Shown piece by piece: positions 1 through 64,000 of a DNA stretch of 64,000 nt. Position 1 is the first letter of the stretch, and every line of letters begins with the position of its first letter. This stretch comes from a virus. Position numbers and translations under genes: made by a program. The notes under the pieces are model-generated. The model did not search any database. It was not told the DNA's origin and worked only from the letters and a program-made list of their open reading frames with translations. Location: positions 111,917 through 175,916 of the IMG/VR virus record IMGVR_UViG_3300042382_000268, one strand, 5' to 3'.

Positions 1-1731
1 GGAGTAGGTACATGGGTTGCAGTACAAAACGGATCATTAAATACTGCAAAAAGTGTAGATGGCGGCGCAACATGGTCAAGTGCAGGATCGTTATCAACAA
101 CAGGTAATTGGTCAGATGTTGCATACGGCAATAATAGATACATTGCAGTGTTATCCGGATCAGCTACTGCTAATATTACATCAAATGCTACTGTATGGAC
201 ATCAACTGGTGCATTACCTACGCCTACTACGTGGACTAGTGTTGCATATGGAGCAGGTACATGGGTAGCAATTGCAAGTGGTGGCACATCTGCTGCATAT
301 TCAATTAATGACGGAACTTCATGGACACCTGCAGCATTACCAGTTGCTGCAACGTGGAAAAGTGTTACGTATGGTAATGGTAAATTTGTAGCAATTGCAA
401 GTGGAAGTACTATTGCTGCATATTCGTTAAATGGTATCACATGGTACTCAAGTCAGCCGTTGCCAGCATCGCAAGCATGGACACAAGTAAAATACGGACA
501 AGGTGTATTCTTTGCAGTAGCAACCGGTACTACAACTATTGCTGCATCGTCAGAAGATGGAATTGCATGGATTAGCAGAACGTTATTAACATCAACATCT
601 TGGCCTACTGTATCATTTGGTAATCCAAATAGTACTCCAATTTGGGCAGCGTTATCAAGTGCAACTACGACTGCTAACAATATTGTTACTGGTGCAACGG
701 CTCAAGGTCGTGTTAAAGTATCGTCAGGTTCTATATCAGAATTTAGAATTGTTGAACCTGGAAGCGGTTACAATGCAATACCAATTGTAACTGTAACTGA
801 CTCAAACGTAACCTCTCCATTTACATGGCAAGTAAGAACAGGGGTAGGTGTATTAGCAAACCCGACATTTAATAATAGAGGAACCCAGTATTCAGTTGCA
901 TCTGCAAGCGTAATTGGTAACGGATATGCTGATATGTTCCAACCAGGAAATTATGTTAATATTTCAGGTTTAGCATCAGCTCCGATTCCAGGTTCAAATG
1001 TTGTATTTACTGGGGATCCAACTTATTATAAATTGGTTGCAGTATTGAATTATATGGGGACTGGCGGAGGGCAATCCCCATATAACGCCACACTACAGCT
1101 AAGTCCTGCAGTACCAATTGCAAATGCGCCAGCACACGGAGTTATTGTAACTATGCGAATTCAATATAGTCAAGTTCGATTAACAGGACACGACTTTTTA
1201 AATATTGGAACTGGTAATTTTCCAAGCACTAACTTCCCTGGTGCACCTGCATTAGCAGTTGATTCAGAAAAACAAACTGTGGCATTTGGCGGCGGACGGG
1301 TATTCTATACAAGCACTGACCAAGATGGTAACTTTACGGTAGGTAATTTGTTCTCAGTACAACAATCAACTGGTGTTGCAACATTGAATGCAGATGCATT
1401 TAACATCGCAGGGTTAAATCAGTTAACATTAGGTTCAGTAACATTAGGCGGCACAAGTGCTACTATTACTTCATTTTCAACTGATCCGTATTTTACAGCA
1501 AATAGCGATAATGTAATACCAACACAAAAAGCTATTAAATCATATATTAGTAGCCAAATCGGTGGAGGTGGTAGTTCTCTGAACGTAAATACAATAACCG
1601 CAGGTGTTGTGTATATTGCAGGCAACACTATTTCAACAACAACGGGTGTACAGATCAATGTAGCAAACACTATGAATTTCATAGGCGGTGTATCTGGATC
1701 ACCGCTAGCAATGAACTTCTTATTATCTTAA
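1..1731 (+). CDS. Large virion/tail fibre protein, C-terminal part (5' end outside window)
   Basis: The reading frame is open from base 1, so the gene starts upstream and only about 576 C-terminal residues are seen. The first ~200 residues hold at least four imperfect ~40-residue repeats with a Trp-Thr-Ser/Lys-Val-x-Tyr-Gly-x-Gly core followed by Val-Ala-Ile-Ala-x-Gly, like a BNR/beta-propeller blade. The rest (motifs HDFLNIGTGNF, DQDGNFTVGNLF, ADAFNIAGL, DNVIPTQKAIK) is the type of C-terminus found on large virion proteins of marine T4-like phages. Likely a fibre or baseplate-attached host-recognition protein. Ser/Thr/Gly/Ala-rich, no membrane segment. The family function is inferred from motif style and from the neighbouring fibre genes. 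Confidence 0.7.
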   Translation, partial: GVGTWVAVQNGSLNTAKSVDGGATWSSAGSLSTTGNWSDVAYGNNRYIAVLSGSATANITSNATVWTSTGALPTPTTWTSVAYGAGTWVAIASGGTSAAYSINDGTSWTPAALPVAATWKSVTYGNGKFVAIASGSTIAAYSLNGITWYSSQPLPASQAWTQVKYGQGVFFAVATGTTTIAASSEDGIAWISRTLLTSTSWPTVSFGNPNSTPIWAALSSATTTANNIVTGATAQGRVKVSSGSISEFRIVEPGSGYNAIPIVTVTDSNVTSPFTWQVRTGVGVLANPTFNNRGTQYSVASASVIGNGYADMFQPGNYVNISGLASAPIPGSNVVFTGDPTYYKLVAVLNYMGTGGGQSPYNATLQLSPAVPIANAPAHGVIVTMRIQYSQVRLTGHDFLNIGTGNFPSTNFPGAPALAVDSEKQTVAFGGGRVFYTSTDQDGNFTVGNLFSVQQSTGVATLNADAFNIAGLNQLTLGSVTLGGTSATITSFSTDPYFTANSDNVIPTQKAIKSYISSQIGGGGSSLNVNTITAGVVYIAGNTISTTTGVQINVANTMNFIGGVSGSPLAMNFLLS

Positions 1732-1746
1732 CAAGGAAAAACAAAT

Positions 1747-2070
1747 ATGGCAACAGGAAGATTAGGCGCAGTGAATCTTGTAGCAGGAACAGATACGTTA
1801 TTGTATACTGTTCCTGCTGGGACTTTCACAGTAGCAACAGTATCGATAGTAAATAGAAGTAACGTTTCGGTTACTGTGAGAATTGGTTTATCTACATCAA
1901 CAACAACAATCGGTGCTTCTGAATTTATTGAGTATGACACTGAATTGCTACCAAAGGGTGTACTTGAACGAACAGGGTTAGTACTTGATGCAACTAAAAC
2001 TATTTTAGTTAGATCAAGTACAGCAAACGTAAATGCAGTTGCATACGGAATTGAGACCCCAACGTCATAA
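1747..2070 (+). CDS. Small virion-associated protein, unknown
   Basis: A 107-residue protein starting 15 bases after the fibre gene, with an AAGGAAAA ribosome site. It looks beta-rich (alternating Val/Thr), with a central run of Ser-Thr-Thr-Thr and an acidic stretch near residues 57-63 (EFIEYDTE). There is no signal peptide and no known enzymatic motif. Small beta proteins of this kind lie between fibre genes in marine T4-like phages and are usually virion components or trimerisation partners. That role is inferred from position only. Same strand and operon as its neighbours. Confidence 0.6.
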   Translation: MATGRLGAVNLVAGTDTLLYTVPAGTFTVATVSIVNRSNVSVTVRIGLSTSTTTIGASEFIEYDTELLPKGVLERTGLVLDATKTILVRSSTANVNAVAYGIETPTS

Positions 2071-2074
2071 ATAC
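2065..2074 (+). promoter_or_regulatory. Possible late promoter (TCATAAATAC)
   Basis: The motif resembles the T4 late box TATAAATA and sits 19 bases upstream of the next start codon, over the stop codon of the previous gene. Same word family as the stronger late boxes elsewhere in the window. Confidence 0.35.
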
Positions 2075-2092
2075 ACTAACGAGGACATTTAA

Positions 2093-2419
2093 ATGGGAAG
2101 ATATATAACAACAACAGGGACCGCAGGTGCAGTAAATAGATCAGTAAGTACTACATACACTGCACAGGTAAATGATAGAATTATCTGTACAGCCGGCGGT
2201 TTTACAATTACATTACCAAATAGTGCAACTTGCATTGATGGTGATACAATTCAAATACTCGATGTTACTGGAGTATTTGGATCAAGTAACGTTACTGTAG
2301 CACGAAGCGGTGCTGCAAATATACAAAATTTAGCAGAAAATTTAATATTAAACATTAATAATGCATCCATTACACTACTTTATACAGTATCAAATGGTTG
2401 GATTATTGCTGGCAAGTAA
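2093..2419 (+). CDS. Small beta-rich virion protein, unknown
   Basis: A 108-residue protein with a GAGGA ribosome site. The first half contains FTITLPNSATCIDGDTIQI and the end NGWIIAGK, a pattern seen at the C-terminal tips of phage fibre and pyocin-type proteins (a short beta-sandwich ending in a Trp-containing strand). It is followed 10 bases later by the first Cys-rich protein. Probably a small fibre-tip or fibre-associated protein. No catalytic motif and no membrane segment. The assignment rests on composition and position. Confidence 0.6.
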   Translation: MGRYITTTGTAGAVNRSVSTTYTAQVNDRIICTAGGFTITLPNSATCIDGDTIQILDVTGVFGSSNVTVARSGAANIQNLAENLILNINNASITLLYTVSNGWIIAGK

Positions 2420-2429
2420 GGAGCAGTGA

Positions 2430-3206
2430 ATGGCAAATTTACGAGATTTATCGTTAATTGTTCCACCAGTTTTTGCATCGTATGCGCCTAAACAATTAAT
2501 GATTATGAACGGCAGAGAAGGGGTTGGTGTTACAACCGGAAACACTTGCTGTTGCTGGATAGTGCCGTCAGGTACAACTTGGGCTACATTTGAAGTATAC
2601 GGGTCCGGCGGAGACGGCGCTGGTGGGTGTTGTTGTATGGGATCATGCATGGCATCCGGCAATGGTATGTACGTAGTAAAAACTATTCAAACATGCGGCT
2701 GCGCATTTTATAATATTTGTGTTGGTATGTCAGGTTGTTGTTCACCAAACTGTTGCGGCACATGTGGGTTTCCTAGTTATGTTACAAACACTGCAGGTTC
2801 TATGGTTGCGTGTGCTAGTGGAGGAGTAGGCGGTACTACCGGTTGTTGGATGATGTCACAAGCAAGCTATCAAGGAATTAACTGTGGTGGTAGAGTTTGC
2901 GGGTGTTGTGGTCTTGGAGATATGCAATATCCAAGTATGACTCAAGGATCCAAACATAGTAGCTATTGTGCAAACCATAATTTTCCATTTTTGTCGGGTA
3001 CTTATCAATATGCACCAAATACTAGACACGGGCAAGATGACTGTTCGGTTGGGTATGCAGGATCAGGTTGTATGAAATGGTGTGCATCACCGTCTAATGC
3101 AACATCATGGCCCGGCGGCGGCGGTGCAAACGGTCTCGGATGTGGTGGCGCTTGTTGTTGGGGAAGTTGGGGTACACCTGGAATGGTTTTAATTACATAC
3201 GGATAA
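2430..3206 (+). CDS. Cys- and Gly-rich adhesin-like protein A
   Basis: 258 residues with 28 cysteines (about 11%), many as CC or CCC pairs and triplets. The layout is shared with the genes at 3893 and 4664: an N-terminal beta region, then CCC-W-x-VP-x-GTTWATFE and a Gly-rich turn with a second CCC, a middle with repeated Cys pairs, and a C-terminal GG-x-CCWG-x-WG followed by ITYG. The WT-x-PxGxT...GGGG core is the bacterial/phage glycine-rich domain and recurs without cysteines at 11525. Such domains form polyglycine-helix adhesin tips in T4-like gp38 proteins (family knowledge). I infer a tail-tip or receptor-binding role, with the cysteines perhaps forming disulphides after release or binding metal. 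Not secreted; no signal peptide. Confidence 0.65.
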   Translation: MANLRDLSLIVPPVFASYAPKQLMIMNGREGVGVTTGNTCCCWIVPSGTTWATFEVYGSGGDGAGGCCCMGSCMASGNGMYVVKTIQTCGCAFYNICVGMSGCCSPNCCGTCGFPSYVTNTAGSMVACASGGVGGTTGCWMMSQASYQGINCGGRVCGCCGLGDMQYPSMTQGSKHSSYCANHNFPFLSGTYQYAPNTRHGQDDCSVGYAGSGCMKWCASPSNATSWPGGGGANGLGCGGACCWGSWGTPGMVLITYG

Positions 3207-3218
3207 AGAGGATATAGT

Positions 3219-3893
3219 ATGGCAGAAAATACAAATATAGAAAAAACGTTTACATATGATATTGCCGACCAATATTTATACCAAACAAATAAATTAAAAA
3301 GAAAAGCAGAATGGACGTATAAAGGTCCTGACAAGCTTTGGATTTTTATTGACAGTTCTACTAATAAAATTAGTAGTAGATTTCATTATACTGAACGAGA
3401 TGAGGGTGCAGATGTACCTACCCCAGACGGACAAATTAAAGTGTTAGTAGATGCAACAGTAAATCCAGATATTGCAAGTTTAATTCATAACGAATGGGAT
3501 TACGGATCATTGCCGCATACTACCGAAGAATTACCTAACGGTGCAGTGTATGGTCATCCGGATCCGATTCCGCCTGATCATACATACGAGTTAACTGAAA
3601 TTACGTATGATACTAAAAAAAGTAAATTTGTTAAACCGTATCCATGGAAACAACCACATGTATCGTGGGATGACATTAGTGATCAACGTAATAATTGCTT
3701 ATCATGGTCAGATCTTCAATATGTACAAGCACCTGAAAATAAAAAAATTGAATGGGAAGAATTTCGTCAAACGTTAAGAGACTTGCCAACAGTGTTTAAA
3801 GATATTGATCCATGGAAAGTTCCATTTCCACATCATCCGGGATCAGAGCCTCCTGTTTTTAGAGTTGGAGAACCAACTACTGGGAGTACATAA
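3219..3893 (+). CDS. Partner protein of the Cys-rich cassette, copy 1
   Basis: 224 residues, paralogous to the gene at 5400. Shared landmarks are FTYD near the start, TYKGPDKLWIF, EELPNGAVYGHP, PDHTYELTEITYD and PWKQPHVSWDDI, and a C-terminal region with LRDLP and DPWK. Acidic, Pro- and Trp-rich, no membrane segment. It always follows a Cys-rich protein gene in this cluster and its stop overlaps the next start (TAATG), so it is translationally coupled. A fibre-assembly chaperone or a capping subunit of the adhesin would fit, but no family is recognised with certainty. Confidence 0.6.
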   Translation: MAENTNIEKTFTYDIADQYLYQTNKLKRKAEWTYKGPDKLWIFIDSSTNKISSRFHYTERDEGADVPTPDGQIKVLVDATVNPDIASLIHNEWDYGSLPHTTEELPNGAVYGHPDPIPPDHTYELTEITYDTKKSKFVKPYPWKQPHVSWDDISDQRNNCLSWSDLQYVQAPENKKIEWEEFRQTLRDLPTVFKDIDPWKVPFPHHPGSEPPVFRVGEPTTGST

Positions 3894-4654
3894 TGGCAAG
3901 TTTAACTACATTATTTCCCGATAGTAGGTATTCTATTTCAATTGGTGGTGTAACACAGTTATCTGTATTGTATGTGTACAATACTAATACAACATCTGTT
4001 ACAAACGGTGGCATTTGTTGCGGATGGACAGTGCCCACAGGCGCTACGTGGGCACTGTTTGACGTATGGGGAGGCGGCGGCAGCGGCGCCGGGGCATGTT
4101 GTTGTCAACAGCCTTTTCAAGCAGGAGCATCGGGATCATATACAAGAAAATATACTCGAGTAAATCCTGGTGAGGTTTATACAATCTGTGCAGCCGGATC
4201 TGGATGTTGTTCAACAACGTGTTGTGGCGTATGTGGGTATCCGTCGTACGTATGTAATGCATCTGCAACGTATCCAGTATGTTTGTGTGCAAGCGGCGGA
4301 TGTGGTGGTCAGTCTCAGTGCTTTATAGCTAATGGAGGATGCTATCCATCATTAAGTTGTGTAACTGGTACAACGTGCGGCGGCTCATTAAGTATGTGTG
4401 GACATTTTGCAAGCGACCACGGCGGAGGTTCATGTGCATTTGAGCACTGGCATTATGTTCCAGGTGCTCCTTATAAATCAAGCGGTGTTCGAGTGTCACG
4501 TGACAGCTGCGGTCTGCTTAGTGGATGTCAGATGATGGGAGACACTCCTCCATTATTTCCAGCCGGCGCTGGAGCAACTTCATCAGTACATGGTGGCGCC
4601 TGTTGTTGGGGACAATGGGGAGCCGGTGGCATGATAAAAATAACATACAGATAA
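3893..4654 (+). CDS. Cys- and Gly-rich adhesin-like protein B
   Basis: 253 residues with 25 cysteines. Same architecture as the 2430 protein: GGICCGWTVPTGATWALFDVWGG, then CCC, YTIC, CC..CC..C, and a C-terminal ACCWGQWGAGGM..ITY. It starts inside the stop codon of the preceding gene. The middle (residues ~100-200) diverges most from the paralogs, as expected for a variable recognition region. Probably a fibre-tip component (inference from the Gly-rich fold and location). Cysteines this dense are unusual for a cytoplasmically made protein. Confidence 0.65.
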   Translation: MASLTTLFPDSRYSISIGGVTQLSVLYVYNTNTTSVTNGGICCGWTVPTGATWALFDVWGGGGSGAGACCCQQPFQAGASGSYTRKYTRVNPGEVYTICAAGSGCCSTTCCGVCGYPSYVCNASATYPVCLCASGGCGGQSQCFIANGGCYPSLSCVTGTTCGGSLSMCGHFASDHGGGSCAFEHWHYVPGAPYKSSGVRVSRDSCGLLSGCQMMGDTPPLFPAGAGATSSVHGGACCWGQWGAGGMIKITYR

Positions 4655-4663
4655 AGGAATAAT

Positions 4664-5395
4664 ATGTCAAATTTAAGATCACTAGCATATACTGCAACAA
4701 CTACCCTTGTACCAAATTACCCAATTGAACTATTAGTGTATAATACATCAATGTCAGGGGCAAATGGCGGATGCTGCTGTTTATGGACAGCACCAGCTGG
4801 TACTACTAATATAATATTTGAATTATGGGGTGGAGGAGGCGGTGGCGGTATGGCATGTTGTTGTCAATACGGACCAGGCGGTGGCGCCGGTGGGTATGCG
4901 AAAAAAACAATTTCTGGTAAGTTAGCCGGTTGCCAATATACTATATGCGCTGCTAGCAGTACCGGATGTTCTCAATCACTAACAGGTTGTACTGGATCAA
5001 CTTCGTATGTGACAGGATACGGCTTATCAAATTTCTGCGGTGCAGGGGGTAGCGGCGGATGTACACAATGTTTTGCATTTGGAAGTTGTTATATTTGTAA
5101 TGTATCCGGATGTTGTGCAATAGCAACTGGTGGAGATGTGTGTGCTGCTGGTTATACTGGTTCGGCAATACAAAATACATTTTGTTATTTCAAATCACAG
5201 CAATTTTCTGCTCTTGCGGCATCAACCGGATCCGGTGCGTGGGCAGGACCGGGAGGTTGCGGACCAATGGGGGGTGGTGGCACATGGACTCCGTATTTTC
5301 CAGGCGGCGGCGGATGGAACGCAAATGTTTCTGGAAACGTTTGCTGTTACGGCGGATGGGGCGCAGGCGGGCTAGTATCAATTACTTACGGATAA
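4664..5395 (+). CDS. Cys- and Gly-rich adhesin-like protein C
   Basis: 243 residues with 22 cysteines, closest in N-terminus (M-[AS]-NLR-[DS]-L) to the 2430 protein. It has CCC-LWTAPAGTTNIIFELWGG near residue 37, a CCC at ~65, YTIC, and a final CCYGGWGAGGL..ITYG. Compared with A and B it has lost some central Cys pairs and gained glycines. It is followed four bases later by the second partner gene, mirroring the A-partner order. Likely a paralogous receptor-binding or tip protein created by tandem duplication of the cassette. Confidence 0.65.
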   Translation: MSNLRSLAYTATTTLVPNYPIELLVYNTSMSGANGGCCCLWTAPAGTTNIIFELWGGGGGGGMACCCQYGPGGGAGGYAKKTISGKLAGCQYTICAASSTGCSQSLTGCTGSTSYVTGYGLSNFCGAGGSGGCTQCFAFGSCYICNVSGCCAIATGGDVCAAGYTGSAIQNTFCYFKSQQFSALAASTGSGAWAGPGGCGPMGGGGTWTPYFPGGGGWNANVSGNVCCYGGWGAGGLVSITYG

Positions 5396-5399
5396 TAAT

Positions 5400-6047
5400 A
5401 TGAATAAAATTACACATACATTTACATACGACTTACCGGATGATTACTTAGCACAAACTAATATACTCGGTAAAGTTGCAACTTGGACATATAATGGTCC
5501 AGATAAAATTTGGATTTTTTTAGACAAAGAAACTAATAAAATTGTTGGAAATTTTTTAACTGAAGATGATAAAGGCGGAGAAATACCAGTTCCATTAGAT
5601 CAATATCGAATAGAAATTGATCCTACAGTTGATCCAATTATAGCAACATTAGTTGGTGCAGATGAACTGCCCGATTATGCAACTTTAGAACAATATACCG
5701 AAGAATTGCCGTGTGGTAATACGTATACTCGTCCATTATGTCCACCACCTGACCATACATATGAATTATTAGACATTACGTACGATGTTGAAAATTCTAC
5801 GTTTGTAACTCCACTTCCGTGGAAACAACCACATATAACATGGGATGGTATTAGACAATGGCGGAATCATTTATTAGATGGTTCTGATTATAATGAATTG
5901 CCAGATATGCCAGCTGCGGTGTTATCTAACTGGGTAGCGTATCGACAAGGATTGCGTGATTTACCGCAAACATACGGTGCGTCAAGTGGTTCAACTATTC
6001 CACCGGTTGATCCGTGGAAAATCCAACCAATTAATCCACCAAATTAA
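5400..6047 (+). CDS. Partner protein of the Cys-rich cassette, copy 2
   Basis: 215 residues. It aligns along its length with the 3219 protein: FTYDLPDDYLAQTN, WTYNGPDKIWIF, EELPCGNTY, DHTYELLDITYD, PWKQPHITWD, RQGLRDLP and DPWK. The start codon lies right after the stop of adhesin-like C. It is the last gene of the plus-strand fibre operon and is followed by a strong terminator. A structural or assembly role beside the Cys-rich proteins is inferred from the repeated gene pairing. No enzyme signature seen. Confidence 0.6.
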   Translation: MNKITHTFTYDLPDDYLAQTNILGKVATWTYNGPDKIWIFLDKETNKIVGNFLTEDDKGGEIPVPLDQYRIEIDPTVDPIIATLVGADELPDYATLEQYTEELPCGNTYTRPLCPPPDHTYELLDITYDVENSTFVTPLPWKQPHITWDGIRQWRNHLLDGSDYNELPDMPAAVLSNWVAYRQGLRDLPQTYGASSGSTIPPVDPWKIQPINPPN

Positions 6048-6055
6048 CAGTCATT

Positions 6056-6082
6056 AAAAAAGGAGCTAATAGCTCCTTTTTT
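6056..6082. terminator. Rho-independent terminator between convergent genes
   Basis: GGAGCT-AAT-AGCTCC stem with an A-run before and a T-run after, so it can work in both directions. It sits between the plus-strand fibre operon and the minus-strand carbamoyltransferase gene. Confidence 0.9.
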
Positions 6083-6083
6083 A

Positions 6084-7886
6084 TTAGTTAGCAACTTTGA
6101 TTATTTTTTGTAATTCTGGAAGATAAACATATTCAATTTTACTATGGTATAACGTATGCACTGCATCGTCTAAAGTTTCTACTAAGGGATCTCCACCTAG
6201 ATTAAAACTAGTGTTAAATAATATTGGAACTCCTGTCTTTTCATAAAAGTCATTAATTAAATTGTAATAATGATAATTTTGTTCAGAAGTTACTGTTTGA
6301 ATTCTGCAAGTATCATCAACATGAATAATACTTGGAATTTTTTCTTTAACACCCGGTTGGCAATTTACAGCATACATCATATAAGGACTGTCTTCCATTC
6401 CTTTTAAATCAAACCATTCATGAACATGCTCTTGTAAGATTGAACCGGCAAACGGTCTAAAGTATTCTCTGTTTTTAATTTGATTAACAAAGTCTTTTCC
6501 ATCTTCATATGTTGGATTAAACATTAATGATCTGTTACCTAATGCACGAGGTCCATTTTCAGATCTTCCTTGGAACATTGCAACGATATTTTTATTTAAA
6601 AGCAAATCAACTACTGTACTATTATCGGCATCTAATATTTCAGCTCCATACCAGTTAACATATTTTTGCAAATCGTCATCTGTATAATTGTATTCAAATC
6701 CAAGATATAATCTGTTTTTAGTATGATCAACATGCATGTGAGGATATTTTCTGTTAAACACTAATAATGCTGCACCTATTGCAGTTCCTGCATCATTACT
6801 AATTGGTTCAACATATAATTTAATACCTTCTTCTGCTAATTGGTCTAAGTATGAATAATTTGCTACGCAATTTAATCCATAACCCCCACTTAACACTACT
6901 TGCTTTTGACCAGTTTTCTTAACAGCTGATCGAATTAAATCTAATACTTGCTGTTGTGTTTCAGACTGGCATGCCCATGCTAAATCTCTTCTATTATCAT
7001 TTAATGTAACATCAGTTTCTGGCAAATCATTAAGATAATCGTACAACATATAGTTTACAGATGCGCCATTTGGATATGTTGGAACAATAATATTTCTATT
7101 TGCTAATGCTGCAATAGAAGTATCATCAAATAATTTAGGAATTTTATCAGTTGCTTTACCATACGGAGCTAATCCCATAGTTTTACCAGCTTCAATAGAT
7201 GACCATCCGCAATATTGTGTTACTGCTTCATAAACTTTTGTAATGCCTGCTCGATCAGTAATTAATGCTTCATGGGTAGATTCCGGTTCTTCATACATTC
7301 CGCTATCAAACTCTGTAACTAATGCACCTGGTAACGGACCTCTAACACCAATATGTTTATACACAGTTTTAAACCATGTAGGATATGCACAGTCAAAAAC
7401 TGATTCAGTTTCCCAACCAGTCATTTGTTCACCATTGTTTGAAGTTAATGTAATAAACGTACCTGCACCGTCTACAATTACTGCAGTTGCTTCTCTAAAT
7501 CCAGATCTATAAAATGCACATGCAGCATGCAATTTATGATGATAATGACTTAGATCAATCACTTGAGGGTGTTGATACATATTCTCAGTACGACTAATTA
7601 ATCCTAACTTTCTTGCAAGACCAGTATAAATATCTTCACCAGTAAAATCAACTCTTCCAGCAGTATCTGATAATTTTTGAGTATGTGCAATTACAATAAA
7701 ATCTAATCTATCGGTATAATCTAAAATTTTTAAAAATGCAGCAAACGGCCCGCCGTCATACTTATTACGACTAACTCGTTCTTCTTCAATACTAAAAACA
7801 ATTTCACCGTTTTTAGTTAAGCATACACTACTATTATGTCCTCTAGCGATGCCTGCAATCCAAATATCTTTGTTTATTAAATTCAT
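6084..7886 (-). CDS. Carbamoyltransferase, full-length NodU/CmcH/TobZ family
   Basis: 600 residues, the normal length for this two-domain family. The N-terminal Kae1-like domain begins WIAGIARGHNSSVCL, has a metal/ATP-binding HHKLHAA near residue 113 and SGGYGLNCVAN near 335. The C-terminal YrdC-like carbamoyl-transfer domain carries GRSENGPRALGNRS near residue 442. The family uses carbamoyl phosphate and ATP to carbamoylate a hydroxyl on a sugar or small molecule. It is the last gene of a minus-strand trio with an SGNH-like protein and a GT9-like glycosyltransferase (3-base gap to the next gene), so a glycan or LPS, or possibly a glycosylated virion protein, is the likely target (inference). 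Confidence 0.88.
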   Translation of the reverse strand: MNLINKDIWIAGIARGHNSSVCLTKNGEIVFSIEEERVSRNKYDGGPFAAFLKILDYTDRLDFIVIAHTQKLSDTAGRVDFTGEDIYTGLARKLGLISRTENMYQHPQVIDLSHYHHKLHAACAFYRSGFREATAVIVDGAGTFITLTSNNGEQMTGWETESVFDCAYPTWFKTVYKHIGVRGPLPGALVTEFDSGMYEEPESTHEALITDRAGITKVYEAVTQYCGWSSIEAGKTMGLAPYGKATDKIPKLFDDTSIAALANRNIIVPTYPNGASVNYMLYDYLNDLPETDVTLNDNRRDLAWACQSETQQQVLDLIRSAVKKTGQKQVVLSGGYGLNCVANYSYLDQLAEEGIKLYVEPISNDAGTAIGAALLVFNRKYPHMHVDHTKNRLYLGFEYNYTDDDLQKYVNWYGAEILDADNSTVVDLLLNKNIVAMFQGRSENGPRALGNRSLMFNPTYEDGKDFVNQIKNREYFRPFAGSILQEHVHEWFDLKGMEDSPYMMYAVNCQPGVKEKIPSIIHVDDTCRIQTVTSEQNYHYYNLINDFYEKTGVPILFNTSFNLGGDPLVETLDDAVHTLYHSKIEYVYLPELQKIIKVAN

Positions 7887-7889
7887 TTT

Positions 7890-8807
7890 TTAAAATCCTT
7901 GCGGTGATCCGGGCCACGTTAATTTAGCAGCTTCGGGTGGAAATTTTTCTTTATTTGCAAGTGAAAAATCAAATGCATATCGATTAGTTCTATATTTTTG
8001 GTGTTGCTGATCAATGTAGTCAACTAATAAACCTACAGAATTAAAAAAGTTTTCTGATAACGATATTTTTTCTGATAATTCACTTTTTAACCATAACAAA
8101 TGTTGCCTTGCTGACGGGTGTAAGTCAGGAAATTTAGAACCATCGGATGCAACGAACTCATAAGTTAATTCTAAGCAGGTTTGACAAAATTCTTCAAATG
8201 GCATTAACCAATGATCTTTGTGATCTTCCCATATTGGTTTTTCATATACCTGTAAATCAGGTAAAATTGCCCATCCAACGTACCCTGTTGCATGTTTAAG
8301 AGCGTTTTTAGTTAACTCAGTTTTTTCACCATAATCTTCTTTATCTCTCATATTAGAACCTAAATTACGAATATCACTAATACTTGTCATATACCATTGG
8401 CATCCTGTTGATTTTAGTAACCCTTGAGTCATTGAAATAAAGTTTAAAGTATGCATAAAATATGCAGGTTCGTAAAAAAACGTGTTAACCCATTTTTTAT
8501 CATATAATTTTACATTATGATAATTGAAGATACTACCGTATGTTTTCCAGCCGTCAACTCGTTCTGGCATACTTTCTTGATGCCACCAATCGTTTCTTAA
8601 ATGAGATGACCATTGGACAATTACAATATCATCTTTTGTAAATTGAAATTTAGCATTTGCTTCTGAAATTCGTTCAGCAATTGCTTGGTTTCCAATACCG
8701 GATAACCCCCAATTATGCACTTCGTCAAATTCTAAGTCTAAAAAATTAGCCCATGTAGGCCAGGAGTAGCAAGTATAACTACATCCAAATGCAAATATTC
8801 TTTTCAT
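7890..8807 (-). CDS. SGNH/GDSL-like hydrolase-fold protein
   Basis: The start chosen at 8807 gives MKRIFAFGCSYT, which begins the fold cleanly and follows the upstream stop as TAATATG; a longer frame to 8852 would overlap it. 305 residues. FGCSYT resembles the nucleophile block of SGNH enzymes, GLSGIGNQAIAER the Gly block, IVQWSSHLRND the Asn block, and PDLHPSARQHL the C-terminal Asp-His block. The family hydrolyses or transfers acyl groups on glycans and lipids. The gene lies between glycosyltransferase and carbamoyltransferase genes, so O-acyl editing of the same glycan is plausible. The exact substrate cannot be read from the sequence. Confidence 0.65.
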   Translation of the reverse strand: MKRIFAFGCSYTCYSWPTWANFLDLEFDEVHNWGLSGIGNQAIAERISEANAKFQFTKDDIVIVQWSSHLRNDWWHQESMPERVDGWKTYGSIFNYHNVKLYDKKWVNTFFYEPAYFMHTLNFISMTQGLLKSTGCQWYMTSISDIRNLGSNMRDKEDYGEKTELTKNALKHATGYVGWAILPDLQVYEKPIWEDHKDHWLMPFEEFCQTCLELTYEFVASDGSKFPDLHPSARQHLLWLKSELSEKISLSENFFNSVGLLVDYIDQQHQKYRTNRYAFDFSLANKEKFPPEAAKLTWPGSPQGF

Positions 8808-8808
8808 A

Positions 8809-9816
8809 TTATTTTGGGCAGCAAGCTGAAGTTGGAGCAGCAGATGATTCAATTGCTACTGTTGTATTAACTGGATTTTTAAATTTTCTACTACCTTTTA
8901 TTACAGAATCAACAATTGCATCTTCAATTTTATCATTCATTATCATAATACCGTCATTACCTCGATCAGCAACTTCATCCATTGTTATTCTAATCGGACT
9001 GTATCGTCTAATATCTCCACCCATATCTAAAACATCAAACTTATCATAATCCGGATAGGAAACGTTAATTGAGAATGTTGATCCTACTACAATAGTAGCT
9101 GGTTTATCTAACGAATATGCTAAATGTTGTCCTACAGAATCACAACCTAAGAAGTAGTCTGCATTTGCAATAATGCCTGCCCATTTACGTAGATCAATGT
9201 TTTGTGGCATTGCAACTACGTCTTTACAACCATGTTTAGCAAATTCAATACCAAATTCTGCCATTACTACTACTGCAAAATTTTTCTGTAATTTTTTAAC
9301 AATATTCAGTAAATGAGTACTTTCAAAACTACGTCCAGATGCATCATATATAACACCGTCCTTGTTAGTTACGCCACGACCAAATGGTTGAAACACAACT
9401 ACTTTGTCTTTTTTAGTTTTTTCTTTAACTTCTTTAATTGCAAAATAACCTGTAAGCATTTCGTCATTTGATAACCGCATTGTTGGTTTTTGTAATGTTC
9501 TAACGCCTTTATTGTTAATTGCAATATCATATGCTTGCGCAATTGAACATTTTTGATTATAATATTCCCAAATACGATATGGTTCTGGAGATACTAAATC
9601 CATATTAATAAGTTTATCTTCAAATAAATTTTTGTGCCAATGATCGTACGCACGTTCGTGTAATAACGGATGGCCTTTATAAAAGTCAGTGCCGCCTTCG
9701 CATACTATAATAAAATCTTTACTAACTTCTTCTGCGTATTTTTCTAATGCTGGTATAGAACAGATTACTCTACCTGCTCCTCCATTGATAAAAAACGCTT
9801 TTGCTCTTTCTGTCAT
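8809..9816 (-). CDS. Heptosyltransferase-like (GT9-type) glycosyltransferase
   Basis: 335 residues. An N-terminal Gly-rich loop (INGGAGRVICSIPALEKYA) resembles GT9 heptosyltransferases. The C-terminal nucleotide-sugar region has VVFQPFGRG near residue 140 and the family's GCDSVGQHLAYSLDKPATIVVG near residue 225. GT9 enzymes move ADP-heptose onto LPS core, and phage relatives presumably decorate host LPS or virion proteins. It is the first gene of the minus-strand island, with an AAGGAG ribosome site before the ATG. The C-terminus ends in an Ala/Ser/Cys-rich tail. Membrane-free; acts in the cytoplasm. Confidence 0.72.
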   Translation of the reverse strand: MTERAKAFFINGGAGRVICSIPALEKYAEEVSKDFIIVCEGGTDFYKGHPLLHERAYDHWHKNLFEDKLINMDLVSPEPYRIWEYYNQKCSIAQAYDIAINNKGVRTLQKPTMRLSNDEMLTGYFAIKEVKEKTKKDKVVVFQPFGRGVTNKDGVIYDASGRSFESTHLLNIVKKLQKNFAVVVMAEFGIEFAKHGCKDVVAMPQNIDLRKWAGIIANADYFLGCDSVGQHLAYSLDKPATIVVGSTFSINVSYPDYDKFDVLDMGGDIRRYSPIRITMDEVADRGNDGIMIMNDKIEDAIVDSVIKGSRKFKNPVNTTVAIESSAAPTSACCPK

Positions 9817-9887
9817 GTGTACTCCTTATTTTTGATTACTATAGTATTTTAGCAGAAAACAAACCATAAGTCAATAGTTTTGAGTTA

Positions 9888-9897
9888 GATAAATATA
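9888..9897 (+). promoter_or_regulatory. Late promoter box GATAAATATA
   Basis: T4-type late box 17 bases upstream of the ATG at 9914, in the divergent gap (9817-9913). The same GATAAATAT word recurs before gp13 and the 27747 gene. Confidence 0.6.
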
Positions 9898-9913
9898 CAA
9901 AACGAGAACTATT

Positions 9914-11521
9914 ATGACAGATTTTTTAAGAGGTCCAAACAACACATTTCGATTAAATCATCGGTATCCATCTTTTGGTAGACCATGGACGCGAGTGTAT
10001 GCCGATACGTTAATTGACAGTTGGTTTGTTGGCGATTTTTCAAGTGCTAACTACCTCATCACTGTGGAATTTGATTCAAATCAGAAAGAAACAATGCAGG
10101 TATTAGTAATAGCACGACCGGAACATGCAAGTTTTACAATCTACGGTCGTACAAGTATACAAGACGAACTTATAACCTTATCAGCTACTGTAACAGCTAG
10201 TAAATTATATTTAACTGCGTCTTCTGCAAGTAGTGCATTTGACGGAGCAAAAGTAATTTTTACAGCAACTTATGCCGAAACAATTAGTCAACTTGGTAAA
10301 CCTACTGTAGTTCCTGGAACATCGTCCGGCGGAAGTGCGTTAGATCCGATTGATAATGCTCATTCATTTGGAACTATTGCAGTACTTTCGCAAGAAAATG
10401 TAACAGCAGCTGCAGCATCTGATGAAATCACATTTTTAACTGGTAACGGTATTAATATTACTACTAATAATACATCAAAGTCAATAACATTTAGTTCAGT
10501 TGTTGATCTTTTTAAAACTGTTACTGTTGGTAGTACAGTTATAACCGCATCAGATCCAAATGATTCTATAAGATTTTCTGCAAGTAACGGCGTTGCAATA
10601 ACTGCATCTACATTAACTAATACAATTTCATTATCAGCTACAGGTATACTAAGTAGTTTAGATGTGTCTGGTGATAGTACACTTAATACGTTAACTGTTT
10701 CCGGAAATACTATATTATCAAATTTAACAGTTAATGGTAATTTAATAATTAACGGGTCTACTACATCTGTAAATTCTACTGCATTAACTATTGCTGATTA
10801 CAATATTACATTAGCACAAGGTGCAACAACATCTCAACTTGCAAATGGATCAGGTATTACTATTGCAGGCGCTCTTGCATCATTGAACTGGGATCATTCT
10901 ACATCAAGTTGGCAATCAAATAAGATCATTACACCATCAGTAAACAATGCGCTAACATTAGGCACATCTGGAATGTTATGGCAGAATGTATATGCTACTA
11001 CATTAACTGGTACATTAGCTGCCGGAGCTCAACCTAATATTACTGCGTTAGGTTCATTGAGTACACTAACTGTAAATGGATTAGCATCATTTAATGGGAC
11101 ATCAACATTTACCGGCAGTGTATCTGCAGCTACAGTATCAGTTAGTGGAATATTAGATGTAACTTCAACAAGAGAAACTGTAGTTGATGTTACTAGTGCA
11201 TCGACTGTTAATTACGATTATGCAGCATCATCAATATTTTATCATTCTACTAGTCCAGCTGTAGATTGGATTGCAAATTTTGCAAATTTACCTAATACAG
11301 TAAATGGTAAATCGATTACACTTAATATTATTGTGCCACAAGGCAGTACTGCTTATAAAATTTCATCGGTTACAATAGCCGGCGTATCGCAAACAATATT
11401 ATGGTCGGGATCTTCATTGCCAGCTGGCACTGCAAGTAAAACTGATATATGGGCTTTTACATTTATAAGACGAAGTAATGCATGGACATTGTTTGGTTCA
11501 CGTTCGGCAAATTTTGGATAA
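9914..11521 (+). CDS. Tail fibre-type virion protein
   Basis: 535 residues. The N-terminal ~130 residues form a distinct domain (RGPNNTFRLNHRYPSFGRPW) that may attach to the virion. The middle is a long Thr/Ser/Val beta-repeat region in which the hexad-like motif TLTVSGN, LTVNGN, LIINGS repeats, followed by LTIADYNITLAQGATTS and a WDHSTSSWQSN block, typical of marine T4-like fibres. The C-terminal ~120 residues (from VVDVTSAS) are a separate domain ending in SANFG. Preceded by a late box. It starts a plus-strand fibre operon, and the adhesin-like gene follows by 3 bases. Confidence 0.7.
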   Translation: MTDFLRGPNNTFRLNHRYPSFGRPWTRVYADTLIDSWFVGDFSSANYLITVEFDSNQKETMQVLVIARPEHASFTIYGRTSIQDELITLSATVTASKLYLTASSASSAFDGAKVIFTATYAETISQLGKPTVVPGTSSGGSALDPIDNAHSFGTIAVLSQENVTAAAASDEITFLTGNGINITTNNTSKSITFSSVVDLFKTVTVGSTVITASDPNDSIRFSASNGVAITASTLTNTISLSATGILSSLDVSGDSTLNTLTVSGNTILSNLTVNGNLIINGSTTSVNSTALTIADYNITLAQGATTSQLANGSGITIAGALASLNWDHSTSSWQSNKIITPSVNNALTLGTSGMLWQNVYATTLTGTLAAGAQPNITALGSLSTLTVNGLASFNGTSTFTGSVSAATVSVSGILDVTSTRETVVDVTSASTVNYDYAASSIFYHSTSPAVDWIANFANLPNTVNGKSITLNIIVPQGSTAYKISSVTIAGVSQTILWSGSSLPAGTASKTDIWAFTFIRRSNAWTLFGSRSANFG

Positions 11522-11524
11522 ACT

Positions 11525-12331
11525 ATGACATTATTGTGTTCATTAAAATCAACTACGTTTTGGGTTTCTACTACTGGTTCGTTACCGTCTGCTGTTGGCC
11601 AACAGGCATATGCATCTGCCGGCACGTATTTTTGGACAGCGCCAATTGGCGTTACATCTGTATGTGTTGTGTGTGTCGGGGGCGGTGGCGGTGGAGGGTA
11701 CGGTAATTCTGCTAATTGGAATGGGTCTGCAGGCGGCAATTTAAGATATGCTAACAATATACCAGTAGTTCCAGGTAATGCGTATACTGTTGTAGTCGGC
11801 GCAGGCGGAACTAACTACTTAACTACTGGTAACCCAAACGGAGGAGCTGGTGGTACTAGTTCATTCAACGTATCATCTGTAATAGCAACTGGCGGTGGCG
11901 GTGGTGGAGCAGTAGCCGGTGTTTCAACATCTTCCGGTAACGTTGGATTCGGCGGTAATGGCGGTAATGGACTTGTAACTGTTGACGGCGGTGGTGGAGG
12001 GGCAGGCGGTTATTCCGGTAACGGCGGTGCCGGTGGCTCGGTTGCCCCTCCGGGAGGAGGCGGCGCAGGTGGTCGAAACGGGAGCGGTGGCCCAGGTGGG
12101 GGTGGGGTTGGAATTTACGGCGAAGGCCCGTCGGGGTCAGTTACAGGCGGCGGAGGGTCAGGCGGCGGTTCTACAGTCGACGGAAGCGGAGGCGGATCGT
12201 ATCAAGCAGGCGGCTTGTTTGGTGGAGGCGGCGGTTCTGGATACAGCGGCGGACCAGGCGCAAGCGGCGCAGTTAGAATAATTTGGGGACCAAACAGATC
12301 ATTCCCTTCAACTAATACTGGTAATTTATAA
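11525..12331 (+). CDS. Glycine-rich fibre-tip/adhesin-like protein (no Cys clusters)
   Basis: 268 residues. After ~35 N-terminal residues comes TYFWTAPIGVTSVCVVCVGGGGGGG, the same fold start as the three Cys-rich proteins, then glycine-rich stretches to the end (GGGGGGAV, GGGGGAGGYSGNGGAGG, GGGGSGYSGG). This resembles the polyglycine sandwiches of T4-type gp38 adhesins. Located directly after a fibre gene, as adhesins usually are. Only a few cysteines, so it serves as the non-Cys counterpart of the 2430/3893/4664 family. Role as receptor-binding tip inferred. Confidence 0.65.
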   Translation: MTLLCSLKSTTFWVSTTGSLPSAVGQQAYASAGTYFWTAPIGVTSVCVVCVGGGGGGGYGNSANWNGSAGGNLRYANNIPVVPGNAYTVVVGAGGTNYLTTGNPNGGAGGTSSFNVSSVIATGGGGGGAVAGVSTSSGNVGFGGNGGNGLVTVDGGGGGAGGYSGNGGAGGSVAPPGGGGAGGRNGSGGPGGGGVGIYGEGPSGSVTGGGGSGGGSTVDGSGGGSYQAGGLFGGGGGSGYSGGPGASGAVRIIWGPNRSFPSTNTGNL

Positions 12332-12346
12332 CAACATGGAAAAAAT

Positions 12347-12961
12347 ATGTCAATAAGTCAAAAACCTTTACGCTCTGAATTAGGATTTGTAAGTCCTGGT
12401 TTTGCAGTCGATGTATACGGAAATGTTAACATTGCCGGTGCATTTAAAATAAACGGTGTGTCTATATCATCGTCATCTGGTACATTACCAAGCATGTATG
12501 TAAACAGTAGTTTAACAAGAGTAGGTACATTAACACAATTAACAGTTAACGGGAACACATCGGTATCTGGCGGTACATTATCTGTATCATCGACTGGAAC
12601 AGTTAGTATAACTGCAGGCACGACTGGAACCTTAAATAATATTACAATTGGTAACAATGTTGCAGCAGCTGGATCATTTACAGATTTAGCAGCTGACAAT
12701 GCATCTTTTACTGCGTTAACTACATTAACTTTATCAGCAACGAGTGTATCAGCAACTAATCTAACAAATACAGGAACGTTAAATATCAATCCCACTACTG
12801 TAGGTGCAATTAATCATGTAAATATAGGGTATACAACTCCTGGTACAGGAAAATTTACCACCTTATCAATTACAACAACTCCATCTAATAACACAGATGC
12901 AACAACAAAACAATATGTCGATACAAGAATTTCAGCAATGGCTATTGCTCTTGGATCATAA
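12347..12961 (+). CDS. Short fibre-like protein
   Basis: 204 residues: an N-terminal SELGFVSPGFAVDVYGNVNIAGAFKINGVSI, a TLTQLTVNGNTSVSGGTLSVSS repeat region like the 9914 fibre, and a C-terminal ..TPSNNTDATTKQYVDTRISAMAIALGS. The last block (DATTKQYVDT) is a common phage fibre trimerisation element, a short alpha-helix at the end of a beta-helix. Same operon as the adhesin gene (15-base gap). Likely a fibre segment or connector. Confidence 0.65.
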   Translation: MSISQKPLRSELGFVSPGFAVDVYGNVNIAGAFKINGVSISSSSGTLPSMYVNSSLTRVGTLTQLTVNGNTSVSGGTLSVSSTGTVSITAGTTGTLNNITIGNNVAAAGSFTDLAADNASFTALTTLTLSATSVSATNLTNTGTLNINPTTVGAINHVNIGYTTPGTGKFTTLSITTTPSNNTDATTKQYVDTRISAMAIALGS

Positions 12962-12972
12962 CGGAGATATAA

Positions 12973-15900
12973 ATGGCAAAACAAAGAATACAAAATTACG
13001 TTTTTTTACCCGGTGTTTCGAGTAGCAGTAATGCTTATCCAAATGCGTATTCTCTATTATCAACAAATAAAGAATTTTTAAAAGCAGAAACAAAAGCATA
13101 TATTAATGCACAGATTGCAGTAGATACTGCATCAAACTTATACCCAAATGCAGTTACATTATTAACTAATAATAAAGCATTTATTATTGATGAAATTATT
13201 GCGTGGGTTGCATATCGTGTAACTAATAATATTTCTCCATTTGTAGGATATACTTATAGCGTGGCATCTTGTAGACGTGATACTAGTTATCTCATAGATG
13301 CGCTTATTTATGACATTAGATACGGTGGCAATGAACAAACTATTGATATTTGTAAAAATATGTGGCAAGGTGGTGCAGCTCAGTTAATATCTCCTACACA
13401 AGAGATTGCAGGGTTTACTCAAATATTTACAATAATTACAAACTTTATTTTACCAAAGACTGCGTACACAAGCCAACAAAGTCCAGTAACTTCTACACAA
13501 AACATAACAGGTACTGCAGGCGAAGCAGCTGTTCCAAATCGTATAAATTCATTACGAGATTTGTTAACTAATTCAATTCCAAATGGCTTATCTGTATTAC
13601 CACCAATAACTTATTCGTTAAGAAAGTTTGCAGGATATGCATACAATCAGTCACGTTGCGATCGTGATATTGGTATGTTATTAGATGCCTATCTATATGA
13701 TTTAAGATACGGCGGCAATTTTAAAACTAGATACGTGTCGTCTAAATTTTGGAATGGAGTTATTCCTCAAATTGTAGGCGATAGACAACCTGAGATTACT
13801 GCACAGACCTTTTTAAGAGATTTAGTAATTAACACTGTGTTTACTCAAACTGCGTATACACCGTTGCAAACGACTATTGATATAGTAACTAACGGATTAA
13901 CTATTGCAGAATCAGGTAGTTCGGCAAGAATAACGTCATTATCAAACGAATTTTTAGGTGTGCTTACTAACGGATTAACAAGTATGCCAGCGTTAACTAC
14001 TGGTGTAACTACTATTAAACTACAAGGCAAGTATAAATTAGATTCGATATTGTTAATCACAAATACAACGTCTAATCAAATTTTATATAACTTTAGTGAT
14101 CCGTCAATAGGCGGCAGTGTGTTTATTGACGATGGATATGTTAGTAACGATTTTTATACAGAAGAAGATTTTCCATCATTTAGACAAACTACTGACCATG
14201 TAACTACCTTAATTTTAGGCGTAGACACATCAACCGGATCGGTTGCAGATGACATTCAAATTTTTGTAGAAGCTAAAGAACAACGAACTCGTCCGTATGA
14301 TTATGGTACTGATGCGATTGAACGTCAACGTGTTGCTCAACCGCAATCTATGCTTGACGCTGACTTTGAATACGGATTACAACCTACTAAATGGCAAGCT
14401 ATTGGTATTAGTAGAGGGTATCCATCAGTATACGAAGTGCCTGGCACCGATACTCCGGTATTAAATGTTACAACAGACGCTAGTGCAGGAACAGGCGGAA
14501 CTGGCGAATCAACAATTACGGTAACAACAAGCTCACCTCATGGTTTTACTGTAGGAATGCCATTTACAATTAAAGCATTAGCAAATAGTATTTCTGGTTT
14601 TTCGAGAGCAGAAGGCACGTTTTTAATTAACACAGTTCCAACAACTACAAGCTTTACATATTATGCCGTATCTAAAGTTGGGTCAACTAATGGTCAAGTT
14701 CTTGCAACAACATATACACAATTAAGAAAAGGAAGTTTCTATACAGGCTCAGCAATCGGAACTCCGACATTTGCTGTATATAGTAACGGATCAACTACTA
14801 CATTAACTACTCAATTCATAACTACAGTAGGATCTGATCAGCTTGCATTTACCGGAACTCCGCCGGCTGTAGGCGCGCCACTATCAGGGTCAGCATCTCT
14901 TACATCCGGATCTCAAGTCGCAGGTGTTGTAGGTCCAGGTGGCATTGCATTAACTGCAAACATAGAAACAAGTGTTAGTATAAACGATACGGTAGTTGTG
15001 TTAACGTCGGCATCTGGTGTATTAGAAGGAATGGCAATTGATAACGGCGCAGGTACTGCAATCTTTGTTAGTAATGTATCCGCAAACACAGTTAGTCTTA
15101 CTGGTCCAATTGTTACTGCACGGTTAGGGAATACTGCAACTTACTCAAATATATCCGGCACTAATATACTAGTTACTACAGCAAGTGCTACATTTAACGT
15201 AAGCCGTGTAGACGGTGAATATCAAGCTACTGTTATCGACGGCGGAACTGGTTACATTGAAGGAAATCGAATTGTAATTTTAGGTACATCAGTAGGAGGT
15301 GCTACTCCTTTAAACGATTTAACTATTACAGTATCAACAATATTAGCAGGGGTTATTCAAACAATTTCTGTATCTGGAACTAGTATCTCAGGCAACGGAT
15401 CATATACAAATGTTACTCCAAATACTACTACTTCAGTGTCTGGAGCAGGAGCAACTTTTGATGTAACACGGTCAAATGCAGGTTACGGATTGCTAATAAA
15501 TCAATCAGGAACTGGGTTTTTAGTTAGCGAAACTTTAACTATTTTAGGTATAAGCTTAGACGGACTAAGTCCGGATAATGATTTAGTTATTACTGTTGAT
15601 AGTATTAATGTAGATGGGGGGATTGTTACATATTCACTTATTGGCGTTCCTGTTACTAGTAATGCAGTGTTTGGTACGTTGAGCGGGACAAATGTTGCTG
15701 CTGCGGGTACAAATGCGCAATTTAATATTACTAGATCAAATAGTGCATATTCATTAACTATTAATGATCCAGGTATTGGGTACTTTGTTGGAGATCAAAT
15801 ACTAATACTAGGAACCAGTATTGGCGGAGCAACTTCTGCAAACGATGCAACTATACTTGTTACAGGAGTAACTAACAACACAATTACCTCAGCTACTATT

Positions 15901-18618
15901 TTAGGTACCTCGGTTACCGGTGTTACGTTACCGTTCTATTCAGCAATAACTATTAGTGAGTTAACGTCTAATACTATTGCAAACGGAGTTACTCTTTCTG
16001 CATCAGCAATCGGAGTTATCGAAGTTACGTTTTTATATAATCACGGATTAGTACCAGGAGCTTCGATATCAGTTGATATTACTAGTACCGGTACAAATCA
16101 TTCGTTTGCTAAAGGTCCATCTTATGTTGAATCTGTGCCAACACCGACAAGCCTACGATTTACTTCTCGTGCTTCTGGAACAATCGATACCGGTACTGCA
16201 TTAACTGGCATTATATACACTCGATCAGATAGTTATTTTATTCATAGACCATACGACGGCGGCGTAATGTTAAGCACAGGCGGTCCGCAACACGGTGCTC
16301 AAGCAATTCGTATGAGTAAGAAGTATATTCGTTACCAATCAGGTAAAGGTATTAACTATTGTACAGGTGCATTATTTGCTCCAAGTTTTAATATTCAAAC
16401 TGCAGTATCGACTGGAATTACTATCGGTTCAGTTATCACAATTACTATGGATGATGTTGATCATGGTTGCCAAATTGGTGGTGTTGTTAAAATTTCAAAT
16501 ATTGACACAATGGGATTTAATGGGGTATACACAGTTACTGACGTAATATCAGAACGTGTATTTAGAGTACAAGCCCAAACTGTATTAGCAAGAGCAACTG
16601 CTGAGATTACTACTGCGGCAGTTATGTCAATTTTAAAATGGCACGGTTCTACAGTAAGAGCAGGGACATTTGATGATCAGAATGGCATTTTTATGCAGTA
16701 TGATGGACAAACTTTTGCAGTTGGTAAACGGACAAGTACGTTACAATTAGCAGGGGTTGCTAACCTTGCACGTGATACTAATTTAATTATTGGAACAAAT
16801 TCTCGATATAGAGATCAAGTAATTGCAGGCGATCGTATTGTTATTAAAGGTATGACCCATATTGTTACAAAAGTTATTAGTCAGACTCAAATGACAGTTA
16901 ATCCGGATTATCGTGGTGCATCAAACGCAGTACAAGCTAAATTATGTTTAGTTCAGGAATATATTACTCCTCAATCGCAATTTAACATTGACAAATTAGA
17001 TGGGACTGGTCCAAGCGGATTTAACCTTGATATTACAAAAATGCAAATGATTGGTATGCAATGGTCATGGTACGCTGTGGGTTTTATTGATTATATGTTA
17101 AGAGGAAGTGACGGTAACTTTATTTTCTTCCACAGAATTAGAAACTCAAACGTTAATACCGAAGCATATATGCGTACAGGTAACCAAGCAGTTCGATATG
17201 AAGTTGTTAATGAAAGCGCAAAAAGTAAATTGCTTTCTTCAATCACAGCAAGCCAAACTACTATACCATTAGCCGATGCAACTAATTTTCCTAATGAAGC
17301 AGGATTAGTTTATATTGATAACGAGTTAATTAACTTTAGTGGAAAATCAAACAATAATTTAATTGGGTGTACGCGTGCAGCACCTCAGGTATTATTTACT
17401 GGGGGGGCACAACGTACATTTACAGCAGGACCTGCAGCAACACATGAATACAATACTGGAGTAATATTAGTAAGTACGTCAATTAGTCCTATTATTAGTC
17501 ATTGGGGGTCGGCTATGATGACCGACGGTAACTTTGATACTGATCGCGGGTACATTTTTAACTACGCATCTACTGGTATTAGCGTATCTACTACTAAAGC
17601 AACTGCGTTTTTAATTCGATTAGCACCGAGCGTATCAAACGCTATTATAGGCGACTTAGGTGATAGAGAATTATTAAATCGTGCGCAGTTATTATTACAA
17701 ACGCTTGAAGTAACATCTGATACAGGAACCGGTGGTATTGTTGTTGAAGGCGTATTAAATCCTCAAAACTATCCAACTGATCCTGCTAACATTACATGGG
17801 GTGGTTTAGCCGGTCTTGCACAAGGTGGACAACCGAGTTTTGCTCAGATTGCACCGGGTGGTTCTGTAAGTTGGTCAACAGGCGCTACTCAAACTACTGC
17901 AACTGCAACTACTAGTGCAACAATGACTACAACAATAACTACACTATATGGTACAGGTAGCCAGTCATTTATGTATATTACATCGGCATCGTGGACAAGT
18001 TCTGGAGCAATTGTTGGAGCAACCTTAACTACTAATTTTCCTGCAGGTACGACTATCACTGGCGCAACTAATCAAGGACAATATTATTTCGTTACTACTT
18101 CACAGCAATCATCTGGAAATATCAATCCAAATATAAGCATTGGGATATCACTAGGGGGCACATTAACAAACACTAACTTCTTATATTTTACACAAGCATC
18201 GTGGGTTGCATTAGGTGCAACTGTTGGCCAATCTGTATCAGCTACTGATACCAAGTTCCCAGCTGGTACAAGGATTCAAACCATATCAACTCTATTAACA
18301 TTTGGTGTAACAAATTATTATAAAGTAACATTTACCCAAACTTCAAATACTGGTGTTACTACAGGTGCAACAATTGCGTTTACATTTGGGCAACCGCCGT
18401 ACGCATTGCCGGGTGAAACTGTATTTTCATTTATTGCAGCACCGGGTGCTACTGCAGCGTTAGATTTAAGAGATTTGAAAGAGTTGACTAATACTACACT
18501 GGGCGGAAGAGGAACATATCCAAATGGCCCAGACGTGTTAGCTATTAATGTGTACAAGGTATCTGGTACACCAATTACAGCTAACTTAGTATTACGTTGG
18601 GGTGAAGCGCAGGCTTAG
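12973..18618 (+). CDS. Giant multidomain virion structural protein (1881 residues)
   Basis: The N-terminal ~380 residues contain a duplicated unit built on CRRDTSYLIDALIYDIRYGGN (residues ~97-117) and CDRDIGMLLDAYLYDLRYGGN (~226-246). Residues ~738-1000 hold three tandem ~88-residue beta repeats, each F-[ND]-[VI]-[ST]-R....Y...I...G-x-G[YF]....[RET]..ILG-x-[ST]-[IVL]-[GD]-G. A central helical-looking part (RPYDGGVMLSTGGPQHGAQAIRMSKKYIRYQSGKG) and a C-terminal domain ending near VLRWGEAQA follow. Similar very large proteins occur beside fibre genes of marine T4-like phages. Tail or baseplate-attached structure is the best inference. Its stop codon overlaps the convergent Nudix gene. Confidence 0.7.
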   Translation: MAKQRIQNYVFLPGVSSSSNAYPNAYSLLSTNKEFLKAETKAYINAQIAVDTASNLYPNAVTLLTNNKAFIIDEIIAWVAYRVTNNISPFVGYTYSVASCRRDTSYLIDALIYDIRYGGNEQTIDICKNMWQGGAAQLISPTQEIAGFTQIFTIITNFILPKTAYTSQQSPVTSTQNITGTAGEAAVPNRINSLRDLLTNSIPNGLSVLPPITYSLRKFAGYAYNQSRCDRDIGMLLDAYLYDLRYGGNFKTRYVSSKFWNGVIPQIVGDRQPEITAQTFLRDLVINTVFTQTAYTPLQTTIDIVTNGLTIAESGSSARITSLSNEFLGVLTNGLTSMPALTTGVTTIKLQGKYKLDSILLITNTTSNQILYNFSDPSIGGSVFIDDGYVSNDFYTEEDFPSFRQTTDHVTTLILGVDTSTGSVADDIQIFVEAKEQRTRPYDYGTDAIERQRVAQPQSMLDADFEYGLQPTKWQAIGISRGYPSVYEVPGTDTPVLNVTTDASAGTGGTGESTITVTTSSPHGFTVGMPFTIKALANSISGFSRAEGTFLINTVPTTTSFTYYAVSKVGSTNGQVLATTYTQLRKGSFYTGSAIGTPTFAVYSNGSTTTLTTQFITTVGSDQLAFTGTPPAVGAPLSGSASLTSGSQVAGVVGPGGIALTANIETSVSINDTVVVLTSASGVLEGMAIDNGAGTAIFVSNVSANTVSLTGPIVTARLGNTATYSNISGTNILVTTASATFNVSRVDGEYQATVIDGGTGYIEGNRIVILGTSVGGATPLNDLTITVSTILAGVIQTISVSGTSISGNGSYTNVTPNTTTSVSGAGATFDVTRSNAGYGLLINQSGTGFLVSETLTILGISLDGLSPDNDLVITVDSINVDGGIVTYSLIGVPVTSNAVFGTLSGTNVAAAGTNAQFNITRSNSAYSLTINDPGIGYFVGDQILILGTSIGGATSANDATILVTGVTNNTITSATILGTSVTGVTLPFYSAITISELTSNTIANGVTLSASAIGVIEVTFLYNHGLVPGASISVDITSTGTNHSFAKGPSYVESVPTPTSLRFTSRASGTIDTGTALTGIIYTRSDSYFIHRPYDGGVMLSTGGPQHGAQAIRMSKKYIRYQSGKGINYCTGALFAPSFNIQTAVSTGITIGSVITITMDDVDHGCQIGGVVKISNIDTMGFNGVYTVTDVISERVFRVQAQTVLARATAEITTAAVMSILKWHGSTVRAGTFDDQNGIFMQYDGQTFAVGKRTSTLQLAGVANLARDTNLIIGTNSRYRDQVIAGDRIVIKGMTHIVTKVISQTQMTVNPDYRGASNAVQAKLCLVQEYITPQSQFNIDKLDGTGPSGFNLDITKMQMIGMQWSWYAVGFIDYMLRGSDGNFIFFHRIRNSNVNTEAYMRTGNQAVRYEVVNESAKSKLLSSITASQTTIPLADATNFPNEAGLVYIDNELINFSGKSNNNLIGCTRAAPQVLFTGGAQRTFTAGPAATHEYNTGVILVSTSISPIISHWGSAMMTDGNFDTDRGYIFNYASTGISVSTTKATAFLIRLAPSVSNAIIGDLGDRELLNRAQLLLQTLEVTSDTGTGGIVVEGVLNPQNYPTDPANITWGGLAGLAQGGQPSFAQIAPGGSVSWSTGATQTTATATTSATMTTTITTLYGTGSQSFMYITSASWTSSGAIVGATLTTNFPAGTTITGATNQGQYYFVTTSQQSSGNINPNISIGISLGGTLTNTNFLYFTQASWVALGATVGQSVSATDTKFPAGTRIQTISTLLTFGVTNYYKVTFTQTSNTGVTTGATIAFTFGQPPYALPGETVFSFIAAPGATAALDLRDLKELTNTTLGGRGTYPNGPDVLAINVYKVSGTPITANLVLRWGEAQA

Positions 18619-19064
18619 ATACTATCGATAATATCGATGAGTGTTTGAATCTTAGTTTGAATGACTTTGTTACGCAAGCTAAGATTTAAGCCGCGGTGTA
18701 TAGGTTTAGGAAGAACGTTAATATCAAACCAACCCCAAGCAATATGTTCATCGCTTAAAGTTGGTACAAATTCATTTTCAACTAAACAAAAATATGTATG
18801 AAAATTAAAGACACTATCGTTAGATACAAACTTTTCTAACGGTAGTGTTTTTTTAATGTCTGGAAGAAATCCAATTTCTTCTTCAATTTCTCTTGTAAGA
18901 CCTTGCCACGGATTTTCGTTAACAAGGTTAGTTCCGCCTACTAACCCCCAAGTTCCTTGATGTTTACCTGAAGACTTTTGTATCAGTAAGAAGCGGTGTG
19001 TAGCACGAGAATACATTAACGCACCACTACAGATGATTTGATCTTTTACAGTTCCAATCGCCAT
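18615..19064 (-). CDS. Nudix hydrolase
   Basis: 149 residues with a perfect Nudix box: G44-x5-E50-x7-REIEEEIGF (residues 44-66), which binds the catalytic divalent metal. The family cleaves nucleoside diphosphates linked to another moiety (oxidised dNTPs, NAD-type dinucleotides, nucleotide sugars, RNA caps). The substrate cannot be decided here. The start overlaps the end of the gp15 gene by 19 bases, so it is translated from the neck/tail operon on the minus strand. Its stop overlaps the stop of the convergent giant structural gene. Soluble, no extra domains. Confidence 0.88.
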   Translation of the reverse strand: MAIGTVKDQIICSGALMYSRATHRFLLIQKSSGKHQGTWGLVGGTNLVNENPWQGLTREIEEEIGFLPDIKKTLPLEKFVSNDSVFNFHTYFCLVENEFVPTLSDEHIAWGWFDINVLPKPIHRGLNLSLRNKVIQTKIQTLIDIIDSI

Positions 19065-20521
19065 TTACCCACCTTATAAATTCCTTCAAAACTCTTAACC
19101 CATGCAACTCCATTCCACCTGTATTGTATACCTGTGTACGTGTTAGTTTGCCAAATTATAGTATCAAATTCATTTTGAGAATCAAAAATTACGTTCCATC
19201 TAGTTCCAGACCATTCAATAATATCATTTGCATGTGCAACTAACTCGGCGTCGTTAATACCTTTCCATGCATCTGCACCGTCTTCGTTTACAATACTTCC
19301 AATATCTTCTATTAACAAATATCTTAACCCAATTGAAGGTAGTTGATCAGTTCCTTTGTTTAACGGATCACGCGGATTATGTGTTAACGGATTTATGATT
19401 GCATCAAACGACCCTGGACTATTTGATCTATTATTGTTTGGATTATACGCAACATCAGTATCTAAGTTTCCAACACTGTCAATTCCTGTATTTGAATTGA
19501 GCGTATCTCTATCCCAATTTACATGTAAAATTGTTTCATCAAACTCGTCTGTAGACACAGTACCGTTAATTTCATTTCCGTTGTCTTGAATTAAGAATAC
19601 TCTACTTACTCCTGAAATAAACTTATCAGGGAACATATCTAATAACTGCGGCCACTTTAATGGCGGCGATGCGGGCTCTGGCATATCGTACGACGTATTG
19701 TTGTTTAAATCGGATACATTAGAATCATATAACGTTAATTGACTGTTATATGCTTCAATTGTAAAATCTTCTAACACAGTAACTATTTCAGTTAGTAATG
19801 TTGACGGCTGATTATCTGCAACATCGTAGTCAGACCCAAATCCTGAAATATACGGTGAATTTGCATCGTGTATACCTGTAATAATTTTTGTAATAACGCC
19901 AAGCTGTTTAACTTTTACTGGAGGACTAATCCATATTGGAGTATCAACTGTTAGCGTACCAATGTCAATTGGTGTATCAGTACCAACAGGCACTGCCTTA
20001 CTTGACCAATTGATGCTAGTTAAATTTAATACAGTTATACTAGTCCAATCTACATAATTGTCAGTAGTTTGTAGTTCTATACTTGGATTAAAGAACATTA
20101 AAATCTGTTCCATAATTTGTAATTTTTGGTCAGTATTTGCAGTCCATATATCAACTTTCATAGTTAATTTAAAAGGAGTTGGCATTAACCGTTCAATTGT
20201 ATAATTACGACCTGGTCCGGAATTATATTCAGATCCAACTATATCCCGTTCTCTAATATTCTTTTTACTAACAAATGTTGAATCTGATAGTCGATCTTTG
20301 TCTAATTCTAATCCATGGATGTAAACACTAATTCGTGGTATTGAATTAACTGTATTCTCTGAATTTTGTCTAATTATAGTTGCAGCTTGTCTATCAGCAT
20401 CGCCATACGCTACTGGTATACGATGCAATGTGCCGTCACTGTATCTTACAGTAAATTCACTAAAAAATCTAATTGTCTGTGTGACGTACCGTCTTATGGC
20501 ACCGTCATAAAAATGTTGCAT
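19046..20521 (-). CDS. 15: Tail terminator/sheath stabiliser, T4 gp15-like, with long C-terminal extension
   Basis: 491 residues, against 272 in T4. The N-terminal ~215 residues match gp15 landmarks: HFYDGAIRRYVTQTIRFFSEF, HRIPVAYG, IPRISVYIHGLELD, PTPFKLTMKVDIWT and QIMEQILMFFNP. gp15 caps the finished tail and joins it to the head neck (established for T4). The C-terminal ~270 residues, with many Asp/Asn-rich loops, are an addition not in T4, perhaps a collar decoration. The start at 20521 follows GGAG, and a minus-strand late box lies 18-26 bases upstream. Downstream of gp14 on the same strand. Confidence 0.78.
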   Translation of the reverse strand: MQHFYDGAIRRYVTQTIRFFSEFTVRYSDGTLHRIPVAYGDADRQAATIIRQNSENTVNSIPRISVYIHGLELDKDRLSDSTFVSKKNIRERDIVGSEYNSGPGRNYTIERLMPTPFKLTMKVDIWTANTDQKLQIMEQILMFFNPSIELQTTDNYVDWTSITVLNLTSINWSSKAVPVGTDTPIDIGTLTVDTPIWISPPVKVKQLGVITKIITGIHDANSPYISGFGSDYDVADNQPSTLLTEIVTVLEDFTIEAYNSQLTLYDSNVSDLNNNTSYDMPEPASPPLKWPQLLDMFPDKFISGVSRVFLIQDNGNEINGTVSTDEFDETILHVNWDRDTLNSNTGIDSVGNLDTDVAYNPNNNRSNSPGSFDAIINPLTHNPRDPLNKGTDQLPSIGLRYLLIEDIGSIVNEDGADAWKGINDAELVAHANDIIEWSGTRWNVIFDSQNEFDTIIWQTNTYTGIQYRWNGVAWVKSFEGIYKVGKWRLEL

Positions 20522-20538
20522 ACATTCTCCTGTTCCAG

Positions 20539-20547
20539 TATTTATTG
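20539..20547 (-). promoter_or_regulatory. Late promoter box AATAAATAC (minus strand)
   Basis: T4-type late box between the gp14 stop and the gp15 start, 18-26 bases before the ATG. Confidence 0.45.
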
Positions 20548-20557
20548 CAGTATAAAA

Positions 20558-21991
20558 TTACAAATCTGCTTTTGGTTTAAGTGCCGTTGATAAACTTTGA
20601 CGTTCTGATTCTCTATGATTATACAAACTAACTCGCCATGCACCACTATACGGTATTACAACTTGCTCATCATTTACAATAGGTAAGTTAATTTTAATCT
20701 TTGCAACGCCATCTACATCATACGACTCGACTATATTAGTATATTCTGCAACCGCAAAGTCTAATCTAACAGTTTCTAATTTTAATACAACATAAATTGC
20801 AGGAATACTAAAATCAATATTTGTATTAATTACCGCTGCATCGTTAGTTAATCGTACATAATCAGTACCAACTTCGTCTGTGTACATAAATTTAGTATTG
20901 TTAACAAAACTAGTTTTTAATGTTTGTCTAGTATTGGTATTAGTCATAGTCATGCGTACATTATCTTCAACCTTTAACCATCGTTGGCCATTAAACTTAA
21001 ATAATCTGTTTGGTAAAAAGTCAAGTCTTAAAAAGTAATCATCTTTTGCAACTTCTTGCGGAAAACGAATCCCTTGTCCAAATACATAGCCATTTGGTGG
21101 AAATCCGTCACCGAACAAATAACCAGTATACCCGGTGCGCAATGGCATTGCATTACGACTAGATGCGTTTAAATTTGTTAAACCGTCAATTACTTGACCA
21201 GAATGACTTGCAGTAATTTCGTCTGAATCTACTGTAGTCAACAGTGTATGACCTGTATCGGGATCAATTGCTAATGTATAGAAATGTCTAACTTGAAATC
21301 CGCTCATTGGAGAATCAAGTTCTGCTTGTTTTACAATTGCATCGCTAATTTCAAGTTCTTTAGTTCGGGTACTTAACAATTCACGCAATGCATAATTAGC
21401 ATCTTCGCCCGCAGGTTGATCAAGGATATCGGCATATTGTTGACTATCTGTAAGTTTTTTAAGTTTTAATCTATATAAATGAGGATACCACGTGGCACTG
21501 TAGCCTTCACTAGGACGATCAACCTCTTCAATAACAAAGAACCTAGGCATGCTTAAATCTAAGTCGTTTAATGCAAAATCATCTTTTAGATGTGGCAATT
21601 CCATAACATCGCCGGCAAGTGGTTTACGACCAATTGTAGTGATTATGTCATTAATGTGTACAGTCATAAACACTGTATCGTTATCAATAAATAGACCAAA
21701 CTGACTTAGGTTAAAATTAAGATTTTGAAGTTGATAATGACCACGAATACGATAAATTTCTTGCTCGTACTTACGATCACGGTTTTCTAAGAATAATAAA
21801 TCTTGAATATTTGTTTCTTTTATTACATCATATATTGGTTGATCAGCAGTTCCTTCTAACGGATTTTTAGGTCCTAAATATTTATGAACGTGAACATCTG
21901 TGCAACCGACTTGGAACATCATTGATATTTGACGATCGATAAATCTGTAGTTATTGCCTTTCTCGGGTTTATAAAGACTAAGCCTCGGCAT
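20558..21991 (-). CDS. 14: Neck protein, T4 gp14-like
   Basis: 477 residues, against 256 in T4. The N-terminal part has gp14-like features: RQISMMFQVGCTDVHVHKYLG, LSQFGLFIDNDTVFMTVHINDI, IGRKPLAGDVMELPHLKD and MPRFFVIEEVDRP.....YPHLYRLKLKKL. gp14 forms the neck ring with gp13 that joins head and tail (T4 knowledge). The region after ~230, including NGYVFGQGIRFPQEVAKDDYFLRLDFLPNRLF, is an extension. AAGGAG ribosome site. Expressed from the back-to-back late promoter at ~22015. Identification rests on remembered family patterns and on its position next to gp13 and gp15. Confidence 0.65.
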   Translation of the reverse strand: MPRLSLYKPEKGNNYRFIDRQISMMFQVGCTDVHVHKYLGPKNPLEGTADQPIYDVIKETNIQDLLFLENRDRKYEQEIYRIRGHYQLQNLNFNLSQFGLFIDNDTVFMTVHINDIITTIGRKPLAGDVMELPHLKDDFALNDLDLSMPRFFVIEEVDRPSEGYSATWYPHLYRLKLKKLTDSQQYADILDQPAGEDANYALRELLSTRTKELEISDAIVKQAELDSPMSGFQVRHFYTLAIDPDTGHTLLTTVDSDEITASHSGQVIDGLTNLNASSRNAMPLRTGYTGYLFGDGFPPNGYVFGQGIRFPQEVAKDDYFLRLDFLPNRLFKFNGQRWLKVEDNVRMTMTNTNTRQTLKTSFVNNTKFMYTDEVGTDYVRLTNDAAVINTNIDFSIPAIYVVLKLETVRLDFAVAEYTNIVESYDVDGVAKIKINLPIVNDEQVVIPYSGAWRVSLYNHRESERQSLSTALKPKADL

Positions 21992-22014
21992 ATTACTTCT
22001 CCTTGAGTGTTATC

Positions 22015-22036
22015 ATATTTATCGTAAGATAAATAT
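22015..22036. promoter_or_regulatory. Back-to-back late promoter pair
   Basis: ATATTTATC (minus-strand GATAAATAT, 22015-22023) and GATAAATAT (plus, 22028-22036) face away from each other with four bases between. They drive gp14-gp15-Nudix leftward and gp13 rightward. Both boxes stand 16-24 bases from the respective start codons. Confidence 0.7.
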
Positions 22037-22051
22037 AGTAGGAGAACTATT

Positions 22052-22822
22052 ATGTCTGACGAAACCACATCATTGATAGAAAGAAATAAAGTATTTGAAT
22101 ATGTAAGCACTATGTTAGGTGCGGGAATGATTGATTTGGACCTCGACCCAATTCATTACGAAACTGCATTAGATAGAGCGTTAACTCGCTTTAGACAACG
22201 CAGTCCAAATGCAGTAGAAGAAAGTTATAGCTTTTTAGAACTAGTACAAGATCAAAACGATTACAGATTACCTGACGAAATTATAGAAGTACAGAGTGTA
22301 TTTAGACGTGCTATTGGTTCACGTTCCGGTATGGGTGCAGGTGGAACATTGTTTGAACCATTTAACTTGGCGTATACTAATACATACATGATGAGTGGTA
22401 GTATGATGGGCGGACTTGCAACTTATGAATTGTTTGCAGGTTACCAAAAACTAGTTGGTAAAATGTTTGGTAGTTATATTGAGTTTAAATGGAAACCTAC
22501 TAGTCATGTGTTGACAATCTTACAACGTCCATTTGCACAAGGTGAACAGATTTTAATTAAGTCACATAATTATCGACCTGACTTTGTATTATTAACTGAC
22601 ATCTATGCTAAACAATGGTTGCGTGACTATACACTTGCAACTTGTAAAATTATGTTAGGAGAAGCACGTAGTTTATTTTCAACTATTGCAGGACCAGGTG
22701 GCGGAATTACACTAAACGGTAATGATATGAAATCTGCAGGTAAAGAAGAACTTGTTGCACTTGATAAAGAACTTGAAACACAAATATCTGGCGGTCAAGG
22801 CTATCATTTTATAATTGGTTAA
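22052..22822 (+). CDS. 13: Neck protein, T4 gp13-like
   Basis: 256 residues, the length seen in marine T4-like gp13. Characteristic stretches are HYETALDRALTRFRQRSPNAVEESY, LPDEIIEVQSVFRRAIG, FEPFNLAYTNTYM, LATYELFAGYQKLVGKMFG, the LIKSHNYRPDFVLLTD block, and LATCKIMLGEARSLFSTIAGPGGG. gp13 together with gp14 completes the head after packaging and forms the tail-attachment site. Ribosome site TAGGAGA and a late box 16 bases upstream. Divergent from gp14, in contrast to T4 where genes 13, 14 and 15 run together. Confidence 0.8.
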   Translation: MSDETTSLIERNKVFEYVSTMLGAGMIDLDLDPIHYETALDRALTRFRQRSPNAVEESYSFLELVQDQNDYRLPDEIIEVQSVFRRAIGSRSGMGAGGTLFEPFNLAYTNTYMMSGSMMGGLATYELFAGYQKLVGKMFGSYIEFKWKPTSHVLTILQRPFAQGEQILIKSHNYRPDFVLLTDIYAKQWLRDYTLATCKIMLGEARSLFSTIAGPGGGITLNGNDMKSAGKEELVALDKELETQISGGQGYHFIIG

Positions 22823-22823
22823 C

Positions 22824-22852
22824 TTGACATTTTCCTAAGATGAGCGTATAAT
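22824..22852 (+). promoter_or_regulatory. Perfect sigma70 promoter (TTGACA-N17-TATAAT)
   Basis: -35 TTGACA at 22824-22829, exactly 17 bases, -10 TATAAT at 22847-22852. It is followed by a TAGGAGA ribosome site and the ATG at 22872. Starts early transcription of the dNMP kinase within a late gene region. Confidence 0.92.
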
Positions 22853-22871
22853 GCGTTTTTAGGAGAATAAA

Positions 22872-23489
22872 ATGATAATTGGAATCGTAGGAAATATAGG
22901 CGAAGGTAAAGACACTGTTGCAGAGTATTTAGAAACACAACATAGCTTTAACCGTGAAAGTTTTGCAGGTACTTTAAAAGATGCAGTGTCTGCAGTGTTT
23001 GGATGGGACAGAGAATTACTAGAAGGTAAAACTCTTGAGTCTAGAGAATGGCGAGAACAGATTGATCAATGGTGGGCAGATAAATTAAACATGGCTAACC
23101 TAACACCTCGTTTAGTTTTACAACTTTGGGGGACTGAAGTAGGTAGAAAGGGCTTTCATAATGACATTTGGGTCACTAGTTTAGAAAATAAACTAAGAAA
23201 TATTAATACTAATATAGTAATAAGCGATTGTAGATTTCCAAACGAATTTACTGCTATTAAGAATTCCGGCGGTATTATTGTTCGTGTAAAACGCGGTCCA
23301 GAACCAGAATGGCAACAATATGTCACAGGCGCATTGGCAGGTAATATAGACGATATACTAATGTTAACTCACAGTGGTGTTCATGAAAGTGAATGGGCAT
23401 GGTACGGGTTAACGGTTGATCATACATTAGATAATAATGGAACTTTGGACGAGTTGTATAGCAAAATAGCAGGAATTATTAAAGTATAA
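22872..23489 (+). CDS. 1: Deoxynucleoside monophosphate kinase, T4 gp1-like
   Basis: 205 residues. A P-loop variant GNIGEGKDT at residues 7-15, then FAGTLKDAVSAVFGWDRELLEG and REWREQIDQWW. The conserved LTPRLVLQLWGTEVGR and VISDCRFPNEFTAIKNSGG mark the dNMP kinase family of T4-like phages. The enzyme phosphorylates dTMP, dGMP or modified dCMP to diphosphates, feeding host-derived nucleotides into phage DNA. It sits alone between gp13 and gp18 under its own perfect sigma70 promoter, so it is an early gene inside the structural module. Confidence 0.88.
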   Translation: MIIGIVGNIGEGKDTVAEYLETQHSFNRESFAGTLKDAVSAVFGWDRELLEGKTLESREWREQIDQWWADKLNMANLTPRLVLQLWGTEVGRKGFHNDIWVTSLENKLRNINTNIVISDCRFPNEFTAIKNSGGIIVRVKRGPEPEWQQYVTGALAGNIDDILMLTHSGVHESEWAWYGLTVDHTLDNNGTLDELYSKIAGIIKV

Positions 23490-23510
23490 GGCTATAAAAT
23501 TACAATTTCC

Positions 23511-23518
23511 TATAAATA
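23511..23518 (+). promoter_or_regulatory. Late promoter, exact TATAAATA
   Basis: Exact match to the T4 late consensus, 33 bases upstream of the tail sheath start codon. Confidence 0.8.
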
Positions 23519-23550
23519 CAGTTAGAACTTGTATATATGGAGATTATAAT

Positions 23551-26500
23551 ATGGCTCAACTTAGTTCACCAGGCGTTAGTGTATCTGTTATCGACGAAAG
23601 TTTTTACACAGCAGCAGGCGCTGGTACAATACCTTTAATTATTGTTGCTTCGGCTTCGAATAAATTAACCGGGTCTGGAACAGGTATTGCTCCAGGCACA
23701 ATATCAAAAAATGACGGTAAATTATGGTTGCTTACTAGTCAGAAAGATTTATCAGATACTTTTGGAACCCCGGTTTTCAAAACTGATACAAACAACAACC
23801 CAATACATGCTGGCGAGCAAAACGAATATGGTTTGCAAGCTGCATATAGTTATTTAGGTGTAAGTAATCGTGCATACGTTGCTCGCGCACCTATTGACTT
23901 AAATCAGTTAGATGGAAAAACTGCAATTCCGGGCGGACAACCAGAAGATGGAACAATGTGGTTAGAAACACATAGTACACATTGGGGTGTTTTTGTGTGG
24001 AATTCAGATGTATCTACTAATCCATCTGGTCAAACATTTACAAACATTGTTCCTACAGTTATTACTGATTCTACCAAAGTAGTAAACTTTTCTGCACGAG
24101 ATTATGCACCAAAATCAAGTATTGGTTCAGCAGGAACTTATGCAATAGTTGCAGTATCTAGTCTTACTAAATTATGGTATAAAAAATTCCAAACTCAGAC
24201 AGCAGCAGGGTTATGGGTAGAAGTAGGGTCAGCTGAGTGGAAAGCTAGTTTCCCGACAGTACAATCTACAATAGTTGAAAGTGCATTTGCAAAACCGTTG
24301 TATAACTTAGCAACTCCAGTTCAAACACGTAACGGTGATCCAGTTGATGCAATTACTATCAACGATATTACGTTTACTGATTTTGACACATTGCAAGACT
24401 TGGTTGATAAAATTAATGCAGCTACTGAATTAGTTGATTATTTAGGCGACGTTGCAATTACTGCAGCAGTAATTAAAAATAAATTAGAACTATATTCAAC
24501 CGGTATTGACATTGATTTAGCTGGTACACTTGAAGAAACTGCTGAAAAAATTGGGTTGTCTATTGATCCAGTTACACTTTATAAAGCACCTACGTTGCAA
24601 ATATCATCACACACACAAGTTCCGTTATTTAAACGTAAAGATTTATCAACTACAAATAATGGTAGACCAACAGGTTCTGTTTGGATTAAAACTTCAAATG
24701 TAAATAGAGGTGCAGACTTTGTTGTAAGTAAATATAATGCAAAAACACAAACATGGGTTAGCACAAAATCACCGTTGTATGCAAACGGTCAATCTGCATT
24801 AGCTGATCTTGACCCAACTGGTGGTGGTTTAAATTTAGCTGCAAATACATTGTATGTTAAATATAATGATCCTGAATCAGTGTATGAAATTCGTAGCGGT
24901 AACGACGGTGAAGTTTTGGTTGAATCATCTCCATCATCGGCATCATTCAAATTGTATCGTCGTAGTGATGTTACTGCAACTGTCATCGAATCAGCACCAA
25001 TTACTACTACTTTGTTTGCAAGCGGAACATACACATTTAACATTACAGAAAGTTTAATTGGTTCTACTGAATTATCTAGTCATGATATATCATTTGTGGT
25101 TAACGCAGGCGATTCATCTAGTACAATTATTGATACTATATTAGAAGCATTTAACAGCTTATCTTCTCTATCAAACATCGAAGCTGCACCAGTTGGCGAC
25201 ACTAAAATTAGCATTAGCCATAAAGCAGGTGGTGAACTTTTATTTGTTGACGCACCGCCTTACGCAATCCGTAAAATGTTTGATCCAACTAATACAACTA
25301 ATTTCTATCACCAACAAACTAATAGTACGAATGCTGCTAACATGTACATTGCAAGTTTGTGGACTGAATACAACATTGATCGGTCTGCATCGTTTGTAGT
25401 GTCAAGTGAAAATGCACCATTAGGTAATCCAGTTGATGGTCAATTATGGTATGATGCTAACAGAGATGATGTTGATATTATGATAAATGACGGGAATAAA
25501 CGTTGGAAAGCGTATCGTAACTTTGATCACGGTCAAGGTGAAGGTGCAACTGATCCAAAAGGTCCAATCATTAGCGCAACAAAACCAACATTACAATCTG
25601 ATAAAACTGCATTAGTAGAAGGTGATTTATGGATTGATTCTTCAGATACTGAAAATTATCCACAAATTTACAAATACATTAACTTTACTAAACAGTGGGA
25701 ATTAGTTGACAAAACTGATCAAACTACTGAAAACGGTATTTTATTCGACGATGCAAGATGGAACACAAATGGTGTTTCACCAAATCCATCAACAATTGTT
25801 GAATTGTTAGGCGGGTCTGGTTTAAGTGACGAAGCTCGCGTAGCTGCAGATTTCTTAGACTTTGATGCTCCAAATCCTGCATTATATCCAAAAGGTATGT
25901 TGTTGTGGAACTTGCGTAGAAGCGGATTTAACGTAAAACGTTATGCAAAAAAATATGTTAACAAATTAGATCGTAACTTGAGAACCGGTAGCGAATCAAT
26001 GATTAACTACAACGAAAATGTTTGGGTTAGTGAAGCTGCTAACAATGAAGATGGTTCAGGCGCATTTGGCCGTCATGCACAGCGCAAAGTAGTTGTTCAA
26101 TCTATGCAAGCGTTAGTAAACAAAAACCAAGCAATTCGTGAAGAAGAGTTAAATGTATTCAACTTAATTGCATGTCCGGGTTATCCAGAATTAGTAGGCG
26201 AAATGAAAATTTTAAACTACGATCGCGGAATTACTGCATTTGTTGTTGCTGATACACCTGCTCGTTTAACAGCAGATGCAACTTCATTAAGCAACTGGGG
26301 TAAAAACGTTGCACTAGCAGTTGAGGACAACGATTACGGTTTAGCATCAAGTGACGAATACATGGCGTTCTTTTATCCATGGGGTTACACAAGTGACAAC
26401 ATTGGAAATAACATTGTAGTTCCGCCAAGTTACATGATCTTACGTACTATTGCATTAAGTGATAATATTAGCTATCCTTGGTTTGCACCTGCGGGTACTT

Positions 26501-27012
26501 CAAGAGGTGTTATTAATAACGCAACTGCAGTTGGGTATGTTGATGCCGGTGGTGAATTTAAAACAGTTGCATTAAATGCCGGTCAACGTGATACATTAGC
26601 AGAAGTTAAAGTTAATCCAATTACATTTATTGCAGGTTCTGGATTAGTAAACTTTGGCCAATATACTCGTGCATCAAATGCAAGTTCATTAGATCGTATT
26701 AATGTTGCTCGTTTAGTAGTATTTTTACGTAGACAATTTAGTTTGCTAGCTAGACCGTACTTGTTTGAACCAAACGACGAAGCAACTCGTAAACAAATCA
26801 AACATGCTGCTGAAGCTATGTTACTTGAATTGATGGGACAACGTGCATTGTATGACTATGTTGTAGTATGTGATAGTTCTAATAATACACCTGCAAGAAT
26901 CGATCGCAGCGAATTGTACCTTGATATCGCAATTGAACCGACAAAAGCAGTGGAATTCATTTACATTCCATTACGTTTGAAAAACACCGGTGAAATTAAA
27001 GGTCTTGGATAA
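23551..27012 (+). CDS. 18: Tail sheath protein, T4 gp18-like, strongly enlarged
   Basis: 1153 residues, against 659 in T4. The N-terminus (AQLSSPGVSVSVIDESF) and the C-terminal ~400 residues (GMLLWNLRRSGFNVKRYAKKYV; TAFVVADTPARL; YPWFAPAGTSRGVI; INVARLVVFLRRQFSLLARPYLFEPND; VCDSSNNTPARIDRSELYLDIAIEPTKAVEFIYIPL) are the contractile sheath core. The middle ~600 residues are insertions with four copies of a G-x-[LMV]-W-[ILY] motif, Trp at about residues 136, 378, 633 and 694, probably surface domains. The sheath contracts to drive the tube into the host. Late promoter upstream; the tube gene follows by 13 bases. Confidence 0.9.
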   Translation: MAQLSSPGVSVSVIDESFYTAAGAGTIPLIIVASASNKLTGSGTGIAPGTISKNDGKLWLLTSQKDLSDTFGTPVFKTDTNNNPIHAGEQNEYGLQAAYSYLGVSNRAYVARAPIDLNQLDGKTAIPGGQPEDGTMWLETHSTHWGVFVWNSDVSTNPSGQTFTNIVPTVITDSTKVVNFSARDYAPKSSIGSAGTYAIVAVSSLTKLWYKKFQTQTAAGLWVEVGSAEWKASFPTVQSTIVESAFAKPLYNLATPVQTRNGDPVDAITINDITFTDFDTLQDLVDKINAATELVDYLGDVAITAAVIKNKLELYSTGIDIDLAGTLEETAEKIGLSIDPVTLYKAPTLQISSHTQVPLFKRKDLSTTNNGRPTGSVWIKTSNVNRGADFVVSKYNAKTQTWVSTKSPLYANGQSALADLDPTGGGLNLAANTLYVKYNDPESVYEIRSGNDGEVLVESSPSSASFKLYRRSDVTATVIESAPITTTLFASGTYTFNITESLIGSTELSSHDISFVVNAGDSSSTIIDTILEAFNSLSSLSNIEAAPVGDTKISISHKAGGELLFVDAPPYAIRKMFDPTNTTNFYHQQTNSTNAANMYIASLWTEYNIDRSASFVVSSENAPLGNPVDGQLWYDANRDDVDIMINDGNKRWKAYRNFDHGQGEGATDPKGPIISATKPTLQSDKTALVEGDLWIDSSDTENYPQIYKYINFTKQWELVDKTDQTTENGILFDDARWNTNGVSPNPSTIVELLGGSGLSDEARVAADFLDFDAPNPALYPKGMLLWNLRRSGFNVKRYAKKYVNKLDRNLRTGSESMINYNENVWVSEAANNEDGSGAFGRHAQRKVVVQSMQALVNKNQAIREEELNVFNLIACPGYPELVGEMKILNYDRGITAFVVADTPARLTADATSLSNWGKNVALAVEDNDYGLASSDEYMAFFYPWGYTSDNIGNNIVVPPSYMILRTIALSDNISYPWFAPAGTSRGVINNATAVGYVDAGGEFKTVALNAGQRDTLAEVKVNPITFIAGSGLVNFGQYTRASNASSLDRINVARLVVFLRRQFSLLARPYLFEPNDEATRKQIKHAAEAMLLELMGQRALYDYVVVCDSSNNTPARIDRSELYLDIAIEPTKAVEFIYIPLRLKNTGEIKGLG

Positions 27013-27025
27013 ACGGAGAAAATAA

Positions 27026-27658
27026 ATGTCAATTGCATCATTATCAAACTTTTCAGTTCCAATTAATGGGAGTGATAATACAGGCTTATTAATGCCTAAA
27101 CTTAAATATAGATTCAAAGTATCTTTTGACGGCTTAGGCGTGTCTCAAGATACTACTGAGTTGACAAAACAAATTGTAAAAGCTGCAAGACCACAAGTTG
27201 AATTTGAAAACAAAGTAATCGAAGTTTACAACAGTAAAATTAACTATGCAGGGAAACCTACATGGAAACCAATTTCGATTAACATACGTGACGATTCATC
27301 AGGTGTTGTTAACAAAGTTATTGGCGAACAAAATCAGAAACAATTTGACTTTTTTGAACAAAGTTCAGCTGCTGCTGCAGGTGATTATAAATTCAAAATG
27401 ACCATTAGTGTTTTAGATGGTGGTAACGCAGGTAACTTTACAGAAGCTAACATCTTAGAAACTTGGGAATGTTACGGTTGTTATTTGCAATCAAGTAACT
27501 TTAACGAGTTAATTTATTCTGATGCTGGCGCAGTAGAAATTACAATTTCTGTACAACCAGATAACTGTATTCAAACTGCAGGTGGTGCTATCGGTGATCC
27601 AAACACTGCGCGTGTTCCCGGAACAAGCCTTATGGGCGGTGGTGGCAGCGGTACTTAA
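27026..27658 (+). CDS. 19: Tail tube protein, T4 gp19-like
   Basis: 210 residues (T4 163). It has the tube-fold pattern: a hydrophobic strand YRFKVSFDGL near residue 30, ELTKQIVKAARPQVEFENKVIEVYNSKINYAGKPTWKPISINIRDD, and DFFEQSSAAAAGDYKFKMTISVLD. The hallmark ETWECYGCYLQSSNFNELIYSDAGAVEITISVQPDNC is also present. Monomers stack into the inner tail tube. It follows the sheath gene, as in all T4-like phages, and ends with a Gly-rich tail. A strong terminator follows. Confidence 0.9.
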   Translation: MSIASLSNFSVPINGSDNTGLLMPKLKYRFKVSFDGLGVSQDTTELTKQIVKAARPQVEFENKVIEVYNSKINYAGKPTWKPISINIRDDSSGVVNKVIGEQNQKQFDFFEQSSAAAAGDYKFKMTISVLDGGNAGNFTEANILETWECYGCYLQSSNFNELIYSDAGAVEITISVQPDNCIQTAGGAIGDPNTARVPGTSLMGGGGSGT

Positions 27659-27671
27659 TAAGCAACCAATT

Positions 27672-27698
27672 AAAAAGCCCGTGCAAACGGGCTTTTTT
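27672..27698 (+). terminator. Rho-independent terminator after tail tube gene
   Basis: AAAAAGCCCG-TGCAAA-CGGGCTTTTTT; ends the gp18-gp19 transcript. Confidence 0.92.
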
Positions 27699-27733
27699 AT
27701 GACTAGTATATTAAGTATGCAGTTTATCAAATA

Positions 27734-27742
27734 GATAAATAT
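27734..27742 (+). promoter_or_regulatory. Late promoter box GATAAATAT
   Basis: Only five bases before the ATG at 27747, giving a very short leader. Same word as before gp13. Confidence 0.55.
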
Positions 27743-27746
27743 ATGT

Positions 27747-28766
27747 ATGTCATTCATCGAAACCAAATACTTAACAGCCGATCCTGTTGAACAGATCAGA
27801 TGCCAGCAACATGCATCACGGACGTTTGTTGACGACCAGTTCAGATTATTACCTAAAAACAAGTTCTTATTCCATGTTGCATTTAATATCAACTGGCCTG
27901 CACTTTCGGCTAAGAATATTAATATAAAAGTATTAAAAACATTAAAAGAAGAAATAAATCTGTTAGTTAAATCTGCAGATTTGCCTGGGTATACTGTTAG
28001 TTCAGAAGTACTTAATCAGTATAACCGAAAAAAAGTAGTCCAATATCAACATAAGTATAATGATGTTAACATTTTATTTCATGACGATAATATGGGATTA
28101 ATAAACCAAGTTTGGCAAGCATACTATCGATATCATTATGCTGATCCGTCGGTTGCAACAGCAAAGGGCGCATATAGTAAAAATGCTACAAAAGCATCGT
28201 CGGCTATAACTAGTCCATATGGTTACAACGGTCGAGTTGCTCCGTTCTTTAATTACATCACTATATATCAAATGGCTAGACATGAATATGTTAGTTATAG
28301 ATTAGTTAATCCAATTATCGTAGGTTGGATGGGTAATAAATTAGAATATTCTCAAAATATAGCACACAATTTTGATATGAAAATTGCATACGAAGCAGTG
28401 CATTACGATACTGGGTTTGTTGATAGTGGACAGATGGAAGGGTTTGGTGCAGTTCATTATGATTGGGTTCCGTCACCATTAACTTCAGAATACCCTCGCA
28501 ACCTTAGTACGTCACCTACTTTTAGTAGATCGCCTGGGTTTTCAGCATCTACTGATAATGTAGCGGCTACTAATGTTGTTAAAACTACAGCAACTACAGC
28601 AGTAAATCCTACGTTATATCAAAATGTAGCAACTAATACTAATGGTGTTAATGTGCCACAGACTGGGTCAACTGCAACTACTGCAACTCAAACAAATACT
28701 ACAACTACTGTTGCACCAACAACTACACCAACAGGAAGATCTCCGGGGTATGCAAACGTTATATGA
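27747..28766 (+). CDS. Tail-tube-fold protein (baseplate/tube initiator type)
   Basis: 339 residues. Residues ~35-200 show the tube-superfamily pattern: NKFLFHVAFNINWP, then LLVKSADLPGYTVSSEVLNQYNRK and KYNDVNILFHDDNMGLINQVWQAYYRYH. It is paired with an aromatic-rich middle (FFNYITIYQMARHEYVSYRLVNPIIVGW) and a disordered C-terminus of ~90 residues rich in Thr, Ala, Asn and Pro. In T4 the tube-like proteins gp48 and gp54 start tube polymerisation on the baseplate. The position right after gp19 fits such a role, though which of the two it replaces cannot be decided. The next gene overlaps it by four bases. Confidence 0.55.
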   Translation: MSFIETKYLTADPVEQIRCQQHASRTFVDDQFRLLPKNKFLFHVAFNINWPALSAKNINIKVLKTLKEEINLLVKSADLPGYTVSSEVLNQYNRKKVVQYQHKYNDVNILFHDDNMGLINQVWQAYYRYHYADPSVATAKGAYSKNATKASSAITSPYGYNGRVAPFFNYITIYQMARHEYVSYRLVNPIIVGWMGNKLEYSQNIAHNFDMKIAYEAVHYDTGFVDSGQMEGFGAVHYDWVPSPLTSEYPRNLSTSPTFSRSPGFSASTDNVAATNVVKTTATTAVNPTLYQNVATNTNGVNVPQTGSTATTATQTNTTTTVAPTTTPTGRSPGYANVI

Positions 28767-29125
28767 TTACAAATTTACCATTAGACACTACTAAAGAAAT
28801 AGAAATTAAACAATTCTTTGATAGGTACTATCAAACAGAAGTTACGTTTCCTGCAGGGGAAATCGATGCAGTTGTTGGCTTTTTCCAACGCAGAGATTTT
28901 GATATAACTAGTGCAAGAACTACTGCGATTGTGTTATTAAACCAAGCAAGGCTTGATAATGTAAACGTATTTGAGTTACTTGATACACTTAAATCATTTC
29001 CGGCACTTCAACTAAATCAGATTGTAGCACAGGTTATTAATGCATACCGACAAAAGACAAGTTTAATTGGTTTTCGAATTGCAGTACCTGAAAATACTTA
29101 TGAAATAAGAAATGTATTAGTATGA
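28763..29125 (+). CDS. Conserved-looking small tail/head-region protein
   Basis: 120 residues, acidic-helical: EIKQFFDRYYQTEVTFPAGEIDAVVGFFQRRDFD, then TAIVLLNQARLDNVNVFELLDTLKS and LNQIVAQVINAYRQKTSLIGFR. The two helical halves suggest a small all-alpha domain. It starts within the stop of the tube-like gene (ATGA overlap) and its own stop overlaps the gp4 start, so it is tightly coupled to virion genes. The pattern looks like a conserved T4-type virion-assembly protein, but I cannot give its name. Confidence 0.65.
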   Translation: MITNLPLDTTKEIEIKQFFDRYYQTEVTFPAGEIDAVVGFFQRRDFDITSARTTAIVLLNQARLDNVNVFELLDTLKSFPALQLNQIVAQVINAYRQKTSLIGFRIAVPENTYEIRNVLV

Positions 29126-29562
29126 GTAGTCGTAAATTTGCTAAAGGTAAATATACTCCGAAGAATCCAGGAAAATATGTAGGAACTAAAATTCCATACT
29201 ATCGAAGTTCTTGGGAAATGAGCTTTATGCAAATGTGTGACACTAATCCTGCTATACAAAAGTGGGCAAGTGAAGCAATAACTATACCATATAGAGATCC
29301 ATTAACTAATCGTAACACAATCTATCTCCCAGATTTCTTTATTCAATATGTAGATAAAAATCATATAATACACAACGAAGTAATTGAAATAAAACCTGCA
29401 AGCCAGCATATTTTAGAACGAGTTGGTAAAAACAGATACAATCAAGCACAATATATCAAAAATCAAGCCAAGTGGGCTGCAGCAATGATATATTGCAAAC
29501 AACATGGATTAGTATTTAGAGTTATAAATGAAAATGATATTTTTCATAACGGTTCTAAATAA
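29122..29562 (+). CDS. 4: Head completion protein, T4 gp4-like
   Basis: 146 residues. Conserved start SSRKFAKGKYTPKNPGKYVG and YRSSWEMSFMQMCDTNPAIQKWASEAITIPY. This is followed by an endonuclease-like core YLPDFFIQYVDKNHIIHNEVIEIKPASQ, in which Asp, Glu and Lys (PD...E-x-K) match the nuclease fold known for gp4. gp4 acts late in head completion, before the tail joins. The start overlaps the preceding stop (ATGA). Confidence 0.8.
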   Translation: MSSRKFAKGKYTPKNPGKYVGTKIPYYRSSWEMSFMQMCDTNPAIQKWASEAITIPYRDPLTNRNTIYLPDFFIQYVDKNHIIHNEVIEIKPASQHILERVGKNRYNQAQYIKNQAKWAAAMIYCKQHGLVFRVINENDIFHNGSK

Positions 29563-29592
29563 CTTAAATAGTATACTATATGAGGATAATTC

Positions 29593-30072
29593 ATGACACG
29601 CAAATTGGAAGAGCTCCTAAATTTACCAGAAAGTAAGACTATTATAAAAGAAGCCGACGCACCCCCACCTCCAGCAACTGCAGTACCATTATTTAGAGAC
29701 ATTGATGAGTTTGATAAAATTTCAGCAGCCTTACCACAAGTAAAAGGATTAGGTGATGTAAGTGACTCAGAATTTGATGCGTTAGCACAACGTGCAACTG
29801 ATGCATATGACGACTTAATGGATTTAGGTATGAACGTTGAAGCTCGATATAGTGGTCGGGTTTTTGAAGTAGCAGCAAGTATGCTTAAAAATGCAATTGA
29901 TGCTAAATCAGCAAAAATTGATAAAAAACTTAAAATGATCGAACTTCAACTTAAAAAACAAAAGATGGATAACGATAGCCATCCGGAAGACAACGGCGTT
30001 AATATTTCAGGCGAAGGATTTATTGTTACAGACCGTAATAGTCTTATCGAAAAATTAAAGAATATGAAATAA
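29593..30072 (+). CDS. 16: Small terminase subunit, T4 gp16-like
   Basis: 159 residues. An N-terminal LEELLNLPES, a Pro-rich linker, then two long helices (DEFDKISAALPQVKGL; QRATDAYDDLMDLGMNVEARYSGRVFEVAASMLKNAIDAKSAKIDKKLKMIELQLKKQ) form the central coiled-coil ring domain. The C-terminal FIVTDRNSLIEKLKN resembles the end of gp16 proteins. The small terminase recognises phage DNA and activates the gp17 motor. It lies three genes before the large terminase. GAGGA ribosome site. Confidence 0.72.
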   Translation: MTRKLEELLNLPESKTIIKEADAPPPPATAVPLFRDIDEFDKISAALPQVKGLGDVSDSEFDALAQRATDAYDDLMDLGMNVEARYSGRVFEVAASMLKNAIDAKSAKIDKKLKMIELQLKKQKMDNDSHPEDNGVNISGEGFIVTDRNSLIEKLKNMK

Positions 30073-30077
30073 ATATA
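30069..30077 (+). promoter_or_regulatory. Possible late promoter box ATAAATATA
   Basis: Overlaps the gp16 stop codon, 17 bases before the next ATG. Confidence 0.4.
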
Positions 30078-30093
30078 ATATCAAGGATACATT

Positions 30094-30717
30094 ATGAAAT
30101 CATTTAGACAATATTTATTAGAATCAAAACAAGTGTACGAGTTTAAAATTAAAGTCGTTGAAGAACTTGATGATTCAAAAATTAGTAAACTTAAAGGTGC
30201 TTTAGAAAGATTTACTGTAGAATCATTCTCTACAGGATCACGCACACCTATTCAGGAAACACAAGTTGACTTTCCTGATCACAAAAATATTGGCACTACA
30301 ACATATGATGTAGTACTAACTTATCCTGCAACTAGTTTTCAAATAAGACAAATTGCAGCAGACTCATTAGGATTACATGAAAGCTGTATTAGAGTTCGTA
30401 ATCTTAAAGAACAAGAAGAACAAGATCTTAATCATGCATATGATAACAAATCAGGCGAATCAATATTAGGTAAAGATTACGATAAAGAATGTAATCAAAA
30501 CTTAGTTGGAGAGGCACAAAAAATGGCGTTGTTAAAAGAACTTGGAAAAGTTAAGCATCAAGGTGATCAATATAAAGGCGTTAACGACAAACTATTAGCA
30601 AAAAAAGCACCTGTTGATAAATCAGCAACTGTTAAAGTTGATAAAAAATCTAGCTCATCAAGTGTACTTGGTTCTAGAAGCGTTACATTGCCAACTTCTA
30701 AATTAGGGAAATTTTAA
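30094..30717 (+). CDS. Possible capsid-cargo or head protein with prohead-protease-type leader
   Basis: 207 residues. The N-terminus MKSFRQYLLE-SK closely resembles the T4 capsid-targeting leader of internal proteins (MKTYQEFIAE), which gp21 cleaves after a (L/I)-x-E motif; here the site would be LLE-S at residue 10/11. Residues ~15-110 form a mixed alpha/beta domain (YEFKIKVVEELDDSKISKLKGAL; ATSFQIRQIAADSLGL). The C-terminal ~70 residues are basic and Ser/Lys-rich, which suits DNA contact inside a head. Its stop overlaps the next start. The head-internal role is inferred. Confidence 0.5.
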   Translation: MKSFRQYLLESKQVYEFKIKVVEELDDSKISKLKGALERFTVESFSTGSRTPIQETQVDFPDHKNIGTTTYDVVLTYPATSFQIRQIAADSLGLHESCIRVRNLKEQEEQDLNHAYDNKSGESILGKDYDKECNQNLVGEAQKMALLKELGKVKHQGDQYKGVNDKLLAKKAPVDKSATVKVDKKSSSSSVLGSRSVTLPTSKLGKF

Positions 30718-31193
30718 TGGATTTTAAAAAGTTAATGCAAACAATGCAAGACATTGATGAAGGGTGTGATCCTTCTATTCAAGAATGCGGCGATATGCCG
30801 GCAGCTATTATTCAAGGTGGACCTCCTCCTGAAGAATCATTAAACATGAACGTTACTATTAATAGTAAAGGTGCAGACGGCATTCGCGATTTAATGAATA
30901 TATTAAAAGGCATTGGCGGAGATTCAGATACTGAACCTAAAGACATGCCAGATAATTCCGACGATGCAGAAATTGTAATCGGTGATAGTTTTAAAAATTC
31001 TATACCCGGTGATCAAGGATCAAAAGTGTTTGATAGAGACGCAGTAATTTTTACTGGTGATGATTTAGCAAGCAAAAAAGGCGGCGCTCTAAAAACAAAT
31101 GGTGGAGAAAATCCACAACGTAATCATTTTCATGAATCATTAGTTACTAACTTGTTTTCGTTATATGAAGATGTAAAATCTCGAAAACACTAA
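30717..31193 (+). CDS. Acidic protein upstream of large terminase, unknown
   Basis: 158 residues, acidic, starting inside the previous stop codon (TAATG). It begins MDFKKLMQTMQDIDEG. The middle has NVTINSKGADGIRDLMNILKGIGGD and a long Asp/Glu-rich disordered stretch, and it ends HFHESLVTNLFSLYEDVKS. Its coupling to the 30094 gene and the position between gp16 and gp17 suggest a virion or core/scaffold-associated role. No known domain. A strong terminator follows 22 bases after the stop. Confidence 0.6.
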   Translation: MDFKKLMQTMQDIDEGCDPSIQECGDMPAAIIQGGPPPEESLNMNVTINSKGADGIRDLMNILKGIGGDSDTEPKDMPDNSDDAEIVIGDSFKNSIPGDQGSKVFDRDAVIFTGDDLASKKGGALKTNGGENPQRNHFHESLVTNLFSLYEDVKSRKH

Positions 31194-31215
31194 CAGCTAC
31201 TTATAATATAATCAT

Positions 31216-31243
31216 AAAGCGGACATATTGTCCGCTTTTTTTT
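31216..31243 (+). terminator. Rho-independent terminator before large terminase
   Basis: A 10-bp stem AAAGCGGACA/TGTCCGCTTT with a three-base loop, followed by a T-run. It separates the gp16 operon from gp17. Confidence 0.92.
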
Positions 31244-31251
31244 GTAAATAC
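31244..31251 (+). promoter_or_regulatory. Possible late promoter GTAAATAC
   Basis: Immediately downstream of the terminator and 20 bases before the gp17 ATG. Weaker match to TATAAATA. Confidence 0.4.
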
Positions 31252-31271
31252 ATAATACAAAAAGGATTATT

Positions 31272-32198
31272 ATGGGTAAAAGTCTTGACGGTGTTTTAAC
31301 AAAAAAAGCACATAAAACTGAACGATTTGAAGAACAACAGATTATTGATTTACAAATGTGCTCTGATCCAGCAGTTGGGTATCTTTATTTCTCAAGACAC
31401 TTCTTTCACATTCAGCATTCAGTAAAAGGTAAATTATTATTTGAACCATTTGATTATCAAGTTAACTTGTTAAATTGTTATCATGCACATCGGTTTAATA
31501 TTAATATGTTACCTCGCCAAAGTGGTAAAACAACCTGTGCATCTGCGTACTTGTTATGGTTTGCAATGTTTCATCCAGATCAAACTATTCTAATTGCAGC
31601 GCACAAATATACTGGTGCTCAAGAGATTATGCAACGTATACGATACGGATACGAACTATGTCCGGACTTCTTACGTGCAGGGGTAGTAAGTTATAATAAA
31701 GGGTCTATGGAGTTTGATAACGGTTCTCGTATTGTAAGTCAAACTACTACTGGTACTACAGGACGAGGTATGTCTATTTCGTTATTGTATTGCGATGAGT
31801 TTGCGTTCTTACAACCTAACATTGCTGAAGAATTTTGGACTTCTATATCACCCACACTAGCAACTGGTGGACGTTGTATTATTACATCTACACCAAATAG
31901 TGACGAAGATCAATTTGCTACTATATGGAAAGAAAGTCAACAGTTTTTTGACGAGTTTGGCAATGAGAAAGCAGACAAAGTTGGCATTAACGGTTTTTCT
32001 GGATTTAGATCAGATTGGTGGGATCATCCAGATCGTGACGATGCATGGAAACAAGAAGAGCTTGGTCGTATAGGTGAGGAAAAATTTAGACGTGAATACG
32101 GTTGTATTGTGCATGATTCAGTTGTAACTGTTAAATGGCCATCTGGAAAAATTGAAAAACTAACAATGGGCGATATTATGCGATTATTAAGTTCATAG
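31272..32198 (+). CDS. 17: Large terminase (gp17) N-terminal half fused to N-terminal split-intein fragment
   Basis: 308 residues. Residues 1-277 are the packaging ATPase domain: DYQVNLLN adenine-binding region, Walker A PRQSGKTT (~81-88), Walker B LLYCDEF (~171-177), coupling motif STPNS near 213. After FRREYG the protein switches to intein: Cys278 begins a 31-residue N-intein (block A, CIVHDSVVTV) that ends at a stop codon. The nuclease half is encoded separately at 32970. Function therefore requires protein trans-splicing with that product to make a ~530-residue gp17, the motor that pumps DNA into the head. The domains, stop codon and intein blocks are seen. Splicing activity is inferred. 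Confidence 0.9.
   Translation: MGKSLDGVLTKKAHKTERFEEQQIIDLQMCSDPAVGYLYFSRHFFHIQHSVKGKLLFEPFDYQVNLLNCYHAHRFNINMLPRQSGKTTCASAYLLWFAMFHPDQTILIAAHKYTGAQEIMQRIRYGYELCPDFLRAGVVSYNKGSMEFDNGSRIVSQTTTGTTGRGMSISLLYCDEFAFLQPNIAEEFWTSISPTLATGGRCIITSTPNSDEDQFATIWKESQQFFDEFGNEKADKVGINGFSGFRSDWWDHPDRDDAWKQEELGRIGEEKFRREYGCIVHDSVVTVKWPSGKIEKLTMGDIMRLLSS
32103..32195 (+). other. N-intein fragment (31 residues) of split TerL intein
   Basis: It begins with the nucleophile Cys (codon 32103-32105) and contains only splicing block A. This very short N-part is the hallmark of the atypical TerL split inteins (AceL-TerL type, about 25-residue N fragment), unlike the ~90-residue N-parts of ordinary split inteins. Confidence 0.82.
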
Positions 32199-32211
32199 TA
32201 TATGACGAAAT

Positions 32212-32220
32212 GATAAATAC
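32212..32220 (+). promoter_or_regulatory. Late-type promoter box GATAAATAC before the homing endonuclease gene
   Basis: It lies between the terminase N-half stop and the endonuclease ATG at 32225, four bases from it. Suggests the inserted endonuclease gene carries its own late promoter. Confidence 0.5.
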
Positions 32221-32224
32221 TAGC

Positions 32225-33004
32225 ATGTATTATGTATATATTTATAAAACCCCAATTAACATCACAGTAAGTTATATGAGTATTTTAGCAAATCAACCGT
32301 TTTATATTGGGAAGGGCCACGGTAGGCGATATAAAGATCATTTATCAGAAACTGCAGAAACTACGTGTAATCATTTAAAAGTTGCGGTAATTTCTAGATT
32401 AGTCGCGCAAAATCTAACTCCGGTTATAGAAATGTATCAAACTGAGTTAACAGATGCTGCAGCAAAGGCTCTTGAAACTGATCTGATTAACCAGTACGGC
32501 CGATTAATTGATCATGCCGGCCCGTTAACAAATAAAACACTAGGCGGAGATGGGTGTACTGGATTTAAACATACTGAAGAAACCAAACAATTAATGAGTA
32601 TTCAGAGAAAAGGAACTATTCCATATAATAAAGGTATCGCTCGTCCAGGAATTGGTGGACGTACATTAGGTACTAAATGGTCTGAATCTGAAAGAGAAAC
32701 TCAACTGTTAGTTAGAAGCCAACCAGGTTATTATGAGTTTAACAAATGTCCTATAAGAGCAAAAAAAATAAGTGACTCCAAAAAAGGAAAACCTGGATCA
32801 GCAAAAGACAAACAATGGTTTAATAATGGAGTTATTGAGACCTATAAAGATATATGCCCTGACGGATTTGTTAAGGGAAGACTTCCTAGATTACAAATAT
32901 CAAAGAGAGGCATGTGTTGGTATAATAATGGAGTAATTAACAAACAATTTAAAGAAGGAACAGAACTTGATGGATTTACACGCGGAAGAATTAATAAAAA
33001 ATAA
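32225..33004 (+). CDS. GIY-YIG homing endonuclease, free-standing between terminase halves
   Basis: The start at 32225 (MYYVYIYK) is preferred because the alternative ATG at 32210 would overlap the late box; 259 residues. The GIY-YIG module shows YVYIY at residues 3-7 and FYIGKG at ~27-32, followed by RRYKDHL. DNA-binding NUMOD-type elements follow: KKISDSKKGKPGS, and two copies of W-[FY]-NNGVI....F/Y....G-F..GR near the C-terminus. Such enzymes cut intein- or intron-less alleles and spread the insertion by gene conversion. The 3' end overlaps the start of the C-intein gene by 35 bases in another frame. Confidence 0.88.
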   Translation: MYYVYIYKTPINITVSYMSILANQPFYIGKGHGRRYKDHLSETAETTCNHLKVAVISRLVAQNLTPVIEMYQTELTDAAAKALETDLINQYGRLIDHAGPLTNKTLGGDGCTGFKHTEETKQLMSIQRKGTIPYNKGIARPGIGGRTLGTKWSESERETQLLVRSQPGYYEFNKCPIRAKKISDSKKGKPGSAKDKQWFNNGVIETYKDICPDGFVKGRLPRLQISKRGMCWYNNGVINKQFKEGTELDGFTRGRINKK

Positions 33005-33317
33005 GTTAGGATTAACAGTGCTAACTGACACCGGCTGGAGCAAGTTTGACGGAATCTTAGTTAAAGGTGTTAAAAAGATACTTCATGTAACTACACAACG
33101 TCATTCACTTAAAAGCACTCCTGATCATAAATATTTTCTTAATGGGTTTAAACCGATAGAAGGTAGATTATTATTGCCTAAACAAAAAATTTTAGTTAAT
33201 GGCAAACTTGATAATGTCGTGTCTGTTAAGTGGCTGTTAGATGAAGAACCAGTATACGATCTGTTTAATGTTGAACAGAATCACAGGTATTATGCAAATA
33301 ACGTTCTAATCAAAAAT
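32970..33317 (+). other. C-intein fragment (116 residues) of split TerL intein
   Basis: Contains splicing blocks B, F and G while block A lies in the separate N gene. Total split intein is 147 residues with no endonuclease domain of its own. The junction is Asn (33315-33317) followed by the extein Cys codon at 33318. Confidence 0.82.
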
Positions 33318-34079
33318 TGCGAATTTTTAGTATACGACGAAACTCTTATAAACAGTTTGAAGTTAGTTGAGCTGTATGGTAAAGAACCTATGATGAAAAT
33401 GGGGCAAGTGCGATGGTATAAAACACCAACTGCAGGTAATTTATATTTAATTGCATTAGATCCTAGTTTAGGTACAGGAGGCGACTATTCGGCTATTACT
33501 GTTTTTGAATTACCATCAATGGTGCAAGTTGCAGAATGGCATCATAACATTACTCCTATACAAGGACAGGTAAAGTTATTTAGAGATATATTATTATATG
33601 TACAAGACGAAATTGGTGCTGATCAATATAATTCAATATATTGGTCGGTAGAAAATAATACAGTAGGCGAAAGCGCATTAGTAGTAATTGACAACTTAGG
33701 AGAAGAAACATTTCCGGGATTATTTGTGAGCGAGCCGGGCAGAAAAGGGCATGTTCGAAAATTCCGCAAAGGATTTAATACAACCTTTAATAATAAAATT
33801 GCTGCATGTTCAAAATTAAAATTTTTTGTTGAAGAAGATAAGATGGTAATTAATAGCAAACCGTTAATAACCGAATTAAAATCTTTCATTGCACATGGAA
33901 TTAGTTTTAAAGGTAAACCGGGACAACACGACGATTTAGTAGCAGCATTATTATTAATAGTAAGAATGATTGATATACTAGCAGAATGGGATCCTTTAGT
34001 ATTTGAAAAAATGCGGATTGAAGATCGAATTGAGGACTGGGAAGCACCTCTACCAATATTTGTTTCCTCTAATATGTGA
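32970..34079 (+). CDS. 17: C-terminal split-intein fragment fused to large terminase nuclease half
   Basis: The ATG at 32970 with an AAGGA site ten bases upstream is preferred over a TTG three bases earlier; 369 residues. Residues 1-116 are C-intein: block B STPDH, block F YDLFNVEQNHRYYANNV and the splice junction LIKN|C. Asn116 and the +1 Cys are present, but the usual penultimate His is Lys. From Cys117 the C-extein CEFLVYDETLI runs 253 residues through the RNase H-like nuclease: ALDPSLGTGGDYSAI (metal Asp), SVENNTVGE, and GQHDDLVAALLLIV. Trans-splicing with the 31272 product would restore gp17. A TGA stop ends just before the next gene. Confidence 0.9.
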   Translation: MDLHAEELIKNKLGLTVLTDTGWSKFDGILVKGVKKILHVTTQRHSLKSTPDHKYFLNGFKPIEGRLLLPKQKILVNGKLDNVVSVKWLLDEEPVYDLFNVEQNHRYYANNVLIKNCEFLVYDETLINSLKLVELYGKEPMMKMGQVRWYKTPTAGNLYLIALDPSLGTGGDYSAITVFELPSMVQVAEWHHNITPIQGQVKLFRDILLYVQDEIGADQYNSIYWSVENNTVGESALVVIDNLGEETFPGLFVSEPGRKGHVRKFRKGFNTTFNNKIAACSKLKFFVEEDKMVINSKPLITELKSFIAHGISFKGKPGQHDDLVAALLLIVRMIDILAEWDPLVFEKMRIEDRIEDWEAPLPIFVSSNM

Positions 34080-34087
34080 TAAATATA
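34078..34087 (+). promoter_or_regulatory. Late promoter box GATAAATATA
   Basis: Overlaps the terminase stop codon and precedes the ATG at 34091 by three bases, a near-leaderless arrangement also seen at 27734. Confidence 0.5.
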
Positions 34088-34090
34088 AAC

Positions 34091-36418
34091 ATGGACAATA
34101 ATTTAGATAAAATTGCTTTAGACCTTTATGGTAAAATACAAACACGTTTTTCAGACATTACGATGGGAGACGAGAACGCAGCAGTACTGAGTAAAAAAGT
34201 TGATATTCCAAAAGCACGATTCTTTGAGTTTGAGTATACTGAAGATGACAAACCACTTGGAACTATTACTATTACTTTAGATAAAGACGACGGAGTTGTA
34301 GTGCAAGTTAGTGGGGATTTAGTAGACAACGATTCTGATACGACCCACCATAACGCATACAAATTCATTCGATCATTTAGAAACTTTGCTAAACATCGCT
34401 TATTAAACTTTGATGTACAAAACATTGGAAAAAGCAACTTAGACAAACGAGACTACCAGTTTCAAGCAAAACCCAAGGAACAACAAATGATGGAAAGTAA
34501 AATGTTTGGTACTTCTAGAATAAGTTACCAAGACTTAGGCGAGGCTCGTTTAATAGTTAAACATACTCAACCTGTTAATCCAGAGTTAGCTGCAGGCCGT
34601 ACAATGCATATTGAATGTATATACATTGAAAATGCAGACGGCGAACGATTCAAATATCCATATAAACACTTACCCGGTGCTCGTGCATTAGCAGAACACA
34701 TTAAACACGGTGGTATCCCGTATGATGATATTGGTAAACATATTACTAAACTTAGCGAAGAATTAGCAAGTTTACGTAAGTTTAAAGGATATGTTAGTCG
34801 CCAATCACAAATATCAGAAGCAATGGGCGACGTTACAACGCGTGTAATTGAACGCATTGATGCAGTTAAAAAAGAAATTGTTAGCTTACAACGTCCGGCT
34901 TACTATCAACAATTTGCAGAATCATTTACTACAACAGAAGAAAGAGTAATACCGGAAACTGTTATGAACGATTGGATTGAACGCCTAACTGTTCGCACAT
35001 TTAATGAAGAAATGAAAACAGTATTTCCGTTCTTATATAACATTGTAGACGAAAGTGAGTTGCCAGTTTGTGAATTATCTTCAGATTACTTTATGGATGA
35101 AGCTGCACCTAAAGGATGGGAAGGTACTGTTAAAGCAATGAAAAAACACAAGGAAATTGATAATCCTTGGGCATTAGCACACTCAATGAAAAACAAAGGC
35201 TATAAAAGTCATAAGAAAGAAGAACTTGATCCAGAGCTTGCATTTGAGTCATTTATTAATCATCTTATGAATGAAGACAAAGATGAATTGTTTAGTCAGT
35301 CGTTAACATCTAAGCATGCTGCAATTGAAAAGTTGAATGATCTACTAGCACAACCGTTGCTTAACGGTGCGTATGGAGAAGGTGCAGCCGAAGAATTAGA
35401 AGGGTTAATTAATGATCCTGCTTTTTTTGATTCTCTCAAAACAGTTGACGCAGATTTAGATATACGTGCAATACTTCAAAATTATATTACGCAACGAGAT
35501 CCAGACGTAGCAATTCAATTAAAAATTGGTCCTGATGCAGACAGCACCCCTGCGGTACCGACTGAACCTAGTGCTCCAATGCCGGATGCAGGTGCTCCGA
35601 TGCCAGATGCAGGTGCTCCAATGCCGGATGCAGGTGGCGGGTTAGGTGGCGGGTTAGGTGGTATGCCTCCAGACTTAGGTGGCGGTATGCCTCCAGAAGG
35701 TGAATTAGGCGCAGAAGGTGAAGTGCCTCCAGCAGCACCGGGTGAAGAAGGTGAAGTACCTCCAGCAGCACCGGGTGAAGAACCACCAGCAGCACCGGTT
35801 GCAGAAGGAATTAATCCTAAAAAATCTAAAATGAAAGCTAAGTTTATTAAAGCTAAAGCTGCGGGTGCTAACTTAGATACTCCAATTGCAGAAGGTATGA
35901 CAATCCGTGATCTTATTAGAGAAAGTGGAATGACACCTAGTGAAGCGGGATTTGGCGAGTATGAAGTAGAAGATAATGATCAAGAAGGTGGTGAACCGGA
36001 AGAAGAAAACATTTCAGGTGTTAATCAAATTTTAAGATCAATTATAGGATTTTGGAATGCAGAAGACCGTAACTTTACAGTTGGCGGAACACGCGTTAAA
36101 ATTATTATTAAGAAAAACTATGAAGATGACGAATACAGCAATGCATCAGACGACGATGTAAAATATGTAATGCAAAAAGTTAATAAATTAGATCCAAGTT
36201 CAGACGATCAAGAACAGACTGATGTATTAAGACTAGCCGGATTAGGCAACCAAGAACCTGAAGATGATGACGGTCAAGACATTGCAATGTTGATGAAAGA
36301 GCTACAGGGATTTGGTGGCAGACGTAAATTTGATAGCATTGATAAACATAAAATGCACAAAACAATGAGAAATAATTATGAAAAAAACTTTAGAAACCGC
36401 TCTTCTAAATTCCGTTAA
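34091..36418 (+). CDS. Large acidic virion-type protein, unknown
   Basis: The ATG at 34091 is chosen; a GTG 15 bases earlier sits inside the late box. 775 residues, strongly acidic. The N-terminal ~450 residues are globular, including LGEARLIVKHTQPVNPELAAGRTMHIECIYIENADGERF, a long helix pair around HITKLSEELASLRKFKGYV, and a KGWEGTVKAMKKHKEIDNPWALAHSMKNKGYKSH block. That last block is a common small motif in marine phage proteins. Residues ~490-580 are low-complexity Pro/Ala/Gly repeats (APMPDAG three times; EVPPAAPGEEG). The C-terminal domain has ISGVNQILRSIIGFWNAEDRNFTVGG. Late promoter and position after gp17 suggest a virion or prohead component. Confidence 0.6.
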   Translation: MDNNLDKIALDLYGKIQTRFSDITMGDENAAVLSKKVDIPKARFFEFEYTEDDKPLGTITITLDKDDGVVVQVSGDLVDNDSDTTHHNAYKFIRSFRNFAKHRLLNFDVQNIGKSNLDKRDYQFQAKPKEQQMMESKMFGTSRISYQDLGEARLIVKHTQPVNPELAAGRTMHIECIYIENADGERFKYPYKHLPGARALAEHIKHGGIPYDDIGKHITKLSEELASLRKFKGYVSRQSQISEAMGDVTTRVIERIDAVKKEIVSLQRPAYYQQFAESFTTTEERVIPETVMNDWIERLTVRTFNEEMKTVFPFLYNIVDESELPVCELSSDYFMDEAAPKGWEGTVKAMKKHKEIDNPWALAHSMKNKGYKSHKKEELDPELAFESFINHLMNEDKDELFSQSLTSKHAAIEKLNDLLAQPLLNGAYGEGAAEELEGLINDPAFFDSLKTVDADLDIRAILQNYITQRDPDVAIQLKIGPDADSTPAVPTEPSAPMPDAGAPMPDAGAPMPDAGGGLGGGLGGMPPDLGGGMPPEGELGAEGEVPPAAPGEEGEVPPAAPGEEPPAAPVAEGINPKKSKMKAKFIKAKAAGANLDTPIAEGMTIRDLIRESGMTPSEAGFGEYEVEDNDQEGGEPEEENISGVNQILRSIIGFWNAEDRNFTVGGTRVKIIIKKNYEDDEYSNASDDDVKYVMQKVNKLDPSSDDQEQTDVLRLAGLGNQEPEDDDGQDIAMLMKELQGFGGRRKFDSIDKHKMHKTMRNNYEKNFRNRSSKFR

Positions 36419-36983
36419 GTCGTTATTAGAATCGATACACATACATGAAGGTGAACGCGTAGGGTCACAGGCTGAATTGAAACAGTTATTCGGTCGATCT
36501 CAAAATCAACCAGCTAACGGTGTAGCTCCAAATGGACGAGCAGCTACACCTGCTGATATAGACACAATACGTCGAGCGTTTGGTAATGCTCCGCCTGCAA
36601 CATCGCAACCAGCACCACAGCAATTAGATGAACCAGAAAGTCTAGACGATACTGCAAAGCAACGTGCATTCGAACGTCCATTTATGCCTCCTAATCCTAA
36701 AGGTGAAAGACCTTTCCAACCAAGTAAAGAAGATGCATTCTACGACCCGTATTACAGCCCTGAAACATTCAATGGAGACTTTACTAACAATCCACAAGAT
36801 TCTGATCGTACATCACAGTTTAGACGTAAATTTAATGGAGAACCGGCATATCCGAGACAGTTCTTTCAAACACCGCATGGACCACGTAGCACTGTTCTTA
36901 AGCCGACTGATAGCGTAGCAGAGGATGTTACATTTAAACAAGAAGAAAGTTTAGCTAGAATCATTCAGCTAGCACGAGGATAA
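36378..36983 (+). CDS. Prohead-leader-type protein 1, unknown
   Basis: 201 residues; overlaps the end of the previous gene by 41 bases in another frame. The N-terminus MKKTLETALLNSVKSLLESIHIHE and the C-terminus VTFKQEESLARIIQLARG are shared with the next gene (KKITENSLLSRVNKLNESLALYE ... VTFGEDESLARIVQLVNW), so the two are paralogs at both ends. LLE-S near residue 18 would suit a prohead-protease site. The middle is Pro/Gln/Asn-rich and probably disordered. Function unknown; a head-internal or decoration role is a guess from the leader and context. Confidence 0.55.
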   Translation: MKKTLETALLNSVKSLLESIHIHEGERVGSQAELKQLFGRSQNQPANGVAPNGRAATPADIDTIRRAFGNAPPATSQPAPQQLDEPESLDDTAKQRAFERPFMPPNPKGERPFQPSKEDAFYDPYYSPETFNGDFTNNPQDSDRTSQFRRKFNGEPAYPRQFFQTPHGPRSTVLKPTDSVAEDVTFKQEESLARIIQLARG

Positions 36984-36986
36984 CAG

Positions 36987-37832
36987 ATGAAAAAGATTAC
37001 AGAAAACTCGCTCTTATCAAGGGTTAATAAATTAAACGAATCATTAGCGTTGTATGAACTTGCACGTACAGACGCAAATGGAAACGAATACAAAAGTAGA
37101 GAAGATGACATTAGAGGTAGAGAAAATGACCTTAGAGGTAGAGAAAACGAGTTTAAATCCAAATGGCCGCAAACTGATGCAGAAGTTAGCGCATTCCAGA
37201 CAAGCCATAAACAACTTGACGGACAGCCATTAGTTGTCGACGGTGACATTGGACCGCAAACTATGCAGGCACTGGCTGCTGCAGGAATTCAACCCCCGCC
37301 TGGTTGGACTGGTTTAAAACCAGCTGCGCCAAAAGTTACTCCGCCAACTGGAAATACTGCTCCAAAAGTTACTCCGCCAACTGGAAATACTGCTCCAAAA
37401 GTAACTCCGCCGACAATGCAGCGTCAACAATCAGATCCTAAAGTAGTTGCTATTCAGCAAGCGTTAATGGCAAAAGGTTGGCCGTTGCAACCGACTGGAA
37501 TTATGGATCAAAATACTAGTGATGCATATGAAGCACAATTTAAAACCGATTCAATGAATAATTCGTTAAATCAATCGGTTGCTACTAATAGACAAACTGA
37601 ACCGGCACCTAATTTAAATAACCCAACTGCACAGCCATTTAACAACGTATTGTCACCTACTACGACTGCACAGGCATATGACAAGGTGTTACCAACTTCA
37701 CCGGATGCATATGCTCCAAAAACAGATTACTTAAATAATCCACCTGCTTCATTAACAACACCTGTAAAAGAATCTGTTACATTTGGTGAAGACGAAAGTT
37801 TAGCTAGAATAGTACAATTAGTGAATTGGTAA
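36987..37832 (+). CDS. Peptidoglycan-binding-domain protein with prohead-leader-type ends
   Basis: 281 residues. Residues ~55-100 (AEVSAFQTSHKQLDGQPLVVDGDIGPQTMQALAAAG) match the PG_binding_1 fold, which holds peptidoglycan-type cell-wall ligands. A second, partial copy appears near residues 150-185 (PKVVAIQQALMAKGWPLQPTGIMDQNT). Between them lies a direct repeat of APKVTPPTGNT. N- and C-terminal blocks match the preceding gene. Charged RGRENDLRGRENEF repeats lie at ~37-52. A protein that binds cell wall and may travel in the virion would fit entry or lysis, but no catalytic domain is seen. Confidence 0.65.
   Translation: MKKITENSLLSRVNKLNESLALYELARTDANGNEYKSREDDIRGRENDLRGRENEFKSKWPQTDAEVSAFQTSHKQLDGQPLVVDGDIGPQTMQALAAAGIQPPPGWTGLKPAAPKVTPPTGNTAPKVTPPTGNTAPKVTPPTMQRQQSDPKVVAIQQALMAKGWPLQPTGIMDQNTSDAYEAQFKTDSMNNSLNQSVATNRQTEPAPNLNNPTAQPFNNVLSPTTTAQAYDKVLPTSPDAYAPKTDYLNNPPASLTTPVKESVTFGEDESLARIVQLVNW
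37329..37412 (+). repeat. 33-bp tandem repeat, 2.5 copies
   Basis: Copies at 37329-37361 and 37362-37394 plus a partial copy to 37412. It encodes APKVTPPTGNT twice and then APKVTPPT, a Pro/Thr linker between two peptidoglycan-binding-like segments. Confidence 0.9.
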
Positions 37833-37860
37833 AATAAATTGAAAAAGTGAAAGATTTCAC

Positions 37861-37889
37861 TTGCTCATATAAATAATAGAGTATATAAT
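37861..37889 (+). promoter_or_regulatory. Overlapping late and middle/early promoter signals for gene 32
   Basis: An exact late box TATAAATA (37868-37875) lies inside a sigma70-like pair TTGCTC (37861-37866), 17 bases, TATAAT (37884-37889). TTGCTCA also resembles the T4 MotA middle box (TGCTT core). The surrounding 37833-38026 gap is AT-rich with no gene. Confidence 0.55.
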
Positions 37890-37972
37890 ATGCACATACT
37901 TTAAAAGTAAGGTATTATATATTAAAGTATAAAACATAAAAAAATATTAGTAATAAAACACATAGGCTATAT

Positions 37973-37998
37973 AACACACAGGGTAAAACCTGTGTGTT
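37973..37998 (+). promoter_or_regulatory. 10-bp hairpin in the gene 32 leader
   Basis: AACACACAGG / CCTGTGTGTT, perfect 10-bp stem with loop GTAAAA, ending 28 bases before the gp32 ATG and followed by an A-rich unstructured stretch. T4 gene 32 mRNA has a folded element at the same kind of position that nucleates autogenous repression by gp32. Confidence 0.6.
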
Positions 37999-38026
37999 AA
38001 CTCAAAACACAATAGGAAATTATAAT

Positions 38027-39022
38027 ATGGCAACTTTAGCAGAAATCAGAGCAAAATTAAAAGCGGCAGAAACACGTAGCACAGATAGCAACACAGGCGG
38101 TGATAAATCAATTTATCCTTTCTGGACTATTAAAAATGGCGGTGAAGCAGTTTTTAGATTCTTACCAGACGGCAACCCAAACAATACTTTTTTCTGGGCT
38201 GAACGTTCTGTAATCAAATTACCTTTCGCAGGTATCAAAGGTCGTACCGATAGCAAACCAGTAGTAGTAAATGTTCCATGCGTTGAAATGTACAACGACG
38301 GTGCAGTATGTCCAATTCTTTCAGAAGTTCGTCCTTGGTTTAAAGATCCTTCATTAGAAGAAATGGGCCGTAAATACTGGAAAAAGAAGTCATATATCTT
38401 CCACGGCTTTGTTCCTGAAGATGGCTTAGACGAAAAAGAAAAACCAGAAAATCCAATCCGCAGATTTGTTATTGGACCACAAATTTATAAATTAATTCAT
38501 GCAGCATTACTTGATGACGAGTTTACAGAATTACCTACAGACTACGTTAACGGCTTTGACTTCCGTTTAAAAGTTGGTTCTAAAGGTGGTTATGCAGATT
38601 ACTCTACATCAACATGGAGCAGACGCACACGTCCATTGAGTGAAGAAGAACGTGCAGCAATTGATAAATTTGGTTTAACTGACTTATCAGAATACTTACC
38701 TAAAAAACCAAATGAAGTTGAACTCAAAGTTATGATGGAAATGTTTGAAGCATCAGTAAATGGTGAAGCATATGATGTCGAACGTTGGGGCAAATACTTT
38801 AGACCGTATGGTATTTCAGCAGACGAATCTACATCATCTGCAACTCCTACTGCTACAGTAGCTCCAGTTGTTGCACCCGTAGTACATGCACCCGAAGAAG
38901 CTATGCCTTGGGATGAACCTGCTACTACCTATACTCCACAGCCTGCAGTAGCTGAATCAGCACCTGCAAGTGATTCAAGAGCAGCTGATATCTTAGCAAA
39001 AATTAGAAATCGCGGCGCTTAA
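38027..39022 (+). CDS. 32: Single-stranded DNA-binding protein, T4 gp32-like
   Basis: The ATG at 38027 with AGGAAA upstream is chosen over an in-frame upstream start at 37994, which would fall in the leader hairpin. 331 residues. Features are the basic N-terminus TLAEIRAKLKAAETR, the OB-fold with YPFWTIKNGGEAVFRFLPDGN, the zinc/aromatic region VPCVEMYNDGAVCPILSEVRPWFKD, WKKKSYIFHGFV, and RFVIGPQIYKLIHAAL. The Pro/Ala/Ser-rich acidic tail ends DSRAADILAKIRNRG. gp32 coats ssDNA in replication and recombination and binds UvsX and gp41 partners. Only two cysteines remain in the zinc region, fewer than T4. Confidence 0.9.
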   Translation: MATLAEIRAKLKAAETRSTDSNTGGDKSIYPFWTIKNGGEAVFRFLPDGNPNNTFFWAERSVIKLPFAGIKGRTDSKPVVVNVPCVEMYNDGAVCPILSEVRPWFKDPSLEEMGRKYWKKKSYIFHGFVPEDGLDEKEKPENPIRRFVIGPQIYKLIHAALLDDEFTELPTDYVNGFDFRLKVGSKGGYADYSTSTWSRRTRPLSEEERAAIDKFGLTDLSEYLPKKPNEVELKVMMEMFEASVNGEAYDVERWGKYFRPYGISADESTSSATPTATVAPVVAPVVHAPEEAMPWDEPATTYTPQPAVAESAPASDSRAADILAKIRNRGA

Positions 39023-39035
39023 CACAACAGTGATT

Positions 39036-39061
39036 AACGTAGCAAGGGGTCTTGCTACGTT
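39036..39061 (+). promoter_or_regulatory. 10-bp intergenic hairpin between gene 32 and uvsX
   Basis: AACGTAGCAA / TTGCTACGTT with loop GGGGTC, starting 13 bases after the gp32 stop and ending 20 bases before the uvsX ATG. No T-run follows, so it is not a standard terminator. An attenuating, stabilising or processing element is possible. Confidence 0.55.
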
Positions 39062-39081
39062 ACATTATTAGGAGTATAACC

Positions 39082-40170
39082 ATGGCAACAAAACCCTTTG
39101 ATTTAACAAAATTTCGAAAAACTCTAACAAAAAGTATTGACGGCTTAGGCGTAGGCTTTAATGATCCTACTGATTGGGTTGGTACCGGCAATTATGCACT
39201 TAACTACCTTATTAGTTCAGACTTCCATAAAGGCATTCCACTAGGTAAAGTAACTGTGTTTGCAGGCGAGTCAGGTGCAGGCAAAAGTTATATTTGTTCA
39301 GGTAACATTGTTAAAAATGCACAAGAACAAGGAATATACGTAGTACTAATTGATTCAGAAAACGCACTTGACGAATCATGGCTACACGCATTAGGTGTAG
39401 ATACTACTGAAGAAAAACTTCTTAAACTTAATATGGCTATGATTGACGATGTAGCTAAAACTATTAGTGAGTTTATGAAAGAATACAAAGCAATGGAAGA
39501 CAAACCAAAAGTATTATTTGTAGTAGATTCTTTAGGTATGTTACTAACTCCGACTGATATTAATCAATTTGAAGCAGGTGATTTAAAAGGTGATATGGGT
39601 CGTAAACCTAAAGCACTTACTGCACTTGTTCGTAATTGTGTTAATATGTTTGGTAGTCACAACGTTGGATTAGTATGTACTAATCATACGTATGCAAGTC
39701 AAGATATGTTTGATCCTGATGATAAAATATCAGGTGGTCAAGGATTTGTTTATGCATCAAGCATTGTAGTAGCAATGAAAAAACTTAAACTAAAAGAAGA
39801 CGAAGACGGTAACAAAGTTAGTGAAGTAAATGGTATTCGTGCCTCTTGTAAGATTATGAAAACACGTTATGCTAAACCATTTGAAACACTACAAATTAAA
39901 ATTCCATATACAACCGGTATGAATCCATTTAGCGGATTAGTTGATTTATTTGAAAAAAAGAACATTTTGAAAAAAGATGGTAATAGACTTAAATACGTGG
40001 CTACTGACGGTACTGAAATTAAACAATACCGTAAAGAGTGGGAAAGTAATGCTAACGGCGCCCTTGAACGAGCAATGGCCGAATTTACTGACGAACCTGT
40101 ATTATTAGATATTATTGATGATGCAGACGATATTGACAATTACGTTACGGAGGACGATAATGTTGAATGA
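39082..40170 (+). CDS. uvsX: RecA-like recombinase UvsX
   Basis: The start at 39082 (TTAGGAG upstream) is preferred over 39052, which lies in the hairpin. 362 residues (T4 391). Walker A GESGAGKS at ~62-69, Walker B KVLFVVDSLGML near 150, DNA-binding loop region LKGDMGRKPKALTALVRNCVN, VGLVCTNHTYAS and KISGGQGFVYASSIVV. UvsX forms filaments on ssDNA and drives strand exchange for recombination-dependent replication. It follows gp32, its partner, and overlaps the next small gene. Acidic C-terminus. Confidence 0.93.
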   Translation: MATKPFDLTKFRKTLTKSIDGLGVGFNDPTDWVGTGNYALNYLISSDFHKGIPLGKVTVFAGESGAGKSYICSGNIVKNAQEQGIYVVLIDSENALDESWLHALGVDTTEEKLLKLNMAMIDDVAKTISEFMKEYKAMEDKPKVLFVVDSLGMLLTPTDINQFEAGDLKGDMGRKPKALTALVRNCVNMFGSHNVGLVCTNHTYASQDMFDPDDKISGGQGFVYASSIVVAMKKLKLKEDEDGNKVSEVNGIRASCKIMKTRYAKPFETLQIKIPYTTGMNPFSGLVDLFEKKNILKKDGNRLKYVATDGTEIKQYRKEWESNANGALERAMAEFTDEPVLLDIIDDADDIDNYVTEDDNVE

Positions 40171-40393
40171 AACACAAATTGCTGATGTATGGTTATTATT
40201 TGCAGATTACATTGATAAGAAACAAGCAGAAATTGCTGCTGAAAGATTTATTGAATTATTAGCAGACTTTGGATCAACTGATCGCACCTTTTTAGGTGCT
40301 ACTGGAATTGATCCTACGTTAGACCAAGCAATTAACTATTATTTAGAAGACAATGAAGACGAAGATGACGGCTACAATGACTTGGAGTTTTAA
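40160..40393 (+). CDS. Small acidic protein coupled to uvsX
   Basis: The start at 40160 has an ideal GGAGG site inside the uvsX end and overlaps its stop by 11 bases. 77 residues: ETQIADVWLLFADYIDKKQAEIAAERFIELLADFG, then GATGIDPTLDQAINYYLED and an Asp/Glu-rich tail. All-helical. Tight coupling between uvsX and the next gene suggests a recombination accessory protein. The look is of a conserved T4-type phage family, but no function is known to me. Confidence 0.7.
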   Translation: MLNETQIADVWLLFADYIDKKQAEIAAERFIELLADFGSTDRTFLGATGIDPTLDQAINYYLEDNEDEDDGYNDLEF

Positions 40394-40848
40394 TGAGTTG
40401 GTACGGTATAATTACTAGAGACATTACTAGACTACCGGATGGTATTTTGCACTTTGAATCAGAATTGACAGATGCCAAAAAAGAATGTAAAATAGCAGGA
40501 AACGTAGAAAAGGCATCTGCAGCAATGCCTGGCATTGTAGAACACAGATATGGACAGCTTCAAGAAATTGAAGCTATCCTAGAGTTCCTTAATATTGAAC
40601 TTAAACGATTAAAGAGTTATCACTTTAGAAAGTATTTAGAAACATACGCAAGGGCATTAAGCAGTCGTGATTGTGAAAAATATGTAGAAGGCGAAGATGA
40701 AGTAATCGAGTATGAAAAAATTATAAATGAATTTGCGTTAATAAGAAATCAATGGTTGGGTATTACAAAAGCCTTAGATCAAAAATCGTATGCATTAAGT
40801 AATATTATACGATTAAGATGTGCAGGCATGGAAGACGCAACCCTTTAA
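40393..40848 (+). CDS. Helical protein in the recombination operon, unknown
   Basis: 151 residues, starting at the stop of the previous gene (TAATG). It starts MSWYGIITRDITRLPDGILHFESELTDAKKECKI; the middle helix YGQLQEIEAILEFLNIELKRLKS and the end ITKALDQKSYALSNIIRLRCAG suggest a long helical hairpin. The ending is mildly like UvsY (a small UvsX mediator), and no other uvsY is visible here, but length and motifs do not allow that name. A recombination mediator role is a hypothesis from context only. Confidence 0.65.
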   Translation: MSWYGIITRDITRLPDGILHFESELTDAKKECKIAGNVEKASAAMPGIVEHRYGQLQEIEAILEFLNIELKRLKSYHFRKYLETYARALSSRDCEKYVEGEDEVIEYEKIINEFALIRNQWLGITKALDQKSYALSNIIRLRCAGMEDATL

Positions 40849-40855
40849 ACTAACA

Positions 40856-40876
40856 TGACGGGCTTAGTGCCCGTCA
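40856..40876 (+). promoter_or_regulatory. 8-bp intergenic hairpin
   Basis: TGACGGGC / GCCCGTCA with loop TTAGT, ending 20 bases before the next ATG. No T-run. Resembles in placement the hairpin before uvsX. Confidence 0.55.
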
Positions 40877-40896
40877 CTACTTTAGGTGTATAACAC

Positions 40897-42111
40897 ATGA
40901 ACACAATTGACAATCTGCTTCATTTTGTATTTCTCGAAGCTATGACAACCCCTCTTCCGTTCTCATCAAGAGATAGCCGTACATTGCAAAGTTTACATAC
41001 TGCAATGCAAACTGATACATACATTACCGAAAAACAAGGTAATTTATTACTTCAAATAATAAGCAATGAAATTTACGCGCCATTTATGCTGTTAGCTAAT
41101 GAACACTATGCAGATTATATCAATAACCCGGTATGGAAGAAATCATTTCGTATATTACCAGAGGTAAAACGCATATATCATATTCCTGCAGGATCTGACC
41201 AAATTAACATTAATGTGTTAAAAGAAAACTATACTGGTGTAATTGCAATTGATTTTACGTTTTCAAGTACGATTCGTAATGAATTAAAACCGCTGTCTGA
41301 TGTGTTATGGCAAGTTAAATCCGGATCGTTATACTATGCAGATTTTACTGAATCTAATCTTGTAACTATTATACAACTATTAGATCCTTATAAGTTTGAA
41401 GTTGAATTAGAGTTACGAGATTACTACAACACAATTAGACTATGGGATAAACAAGATTTTAAAGATATGTACGATGTACACAAATTAGAACATACTAGAT
41501 TTCAAACCCTTATTTCAAAAGATTTAGAATCTAATGATCCTACCATCATAGTTGATAGACGACTAAGATATCAATATTCAACAACTGTTGAATGCCAGAC
41601 TACTAATGAATTAACTAAACAAATTGCAACCCGTGAAAAATCTAAAGTTTGGATTGATAGTAATACATATTCAATATCCAATGTAGTTGCATCATTAGTA
41701 GAGCTACAACGATTTCCGTTATTAGTAGTATTTGAACAATCAACTGATTTTACAACCATAACACAGTTTAACGAGTTATCTCAGGCGCTAACTGATCACG
41801 GCATCACTGATAACATTGGATTCCATTTTAGATTAGATAATACACCCGATGGAAAAATGTTTAATGACGGGATTGGAAAAAGACAGTATAATAGTGTACT
41901 AAACAATAATACAAAGGTTGCAGCAGTGCTTGGTGGTAAATTACCAAAATTCTTCCTTAAAGAAACTTGGAGACCAATGAGTGTTCTTTGTATTAAAAAT
42001 ACACTAAGACATAGCAAAACTGCAGTGTATGCGAATAGCAGTGATTTAATCATATCGTATACGCACGTAGAACCAATTATAGAAACGAGGAACAAATGGG
42101 AGTCAAACTAA
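40897..42111 (+). CDS. Unknown protein upstream of uvsW
   Basis: 404 residues, mixed alpha/beta, no recognised domain. Landmarks: PVWKKSFRILPEVKRIYHIPAGSDQININVLKENYTGVIAIDFTF; LSDVLWQVKSGSLYYADFTESNLVTIIQLLDPYKFEVELELRDYYN; a C-terminal GKLPKFFLKETWRPMSVLCIKNTLRHSKTAVYANSSDLIISY that looks like the end of a helicase-associated or restriction-like fold. The 3' end overlaps uvsW by 16 bases, so it is probably co-translated with it. A replication/repair function is plausible from context only. Confidence 0.6.
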   Translation: MNTIDNLLHFVFLEAMTTPLPFSSRDSRTLQSLHTAMQTDTYITEKQGNLLLQIISNEIYAPFMLLANEHYADYINNPVWKKSFRILPEVKRIYHIPAGSDQININVLKENYTGVIAIDFTFSSTIRNELKPLSDVLWQVKSGSLYYADFTESNLVTIIQLLDPYKFEVELELRDYYNTIRLWDKQDFKDMYDVHKLEHTRFQTLISKDLESNDPTIIVDRRLRYQYSTTVECQTTNELTKQIATREKSKVWIDSNTYSISNVVASLVELQRFPLLVVFEQSTDFTTITQFNELSQALTDHGITDNIGFHFRLDNTPDGKMFNDGIGKRQYNSVLNNNTKVAAVLGGKLPKFFLKETWRPMSVLCIKNTLRHSKTAVYANSSDLIISYTHVEPIIETRNKWESN

Positions 42112-43559
42112 TTATAAAAGATGAAGTTAATATTAAGTTTGAACATTTACCATTAGATGCAAGGAAGAAGCTAGCAAGTGCATTCAAATATGAAGTGCCG
42201 TATGCTAGATATCAACCTTCGTTTAAGTTGGGCAGATGGGATGGTACAGTTAGCTTATTTGGTATAGGCGGTACCGGTTACTTAAACAACTTAGAATCGA
42301 TACTTGCAATACTTAATAAGATGGGAGTTGCAATAGACGACATTGAAGATTTGCGTAAACCATTTAATTTAGATTTTACACCAATTACTGAAACATATTG
42401 GGCAGACTTAGGCAAAGTATGGCCAGTAGGACATAATGATGTTGGTAAACCTATTATGTTAAGAGATTATCAAGTAGACGCCGTTAACAAGTTTTTACAA
42501 CAACCGCAGGCATTACAAGAAATTGCAACAGGTGCAGGTAAGACAATTACAACTGCTACACTGGCACATATATGCGAGTCACAAGGTCGTACAATAGTCA
42601 TTGTACCAAACAAAAGTTTAGTTGAACAAACTCATGAAGATTTTGTAAACGTTGATTTAGATGTAGGTATGTATTATGGCGATAAAAAAGATTTAAACAA
42701 AACACATACTATATGCACCTGGCAAAGTCTTAATATATTAGATAAGAAAAGTAAAAACTTAGAACACGATATTATAACATTAGCAGAATTTTTAGACGGT
42801 GTTTGTGCAGTAATTGTAGACGAAGTGCATATGGCAAAAGCTGATGTGTTAAAGAATTTACTTACTCACAACTTATGTAATGCACCAATCCGGTGGGGAT
42901 TAACTGGTACTATACCTAAAGAAAAGTTTGAATACGAACAAATATTTGCAAGTATAGGTCCTGTCATTGGAGGCATTAAAGCACACGAATTACAAGATGC
43001 AGGTGTGCTATCAGCGTGCCATGTTAAGGTATTACAACTGATCGACTTGCCATCATTTAGATCTTATTCGGATGAAATAACATATCAAGTTACTAATAAA
43101 GATCGAATGATGTTTATTAGCGATACTATTAAGACTATTGCAGAAACTGGCAATACGTTAGTGTTAGTTGGTAGAATTGAAAGTGGCAAGTTGTTAATTG
43201 AAAATATCCCAGATGCAGTATTTGTATCAGGTAATGTAAAAACAAAAGATAGAAAAACAGAGTACGACGAAATTAAAACATCAACAAACAAAATTATCGT
43301 AGCAACGTATGGGGTAGCAGCAGTAGGTATTAACATTCCAAGAATTTTTAATTTGGTGTTAATTGAATCGGGTAAAAGTTTTACACGAGTTATTCAAAGT
43401 ATTGGTAGAGGAATTAGAAAGGCACATGATAAAGATTTTGTGCAAATTTATGATATTACTAGTACCTGCAAGTATGCTAAAAAACACTTAACAGAAAGAA
43501 AGAAATTCTATAAAGATGCAAAATATGAATTTGAAATTAATAAGGTAGATTGGAAATGA
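42096..43559 (+). CDS. uvsW: RNA-DNA helicase UvsW
   Basis: 487 residues (T4 503). The N-terminal domain (KLIIKDEVNIKFEHLPLDARKKLASAFKYEVPYARYQPSFKLGRWDGTVSLF) is typical of UvsW. SF2 motifs: LRDYQVDAV (Q/I region), Walker A ATGAGKT ~143-149, Ia IIVPNKSLVEQ, DEVH near 240, LTGTIP motif III, and VATYGVAAVGINIPR plus QSIGRGIRK motifs V-VI. UvsW unwinds R-loops and recombination intermediates and helps switch replication modes. The next gene starts in its stop codon. Confidence 0.92.
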   Translation: MGVKLIIKDEVNIKFEHLPLDARKKLASAFKYEVPYARYQPSFKLGRWDGTVSLFGIGGTGYLNNLESILAILNKMGVAIDDIEDLRKPFNLDFTPITETYWADLGKVWPVGHNDVGKPIMLRDYQVDAVNKFLQQPQALQEIATGAGKTITTATLAHICESQGRTIVIVPNKSLVEQTHEDFVNVDLDVGMYYGDKKDLNKTHTICTWQSLNILDKKSKNLEHDIITLAEFLDGVCAVIVDEVHMAKADVLKNLLTHNLCNAPIRWGLTGTIPKEKFEYEQIFASIGPVIGGIKAHELQDAGVLSACHVKVLQLIDLPSFRSYSDEITYQVTNKDRMMFISDTIKTIAETGNTLVLVGRIESGKLLIENIPDAVFVSGNVKTKDRKTEYDEIKTSTNKIIVATYGVAAVGINIPRIFNLVLIESGKSFTRVIQSIGRGIRKAHDKDFVQIYDITSTCKYAKKHLTERKKFYKDAKYEFEINKVDWK

Positions 43560-44062
43560 ATATACTCACAGTAAATAATCAATCGTTTTCTTTAAATAAC
43601 CTGCCTGACGAAGTAGACGACAGTATGCGATTTGGCATTTTAGATAATAGCAATCCGCAAGAACCGGATTTCTTTTTTATGCCGCTAATATATTTAGAAT
43701 CGTTTAACGCTCCGGCTATTGTATTAAAGATTGGTGACAGCGAAGTAACTATGCCAATTGATTGGTGCATTGCAGTAGGTGATGGTAGTAGTGCAACTCA
43801 CATTGAAATATTACCATTAACTAGTTTAAATGATAGAGGATTTGATGCACTTGTGTTTAATCCAATATCTGATTTTAGAATTGAATTTAAAAAAATTGAA
43901 ATTATAAATTTTTACAATGATGTTAAATGGTACTTTCCAAAAATGAAAGTTGGCCATTTATTAGCAACTCCTTTACAGAATAAAGATCAACCAGAATGTG
44001 TATATTTTGTTAAAGAAGTTTCTCGTCAGAGTGAGATGATACATTTAGATAAATTATTATAG
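43556..44062 (+). CDS. Unknown protein coupled to uvsW
   Basis: The start ATG at 43556 overlaps the uvsW stop (ATGA). 168 residues, mostly beta: NNQSFSLNNLPDEVDDSMRFGILDN, FFFMPLIYLESFNAPAIVLKIGDSEVTMPIDWCIAVGDG, and a C-terminal KWYFPKMKVGHLLATPLQNKDQPECVYFVKEVSRQSEMIHLDKLL. The last block resembles a beta-barrel that could bind nucleic acid or protein. No catalytic residues apparent. A conserved-looking companion of replication genes; function unknown. Confidence 0.65.
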   Translation: MNILTVNNQSFSLNNLPDEVDDSMRFGILDNSNPQEPDFFFMPLIYLESFNAPAIVLKIGDSEVTMPIDWCIAVGDGSSATHIEILPLTSLNDRGFDALVFNPISDFRIEFKKIEIINFYNDVKWYFPKMKVGHLLATPLQNKDQPECVYFVKEVSRQSEMIHLDKLL

Positions 44063-44070
44063 GATTATAT

Positions 44071-44712
44071 ATGGCATTTAAAGTAGCGTATTTTGCCCCA
44101 ACTATTATTGCAGCGGATCAAGTTCCGCCTGTTGAATTTAGCAAGTTATTTAATTTAACCAATCAATTACATTTGCATCCCGAGTTACACGAAGCTGATA
44201 ATCCATTTGTTAGTTTAGTGGGCGGATCTCATATTCAAATGTACCCTGCAAAAGTTGAACTTGATATTAATTGGCTTATTGTTTGGTTAGAGACAGTGTG
44301 TCAAGAGTACATGGATTTAGTAACTGTGCAAACTGGTACAACTGATTTGAAAATATGTAAACCAGTAATTACAAATGTATGGACTACCCAGCAAACATCA
44401 GGAAATTATCAAACCATGCATAGCCATCTAGGTAGTAATATTAGTGGCAACATTTATATTAGCACACCTAGTCTTGATGCTAACAGTAACCCTTCCGACG
44501 GTCAATTTGTTTTAAAAATGCCGCAAATTAAAGATATATCTAGATTTGTTATGCAAGATACATGGAAAACTGATACATCGCCTGGTACCCTTGTAGTGTT
44601 TCCAAGTTGTTTAGCACATCTTACATATCCATGGAACGGAACCGGTACTAGGACCGTTGTGTCTTTTGAAGCGGCAATAGTACCAATTATTGATGACGAG
44701 GATGCAGCATGA
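44071..44712 (+). CDS. 2OG-Fe(II) oxygenase-like protein
   Basis: 213 residues. The pattern matches the TIGR02466-type putative 2-oxoglutarate/iron oxygenases often found in marine phages. It has WTTQQTSGNYQTMHSHLGSNISGNIYIS with metal-binding His near 117-119, and SPGTLVVFPSCLAHLTYPWNGTGTRTVVSFE with the distal His near 184 and the 2OG-binding Arg after it. Such enzymes hydroxylate proteins or nucleotides, and the phage substrate is unknown. Ribosome site AGGA; ends overlapping the next start. Stand-alone domain without membrane segments. Confidence 0.65.
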   Translation: MAFKVAYFAPTIIAADQVPPVEFSKLFNLTNQLHLHPELHEADNPFVSLVGGSHIQMYPAKVELDINWLIVWLETVCQEYMDLVTVQTGTTDLKICKPVITNVWTTQQTSGNYQTMHSHLGSNISGNIYISTPSLDANSNPSDGQFVLKMPQIKDISRFVMQDTWKTDTSPGTLVVFPSCLAHLTYPWNGTGTRTVVSFEAAIVPIIDDEDAA

Positions 44713-45191
44713 GTGATAAAGTAGAACTAAAAGAAAAGATTCAAGCAGTAGATATGAACATTCGCGAGTTATGGGACGAACTTGATGAAGTAAATCAAAA
44801 AGGCCTTAAGGGTGAATTGTTTATTTTAAATAGATACATTAGCAATGTTAAAGGTCAATCATCGGAAATACAAAAACACTTTGTAATATCAGTAAACGAA
44901 TACTATAACAAAAATTGGTTCTTGTTGTCAAAAGAACATTCAAAATTATTATGGTTATTGTTATGTATGTGTAGTTTTAACGGAGAGAAAACATTCTTTC
45001 ATGAATGGCTTGGCAACAAAAAGAAAGACGGTAACGATAATAAGAAAGTACAGTTTTTAGCCGAGCTTAATCCTGCTATGAAGATGCAAGAAGTTGAAAT
45101 GTTAGCAAAACTAACACCGACTAAAGAAATAACTAAGTTAGCTAAAGACTACGGATTTGAAGATAAAGATATTAAAAAGAAACTTAAATGA
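44709..45191 (+). CDS. Conserved-looking replication-region protein, unknown
   Basis: 160 residues, helical and charged: KVELKEKIQAVDMNIRELWDELDEVNQKGLKGELFILNRYISNVKG; NEYYNKNWFLLSKEHSKLLWLLLCMCS; a basic linker NKKKDGNDNKKV; then LNPAMKMQEVEMLAKLTPTKEITKLAKDYGFEDKDIKK. The start overlaps the preceding stop (ATGA). A clamp-loader small subunit (gp62-like) was considered because of position and the Lys-rich linker, but the match is too weak to name. Probably a DNA-metabolism accessory protein. Confidence 0.65.
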   Translation: MSDKVELKEKIQAVDMNIRELWDELDEVNQKGLKGELFILNRYISNVKGQSSEIQKHFVISVNEYYNKNWFLLSKEHSKLLWLLLCMCSFNGEKTFFHEWLGNKKKDGNDNKKVQFLAELNPAMKMQEVEMLAKLTPTKEITKLAKDYGFEDKDIKKKLK

Positions 45192-45880
45192 TGAGTTTAC
45201 AGCCTAAACCATTTGAATGCCAGTACTGCAAGAGTAAATTTGTAAAAGAATCTACTCTTATGGTTCATGTATGTGAATCAAAGCGTAGAGCATTGGCACA
45301 AAAAGAAAAACATGTAGTGATAGGGTTCGAAACATACAACATATTTTTTCAAAAAACACAAAGCTTTCATGGTGTAAAGACATACGAAAACTTTTGCAAA
45401 AGTCCGTATTATAATGCGTTTGTTAAGTTTGGAAGTTTTGTTAGTAACGTAAAACCGTTGTATCCTGACAAGTTTATTGTGTTTGTAGTAACTAGTGGCA
45501 CTAAGTTAGATCATTGGTGTAGAGATGAGTTATACGACAAGTATGTTGTAGATTTAATTAAAACTGAATCAGTAGAAACTGCGTTAGAACGTAGCATTAA
45601 TCACATGTTAGATTGGGGTGATGCAAATAACGCACAATGGAATCATTACTTTTCATATGTAAGTTTAAATAGAGCAATGTATGATATTAAAGATGGAAAG
45701 ATTAGTCCGTGGATTGTGTTAAATTCAAATACTGGCAAATTAATGATAAAACGATTTAACGATGAACAACTTGCAGCAGTGAGCAGTGTATTAGATATAC
45801 CGTTTTGGTTTAACAAGTTTAAACATAGATCAGCTGACGTAGAGCTTGTAAAAACTGTAGTTAAGGAGAGTAATCTATGA
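45188..45880 (+). CDS. C2H2-type zinc-finger protein
   Basis: 230 residues. Residues ~10-31 are a zinc finger (C-x2-C...H-x-C: FECQYCKSKFVKESTLMVHVCE). The following YNIFFQKTQSFHGVKTYENFCKSPYYNAFVKFGSF, and LDHWCRDELYDKYVVDLIKTESVETALERSINHM, are helical and of unknown fold. The C-terminus has KLMIKRFNDEQLAAVSSVLDIPFWFNKFK. It overlaps neighbours on both sides (ATGA junctions) in a run of four coupled genes. DNA binding is likely from the finger; whether it regulates or aids replication is not shown. Confidence 0.68.
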   Translation: MMSLQPKPFECQYCKSKFVKESTLMVHVCESKRRALAQKEKHVVIGFETYNIFFQKTQSFHGVKTYENFCKSPYYNAFVKFGSFVSNVKPLYPDKFIVFVVTSGTKLDHWCRDELYDKYVVDLIKTESVETALERSINHMLDWGDANNAQWNHYFSYVSLNRAMYDIKDGKISPWIVLNSNTGKLMIKRFNDEQLAAVSSVLDIPFWFNKFKHRSADVELVKTVVKESNL

Positions 45881-45948
45881 GCATAAATATTGCGATTGAA
45901 ACAAAACCAGATTATCATTGGAGGTTCATCACCTATGCCGGATATTGA
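45877..45948 (+). CDS. 23-residue ORF between zinc-finger and mini-PolIII genes
   Basis: ATGA overlap with the upstream stop and a GGAG-type site (AAGGAGAG) before it. It encodes MSINIAIETKPDYHWRFITY + AGY and ends 14 bases inside the next gene, out of frame. The good start context suggests it is translated. It could be a coupling peptide for the mini-PolIII gene or a short protein in its own right. Confidence 0.45.
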   Translation: MSINIAIETKPDYHWRFITYAGY

Positions 45949-46492
45949 CATTGACTTTGCTAATAGAGATCTAGCACTGTCAAAATTAAAACATGTTACG
46001 GCAGCTATTAGTATTCAAAAAAAACACAATACAGGCATCTACTGTCACAATATACCACACAATCCAGTAACTGGGGTGAGTACAATTGACTATAAAGAAG
46101 CTGAAGACAGAGGTTATTTTAAAATTGATTTTCTCAATGTTATGATATATAAAGACATTCGAGATAACGACCATCTACTACATTTAATGGGAACTGAACC
46201 AATATGGGAACTATTACTTCAAGAAGACTTTGTAAATCTACTATTTCATATAAACGGGCACATAGATATTCTGAAACAGATGCAGCCGACTTCCGTGGAA
46301 CAATTAGCTGCAGTCCTGGCGATGATAAGGCCAGCGAAACGCTATTTGATTGGGAAAGAATGGACTACGGTGATGACAGACATATGGGAACACTCAGACG
46401 CTGACGCCGGGTATGCATTCCGTAAATCGCATGCAATTGCTTATGCAATGGCGATTGTAGTGCAGATGAATTTAATTTGTGAAGAGGTTTAA
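45935..46492 (+). CDS. Miniature DNA polymerase III alpha (DnaE/PolC-family) palm-like protein
   Basis: The ATG at 45935 with GGAGG ten bases upstream is preferred over an in-frame TTG at 45890. 185 residues. Four blocks match C-family polymerases in the right order: PDIDIDF (residues 2-8, the D-x-D metal site), KEAEDRGYFKIDFLN (~55-69, third catalytic Asp), EQLAAVLAMIRPAKR (~121-135) and YAFRKSHAIAYAMAIVVQ (~160-177). The PHP, fingers, HhH and OB domains are absent; cellular DnaE is ~1100 residues. It may be a remnant, a regulator, or a compact nucleotidyltransferase. Sits among replication genes; its stop overlaps a convergent gene by four bases. Confidence 0.7.
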   Translation: MPDIDIDFANRDLALSKLKHVTAAISIQKKHNTGIYCHNIPHNPVTGVSTIDYKEAEDRGYFKIDFLNVMIYKDIRDNDHLLHLMGTEPIWELLLQEDFVNLLFHINGHIDILKQMQPTSVEQLAAVLAMIRPAKRYLIGKEWTTVMTDIWEHSDADAGYAFRKSHAIAYAMAIVVQMNLICEEV

Positions 46493-46860
46493 GGTTTTCG
46501 GACGAGTTGAACAGATTTACGTTTAACTCGTTTAACTGTTAGGTTCATTAAATTAACTACTGGACCTAATATTATACGAGTATCTTTGCTATTAAATGTT
46601 TTAATTGCATAACTAAATGGTTGCAGTTCTTCTCTGCAAAATATAGATATTGGAAATTGTCGATTAGATTCCCACCACCATATCTCGCCTATCTCTAAAA
46701 ACGTTACTTTATCGTCAGCTGATAGTATTGCGTTTAAGTCGTAGAAACTTGTTACGTACTGATCTTGGTTGGTAATTATACCAACATATTCATCGTTGCC
46801 GTAAGTAATCACACTAATAAACGGTAAATTTTGTTCTATGTTATCTCTTAAGTTTGCCAT
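46489..46860 (-). CDS. Conserved-looking small protein, unknown
   Basis: The start at 46860 (MANLRDNIEQNLPFISVITY) is chosen; an upstream start would run into the neighbouring gene. 123 residues: YVGIITNQDQYVTSFYDLNAI, a Trp-rich EIGEIWWWESNRQFPISIF, YAIKTFNSKDTRIILGPVVNL and a basic tail (KRVKRKSVQLVRKP). A beta-rich small protein of the kind widely shared by marine T4-like phages, function unknown. The only minus-strand gene in the replication region; convergent with the mini-PolIII gene and divergent from the structural gene at 46885. Confidence 0.68.
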   Translation of the reverse strand: MANLRDNIEQNLPFISVITYGNDEYVGIITNQDQYVTSFYDLNAILSADDKVTFLEIGEIWWWESNRQFPISIFCREELQPFSYAIKTFNSKDTRIILGPVVNLMNLTVKRVKRKSVQLVRKP

Positions 46861-46867
46861 AAATATA
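46858..46867 (+). promoter_or_regulatory. Late promoter box CATAAATATA
   Basis: 17 bases upstream of the ATG at 46885, overlapping the divergent gene's start codon. Confidence 0.55.
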
Positions 46868-46884
46868 TATAAAGGATATTGCCA

Positions 46885-47691
46885 ATGCAAAAAATATCAA
46901 GTTATTTATACCCAAACCGAATCGAACTTATCGCCGATCTGGTTGGATTTACAGTGGAGTTCACATCAGTGTATCAAAGAAATGTAAAAATTTATAATGG
47001 TATTGATAATACCATTGAGTTCGATATTAAGAACGCAGATCAAAAACGAATTGACTTAACTACGTTAAGTGTAATTGAACTAAACCTTATGGATGTTTCT
47101 GGCAATGCCCTACCTAACAGTCCATACGCAGTTGCTCCAATTGTTGATAAAAAAGGAATTGCTAAAGTTACTATACCACAAGAAGATCTTGTTGATCTTA
47201 CTCCCCAATTTTTAACATATAGTGTTAGTGCAGTTAAGGATGGCGCCGATGTTATGCTGTATGCTGATACTAAGTTTGGCGCAGTTGGTACAGTTGAACT
47301 TATTGGCAACGCAATGCCAACTTTCCGAAATGAAAAAATTTATAATACGTTTAGCGGCGAAATTGATTATATGGGCAATGTTGTAAAACATACTAGTTCA
47401 ATTCCTGCTACGTTTTACGAAGCAGTGCCAACTACACAATTATCATTTGAAATTTCAATAACTGGGTTTATTGGTAAAGTATGGTTAGAAGCTACTACTG
47501 CATCAACTATTAGTGTTAATTCGTACCTACACGCAGTTAAGTTAGCAGAACGAACTATTGTTGCACCAAGCTCAACTCCTATCACATTTGACAACGTTGA
47601 TGTTGCAGATTTTAAATATTTTAGAGTATTATACCAAGGCAATAGTCCAATCAATCCAACCGGTACTGTTGACAAAGTAACCGTTTGGTAG
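46885..47691 (+). CDS. Virion structural protein, beta-rich
   Basis: The ATG at 46885 after AAAGGA is preferred over a TTG two codons earlier. 268 residues. The N-terminal domain starts SSYLYPNRIELIADLVGFTVEFTSVYQRNVKIYNGIDNTIEFDIKNADQKRID, reading as an immunoglobulin-like or adaptor beta-sandwich. The second part (SSIPATFYEAVPTTQLSFEISITGFIGKVWLEATTASTISV) is another beta domain. A late promoter in front places it with virion genes despite lying in the replication region. A perfect sigma70 promoter for the primase is embedded in its last codons. Confidence 0.65.
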   Translation: MQKISSYLYPNRIELIADLVGFTVEFTSVYQRNVKIYNGIDNTIEFDIKNADQKRIDLTTLSVIELNLMDVSGNALPNSPYAVAPIVDKKGIAKVTIPQEDLVDLTPQFLTYSVSAVKDGADVMLYADTKFGAVGTVELIGNAMPTFRNEKIYNTFSGEIDYMGNVVKHTSSIPATFYEAVPTTQLSFEISITGFIGKVWLEATTASTISVNSYLHAVKLAERTIVAPSSTPITFDNVDVADFKYFRVLYQGNSPINPTGTVDKVTVW

Positions 47692-47697
47692 TATAAT
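47669..47697 (+). promoter_or_regulatory. Perfect sigma70 promoter (TTGACA-N17-TATAAT) for primase operon
   Basis: -35 TTGACA at 47669-47674 and -10 TATAAT at 47692-47697, with exactly 17 bases between. The -35 lies in the coding end of the structural gene. The primase ATG is 27 bases downstream of the -10. Confidence 0.92.
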
Positions 47698-47723
47698 ATA
47701 CTTTTAAACTAAACATACCTATT

Positions 47724-48707
47724 ATGAACCTTATTACAGATACATTGTTAATGTACTGGCAATCTGGTAGACGAACTAAAAAAACTCCAAGTGGATGGAT
47801 AACTGGCAACGCTCCGTGTTGCCAGGATACCCGGTATCGTGGCGGATTTATTGTAAACGATGGCGATGCAGTTACATTTCACTGCTTCAATTGTAGCTTT
47901 AAAGCTAGTTGGCAACCAGGTCGGCACATTAGTAAAAATATGAAAGACTTTATGCGGTACTTGCATATGAGCGATTCAGAAATTTCTAAACTTAGTTTAG
48001 AAGCTTTTAGACTAGAAGCATCTGAAACTGTACTACTAGAAACAATGTTACCTAAGTTTGAAAATCGCACACTGCCAATTGATGCAGCACCGATTGGGTC
48101 ATTCTTAAATAACATTCCTAAACCATTATTTCCGGTGTTAGAATATATGGCCAACCGTAACTTATGTATAGACGATTACCCGTTTCATTGGACTCCTAAA
48201 ACTGGATTTAATGATCGATTGATTATCCCGTACTACTACGAAAACAGACTAGTAGGATACACTGCAAGACGCATTGGTTCAAATAAGAACCCACGGTACT
48301 TCTCAGAGCAACAACCAAATTTTGTTTTTAACTTAGATAGACAATCTTATGAACGTACATTTGTTATTGTATGCGAAGGCCCAATTGATGCAATTAGTAT
48401 AGACGGCTGTGCTATACTTGGTTCACAAATTAAAGATAAACAAGATTGGCTACTTAAACGATTAAACAAGGAAATTATATTAGTACCAGATAGGGATCAC
48501 GAAGGCCCAGCTACTGTAGAACAGGCTATTGAATATGGTTGGTCTGTTAGTATGCCAGAATGGCCTGTAGGGATTAAAGATGTAAATGACGCTGTCATTA
48601 AACTAGGTAGACTAACTACACTGTGGCTAATTATTAATGCAAAACAAAGCTACGCACTTAAGATTCAATTAAGAGCAAAACAATTTTTTAAAGAGGTAAC
48701 ACTATGA
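47724..48707 (+). CDS. 61: DNA primase, T4 gp61-like
   Basis: 327 residues (T4 342). The N-terminal zinc-binding domain has APCC (near 31-33) and HCFNC (53-57). The toprim domain has VCEGPIDAISIDGCAILGSQ near 217 and LVPDRDHEG near 255, with the expected acidic catalytic residues, preceded by GFNDRLIIPYYYENRLVGYTARRIG. It makes the RNA primers for lagging-strand synthesis together with gp41, which is encoded two genes downstream. It starts an operon from a perfect sigma70 promoter and overlaps the next small gene. Confidence 0.9.
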   Translation: MNLITDTLLMYWQSGRRTKKTPSGWITGNAPCCQDTRYRGGFIVNDGDAVTFHCFNCSFKASWQPGRHISKNMKDFMRYLHMSDSEISKLSLEAFRLEASETVLLETMLPKFENRTLPIDAAPIGSFLNNIPKPLFPVLEYMANRNLCIDDYPFHWTPKTGFNDRLIIPYYYENRLVGYTARRIGSNKNPRYFSEQQPNFVFNLDRQSYERTFVIVCEGPIDAISIDGCAILGSQIKDKQDWLLKRLNKEIILVPDRDHEGPATVEQAIEYGWSVSMPEWPVGIKDVNDAVIKLGRLTTLWLIINAKQSYALKIQLRAKQFFKEVTL

Positions 48708-48817
48708 AAAAACTTTTAGAGATTATACTACGACCATACACTAAGTGGAAAGAAGATCGTGCATACAATAAACGTATTGAAGAACTCCGTAAACGAGACC
48801 CGTTTATATACAAATGA
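48704..48817 (+). CDS. Small basic 37-residue protein
   Basis: Starts in the primase stop (ATGA) with an AAGAGG site, and its stop overlaps the next start (ATGA), so it is firmly embedded in the operon. Sequence reads KKLLEIILRPYTKWKEDRAY, then NKRIEELRKRDPFIYK: a short amphipathic, basic helix. It looks like a conserved T4-type marine phage microprotein rather than chance. Function unknown; possibly linked to the primosome by position. Confidence 0.65.
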   Translation: MKKLLEIILRPYTKWKEDRAYNKRIEELRKRDPFIYK

Positions 48818-49755
48818 TTAGTTGGGGCATAAACGCATTAAATCATGGCTCTAGCATAGCAGTTATTACTGATAAGCTAGAGTTCTTCCAAATTGATAAT
48901 TCTAACGATATACTTGAATCAAGTATAGATCTTGCACTAATGCACGGAAGACCTGATCGTATCTATTGGTACGAAAATCCATGGATTAAGAAAGGTCGAC
49001 AACTATATGCAGGACAATACAGTACAGCATTTGATATGTCATCATTACCGACTGCGCATTTAAAGAAGGTCGGCCTTAGTCATATTCCACTTACGTATAC
49101 TAAACACCATGCTAGTCATGCTGCAGCCGGTTATTATACCAGTCCGTTTACTGATGCTGCAGTAGTGGTGTTAGATGCAATTGGTGAGTTTGAATGTGCT
49201 ACTATTTGGCACGGCAAAGGTGATAACTTAACAAAAGTTTGGTCAGCATCTTATCCAAATAGTTTAGGTTTATTCTACTCAGCATTTACACAACTAATTG
49301 GGTTTACGCCAATACAACAAGAGCATCTATTACAATTGTCTGCAGAAGTTGGAGACCCGGCTAGATATTATAATACAGTAAAGAGTTATTTTAATGGAAC
49401 AGTTAAACTTACTCGCAACTTACACAGAGGTGTACTAGATTGGCCACATCCTATAAAGAACTTACAAGATCAAACTGATATCGCAGCAGCAGTACAAAAG
49501 GTATTTGAAGAACAACTATATGGAGTTCTTGAGGTTGCATTTCAACTCACAAAGTCGTATAATTTAGTATACATGGGCGGCTGTGCAATGAACAGTTCAG
49601 CTAATAAAAAATCGTTACACAATTGGGAAAAAGTTTGGAGTTTACCTAATCCAGGTGACCCTAGTAGTGCAATTGGTGCAATATTGTGGCACACAAAACA
49701 ACGGCTTGTTTGGGGTAATAATACTTCTAAACATATTGAAATTAAAGGATATTAA
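48814..49755 (+). CDS. Single-domain carbamoyltransferase-like (Kae1/ASKHA) protein
   Basis: 313 residues, half the normal NodU/CmcH length. It keeps the N-terminal Kae1-like ATPase domain: SWGINALNHGSSIAVI, HHASHAAAGYY (~99-109), VVVLDAIGEFE, YMGGCAMNS near 267 and PGDPSSAIGAILW. The C-terminal YrdC-like transferase domain found in the 6084 protein is missing entirely. Without it the protein may hydrolyse carbamoyl phosphate or ATP only, act with a partner, or modify tRNA or nucleotides in another way. Located between primase and helicase genes, an unexpected place for a glycan enzyme. Confidence 0.78.
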   Translation: MISWGINALNHGSSIAVITDKLEFFQIDNSNDILESSIDLALMHGRPDRIYWYENPWIKKGRQLYAGQYSTAFDMSSLPTAHLKKVGLSHIPLTYTKHHASHAAAGYYTSPFTDAAVVVLDAIGEFECATIWHGKGDNLTKVWSASYPNSLGLFYSAFTQLIGFTPIQQEHLLQLSAEVGDPARYYNTVKSYFNGTVKLTRNLHRGVLDWPHPIKNLQDQTDIAAAVQKVFEEQLYGVLEVAFQLTKSYNLVYMGGCAMNSSANKKSLHNWEKVWSLPNPGDPSSAIGAILWHTKQRLVWGNNTSKHIEIKGY

Positions 49756-51156
49756 ATGGCACAAAACGTAGACTATGGTTATGATATACAAAAGTTATAT
49801 TTAGAAATGATGATAAGTGATGCCGCTACATTTGTTAGATGCCAATCTATTTTTGATCATAGATTATTTGATCGCAAATTACAAAAACCGGCAGACTTTA
49901 TAAACAGCTATGTTGACGAACATAACGTAATGCCAACACTTGAAATTGTTAATGCTGCTACACAAGGTGACTTTAAACCTGTAGAAGGACTTAAAGAAGA
50001 ACATTATGATTGGTTACTTAATGACTTTGAAACGTTTATTAGACACAAAGGTCTTGAACGTGCGATTAATGAATCAGCTGACTTACTTGAAAAAGGCGAG
50101 TATGGTCCAGTTGAAGACAAAATTAAACAAGCAGTGCAAATTGGTTTGCAAAAAGACTTAGGTACCGATTACTTTGCTAATCCACGTGAACGACTTATGA
50201 AGATTAAGGATAAGAATGGCCAAGTATCTACTGGTTGGAAGAACATGGATGACAAACTGTTTGGTGGTATGAACAGAGGTGAGCTTAATATATTTGCAGG
50301 TGGTTCAGGTGCAGGTAAAAGTTTATTCCTAGCTAACTTAGGTGTTAACTGGGCACTAGCAGGACTTAATGTAGTTTACCTTACACTAGAGCTTAGTGAA
50401 GAACTTGTATCAATGCGTATTGATAGTATGATAACAGGTATTTCAACTAGAGAAGTATTTAAGAACATTGAAGATGTAGAACTTAAAGTTAGAATGATTG
50501 GTAAGAAGTCCGGGTCATTACAAGTAAAATATATGCCATCAGGTAAGACTGCTAACGATATTAGATCATACTTAAAAGAGTATGAAATTAAAACAGATAG
50601 AAAAGTTGACGTATTGCTAGTAGATTACTTAGACTTGTTAATGCCAATGAGTAAAAAGATTAGCCCGGCAGACTTATTCATTAAAGACAAATATGTATCA
50701 GAAGAACTTAGAAACTTAGCAGTAGAAAAACAATGTGTGTTTGTTACTGCGGCACAGCTTAATAGAGGTGCAGTAGAAGAAGTAGAATTTGACCATAGTC
50801 ATATCTCAGGCGGGTTAAGTAAAATTCAAACTGCAGATAACGTGTTTGGTATCTTTACAAGTAGAGCAATGCGTGAGCGTGGTAGATATCAAATTCAGCT
50901 TATGAAAACACGTAGTAGTTCCGGCGTTGGCATGAAGATTGATTTAGAATATGACATCGATACATTGCGCATTACAGACTTAGAAGAAGATCAAGGCTAT
51001 GGTAATGCTAGTACATTATCAGCGGGTAGTTCACTTTTAAACTCTATTAAAAACAGAAATACAGTAGAAGCAGAAAGCAGTCCAAAAGTAACAGCAGGAA
51101 TACAAAGCACTGCATTAAGAGACCTAATAAACAATTTAGACGTAGACGATTTTTAG
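49756..51156 (+). CDS. 41: Replicative DNA helicase, T4 gp41-like
   Basis: 466 residues (T4 475). N-terminal helical domain; DnaB-type RecA core with Walker A AGGSGAGKS near 181-189, LTLELSEELVSMRID, Walker B VLLVDYLDLL, FVTAAQLNRGAVEEVEFDHSHISGGLSKIQTADNVFGI, and an arginine-rich end RYQIQLMKTRSSSGVGMKIDLEYD. It unwinds DNA 5'-3' at the fork with gp61 primase. It follows the preceding stop directly. No intein in this gene, although gp41 genes of some marine phages carry split inteins. Confidence 0.93.
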   Translation: MAQNVDYGYDIQKLYLEMMISDAATFVRCQSIFDHRLFDRKLQKPADFINSYVDEHNVMPTLEIVNAATQGDFKPVEGLKEEHYDWLLNDFETFIRHKGLERAINESADLLEKGEYGPVEDKIKQAVQIGLQKDLGTDYFANPRERLMKIKDKNGQVSTGWKNMDDKLFGGMNRGELNIFAGGSGAGKSLFLANLGVNWALAGLNVVYLTLELSEELVSMRIDSMITGISTREVFKNIEDVELKVRMIGKKSGSLQVKYMPSGKTANDIRSYLKEYEIKTDRKVDVLLVDYLDLLMPMSKKISPADLFIKDKYVSEELRNLAVEKQCVFVTAAQLNRGAVEEVEFDHSHISGGLSKIQTADNVFGIFTSRAMRERGRYQIQLMKTRSSSGVGMKIDLEYDIDTLRITDLEEDQGYGNASTLSAGSSLLNSIKNRNTVEAESSPKVTAGIQSTALRDLINNLDVDDF

Positions 51157-51165
51157 CATAAATAC
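51157..51165 (+). promoter_or_regulatory. Late promoter box CATAAATAC
   Basis: 27 bases upstream of the giant paralog gene at 51192, just after the gp41 stop codon. Confidence 0.55.
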
Positions 51166-51191
51166 TAAAAATATATTTTAAAGGATTTACG

Positions 51192-54170
51192 ATGCGGTTA
51201 CGCGAATTATACGAAACAATAAATCTGTTTGAAGCATACGATACTAAAGTTGCTAAACTACATAAAGAATTTGCTCAAATGCGAGCAGGCTTTCCAGAAA
51301 AGCCAGAAACACAATGGGGGCCTGCAGTACCTGCAATTCCGGGCGATCCAAGTGTACTTGATGAAACTCAATTAGCAGCATTAGTTGGTTTTGCCGAACA
51401 AGCATTTAAGTCGGGTGCAAAACCATCTGAACAAGCAATGCAATGGTACTTGTCATTACTTGAAACTTATTATAAACAGAACGATCCTAAGTTTGCAGGT
51501 AAGTTTGCTGCAATGATTGGCCAGTATCAATTTACTGATTTTAATTCATTAAACAATGAACTAGCACATTTCTTTACATCAGAATATGCTGATTCACAGT
51601 ATATGAAGGATTTAGTTAAAGCAATTAGACCAGCTACTACACAAATTGATAATCTTATTACTAATGCAACTGCAGCTGAACAAAGAATACATGCAGAAAA
51701 CGAAGCAGCTCGTAAATTAGCAGGTCGTCCGGATATTAAATTAATGGAAGGCGATCAAGTAATATTACCAGTAGATAACAAATATGATTGGTGGTGGTTA
51801 CCATATAGAACACACGAGTTTGAATCAGCAGCTATGGGACATTGTGGTAACTGTCAAACATCTGATGGGAATATGTTAAGTCTTCGTACTAAAAAACCTA
51901 TATGGCCTGAATTAACATTTGAATGGAATCCGCAAGATAAAATGTTATATCAAACAAAAGGCCCTCATAATTCAAAACCTGCTCATAGATATCGTCCGGC
52001 TATTTTAAAATTAATGCTTAGTGATTTAATAAGCGGCATTGGTAATGATTCATATCAACCAGCTAACGACTTTTCTATATTTGATTTTGAACCAGCAGAT
52101 GTAAAAACAATTGCAGATCAAAAACCAAATTTGATTACTAGCCAAATAGAAAAGTATCCAATTGACTTTTTAAGAGCTCCTGAATTTATTAGAGCTATTC
52201 CTGAATTTAGAGATATTGCAGTACAAAACGCACGCGGATTAGCGGCACTAGTTGACAATACTGGCAAAGTCAACACATCACTAGATGCATGGGAAGATGC
52301 AATCGAAGCTGACAGAAGTATTATTATTTACGCTCCAGAAGATCTTAAAGATTATGAAGACCGAATTATTGATGCGTTAAAACGTGATTCATCATTGCTA
52401 GGATTTGCAAGTGCTAAGATTCGCGGTAATCACAAAATTATGTCTGAAGTAATTAGATGGAATCCTAACTCAATTGAACTAGTTCCTCTTAGAGCACCCG
52501 CATATGAAGAACTAGCACTACAAGCAGTTACAAAAAGAGGTGAGCTGTTAAAGGCTATTCCTGTAGAAAAAAGAACATATGAAATGTGTCTTACAGCTGC
52601 AAAAAATCGCCAGCTATGGGATGAAACTCCATTGAGAGAGTTTTACGAATTGTTTAATACACTACCCTTTACTAAAGACCAACATAGTGAATTAGCTTCA
52701 TTGGTATTACAATACGATACAGAAAATAAATTATTAGATTTACTACCGGCTGAAATTAGAACATTCGTATCCACAATGGCTCGTCTTAAACTCAGTGAGC
52801 GTAACTATTATGGTGACGACCGCGCAGCACACGTAAAAGAACTAGTTGATTCAGTTACTCCTGGTTCAGTATCTGATGAAGAATATATGAAAATCTGTTT
52901 AAAGGCAGGTGAATTATCATTCCACCGCGCAGTACCAACAGAATTCCAAACATATGAATATTTTAAAAAATATATACTTACTATAGAACCAACTGCAAAC
53001 CGTATTATTACACCGGTCTTTACTCCCGCTTTTAAACAATTACTACCTGAACAACGAGAAGAATTAGTATCAATTGCTGTAAAGTTATGTCCTGAATCGT
53101 ATTTTGAATTACCATACGAGTATAAACTTAACTTATCTAGAACACTGAAGCTGATACAAAAAACTGATAGACCGTTAACTCATGGCATCGTTGCTGATAT
53201 TACACTAGCGGCAATTGAACATGGTGTATCCGACGAAGACTATGATAAGTTAATTGCGTATTACAAACACTCACTTAAAACTAGCAGTGGTTCAACAATA
53301 AACCTTTTGAATAACTATGCATTGACGCAAGCTAAAAAATATAATAACGATGATTGGTTTGACGTGTTAGCGTATGGCGCTAAACTTAACTTAACAGAAT
53401 TTATAAATATGTTAACTCCTGATTTTGTTGATAATAACTTTGAATGGGTTGTTGATATTATATGTAAAGAATTTAGTCAGTCTAGATCAAATTTGCACTT
53501 TAGTACATTAACCAACCGATATCCTGAAATTGTTGTTGAATTATTCAAACGCCTACCAACTAGTGAGCTAGGTAAACTACAATACCCGCATTATATAGCT
53601 CAGATGTATGAACTTGATCCTCGCAAGTTTAAACGAGTATTAGAGATTATGGTAGATCGAGAACCGCATTTAATTGCAGAAATACAAAATTTAGTACCGG
53701 ACTATATTCCAGAAACAGAACAATCTTGGGTAGATAGATTGACCTATAAAGGATTTACTAATGGTGGAATTGCGGCATTAATATATAACTTCCCAATGGA
53801 GCTACTAACTCCTGAACTATTAAATACTGCAATCCTTGGTGCAAATAGAATGGATGCTAATATTGAAAGAAAAATAGAGGAGTTATACAAATACTATAAA
53901 GATAAACCGGAATACGACGCCGTACTAGAAAATATGTTAGATCTTGTACCTAACATCATTACAATGTTATCTCCTCAAGAGATTGAGCTTTTTCATGTAA
54001 AACGCTTTATAACGTATTTAGAAAACAAAAAACACTCACCAGAAACTATACTGCTACAGCTTAGAAGAGAACCATTTCCGTCAGCTGCATACCTAAAACC
54101 AGACATTGCAGCATATCTAAACAAATATAAAGCAGAGAAAGCACCTAACCTTAGCTCAATCTCTTTTTAA
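51192..54170 (+). CDS. Giant protein with prohead-type leader, paralog 1
   Basis: 992 residues. The N-terminus MRLRELYETINLFE-AY offers an L-x-E/A cut site typical of prohead-protease leaders, and the late promoter also points to a virion protein. Residues ~195-270 hold a compact domain with MGHCGNCQTSDGNMLSLR, then ELTFEWNPQDKMLYQTKGPHNSKPAHRYRPAI, resembling the His/Cys and Q-x-KG-x-N signature of PcfJ-like domains. The remaining ~700 residues are ~25-40-residue helical repeats (e.g. RSIIIYAPEDLKDYEDRIIDAL) like DUF4116/solenoid repeats. I infer an injected or head-internal effector or scaffold. No catalytic residues are certain. Confidence 0.6.
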   Translation: MRLRELYETINLFEAYDTKVAKLHKEFAQMRAGFPEKPETQWGPAVPAIPGDPSVLDETQLAALVGFAEQAFKSGAKPSEQAMQWYLSLLETYYKQNDPKFAGKFAAMIGQYQFTDFNSLNNELAHFFTSEYADSQYMKDLVKAIRPATTQIDNLITNATAAEQRIHAENEAARKLAGRPDIKLMEGDQVILPVDNKYDWWWLPYRTHEFESAAMGHCGNCQTSDGNMLSLRTKKPIWPELTFEWNPQDKMLYQTKGPHNSKPAHRYRPAILKLMLSDLISGIGNDSYQPANDFSIFDFEPADVKTIADQKPNLITSQIEKYPIDFLRAPEFIRAIPEFRDIAVQNARGLAALVDNTGKVNTSLDAWEDAIEADRSIIIYAPEDLKDYEDRIIDALKRDSSLLGFASAKIRGNHKIMSEVIRWNPNSIELVPLRAPAYEELALQAVTKRGELLKAIPVEKRTYEMCLTAAKNRQLWDETPLREFYELFNTLPFTKDQHSELASLVLQYDTENKLLDLLPAEIRTFVSTMARLKLSERNYYGDDRAAHVKELVDSVTPGSVSDEEYMKICLKAGELSFHRAVPTEFQTYEYFKKYILTIEPTANRIITPVFTPAFKQLLPEQREELVSIAVKLCPESYFELPYEYKLNLSRTLKLIQKTDRPLTHGIVADITLAAIEHGVSDEDYDKLIAYYKHSLKTSSGSTINLLNNYALTQAKKYNNDDWFDVLAYGAKLNLTEFINMLTPDFVDNNFEWVVDIICKEFSQSRSNLHFSTLTNRYPEIVVELFKRLPTSELGKLQYPHYIAQMYELDPRKFKRVLEIMVDREPHLIAEIQNLVPDYIPETEQSWVDRLTYKGFTNGGIAALIYNFPMELLTPELLNTAILGANRMDANIERKIEELYKYYKDKPEYDAVLENMLDLVPNIITMLSPQEIELFHVKRFITYLENKKHSPETILLQLRREPFPSAAYLKPDIAAYLNKYKAEKAPNLSSISF

Positions 54171-54179
54171 GGAAAATTA

Positions 54180-56912
54180 ATGAAACTAAGAGAATTATAC
54201 GAAACAATACAACTAGATGAAAACTATAATGGTAAGGTAAACAAACTTAAAAACTCACCGTTGTTTGCACAACACCCTGATCTACTACAAGACTTTGATG
54301 CACGCCTTGAATGGGCTAAACAAGTGTTCAGTGATAAGAATCAACCTATGCTTTGGTATATCACACTATACGAAGCTTGGCTGTTGCAAAAACAAGACCC
54401 TAATGCAAAAGCAAAATATGAAACGATGTTAGGCGGTTATCCACCGTTTGACTTTGCTGCATTTGAAGAAACATTAAATCACTGGCTGTCTAGTGCATAC
54501 GCAGAAAGAAATCAGATTAAAGACGTAGTTAAAAAGATTAACGCCCAAACTACAACTGTTGATGCATTAATTAAAAACTTAGAAGCAGCTGAAGCAGTTA
54601 TTAAAAAAGAAGATGAAGCTAAAGCTAAGAACGCAACTCCGATTGAAATACTCGAAGGCGACCATATCATATTGCCGCTTGGTAATCAAGGAGATTGGTG
54701 GTTACTACCTACTAGTTCTCATAAGGCAGAATCTAAGATTATGGGACATTGCGGTACAGCAGGAAACAACAAAAACGTACTATTGAGCTTACGTGATAAA
54801 ACTCCAATACCTTGGGTTACTATGGAATACAGTGCTGACAACAAAGAACTCCATCAAATGAAAGGAAGATCTAATTCTAAACCTGCAAATAAATTCCATC
54901 ATGCAATACTTGTATTATTAAAAAGCGATTTAGTTGACGGAATGTTCACTGGTCAAACATACCAACCAGCAAGTGACTTTTCTATATTTGATATGAACCC
55001 TGCAATGATAGAAGATATCGCCGCTACTAAACCAAATCTTATAATGACTCAAATTAAAAAGTATCCAATTGACTTCTTAAGAGCACCTCAAACTCTACGT
55101 GCAAATCCCGACTATAGAAACTTTGCTATATCATGCTTACCGGGTATTGCTGTAATCTTAGACGAAGCTGGCGTTACTTCAACAGATAACGACACTTGGG
55201 AAGAAGCAATTAACCAAGATCCTGGTATGATTATCTATTCACCAACTACATTAAAAGATTGGGAAAACCGTGTTACTAAGTATTTGGTAAAAAATCATAG
55301 AAACTTAGGCTATTGCGGTAATCATATCCGTAGTAATTATAATATAATGAAAGAAGTAATTACACACGGAGATGCAGCTGCAATTGAATTAGTACCATAT
55401 AGAGCACCTCAGTATAAAGAACTAGCATTACTTGCTATTGGACAATCGCCAATATTGATTAAATCAGTAAACACAGAAGGCTGGTCTAAAGAGGAAATGA
55501 GAAAAGCATGGATGAATGCAGCTCATAAATATTTAGATACAGAAGATTGGCCAAATGAGTTATTTACACCCGAAGACGACAAAGAAATTTGGCGTACACA
55601 GGTTAAAAATAATAGATATTCAATTTCAAAAATTCCACCTGGATTGTTTGATGAACAAGAATTAATTGAGGTATGGAGTGATGCAACTAAAGCACATCCT
55701 TCGTTAATAAAGTCATCAGGGTTTATCAACTTAAATATCCCAGCAGAAACAAAAGATCAAATAAGAATTGCTGCAATATTTGAACACCCAGAATATATTG
55801 CTGACTGTAGACCTGACTTAATTGAAGATGAAAATGATAGAATTGAACTTTGGACTAAGGCATGTGATAGCTATCCTAACTTAATTACTGTACTTAAGAA
55901 CGCAGCAATACCTGATGAAGTTAAAATAGAATTAACTGTTAAGACAGTACGTGATAATCCTACATATATTACAAATATTGATCAACGCTTAATACCTGAT
56001 GAAAACGAAAGAATTGAACTTTGGATTAAAGCATGCAAAGTTCAACCAAAATATAAAAATGATCCGAAATTTCCAACAGACGCATTTGATAGAAACCCTG
56101 CAAAACTAAAAGAATTATGGATTAGTATGTTCGAAACCAACTTACCTCATGATTGCCCTCGGTTGAATGAAATTCCAGAAGGACTATTTACTCTAGAAGA
56201 ATTAACTACATTAGCACGTAAAGTAATTGATAAAGACCCAAGCCAACTAATGTACGCGCCGCCCTCTATGACAACTACTGAAGAAAAATTAACTACTATT
56301 AAAGATCTTATGAATAGTGACCCATGGAAGGTGATGAGCTCACCACATAATCCAACTCCGCCTGATCTATATACTAGAGAACAAATTAAAGAAGTTTGGG
56401 ATTATGCGCTTAGTAATGTTACTGACCCAGAATCAGATAGTAACGATGGATATATCGTAACGTCCGATTGGCTGCCATATCATATCGTTGATCAAGACTT
56501 GTTAAAGAGTACTATACAACACGGTGCAATAAACGACTATTTTGAGAACGATTCTATATTAGCTAGAATAAATTATAATTTGCTTGAACGACTATTTACT
56601 CCAGCAGAAATAAGAAAGTTACATAAAGATGTGATAGTAAATGCCGATTGCTATAATGAAGTCGGCGGACCGTTTGCTGCTATACCTTTAAAGTATAGAA
56701 CTTATGAGTTATGTAGATTTGCACTTGATCATGACCCGTCTTATATAAACGTAGTAGTAGCATCAAAAGAAAACTTTACCGAACGTGAATTTGAAGAATT
56801 GCGGGCAATGTCTAATGACCCAATTGATGAAGAGTTCGTTAGAGATATACAACAACATACCGCACATAACTCATTCCAAAATTACCGCCCATTGCCATTT
56901 GAAGGACAATAA
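54180..56912 (+). CDS. Giant protein with prohead-type leader, paralog 2
   Basis: 910 residues, paralogous to the preceding gene: leader MKLRELYETIQLDE-NY, EGDHIILPLGNQGDWWLLPTSSHKAESKIMGHCGTAGN, LSLRDKTPIPWVTMEYSADNKELHQMKGRSNSKP, SDFSIFDMNPAMIEDIAATKPNLIMTQIKKYPIDFLRAPQ. The repeat region diverges, with units such as RIELWTKACDSYPNLITVL and RIELWIKACKVQPKY. It starts nine bases after paralog 1 with a GGAAAA site. Same inferred role: packaged cargo or inner-head protein made late. A terminator follows after the stop. Confidence 0.6.
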   Translation: MKLRELYETIQLDENYNGKVNKLKNSPLFAQHPDLLQDFDARLEWAKQVFSDKNQPMLWYITLYEAWLLQKQDPNAKAKYETMLGGYPPFDFAAFEETLNHWLSSAYAERNQIKDVVKKINAQTTTVDALIKNLEAAEAVIKKEDEAKAKNATPIEILEGDHIILPLGNQGDWWLLPTSSHKAESKIMGHCGTAGNNKNVLLSLRDKTPIPWVTMEYSADNKELHQMKGRSNSKPANKFHHAILVLLKSDLVDGMFTGQTYQPASDFSIFDMNPAMIEDIAATKPNLIMTQIKKYPIDFLRAPQTLRANPDYRNFAISCLPGIAVILDEAGVTSTDNDTWEEAINQDPGMIIYSPTTLKDWENRVTKYLVKNHRNLGYCGNHIRSNYNIMKEVITHGDAAAIELVPYRAPQYKELALLAIGQSPILIKSVNTEGWSKEEMRKAWMNAAHKYLDTEDWPNELFTPEDDKEIWRTQVKNNRYSISKIPPGLFDEQELIEVWSDATKAHPSLIKSSGFINLNIPAETKDQIRIAAIFEHPEYIADCRPDLIEDENDRIELWTKACDSYPNLITVLKNAAIPDEVKIELTVKTVRDNPTYITNIDQRLIPDENERIELWIKACKVQPKYKNDPKFPTDAFDRNPAKLKELWISMFETNLPHDCPRLNEIPEGLFTLEELTTLARKVIDKDPSQLMYAPPSMTTTEEKLTTIKDLMNSDPWKVMSSPHNPTPPDLYTREQIKEVWDYALSNVTDPESDSNDGYIVTSDWLPYHIVDQDLLKSTIQHGAINDYFENDSILARINYNLLERLFTPAEIRKLHKDVIVNADCYNEVGGPFAAIPLKYRTYELCRFALDHDPSYINVVVASKENFTEREFEELRAMSNDPIDEEFVRDIQQHTAHNSFQNYRPLPFEGQ

Positions 56913-56987
56913 AAAACAATGAGAACATACTGACCCTGCGAAGCAGGCGGTAAAACAATTTTTACAACTTTAACTACATACCAAATG

Positions 56988-57016
56988 AAAGCCAGCTTAA
57001 ACACTGGCTTTTATTT
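56988..57016 (+). terminator. Rho-independent terminator after giant paralogs
   Basis: AAAGCCAG-CTTAAACA-CTGGCTTTTATTTT. A smaller CCTGC-GAA-GCAGG hairpin precedes it at 56935-56947. Confidence 0.8.
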
Positions 57017-57064
57017 TGACTCCGCATATGGCCCCGGCCCATTACTTTCTTATACTATGGAATT

Positions 57065-57419
57065 CACTGTTTATTCACTGTGCTTATGGATTAGGGGCAT
57101 AACAGTATATCACCATTTTTTAAGTTTTCTAGACCATCCAAACACCGTAGAACTATTCACTACGGTTGCGTATGGTAGACTTAACTTCACTTATGGATGA
57201 TTCCAGCCTTGAGATTTGACGCGCTTGACGTTCTACCGTTTCCATTAGACGGTTGACTAGCGTATATAGATGGCTAGAGTCACTGTGTATAAACTTACTG
57301 CTACCATTTTCAAACTCTACTCGGCCCGGGACTATGCTGTTCGGGACCGGCTCTTGATTATATTGTTCCATACTAACTCCACTGTGTGTATACTGTATAT
57401 ATCACTGTGACGCCACTGT
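57065..57419 (+). repeat. Six direct CACTGT repeats
   Basis: CACTGT at 57065, 57076, 57281, 57380, 57403 and 57414, all in the same orientation. They flank and overlap the small minus-strand gene at 57153-57371; three cluster upstream of its start. Could be operator-like or origin-related, or chance in AT-rich DNA. Confidence 0.4.
57153..57371 (-). CDS. Small coiled-coil protein
   Basis: 72 residues; the ATG at 57371 has a GGAG site seven bases upstream. N-terminal QEPVPNSIVPGRVEFENG, then a heptad-like helix HLYTLVNRLMETVERQARQISRLESSISEVKSTIRN predicted as a coiled coil. No other domain. First gene of the minus-strand early side; no clear sigma70 promoter, though ACAGTG repeats lie upstream. 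An ACCGTAG/CTACGGT inverted repeat spans its stop codon. Function unknown. Confidence 0.6.
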   Translation of the reverse strand: MEQYNQEPVPNSIVPGRVEFENGSSKFIHSDSSHLYTLVNRLMETVERQARQISRLESSISEVKSTIRNRSE

Positions 57420-57736
57420 AGAGGCAGGTGCGGGCGAAAAGGGTCCTAGGGGTCTAAAAAATTTCCCGCGCAAAAAATTAGAGAGAAGTACTTACAGATT
57501 CTCACTGGTGATTTAGTACCTATGGGGTTAAATTTAAAGGAGTTTTTAGAGTTTTTAGAGTTTAGGGAAAAAAGGTTGCGTTGTTGTAAAAAAACAACAA
57601 ATTGTTGTTTTATATGTCCCCCACCCCCCGGGGCATTGTGTATTGCGTTACACTATTATAACATATAAAAAAGCACATTGCAAGCTTTTTTTTTATAAAA
57701 AAAATTAAAAAAAGTAAAAATAATTTAAAAAAAAGC
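57420..57736. other. Gene-free AT-rich and homopolymer stretch
   Basis: No credible gene. It contains GGGTCCTAGGGGTC, a palindrome AAACAACAAATTGTTGTTT (~57591-57610), a C-run/G-run (CCCCCACCCCCCGGGG) and A/T homopolymers up to 9 bases. It marks the boundary between the virion/replication genes and the early array. A replication origin is conceivable but not shown. Confidence 0.5.
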
Positions 57737-57764
57737 TTGCATTTTTTTTAAATGCGCGTATAAT
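57737..57764 (+). promoter_or_regulatory. Sigma70 promoter (TTGCAT-N16-TATAAT)
   Basis: -35 TTGCAT at 57737-57742, -10 TATAAT at 57759-57764, in a run of A/T. It drives the plus-strand gene at 57884 with a ~110-base leader. Confidence 0.75.
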
Positions 57765-57883
57765 ACATTGTAAGTTAAGTAATTAACTAGCTTTTTAAAA
57801 ACTTAGTAGCTGTACAAAACGCGCGTTAAGTGTGCGCATACACACTTAATGTTTATATAACCCGCACAAAAAAGGGGATTACT

Positions 57884-58303
57884 ATGCAAATTGAAAATAT
57901 TACTGTTAATAGCATTGCTAACAATAGCGCAAAATTAGTGCAATGCGTGGGCGTTAGCACGCACGAAAAAGCGTCAATCGGTATTAAGATACGCTTTAGC
58001 GGCAAGCCCGATAGTAGTGCAAGAATTAGCACGCTAATTAACACTAAATTGCATAAGGGTATTACGTTTTGCAATATAAACGTGCAATGCAGTGAATTGC
58101 AAGCCGCACTATTATTGCGCGAATACTTGCAAGCAATAAACGTGCAAGAAAAAACACTTGATTTAATACCTACGCACGACATTGATGCAGTAACGGTATT
58201 TATAAACAAGTTTAGCACTACTGAACAAGATAACGCACGACAAGCGTGCAATGACAATAACATACAAATTGTGGAAAACAGTTTAAAAACTGAATACGCA
58301 TAA
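57884..58303 (+). CDS. Early protein, unknown (139 residues)
   Basis: The ATG at 57884 follows AAAGGGGA; an in-frame start at 57830 lies far from a ribosome site. 139 residues: QIENITVNSIANNSAKLVQCVGVSTHEKASIGIKIRFSG, INTKLHKGITFCNINVQCSELQAALLLREYLQ, then a helical acidic C-terminus. Beta then alpha layout, no known domain. The only plus-strand gene of the early region, with its own sigma70 promoter and a strong terminator, forming a self-contained cassette. Codon use (GCG, GTG, CGC rich) differs from the late genes, suggesting a separate history. Confidence 0.7.
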   Translation: MQIENITVNSIANNSAKLVQCVGVSTHEKASIGIKIRFSGKPDSSARISTLINTKLHKGITFCNINVQCSELQAALLLREYLQAINVQEKTLDLIPTHDIDAVTVFINKFSTTEQDNARQACNDNNIQIVENSLKTEYA

Positions 58304-58307
58304 AGCA

Positions 58308-58345
58308 CAAAAAGAGTGCAATCCGAAAGGGTTGCACTTTTTTAT
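58308..58345 (+). terminator. Rho-independent terminator
   Basis: Stem AGTGCAAtCC / GGgTTGCACT around a GAAA tetraloop, followed by TTTTTTATTTATTTATTTT; ends the 57884 transcript. Confidence 0.92.
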
Positions 58346-58505
58346 TTATTTATTTTACTTTACATTGCACAATAAACGTGCTATAATATACATATATCCG
58401 CTCCGCTATCAGCGGGGCCACCGGCCCATCCGGTACGCTAAAAGCGTTACCCACTTACCTCAGCTTACCAAACCTCTCCATATACAATCAACTCACTCCG
58501 TTCGT

Positions 58506-58607
58506 CTATAAACCTCTAAGCTCTTTCCATCGCTTAACCTTTTGCGCCATACGCGCCGCCTGTTCACCGGGTGTCATCATTACACGCAATTTGGTTGCGC
58601 TGGACAT
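58506..58607 (-). CDS. 33-residue basic ORF in early array
   Basis: Start at 58607 (an in-frame ATG at 58637 would add ten residues). It reads SSATKLRVMMTPGEQAARMAQ, then KVKRWKELRGL: a short basic amphipathic helix. No Shine-Dalgarno, as in several other units here, but a good sigma70 promoter lies ~60 bases upstream (58668-58696). The composition looks coding. Function unknown. Confidence 0.45.
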   Translation of the reverse strand: MSSATKLRVMMTPGEQAARMAQKVKRWKELRGL

Positions 58608-58667
58608 ATTGTACTTGTGTAATTTGTGTGTTAGCATAGTTATTATATGTTGTTGTTAAAAAAATAT

Positions 58668-58696
58668 ATTATAGCATTGCGTGTAACACAATGCAA
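58668..58696 (-). promoter_or_regulatory. Sigma70 promoter, minus strand (TTGCAT-N17-TATAAT)
   Basis: -35 at 58691-58696, -10 at 58668-58673. Serves the 33-residue ORF. Confidence 0.8.
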
Positions 58697-58743
58697 GCAT
58701 TTTTTTAATTAATGTATCCGATGGAGGCGAAGCCGACATGTAT

Positions 58744-58773
58744 ATTATACCACCTTTCCCCACCACCTGTCAA
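58744..58773 (-). promoter_or_regulatory. Sigma70 promoter, minus strand (TTGACA-N18-TATAAT)
   Basis: -35 TTGACA at 58768-58773, -10 TATAAT at 58744-58749. Second of three tandem minus-strand promoters between 58.67 and 58.85 kb. Confidence 0.8.
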
Positions 58774-58820
58774 CCCCTAAATAGTTACAGCGGGGCCTGA
58801 ATCCCCGGGGCTATAGTTAT

Positions 58821-58849
58821 ATTATACTACCTCTAAGATGGTATGTCAA
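58821..58849 (-). promoter_or_regulatory. Perfect sigma70 promoter, minus strand (TTGACA-N17-TATAAT)
   Basis: -35 at 58844-58849, -10 at 58821-58826. No gene starts within the next 180 bases on this strand; the predicted RNA begins with a GC-rich inverted repeat containing one CAGCGGGGCC copy, so it may make a short RNA. Confidence 0.85.
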
Positions 58850-59031
58850 GTTCTTTTTTCCATTAAAAAATTTGCGCTGTAAGCGTTTAAAATTTTGTAC
58901 TGCTATAGTTGCATTGCATTGCTTAGTATATAAACGCGCATTGTGTCCGCGTTAAAACGCAAATTTTAGCATTGCAAATTGTACTTGCTAAACGTATTTT
59001 TTAAAAACAAGTAGCAATCCTAAATACCTTA
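58850..59031. other. Gene-free stretch between early cassettes
   Basis: AT-rich with scattered GCG words (TTGCGCTGTAAGCG, ACGCGCATTG). Contains TACTTGC / CAAGTAGCA inverted segments. No ORF with a start context is visible on either strand. Confidence 0.4.
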
Positions 59032-59052
59032 CAGCGGGGCCTGCTGATACGC

Positions 59053-59252
59053 AGGTGGCAGATGGATACAACTATATGTCTCCGGTATCCTGGTGGTTCG
59101 GTTATTCAGAGCATTCAAGACCATGATGACCGGTTAACCGATCTAATATGCGAGACAAGGGGAAGCCCGGTCCATCGCATAATGGATTACGGGCTAAGGG
59201 ACTACCTATGAAAATTGGTCGGTGAGCAAATTCTACAACCATCTGCCCACCT
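59053..59252. ncRNA. Candidate structured RNA (~200 nt) with long closing stem and pseudoknot
   Basis: The ends pair over 13 bp with one bulge (AGGTGG-CAGATGG, 59053-59065, with CCATCTG-C-CCACCT, 59239-59252). Inside: GATAC/GTATC (59065-59089), CGGTTA/TAACCG (59099-59104 with 59135-59140), AGCCCG/CGGGCT (59164-59169 with 59190-59195) enclosing TCCAT/ATGGA. The loop of the last hairpin (CGCATA, 59176-59181) pairs with TATGCG at 59147-59152, a pseudoknot. CAGCGGGGCC copies flank it on both sides. The strand is not settled; one U-G pair favours plus. The family is not recognised. Confidence 0.5.
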
Positions 59253-59291
59253 AGGTCTTTAGTCTTTTACAGCGGGGCCTTTCTGCAGGTC

Positions 59292-59369
59292 TTATTTCTT
59301 GTTGCGTCTTAACACTCGGCGACATGCAATTTTTTTGCTAGTGGTAGCGCGGTCGGATCTTCTTGCCAT
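59292..59369 (-). CDS. 25-residue highly basic peptide gene
   Basis: ATG at 59369 preceded by CAGGAGAAC, the best ribosome site in the array, and by a sigma70 promoter at 59404-59432. The peptide MARRSDRATTSKKIACRRVL + RRNKK has 11 Lys/Arg among 25 residues and one acidic residue. Strong expression signals argue for a real microprotein. Its charge suggests nucleic-acid or RNA-polymerase binding (inference). A CAGCGGGGCC copy follows its stop. Confidence 0.65.
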   Translation of the reverse strand: MARRSDRATTSKKIACRRVLRRNKK

Positions 59370-59403
59370 CTTGTTCTCCTGTGTAGTTACTTAACTTGCA
59401 TAT

Positions 59404-59432
59404 AGTATAACACAATGCTACACTATATGCAA
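59404..59432 (-). promoter_or_regulatory. Sigma70 promoter, minus strand (TTGCAT-N17-TATACT)
   Basis: -35 at 59427-59432, -10 at 59404-59409; drives the basic peptide gene. Confidence 0.85.
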
Positions 59433-59445
59433 GCGTTATTTATTA

Positions 59446-59622
59446 CTATTTTATCAGCGCGTCAAACGCTCCGCAAAACCCTGCAAACGCTATTGTTATC
59501 GGAGTTGCCAAGAGCATCCACATTGTCGCGTCCACCATGAAGTTCATTACTCCATATTGTGTGTTGCGTGCTTGCGCTTGTTTGTTTAAAAAATTAGTAA
59601 CTGTTTGTTGTTTAGTTTGCAT
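59446..59622 (-). CDS. Small membrane-anchored early protein (58 residues)
   Basis: The start at 59622 fits the type I leader (ACTACAGCGTGC a few bases before the ATG); in-frame starts further up fall inside the leader. N-terminal QTKQQTVTNFLNKQAQARNTQYG is polar, then MNFMVDATMWMLLATPITIAFAGFCGAF gives one membrane segment, ending DALIK. A single-pass inner-membrane protein, possibly for superinfection exclusion or host takeover. Own promoter at 59659-59687. Confidence 0.6.
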   Translation of the reverse strand: MQTKQQTVTNFLNKQAQARNTQYGVMNFMVDATMWMLLATPITIAFAGFCGAFDALIK

Positions 59623-59658
59623 AGTAGTTTGCACGCTGTAGTTGTTTAAGTAGTGCAT

Positions 59659-59687
59659 AGTATAGCACAATGCTATACTATGCGCAA
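59659..59687 (-). promoter_or_regulatory. Sigma70 promoter, minus strand (TTGCGC-N17-TATACT)
   Basis: -35 at 59682-59687, -10 at 59659-59664. The spacer carries an inverted copy of the -10 region (AGTATAGCATTGTGCTATACT). Confidence 0.82.
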
Positions 59688-59703
59688 GTGTTATTTTAAG
59701 TTA

Positions 59704-60051
59704 TTACAACCCCGAGCCGCATAAGCAGTTATACACAAACTCAGCGTCCTGTAATGCCACGTTGTTTATGTAATCCACTAAGTCCTTATGCTCCTCTACT
59801 TCCTCTACAAACGCGTGTACCGCAGCATCATCGTTCCACAAGTCCTCATGTGCATTGTAGTGTGTATTATATATTGTTACTATTTTTGCAATAATGTGCA
59901 CCGGATGCTCAGTTGTGCCCCACTCCTCCGCATAGCCCTCGTCCGCCAACATAAACACTACACTTGTTATGCTGGGTGTTAGCGGGTACTTGCTTGTGTT
60001 AGCGTTATTTGTGTTAATTTTGTTTGTTGTTGCTGTAGTTAAATTTTGCAT
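59704..60051 (-). CDS. Early paralog family member 1 (acidic, 115 residues)
   Basis: The start at 60051 (MQNLTTATTNK) fits the type I leader. Shares with the 61254 and 61764 genes the blocks NTSKYPLTPS, ADEGYAEEWGTTEHPVHI, IYNTHYNAHEDLWNDDAAVHAFVEEVEEHKDLVDYINNVALQDAEFVYNCLCGSGL. All-helical, acidic, with a C-terminal Cys pair. Not a known family to me. The triplication in one array suggests selection for dosage or diversification, for example against host defences or for host shutoff. Confidence 0.72.
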   Translation of the reverse strand: MQNLTTATTNKINTNNANTSKYPLTPSITSVVFMLADEGYAEEWGTTEHPVHIIAKIVTIYNTHYNAHEDLWNDDAAVHAFVEEVEEHKDLVDYINNVALQDAEFVYNCLCGSGL

Positions 60052-60078
60052 AATAAGCACGCTGTAGTAGTGTTAACA

Positions 60079-60135
60079 GTTAAGCGTTATTGCTTAACTT
60101 GTGCATAGTATAACAAACTAGTTTGCTATTGTAAA
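60079..60135 (-). promoter_or_regulatory. Early promoter plus stem-loop leader
   Basis: -35 TTTACA (60130-60135), N17, -10 TATACT (60107-60112), then a stem-loop GTTAAGC-AATAAC-GCTTAAC (60079-60098) and ACTACAGCGTGC before the ATG. Nearly identical to the unit at 62139-62194. Confidence 0.88.
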
Positions 60136-60197
60136 GCGTTTTTTTATTTTATTTTTTGCTTGCATTTTACTTTTATTTGTGTTATACTATATAATAA

Positions 60198-60224
60198 AGC
60201 TCGGGCATGCCTAACACCCGAGCT
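60198..60224 (-). terminator. Terminator, minus strand
   Basis: AGCTCGGG / CCCGAGCT stem with an 11-base loop, followed on the minus strand by TTTATTATATAG. Ends the 60248 unit. Confidence 0.72.
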
Positions 60225-60247
60225 ATCTACAACCAACTACTTCACAC

Positions 60248-60445
60248 TTATCTCATATCACTATCACCGGCTACGTCACAGCGTGTCGCGTAACCAGTAA
60301 GTACCGTTTCATTCAATCTATCTAGCAATCTTACTTCAACTGCCCGGGCGGCTTGGCACTCGGCTTCTGTTTGGTATATCAATGTGTTATCAATTTCCTG
60401 TGCCCCAATAAACATAAACACCTTTAACACATATAATTTTAACAT
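60248..60445 (-). CDS. Small early protein with possible signal peptide (65 residues)
   Basis: The start at 60445 has CGGAGCG upstream. The N-terminus LKLYVLKVFMFIGAQ is short and hydrophobic with Lys, like a signal peptide or anchor. The rest, EIDNTLIYQTEAECQAARAVEVRLLDRLNETVLTGYATRCDVAGDSDMR, has two Cys that could pair outside the membrane. Could act in the periplasm or inner membrane. Function unknown. Confidence 0.62.
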   Translation of the reverse strand: MLKLYVLKVFMFIGAQEIDNTLIYQTEAECQAARAVEVRLLDRLNETVLTGYATRCDVAGDSDMR

Positions 60446-60472
60446 TTTAAACGCTCCGGCTATTTGTTGTTA

Positions 60473-60527
60473 GTTAGCGTTATTGCTAACTTGTGCATAG
60501 TATAGCAAACTATTAAACTATATGCAA
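60473..60527 (-). promoter_or_regulatory. Early promoter plus stem-loop leader
   Basis: -35 TTGCAT (60522-60527), N17, -10 TATACT (60499-60504), stem-loop GTTAGC-AATAAC-GCTAAC (60473-60490), then a GGAGCG ribosome site (type II leader). Confidence 0.86.
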
Positions 60528-60542
60528 GTGTTTTGTTTTCGG

Positions 60543-60716
60543 TTAGTCCACTAATGCACTTGCTCTAAGATCCACAAAGTTCGCATACTTCATTGTGTCT
60601 TTTGTTTCTCTGCGCTCACGTAACAATGCAGTCCGGGCACGCTCGACTTCTCTGCGGGTCTGTACACCAATTAGTCTTGCGCTCAACACTGCCGTATATT
60701 CTTGTACCGGTTTCAT
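60543..60716 (-). CDS. Small charged helical early protein (57 residues)
   Basis: ATG at 60716 with TTAGGAGC upstream. KPVQEYTAVLSARLIGVQTR, then REVERARTALLRERRETKDTMKYANFVDLRASALVD: Arg/Glu-rich, one or two helices. No own promoter is seen; it lies 63 bases downstream of the 60780 gene on the same strand and is probably co-transcribed, with a hairpin (60754-60769) in between. Function unknown. Confidence 0.65.
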   Translation of the reverse strand: MKPVQEYTAVLSARLIGVQTRREVERARTALLRERRETKDTMKYANFVDLRASALVD

Positions 60717-60753
60717 TCTATGCTCCTAATGGTTTCGAAAAGTCGTTGTTGTC

Positions 60754-60769
60754 AGCACGTCCATGTGCT
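60754..60769 (-). promoter_or_regulatory. Short hairpin at early unit 3' end
   Basis: AGCAC-ATGGAC-GTGCT on the minus strand just after the 60780 gene. Related hairpins lie at 61227-61244 (CGGCAC/GTGCCG), 61737-61754 (GAGCAC/GTGCTC) and 62265-62280 (GCAC/GTGC), each after an early gene. They form a conserved set with loops ATGGAC or AGGGAA. No T-run. Confidence 0.65.
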
Positions 60770-60779
60770 CTGTGTTGCC

Positions 60780-61079
60780 TTACAGTCCGTACATTTCAGC
60801 TACGCTGTTTGCCACACGTCCGTCGTTACCCCATTGTACTTTAATGCAACCCGGATGTTCATTGCCCAGTGCTGCCAACTTAGCAAGTGCCAATTCCCAG
60901 TTGTTTAGTTTGTCTACTGTTTTCGGAGCGTCAGCACTTGTAAAGTAGTTAGCTGGTGGTACCTTACGTTCCGGAACATTGCTTTTACTTGTTTTCACTT
61001 TACCGCCTGCTTCCAAAAACGCTTGTACTGCATTGTTTGTTGCTGTGTTTTTTGCTTGTTTGTTTGTATTAGTAAACAT
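60780..61079 (-). CDS. Early protein with basic GG-K-T-S-K motif (99 residues)
   Basis: The start at 61079 (MFTNTNKQAK) follows a type I leader. AVQAFLEAGGKVKTSKSNVPERKVPP (residues ~16-41) resembles RVAMFLATGGAIKTTKTGRRGRTTV of the 62729 gene, so they share a domain. The C-terminal half ELALAKLAALGNEHPGCIKVQWGNDGRVANSVAEMYG looks like a small alpha/beta domain. The basic loop suggests nucleic-acid binding (inference). Downstream is the 60543 gene. Confidence 0.65.
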   Translation of the reverse strand: MFTNTNKQAKNTATNNAVQAFLEAGGKVKTSKSNVPERKVPPANYFTSADAPKTVDKLNNWELALAKLAALGNEHPGCIKVQWGNDGRVANSVAEMYGL

Positions 61080-61106
61080 AATTTGCACGCTGTAGTAGTG
61101 TTAACA

Positions 61107-61161
61107 GTTAGCGTTATTGCTAACTTGTACATATTATAGCAAACTAAGCACAAGTTAGCAA
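61107..61161 (-). promoter_or_regulatory. Early promoter plus stem-loop leader
   Basis: -35 TTGCTA (61156-61161), N17, -10 TATAAT (61133-61138), stem-loop GTTAGC-AATAAC-GCTAAC (61107-61124), type I end. Confidence 0.88.
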
Positions 61162-61253
61162 ATGGTATTTTTGAGTATTGTTTCCATTGTGTCCGCGCGT
61201 GTGTACACATAACAGCGGGGCCTATTCGGCACTTCCCTGTGCCGTTGTATCCG

Positions 61254-61595
61254 TTATAGTCCCGATCCGCATAAGCAGTTATACACAAACTCAGCATCCT
61301 GTAATGCCACATTGTTTATGTAATCCACTAAGTCCTCGTGCTCCTCTACTTCCTCTACAAACGCTTGTACCGCAGCATCATCGTTCCACAAGTCATCATG
61401 TGCTTCATAATGTCTGTTGTATATTGTTACCATTTGCGCAATTATATGCACCGGATGTTCAGTAGTGCCCCACTCCTCCGCATAGTTCTCGTCCGCCAAC
61501 ATAAACACTGTACTTGTTACGCTGGGAGTTAGCGGGTACTTGCTTGTGTTTGCGTTTGCTGTGTTAATTTTTGTTGCTGTAGTAGTATTTTGCAT
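61254..61595 (-). CDS. Early paralog family member 2 (113 residues)
   Basis: The start at 61595 (MQNTTTATKINT) fits the type I leader; the frame runs further up through the leader. It is nearly the same as the 59704 protein from NTSKYPLTPSVTS to LCGSGL, with small changes (VTIYNRHYEAHDDLW). The duplication is recent, and the 3' DNA is also alike. Followed by a GGCAC/GTGCC hairpin and a CAGCGGGGCC copy. Function unknown. Confidence 0.72.
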   Translation of the reverse strand: MQNTTTATKINTANANTSKYPLTPSVTSTVFMLADENYAEEWGTTEHPVHIIAQMVTIYNRHYEAHDDLWNDDAAVQAFVEEVEEHEDLVDYINNVALQDAEFVYNCLCGSGL

Positions 61596-61617
61596 AGTTA
61601 GCACGCTGTAGTTATAA

Positions 61618-61671
61618 GTTAGCTTAATTGCTAACTTGTACATATTATAGCACGTTTAAACATTTTGTAAA
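61618..61671 (-). promoter_or_regulatory. Early promoter plus stem-loop leader
   Basis: -35 TTTACA (61666-61671), N16, -10 TATAAT (61644-61649), stem-loop GTTAGC-AATTAA-GCTAAC (61618-61635), type I end. Confidence 0.85.
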
Positions 61672-61763
61672 GCGTTTTTTTAAGTTTTGTTTTCGCTGTT
61701 ACCATACGCGTGTACACATAGCAGCGGGGCCTTTCCGAGCACGTCCATGTGCTCTGTGTTATC

Positions 61764-62111
61764 TTACAAGCCCGAGCAACATAAGCAATCATACACAAAC
61801 ACTGTGTTCTGTAATGCCACATTGTTTATGTAATCCACTAACTTCGCATTGTCCTCAACTTCCTCTATACACGCTTGCATCGCAGCATCATCGTTCCACA
61901 AGTCATCATGTGCTTCGTAATGTCTGTTGTATATCTCTGCTATCTTTAATACTATGTGTGTCGGATGTGTCGTTGTGCTCCACTCCTCCGCAAAGCTCGC
62001 ATCCGCCAACAGTGCCAGCACACTTGTTTTGCTCGGATAGTACCCGGGCAATTTGCTTGTGTTTACGTTTTGTGTGTTAATTTTTGTTGCTGTAGTAGTA
62101 TTAGTTTGCAT
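61764..62111 (-). CDS. Early paralog family member 3 (115 residues)
   Basis: The start at 62111 (MQTNTTTATKINT) is chosen. More diverged than the other two: LPGYYPSKTSVLALLADASFAEEWSTTTHPTHIVLKIAEIYNRHYEAHDDLWNDDAAMQACIEEVEDNAKLVDYINNVAL, ending VFVYDCLCCSGL. The invariant centre (HYxAHxDLWNDDAA) is the likely functional core. Followed by a GAGCAC/GTGCTC hairpin and a CAGCGGGGCC copy, like member 2. Confidence 0.72.
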   Translation of the reverse strand: MQTNTTTATKINTQNVNTSKLPGYYPSKTSVLALLADASFAEEWSTTTHPTHIVLKIAEIYNRHYEAHDDLWNDDAAMQACIEEVEDNAKLVDYINNVALQNTVFVYDCLCCSGL

Positions 62112-62138
62112 AATAAGCACGCTGTAGTAGTGTTAACA

Positions 62139-62194
62139 GTTAAGCGTTATTGCTTAACTTGTACATAGTATAACACGTTTAAACATTTTGTAAA
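62139..62194 (-). promoter_or_regulatory. Early promoter plus stem-loop leader
   Basis: -35 TTTACA (62189-62194), N16, -10 TATACT (62167-62172), stem-loop GTTAAGC-AATAAC-GCTTAAC (62139-62158), type I end. Confidence 0.87.
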
Positions 62195-62227
62195 GCGGTA
62201 TTTTAGAGTATTGTTTCCGACATAACC

Positions 62228-62238
62228 GGGGGGGGGGG
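62228..62238 (+). repeat. Run of 11 G
   Basis: An 11-G homopolymer followed by TGGTCGGTCGGTC, between the 61764 unit's promoter and the next gene's end. Very unusual in this AT-rich DNA. Length may vary between clones or be a sequencing artefact. Confidence 0.8.
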
Positions 62239-62291
62239 TGGTCGGTCGGTCTGTCAGATTGCTTGGCACTTCCCTGTGCTCGATATATCAG

Positions 62292-62663
62292 TTATGCCAT
62301 TATGCTCGCTACTTCAGTGTATCGTTGTTTCAATCTTTCGATCATATGGAGTAAGTCGACATTAAAGACTAAGTCATATACATCGCTTTCCGTTGTACTC
62401 ACTATACCAATTGCACTCGTGTAATGGAGTTGTTCGACTATAGTCGTTACAGTCGTTACATCTATTTTCAATTGTTTCGATACTTCAGCTAGTAACACTT
62501 TCGAAACTGTCTTGCGATCTCTGTCCGCTAGTCTATGAAACCCTTTTGCCAACATCCTTGCAACATCGGTATTTTGGCGTATCGTTGCACCAATGCTATC
62601 GTTATGCTCGTGTAACTCGTTTAAAAACTTAATATGGTTTCTCAATACTGTTTGGATAATCAT
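62292..62663 (-). CDS. Possible winged-helix DNA-binding early protein (123 residues)
   Basis: Start at 62663 with TGGAGCG upstream. Helical N-terminus (VLRNHIKFLNELHEHNDSIGATIRQN). Residues ~50-95, RKTVSKVLLAEVSKQLKIDVTTVTTIVEQLHYTSAIGIV, read as a helix-turn-helix of the winged type. The C-terminus is DVYDLVFNVDLLHMIERLKQRY. Could be an early transcription regulator. No own clear promoter; it is 66 bases downstream of the 62729 gene and probably shares its transcript. Confidence 0.6.
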   Translation of the reverse strand: MIIQTVLRNHIKFLNELHEHNDSIGATIRQNTDVARMLAKGFHRLADRDRKTVSKVLLAEVSKQLKIDVTTVTTIVEQLHYTSAIGIVSTTESDVYDLVFNVDLLHMIERLKQRYTEVASIMA

Positions 62664-62728
62664 TATGCGCTCCAGTTAATCAGTTAAGTACGCGCATACT
62701 CGATATATGCGCGTGTAAACAGCGGGGT

Positions 62729-62995
62729 CTATTGGCGTGCTTTGATTGCCGATTGCACCTGCTTGTTCAACAGCCCAATTGCCGCTAGCTCCTCTTTAGC
62801 TTGTTCCCATGTGTATCGTTGTTTCTCTACTACAACTACGCGGGGAGTATGGACTTGTGATACTGTAGTGCGTCCTCTGCGTCCTGTTTTAGTTGTTTTA
62901 ATTGCTCCTCCGGTTGCTAAGAACATTGCCACGCGAGCCGCTAACTCCGCTGCTTGTTGTTGTTTAACTTCGTTGTTCATAATACCTGTTGCCAT
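62729..62995 (-). CDS. Early protein with basic GG-I-K-T-T-K motif (88 residues)
   Basis: The start at 62995 has CGGAGCG upstream and overlaps the previous stop (TAATG). AAELAARVAMFLATGGAIKTTKTGRRGRTTVSQV resembles the 60780 protein's core. The C-terminal half (RYTWEQAKEELAAIGLLNKQVQSAIKARQ) is helical. Basic overall, so nucleic-acid binding is likely (inference). Ends at a CAGCGGGGTC copy. Part of a three-gene transcript from the 63190 promoter. Confidence 0.65.
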   Translation of the reverse strand: MATGIMNNEVKQQQAAELAARVAMFLATGGAIKTTKTGRRGRTTVSQVHTPRVVVVEKQRYTWEQAKEELAAIGLLNKQVQSAIKARQ

Positions 62996-63156
62996 TATAC
63001 ACGCTCCGCTTTATCGTTAATGTCAGTTTCTTCAGTTTGCTCACAATCCCAACATGGTTCAAGCTCATCTGTTTCCATGTTGTATAGTACAGTCAAGTCC
63101 CCACACGTAGTGCAATACGCGCGTAGTGGGTAAGTGTTTTTGTATTGTACTTGCAT
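62995..63156 (-). CDS. Zinc-ribbon early protein (53 residues)
   Basis: The start at 63156 (MQVQYKNTYPLRAYC) is chosen from the leader position. Two pairs of cysteines, YCTTCG (15-18) and PCWDCE (~37-40), make a treble-clef/zinc-ribbon knuckle, then an acidic tail (TEETDINDKAERV). Such mini-ribbons bind nucleic acid or protein partners such as RNA polymerase. Overlaps the next start. Confidence 0.68.
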   Translation of the reverse strand: MQVQYKNTYPLRAYCTTCGDLTVLYNMETDELEPCWDCEQTEETDINDKAERV

Positions 63157-63189
63157 AATTTTTACACGCTGTTTTGTTAATGTGTGCAT

Positions 63190-63218
63190 ATTATAGCATT
63201 GTAACACGCGCATTGCAA
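63190..63218 (-). promoter_or_regulatory. Sigma70 promoter, minus strand (TTGCAA-N17-TATAAT)
   Basis: -35 at 63213-63218, -10 at 63190-63195. The leader lacks the GTTAGC stem-loop but has ACAGCGTG before the ATG. Drives 62995, 62729 and probably 62292. Confidence 0.86.
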
Positions 63219-63261
63219 GTAGTTTGTTAACCGCAATGCGCGTGTACATAAGCAGCGGGGC

Positions 63262-63678
63262 CTATACGGTAGTTACGAGCAACAAGTTGTCCAACACATC
63301 CGCTTTAGCTCTGTATACCATGTTGCCGTGTCTCGTATGCTCAATTACAATCCCATTTGCCTCACACCACAAGTCCAAACGCGCTGCTCTTAAGCTCACT
63401 TTATCTTTAAACTGTGGTTTGTTGACTTTAACGGCAATAAACTTTTTTCTGTAGTTCAAAAACACGTTGCTCTGTATATACACATCCTCAATGTGTGCTA
63501 ACAACGCTTCCCCTGCGCTCAATTGCACTAAGCTATACAAGCTCTCATTCTCAGCGTCTCTGCGTTTAATATCCTCTAAGCACACGTAAGCTGGAAGTTT
63601 GACGTCATCCGATGTGTGTGATACAGCGTGTACAATAGCAGTAGCTGTGTTTTTGAGTAATTTAGTAGTTGTTGACAT
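63262..63678 (-). CDS. Early protein, unknown (138 residues)
   Basis: Start at 63678 with TCGGAGCG upstream (type II). STTTKLLKNTATAIVHAVSHTSDDVKLPAYVCLEDIKRRDAENESL, then SAGEALLAHIEDVYIQSNVFLNYRKKFIAVKVNKPQFKDKVSLRAARLDLWCEANGIVIEHTRHGNMVYRAKADVLDNLL. The second half resembles a small helix-beta domain (winged-helix-like, residues ~90-135). The stop codon abuts a CAGCGGGGCC copy. Function unknown. Confidence 0.65.
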   Translation of the reverse strand: MSTTTKLLKNTATAIVHAVSHTSDDVKLPAYVCLEDIKRRDAENESLYSLVQLSAGEALLAHIEDVYIQSNVFLNYRKKFIAVKVNKPQFKDKVSLRAARLDLWCEANGIVIEHTRHGNMVYRAKADVLDNLLLVTTV

Positions 63679-63714
63679 ATGATACGCTCCGAAAGTTATG
63701 TTAAGTTTTAAACA

Positions 63715-63769
63715 GTTAGCTGTTTTGCTAACTTGTACATATTATAGCAAACTAAGTACAAGTTAGCAA
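63715..63769 (-). promoter_or_regulatory. Early promoter plus stem-loop leader
   Basis: -35 TTGCTA (63764-63769), N17, -10 TATAAT (63741-63746), stem-loop GTTAGC-AAAACA-GCTAAC (63715-63732). The upstream DNA repeats GTACAAGTTAGCAA as in the 61107 unit. Confidence 0.87.
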
Positions 63770-63783
63770 GTGATATTTTTGAA

Positions 63784-63972
63784 CTATAGTTCCACTAGCT
63801 CGCCACGTGCTACTGCGTCCGCAGCTTCTAGTTCCTCTTTATAGAACTTGTTGATAGCATTGTTTGTTTCGAGATACGATTTGGAGTTTTTGGCTTGTGT
63901 ACGCAATTGACGTGTTAATGCGTTGATGTATTTGATACGCGCGGCGCTTGTGATGTAAAGTATTTTTTGCAT
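63784..63972 (-). CDS. Small basic early protein (62 residues)
   Basis: The start at 63972 fits the type I leader (ACTATAGCGTGTATATT-ATG). QKILYITSAARIKYINALTRQLRTQAKNSKSY, then LETNNAINKFYKEELEAADAVARGELVEL: an amphipathic basic helix then an acidic one. Its promoter lies past the window edge; the leader GTTAGC stem half begins at the last bases. Function unknown. Confidence 0.62.
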   Translation of the reverse strand: MQKILYITSAARIKYINALTRQLRTQAKNSKSYLETNNAINKFYKEELEAADAVARGELVEL

Positions 63973-64000
63973 AATATACACGCTATAGTTATAAGTTAGC

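Follow-up and report, generated by a model that had tools for sequence, protein, structure and literature searches.

Promoter-early stem-loop (PeSL) cassettes have reportedly been found in RB49/phi1, PST/T4 and nt-1/KVP40 (Arbiol 2010, Comeau 2014), and the title of the later study is said to name 'composite conserved promoter-terminator motifs'. The stem-loops of PeSLs are described as having a terminator U-tract. In T4-type phages, these cassettes are presented as a promoter and a stem-loop beside small genes (PMC4503421). Other traits of the class are transcription early in infection and mini-circles of the elements packaged in virions. The haloarchaeal virus HGTV-1 carries a promoter-like motif and an inverted repeat before most open reading frames (ORFs) of one genome arm, and these motifs have been proposed to act like PeSLs (PMC3950731). 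In the ompA and papA leaders of Escherichia coli, 5′-terminal stem-loops stabilise mRNA (works cited in PMC3997798). Here we describe a locus in a jumbo phage of the T4 superfamily that is probably the tail of a long accessory-gene array whose units are self-contained expression cassettes.

The window, the 64,000-nt stretch of DNA that was analysed, covers positions 111,917–175,916 of the 176-kb IMG/VR record IMGVR_UViG_3300042382_000268. On its minus strand, the interval 58.5–64.0 kb holds a row of tiny genes with their own sigma70-type promoters and, in six cases, hairpin leaders. Phage identity is given by UvsX, which is 62–68% identical to that of Phosso/CBB-type jumbo phages, and by the terminase (57% to PA5oct), a second marker that places the phage in the T4 superfamily. 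We compared the window's record with two relatives, L008 and L011 (three related jumbo-phage records, 646 kb in total); in IMG/VR the family comprised four records in three lineages, all fragments or of unknown completeness, and no wider family was found there. The window ends where the contig ends, so the array is cut off at that point. Reverse matches to the extended −10 motif TKYTATAMTAT are concentrated in the last 6 kb of the window's record (10 of 12), and 38 of the 40 forward matches in a 372-kb relative fall within about 318–370 kb. The promoter array is thus about 50 kb long in that relative, and the window holds only its tail. The first-pass annotation had called the array very dense, which is correct and even understated, since the 50 kb or so in that relative contain roughly 40 extended −10 sites. 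The genes in the window are as follows.

63784–63972, minus strand: gene A, 62 amino acids (aa), leader cut by the contig end
63262–63678, minus strand: gene D, 138 aa, kept in both relatives
62292–63156, minus strand: conserved operon of genes E (63156–62995), F (62995–62729) and G (62663–62292)
61764–62111, minus strand: gene H1, 115 aa, alpha-helical protein family (predicted model)
61254–61598, minus strand: gene H2
60543–61079, minus strand: genes I (61079–60780) and J (60716–60543)
60248–60445, minus strand: gene K, 65 aa
59704–60051, minus strand: gene H3, chimera of an H1-type leader and an H2-like coding sequence
59446–59622, minus strand: gene L
59292–59369, minus strand: gene M, 25 aa, kept in both relatives
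58506–58637, minus strand: gene N

The three H genes are paralogues, and their leaders are alike. Searches of the array proteins against PHROGs, Pfam and PADLOC returned nothing convincing, and three array gene families had no match among 50,697 phage records. The structure prediction for gene D was too poor to use (pLDDT 48); gene H gave a confident helical model, but a fold search with it returned no match. Host-takeover and counter-defence genes often sit in such accessory regions.

Twelve sigma70-type promoters were predicted on the minus strand of this interval, with spacers of 16–18 bp and a TG-extended −10 box in most, in keeping with the strong host sigma70-like promoters of PeSLs. The first bases of their −35 boxes lie at 63769, 63218, 62194, 61671, 61161, 60527, 60135, 59687, 59432, 58849, 58773 and 58696. 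At least eight minus-strand units with spacers of 16–17 bp had been annotated, an observation that the analysis confirmed. Ten of the twelve predicted promoters are assigned below.

63741–63769, minus strand: promoter of gene D, TTGCTA-17-TATAAT, extended −10, 12-bp dyad spanning the −10 box
63190–63218, minus strand: promoter of operon E-F-G, without stem-loop
62167–62194, minus strand: promoter of gene H1, TTTACA-16-TATACT
61644–61671, minus strand: promoter of gene H2
61133–61161, minus strand: promoter of gene I, 10-bp dyad spanning the −10 box
60499–60527, minus strand: promoter between J and K, missing at the same junction in both relatives
60107–60135, minus strand: promoter of gene H3
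59659–59687, minus strand: promoter of gene L, 13-bp dyad, without stem-loop
59404–59432, minus strand: promoter of gene M, 12-bp dyad; stem-loop incomplete here, present in L008
58668–58696, minus strand: promoter of gene N

Exactly six complete hairpins of the form GTTAGC-N6-GCTAAC or GTTAAGC-N6-GCTTAAC are present, each 9 nt past a −10 box; no complete hairpin follows the promoters of operon E-F-G or of the genes at 59622, 59369 and 58637. A seventh leader hairpin, upstream of gene A, is cut by the contig end, leaving its 3′ arm at 63975–64000.

63715–63732, minus strand: leader stem-loop of D, GTTAGC-AAAACA-GCTAAC
62139–62158, minus strand: leader stem-loop of H1, GTTAAGC-AATAAC-GCTTAAC
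61618–61635, minus strand: leader stem-loop of H2, GTTAGC-AATTAA-GCTAAC
61107–61124, minus strand: leader stem-loop of I, GTTAGC-AATAAC-GCTAAC
60473–60490, minus strand: leader stem-loop between J and K, missing in both relatives
60079–60098, minus strand: leader stem-loop of H3, same sequence as that of H1

Shuffled sequence gave 0.00 and 0.01 occurrences of the two hairpin patterns per 64 kb, and stems of at least 6 bp located 3–12 nt past the −10 box accompany 6 of 15 promoters, against 0.27 in shuffles. Stem-loops thus adjoin promoters, as in PeSLs, in six complete leaders for which the chance expectation is about zero, and both the six near-identical stem-loops and the promoter/stem-loop cassette array proposed from the initial reading of the DNA are borne out. 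Each leader is about 65 bp long and, in six cases, has a 6–8-bp stem at its start. A covariance model of the leader (R1) found 24 matches in the 646 kb of the three records, all inside the array and all in the sense orientation except for one weak hit (E 0.09) on the antisense strand of a palindromic leader. Across the alignment, 99.3% of cells are paired, two-sided changes occur in four of the seven pairs (0 of 500 shuffles), and the stem also shows a compensated base-pair insertion. Taken singly, the leaders have folding energies only modestly lower than shuffles (z −0.9 to −2.3), and an Rfam search of 56.8–64 kb gave no match above gathering scores. An integron attC reading was rejected: attC cores have RYYYAAC ... 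GTTRRRY flanking each gene cassette, whereas the leader GTTAGC...GCTAAC has the opposite order, lacks an RRRY match and lies upstream of the gene.

Between the units, the short hairpins and CAGCGGGGCC repeats noted earlier were recovered as four GCAC-N6-GTGC hairpins and eight copies of the tag CAGCGGGG(C/T)C, all in one orientation and none elsewhere in the 176-kb record. Across the three phages, these CAGCGGGGCC repeats form an array-specific tag in one orientation, with 8, 10 and 19 copies. The motif TAGRCCCCGCTGYTTA, considered as a widespread phage element, was set aside: it yielded 31 scattered stretches, several of which were the known relatives.

63253–63262, minus strand: GGCCCCGCTG tag at the end of D
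62720–62729, minus strand: GACCCCGCTG tag at the end of F
61722–61731, minus strand: GGCCCCGCTG tag after H1, hairpin 61754–61739 just upstream
61213–61222, minus strand: GGCCCCGCTG tag after H2, hairpin 61242–61229 just upstream
60198–60224, minus strand: intrinsic-terminator-like hairpin after K, ahead of the H3 promoter
59270–59279, minus strand: GGCCCCGCTG tag after M
59032–59041, minus strand: GGCCCCGCTG tag
58788–58797, minus strand: GGCCCCGCTG tag
58410–58419, minus strand: GGCCCCGCTG tag

Alignment of the leaders and comparison of gene content among relatives, two of the checks proposed with the first-pass annotation, showed that the leaders are conserved in two relatives and that cassettes have been gained and lost, with an empty site and with a chimera of leader and coding sequence. 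At the J–K junction, the window has a promoter-leader that both L008 and L011 lack; between K and L, the window carries H3, L008 an unrelated gene and L011 nothing; and only L008 has one more cassette between A and D. H1, H2 and H3 occur in different subsets across the three phages. From the −10 box into codon 3, H3 is identical to H1 at 67 of 68 positions, and its coding sequence matches H1 at 196 of 247 positions and H2 at 221 of 247. Insertions, deletions and swaps at the elements, as expected of PeSLs, are therefore seen at the J–K, K–L and A–D junctions and in the H family. Most orthologous leaders travel with their genes (vertical inheritance), and leader identity is barely higher within genomes (0.89/0.88) than between them (0.87/0.86), so that only a few exchanges are shown and concerted evolution of leaders within a genome is not supported. 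The differences among the three phage genomes support PeSL-like modular shuffling around the leader. The earlier suggestion of such shuffling stands as regards gene gain, loss and swap at leaders in a T4-superfamily phage; it is not supported as regards the hairpins, which lack the terminator U-tract described for PeSLs.

In the cassette model that we favour, each unit would comprise a promoter, a leader of this kind (hairpin-first in six) and one to three small genes, often closing with a 3′ hairpin and/or the GRCCCCGCTG tag. The promoter would be read by host RNA polymerase, presumably early in infection. The promoter-leader may double as an expression module and a homology patch for phage recombination, which would join, drop or swap genes there. 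Lying 9 nt past the −10 box, the hairpin begins about 1–2 nt from the predicted mRNA 5′ end; it would most likely be a 5′ mRNA stabiliser, protecting short early mRNAs from decay, although its role could equally be transcriptional, with dyads overlapping several promoters, or translational.

Were these true PeSLs, the stem-loops would terminate the upstream gene or attenuate, recombining as in RB49/phi1. The neighbourhood logic is the same, with a promoter and stem-loop beside small variable genes; one relative's leader has an 11-bp stem followed by GCTTTTT (L011:10710–10737), the hairpin at 60224–60198 ahead of the H3 promoter is terminator-like, and −10-overlapping dyads are found in RB49 too. 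Yet none of the six window hairpins is terminator-like (at least 5 T within 8 nt after the stem), a stem starting at the predicted +2/+3 would as a terminator end its own transcript at about 20 nt, and the U-tract terminators visible in RB49 sit upstream of the promoter. The missing U-tract and the position of the hairpins at the predicted 5′ end indicate that they are not classical PeSL terminators, and we regard this alternative as unlikely. Rather less probable is that a phage regulator binds inverted repeats over the −10 box and leader, switching the array as a regulon, such that conservation would reflect protein binding instead of RNA or recombination. Leader sequences are indeed near-identical, and of the 85 promoters in the three phages, 15 are overlapped by a dyad of 9 bp or more, where permutation predicts 2.7 (maximum 7). 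However, the dyad arms vary between promoters while staying self-complementary (GCGCATAGT/ACTATGCGC, GCATATAGT/ACTATATGC and GCTAACTTGTAC/GTACAAGTTAGC), contrary to what one sequence-specific operator would predict, and changes in the hairpin are compensated.

The likeness of the leaders among the H paralogues is what plain tandem duplication of gene and promoter would leave, if recent and with no special role for the leader. This is very improbable, because unrelated genes follow leaders (D, H, I, K, A, Y, Z, L), H3 joins one paralogue's leader to a coding sequence nearer another, and a lone leader stands at J–K. Going beyond the cassette model, we tentatively raise a unit grammar not described before, which we consider doubtful. 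In read-through RNA, the downstream arm of a self-complementary promoter would pair with the arm carried by the promoter; in RNA started at that promoter, its partner would be the leader arm. Each cassette could in this way tell its own transcript from read-through; the single-orientation tag might mark cassette ends and guide joining or 3′-end formation.

Promoter scans of CBB, PA5oct and RB49 found no comparable repeated leader: varied hairpins occur at 9 of 124 promoters in CBB (shuffle 2.3), 7 of 104 in PA5oct (shuffle 3.3) and 1 of 39 in RB49. The Pseudomonas jumbo phage PA5oct has no leader array that we could find; TATACT-GTGTACAT-GTTAAGTAATTCCGCTTAAC before a small gene (MK797984:65648–65704) fits the R1 model as a single copy that could be due to chance (E = 0.012). 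With the present locus, PeSL-like modular shuffling of genes reaches uncultured jumbo phages, with a promoter array of about 50 kb. The comparison captures cassette insertion and leader exchange at the level of sequence, and it singles out the repeated 5′ hairpin and the array-specific tag as testable elements. The leaders resemble those of ompA and papA in placing a hairpin within a few nucleotides of the (here predicted) mRNA 5′ end, and differ in that the hairpin is repeated before many phage genes. By its description, HGTV-1 shares the repeated promoter-like motif and inverted repeat upstream of ORFs, although it is an archaeal virus with a TATA-box-like promoter. The locus is closest to PeSLs in its strong sigma70 promoters with adjacent stem-loops, small accessory genes, gain, loss and swap of genes, and T4-superfamily carrier phage; it departs from their description in that the hairpin is a short 5′-leader element without a U-tract, near-identical from one cassette to the next and found together with a GRCCCCGCTG tag specific to the array.

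The record is 175,916 bases long, the window being its final 64 kb, and tail sheath, terminase, UvsX, helicase and other core genes can be read there. These genes, together with the top matches for UvsX and terminase, place the phage by sequence among T4 superfamily jumbo phages, in the neighbourhood of Phosso, CBB and PA5oct. By eye, the terminase gene (31272–34079) looks split: an intein-like CIVHDSVV... segment closes its N part, after which come an ORF resembling a GIY-YIG homing endonuclease and then a C-intein-like end (...HRYYANNVLIKNC) with the remainder of terminase, an arrangement that is possibly a split intein. Two carbamoyltransferase-like ORFs were also seen by eye (6084–7886 and 48814–49755).

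Twelve promoters of sigma70 type lie on the minus strand at 58.5–64 kb, together with six complete stem-loops in the leaders, GTTA(A)GC-N6-GC(T)TAAC, and a seventh cut by the contig end; shuffled sequences yield about 0 of either stem pattern. The repeated promoter and stem-loop units described in the first-pass annotation are thus present. A covariance model of the leader, R1, was trained on 21 leaders from the three phages that carry the array. Its training sequences match by construction, the informative result being that matches across 646 kb of records are confined to array sites, all in the sense orientation bar one weak antisense match over a palindromic leader. Within the window the model matches six leaders strongly and two sites, 59413 and 63199, weakly; it also picks up the truncated seventh leader. 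Stem pairing reaches 99.3% over the 21 leaders, with two-sided changes in 4 of 7 pairs, a level of pairing and covariation reached by 0 of 500 shuffles and by no slid register; longer stems (window H1 and H3, L008 M, L011 R) have a compensated extra A-T pair. The stem begins 9 nt after the −10, 1–2 nt from the expected start, and no U-tract follows it; one leader in a relative is terminator-like (L011:10710–10737; 11-bp stem, then GCTTTTT). The conserved block often extends into ATGCAA, giving many cassette proteins a Met-Gln start.

Neither array DNA (DNA search) nor three array proteins (tblastn) matched any of 50,697 phage records. The array is present in three lineages: that of the window phage, with a second contig (L007) 99.99% identical over 12.4 kb; L008, a 98-kb contig whose aligned pieces mostly share 70–87% DNA identity; and L011/L010, which are 372 kb and 48 kb long. 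Two additional array proteins used as queries returned only these lineages. Leader conservation in relatives, named beforehand as a test, was borne out by R1 leaders in the arrays of all three phages. In the 372-kb record, 38 of 40 single-orientation extended −10 sites lie at 318–370 kb, making that array about 50 kb long, and hairpin leaders are confined to its last part (364–369 kb). PA5oct has a single leader much like the array type (MK797984:65648–65704) before the small gene EST35_0131, which sits between opposite-strand baseplate genes. Tandem overlapping paralogues of ~70 aa with an NNKYDWRLPT-like motif (L008:786–2141; L015 and L011:1–2072) match Lcl_C weakly, number at least a dozen in the 372-kb relative and look like a diversified repertoire.

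Gene order A-D-E-F-G-H-J-K-L-M-N is common to the three phages, and the suggested comparison of gene content placed their differences at cassette borders. The J–K junction has a promoter, leader and hairpin in the window and is short and promoterless in L008 and L011. Between K and L stands H3 in the window, an unrelated gene in L008 and no gene in L011, where the leader drives L directly. Between A and D, L008 carries one more cassette, complete with a leader. The single L011 leader there is closer to the first L008 leader over the promoter half (20/23 vs 15/23 to the second) and to the second over the 3′ half (11/11 vs 8/11 to the first). These half-leaders fit a join inside the conserved core, which is only suggestive because such a promoter half occurs commonly in these arrays. 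Of the H family, the window carries H1, H2 and H3; at this place only the H2 type is present in L008 and only the H1 type in L011. H3 is a chimera: from the −10 into codon 3 it is identical to H1 at 67 of 68 positions, whereas over the coding sequence it matches H2 better (221/247) than H1 (196/247). General homogenisation of leaders is disfavoured by leader identities nearly equal within and between genomes; for cassette exchange, the joining step would be homologous recombination in the leader core. Host sigma70 would use the promoters early in infection, and the hairpin may protect the mRNA 5′ end, by analogy with the ompA and papA leaders (works listed in PMC3997798).

Some promoters have the −10 inside perfect inverted repeats of differing sequence, as also in RB49:

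59395–59433, minus strand, promoter dyad
59657–59687, minus strand, promoter dyad
63725–63769, minus strand, promoter dyad

Of the 85 promoters counted across the three phages, 15 have perfect dyads of 9 bp or more extending past the −10 (mean 2.7, maximum 7 when upstream halves are permuted within each genome), with arms that vary between promoters yet stay complementary. RB49 shows a weaker excess of the same kind: four dyads reach 8 bp or more, where 0.45 are expected (maximum 3). Dyads may therefore be shared more widely by the early promoters of T4-type phages.

The 10-mer GRCCCCGCTG occurs 8 times in the window record, 10 in that of L008 and 19 in that of L011, always in array sense and nowhere else in those records; a reversed control pattern gave 0 copies. 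The eight window sites lie within 58410–63262 (consensus approximately ATAGRCCCCGCTGTA). Copies often touch or closely trail the stop codon at a unit end, and a few lie inside a promoter spacer or noncoding stretches. CBB, PA5oct, a Vibrio jumbo phage and RB49 have 0 copies, and Phosso one. Between two GGCCCCGCTG tags, a noncoding stretch (59030–59290) folds better than shuffles (z −2.2), has a terminator-like hairpin conserved in relatives and is a candidate small RNA. Immediately upstream of two consensus TTGACA/TATAAT promoters (58849 and 58773), some 120 nt of noncoding DNA (58870–58990) show strong conservation across the three phages and are possibly an origin or regulatory region. Poly-C tracts ~9–14 bases long follow GACAGACCGACC or similar in the array, at 62220–62260 and at L008:6385, 9880 and 10875.

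The first-pass annotation had likened the array to the promoter-early stem-loop elements (PeSLs) of T4-type phages, which are published as 'composite conserved promoter-terminator motifs' (a title cited in PMC4503421). In line with that name, 3 of 14 canonical RB49 promoters (34481, 45322 and 140913) have a U-tract terminator just upstream. The window hairpin differs from such terminators in both place and kind, and because this terminator feature was looked for and is absent, we do not class the array itself as a PeSL. The likeness stands for its evolutionary behaviour, which is PeSL-like.
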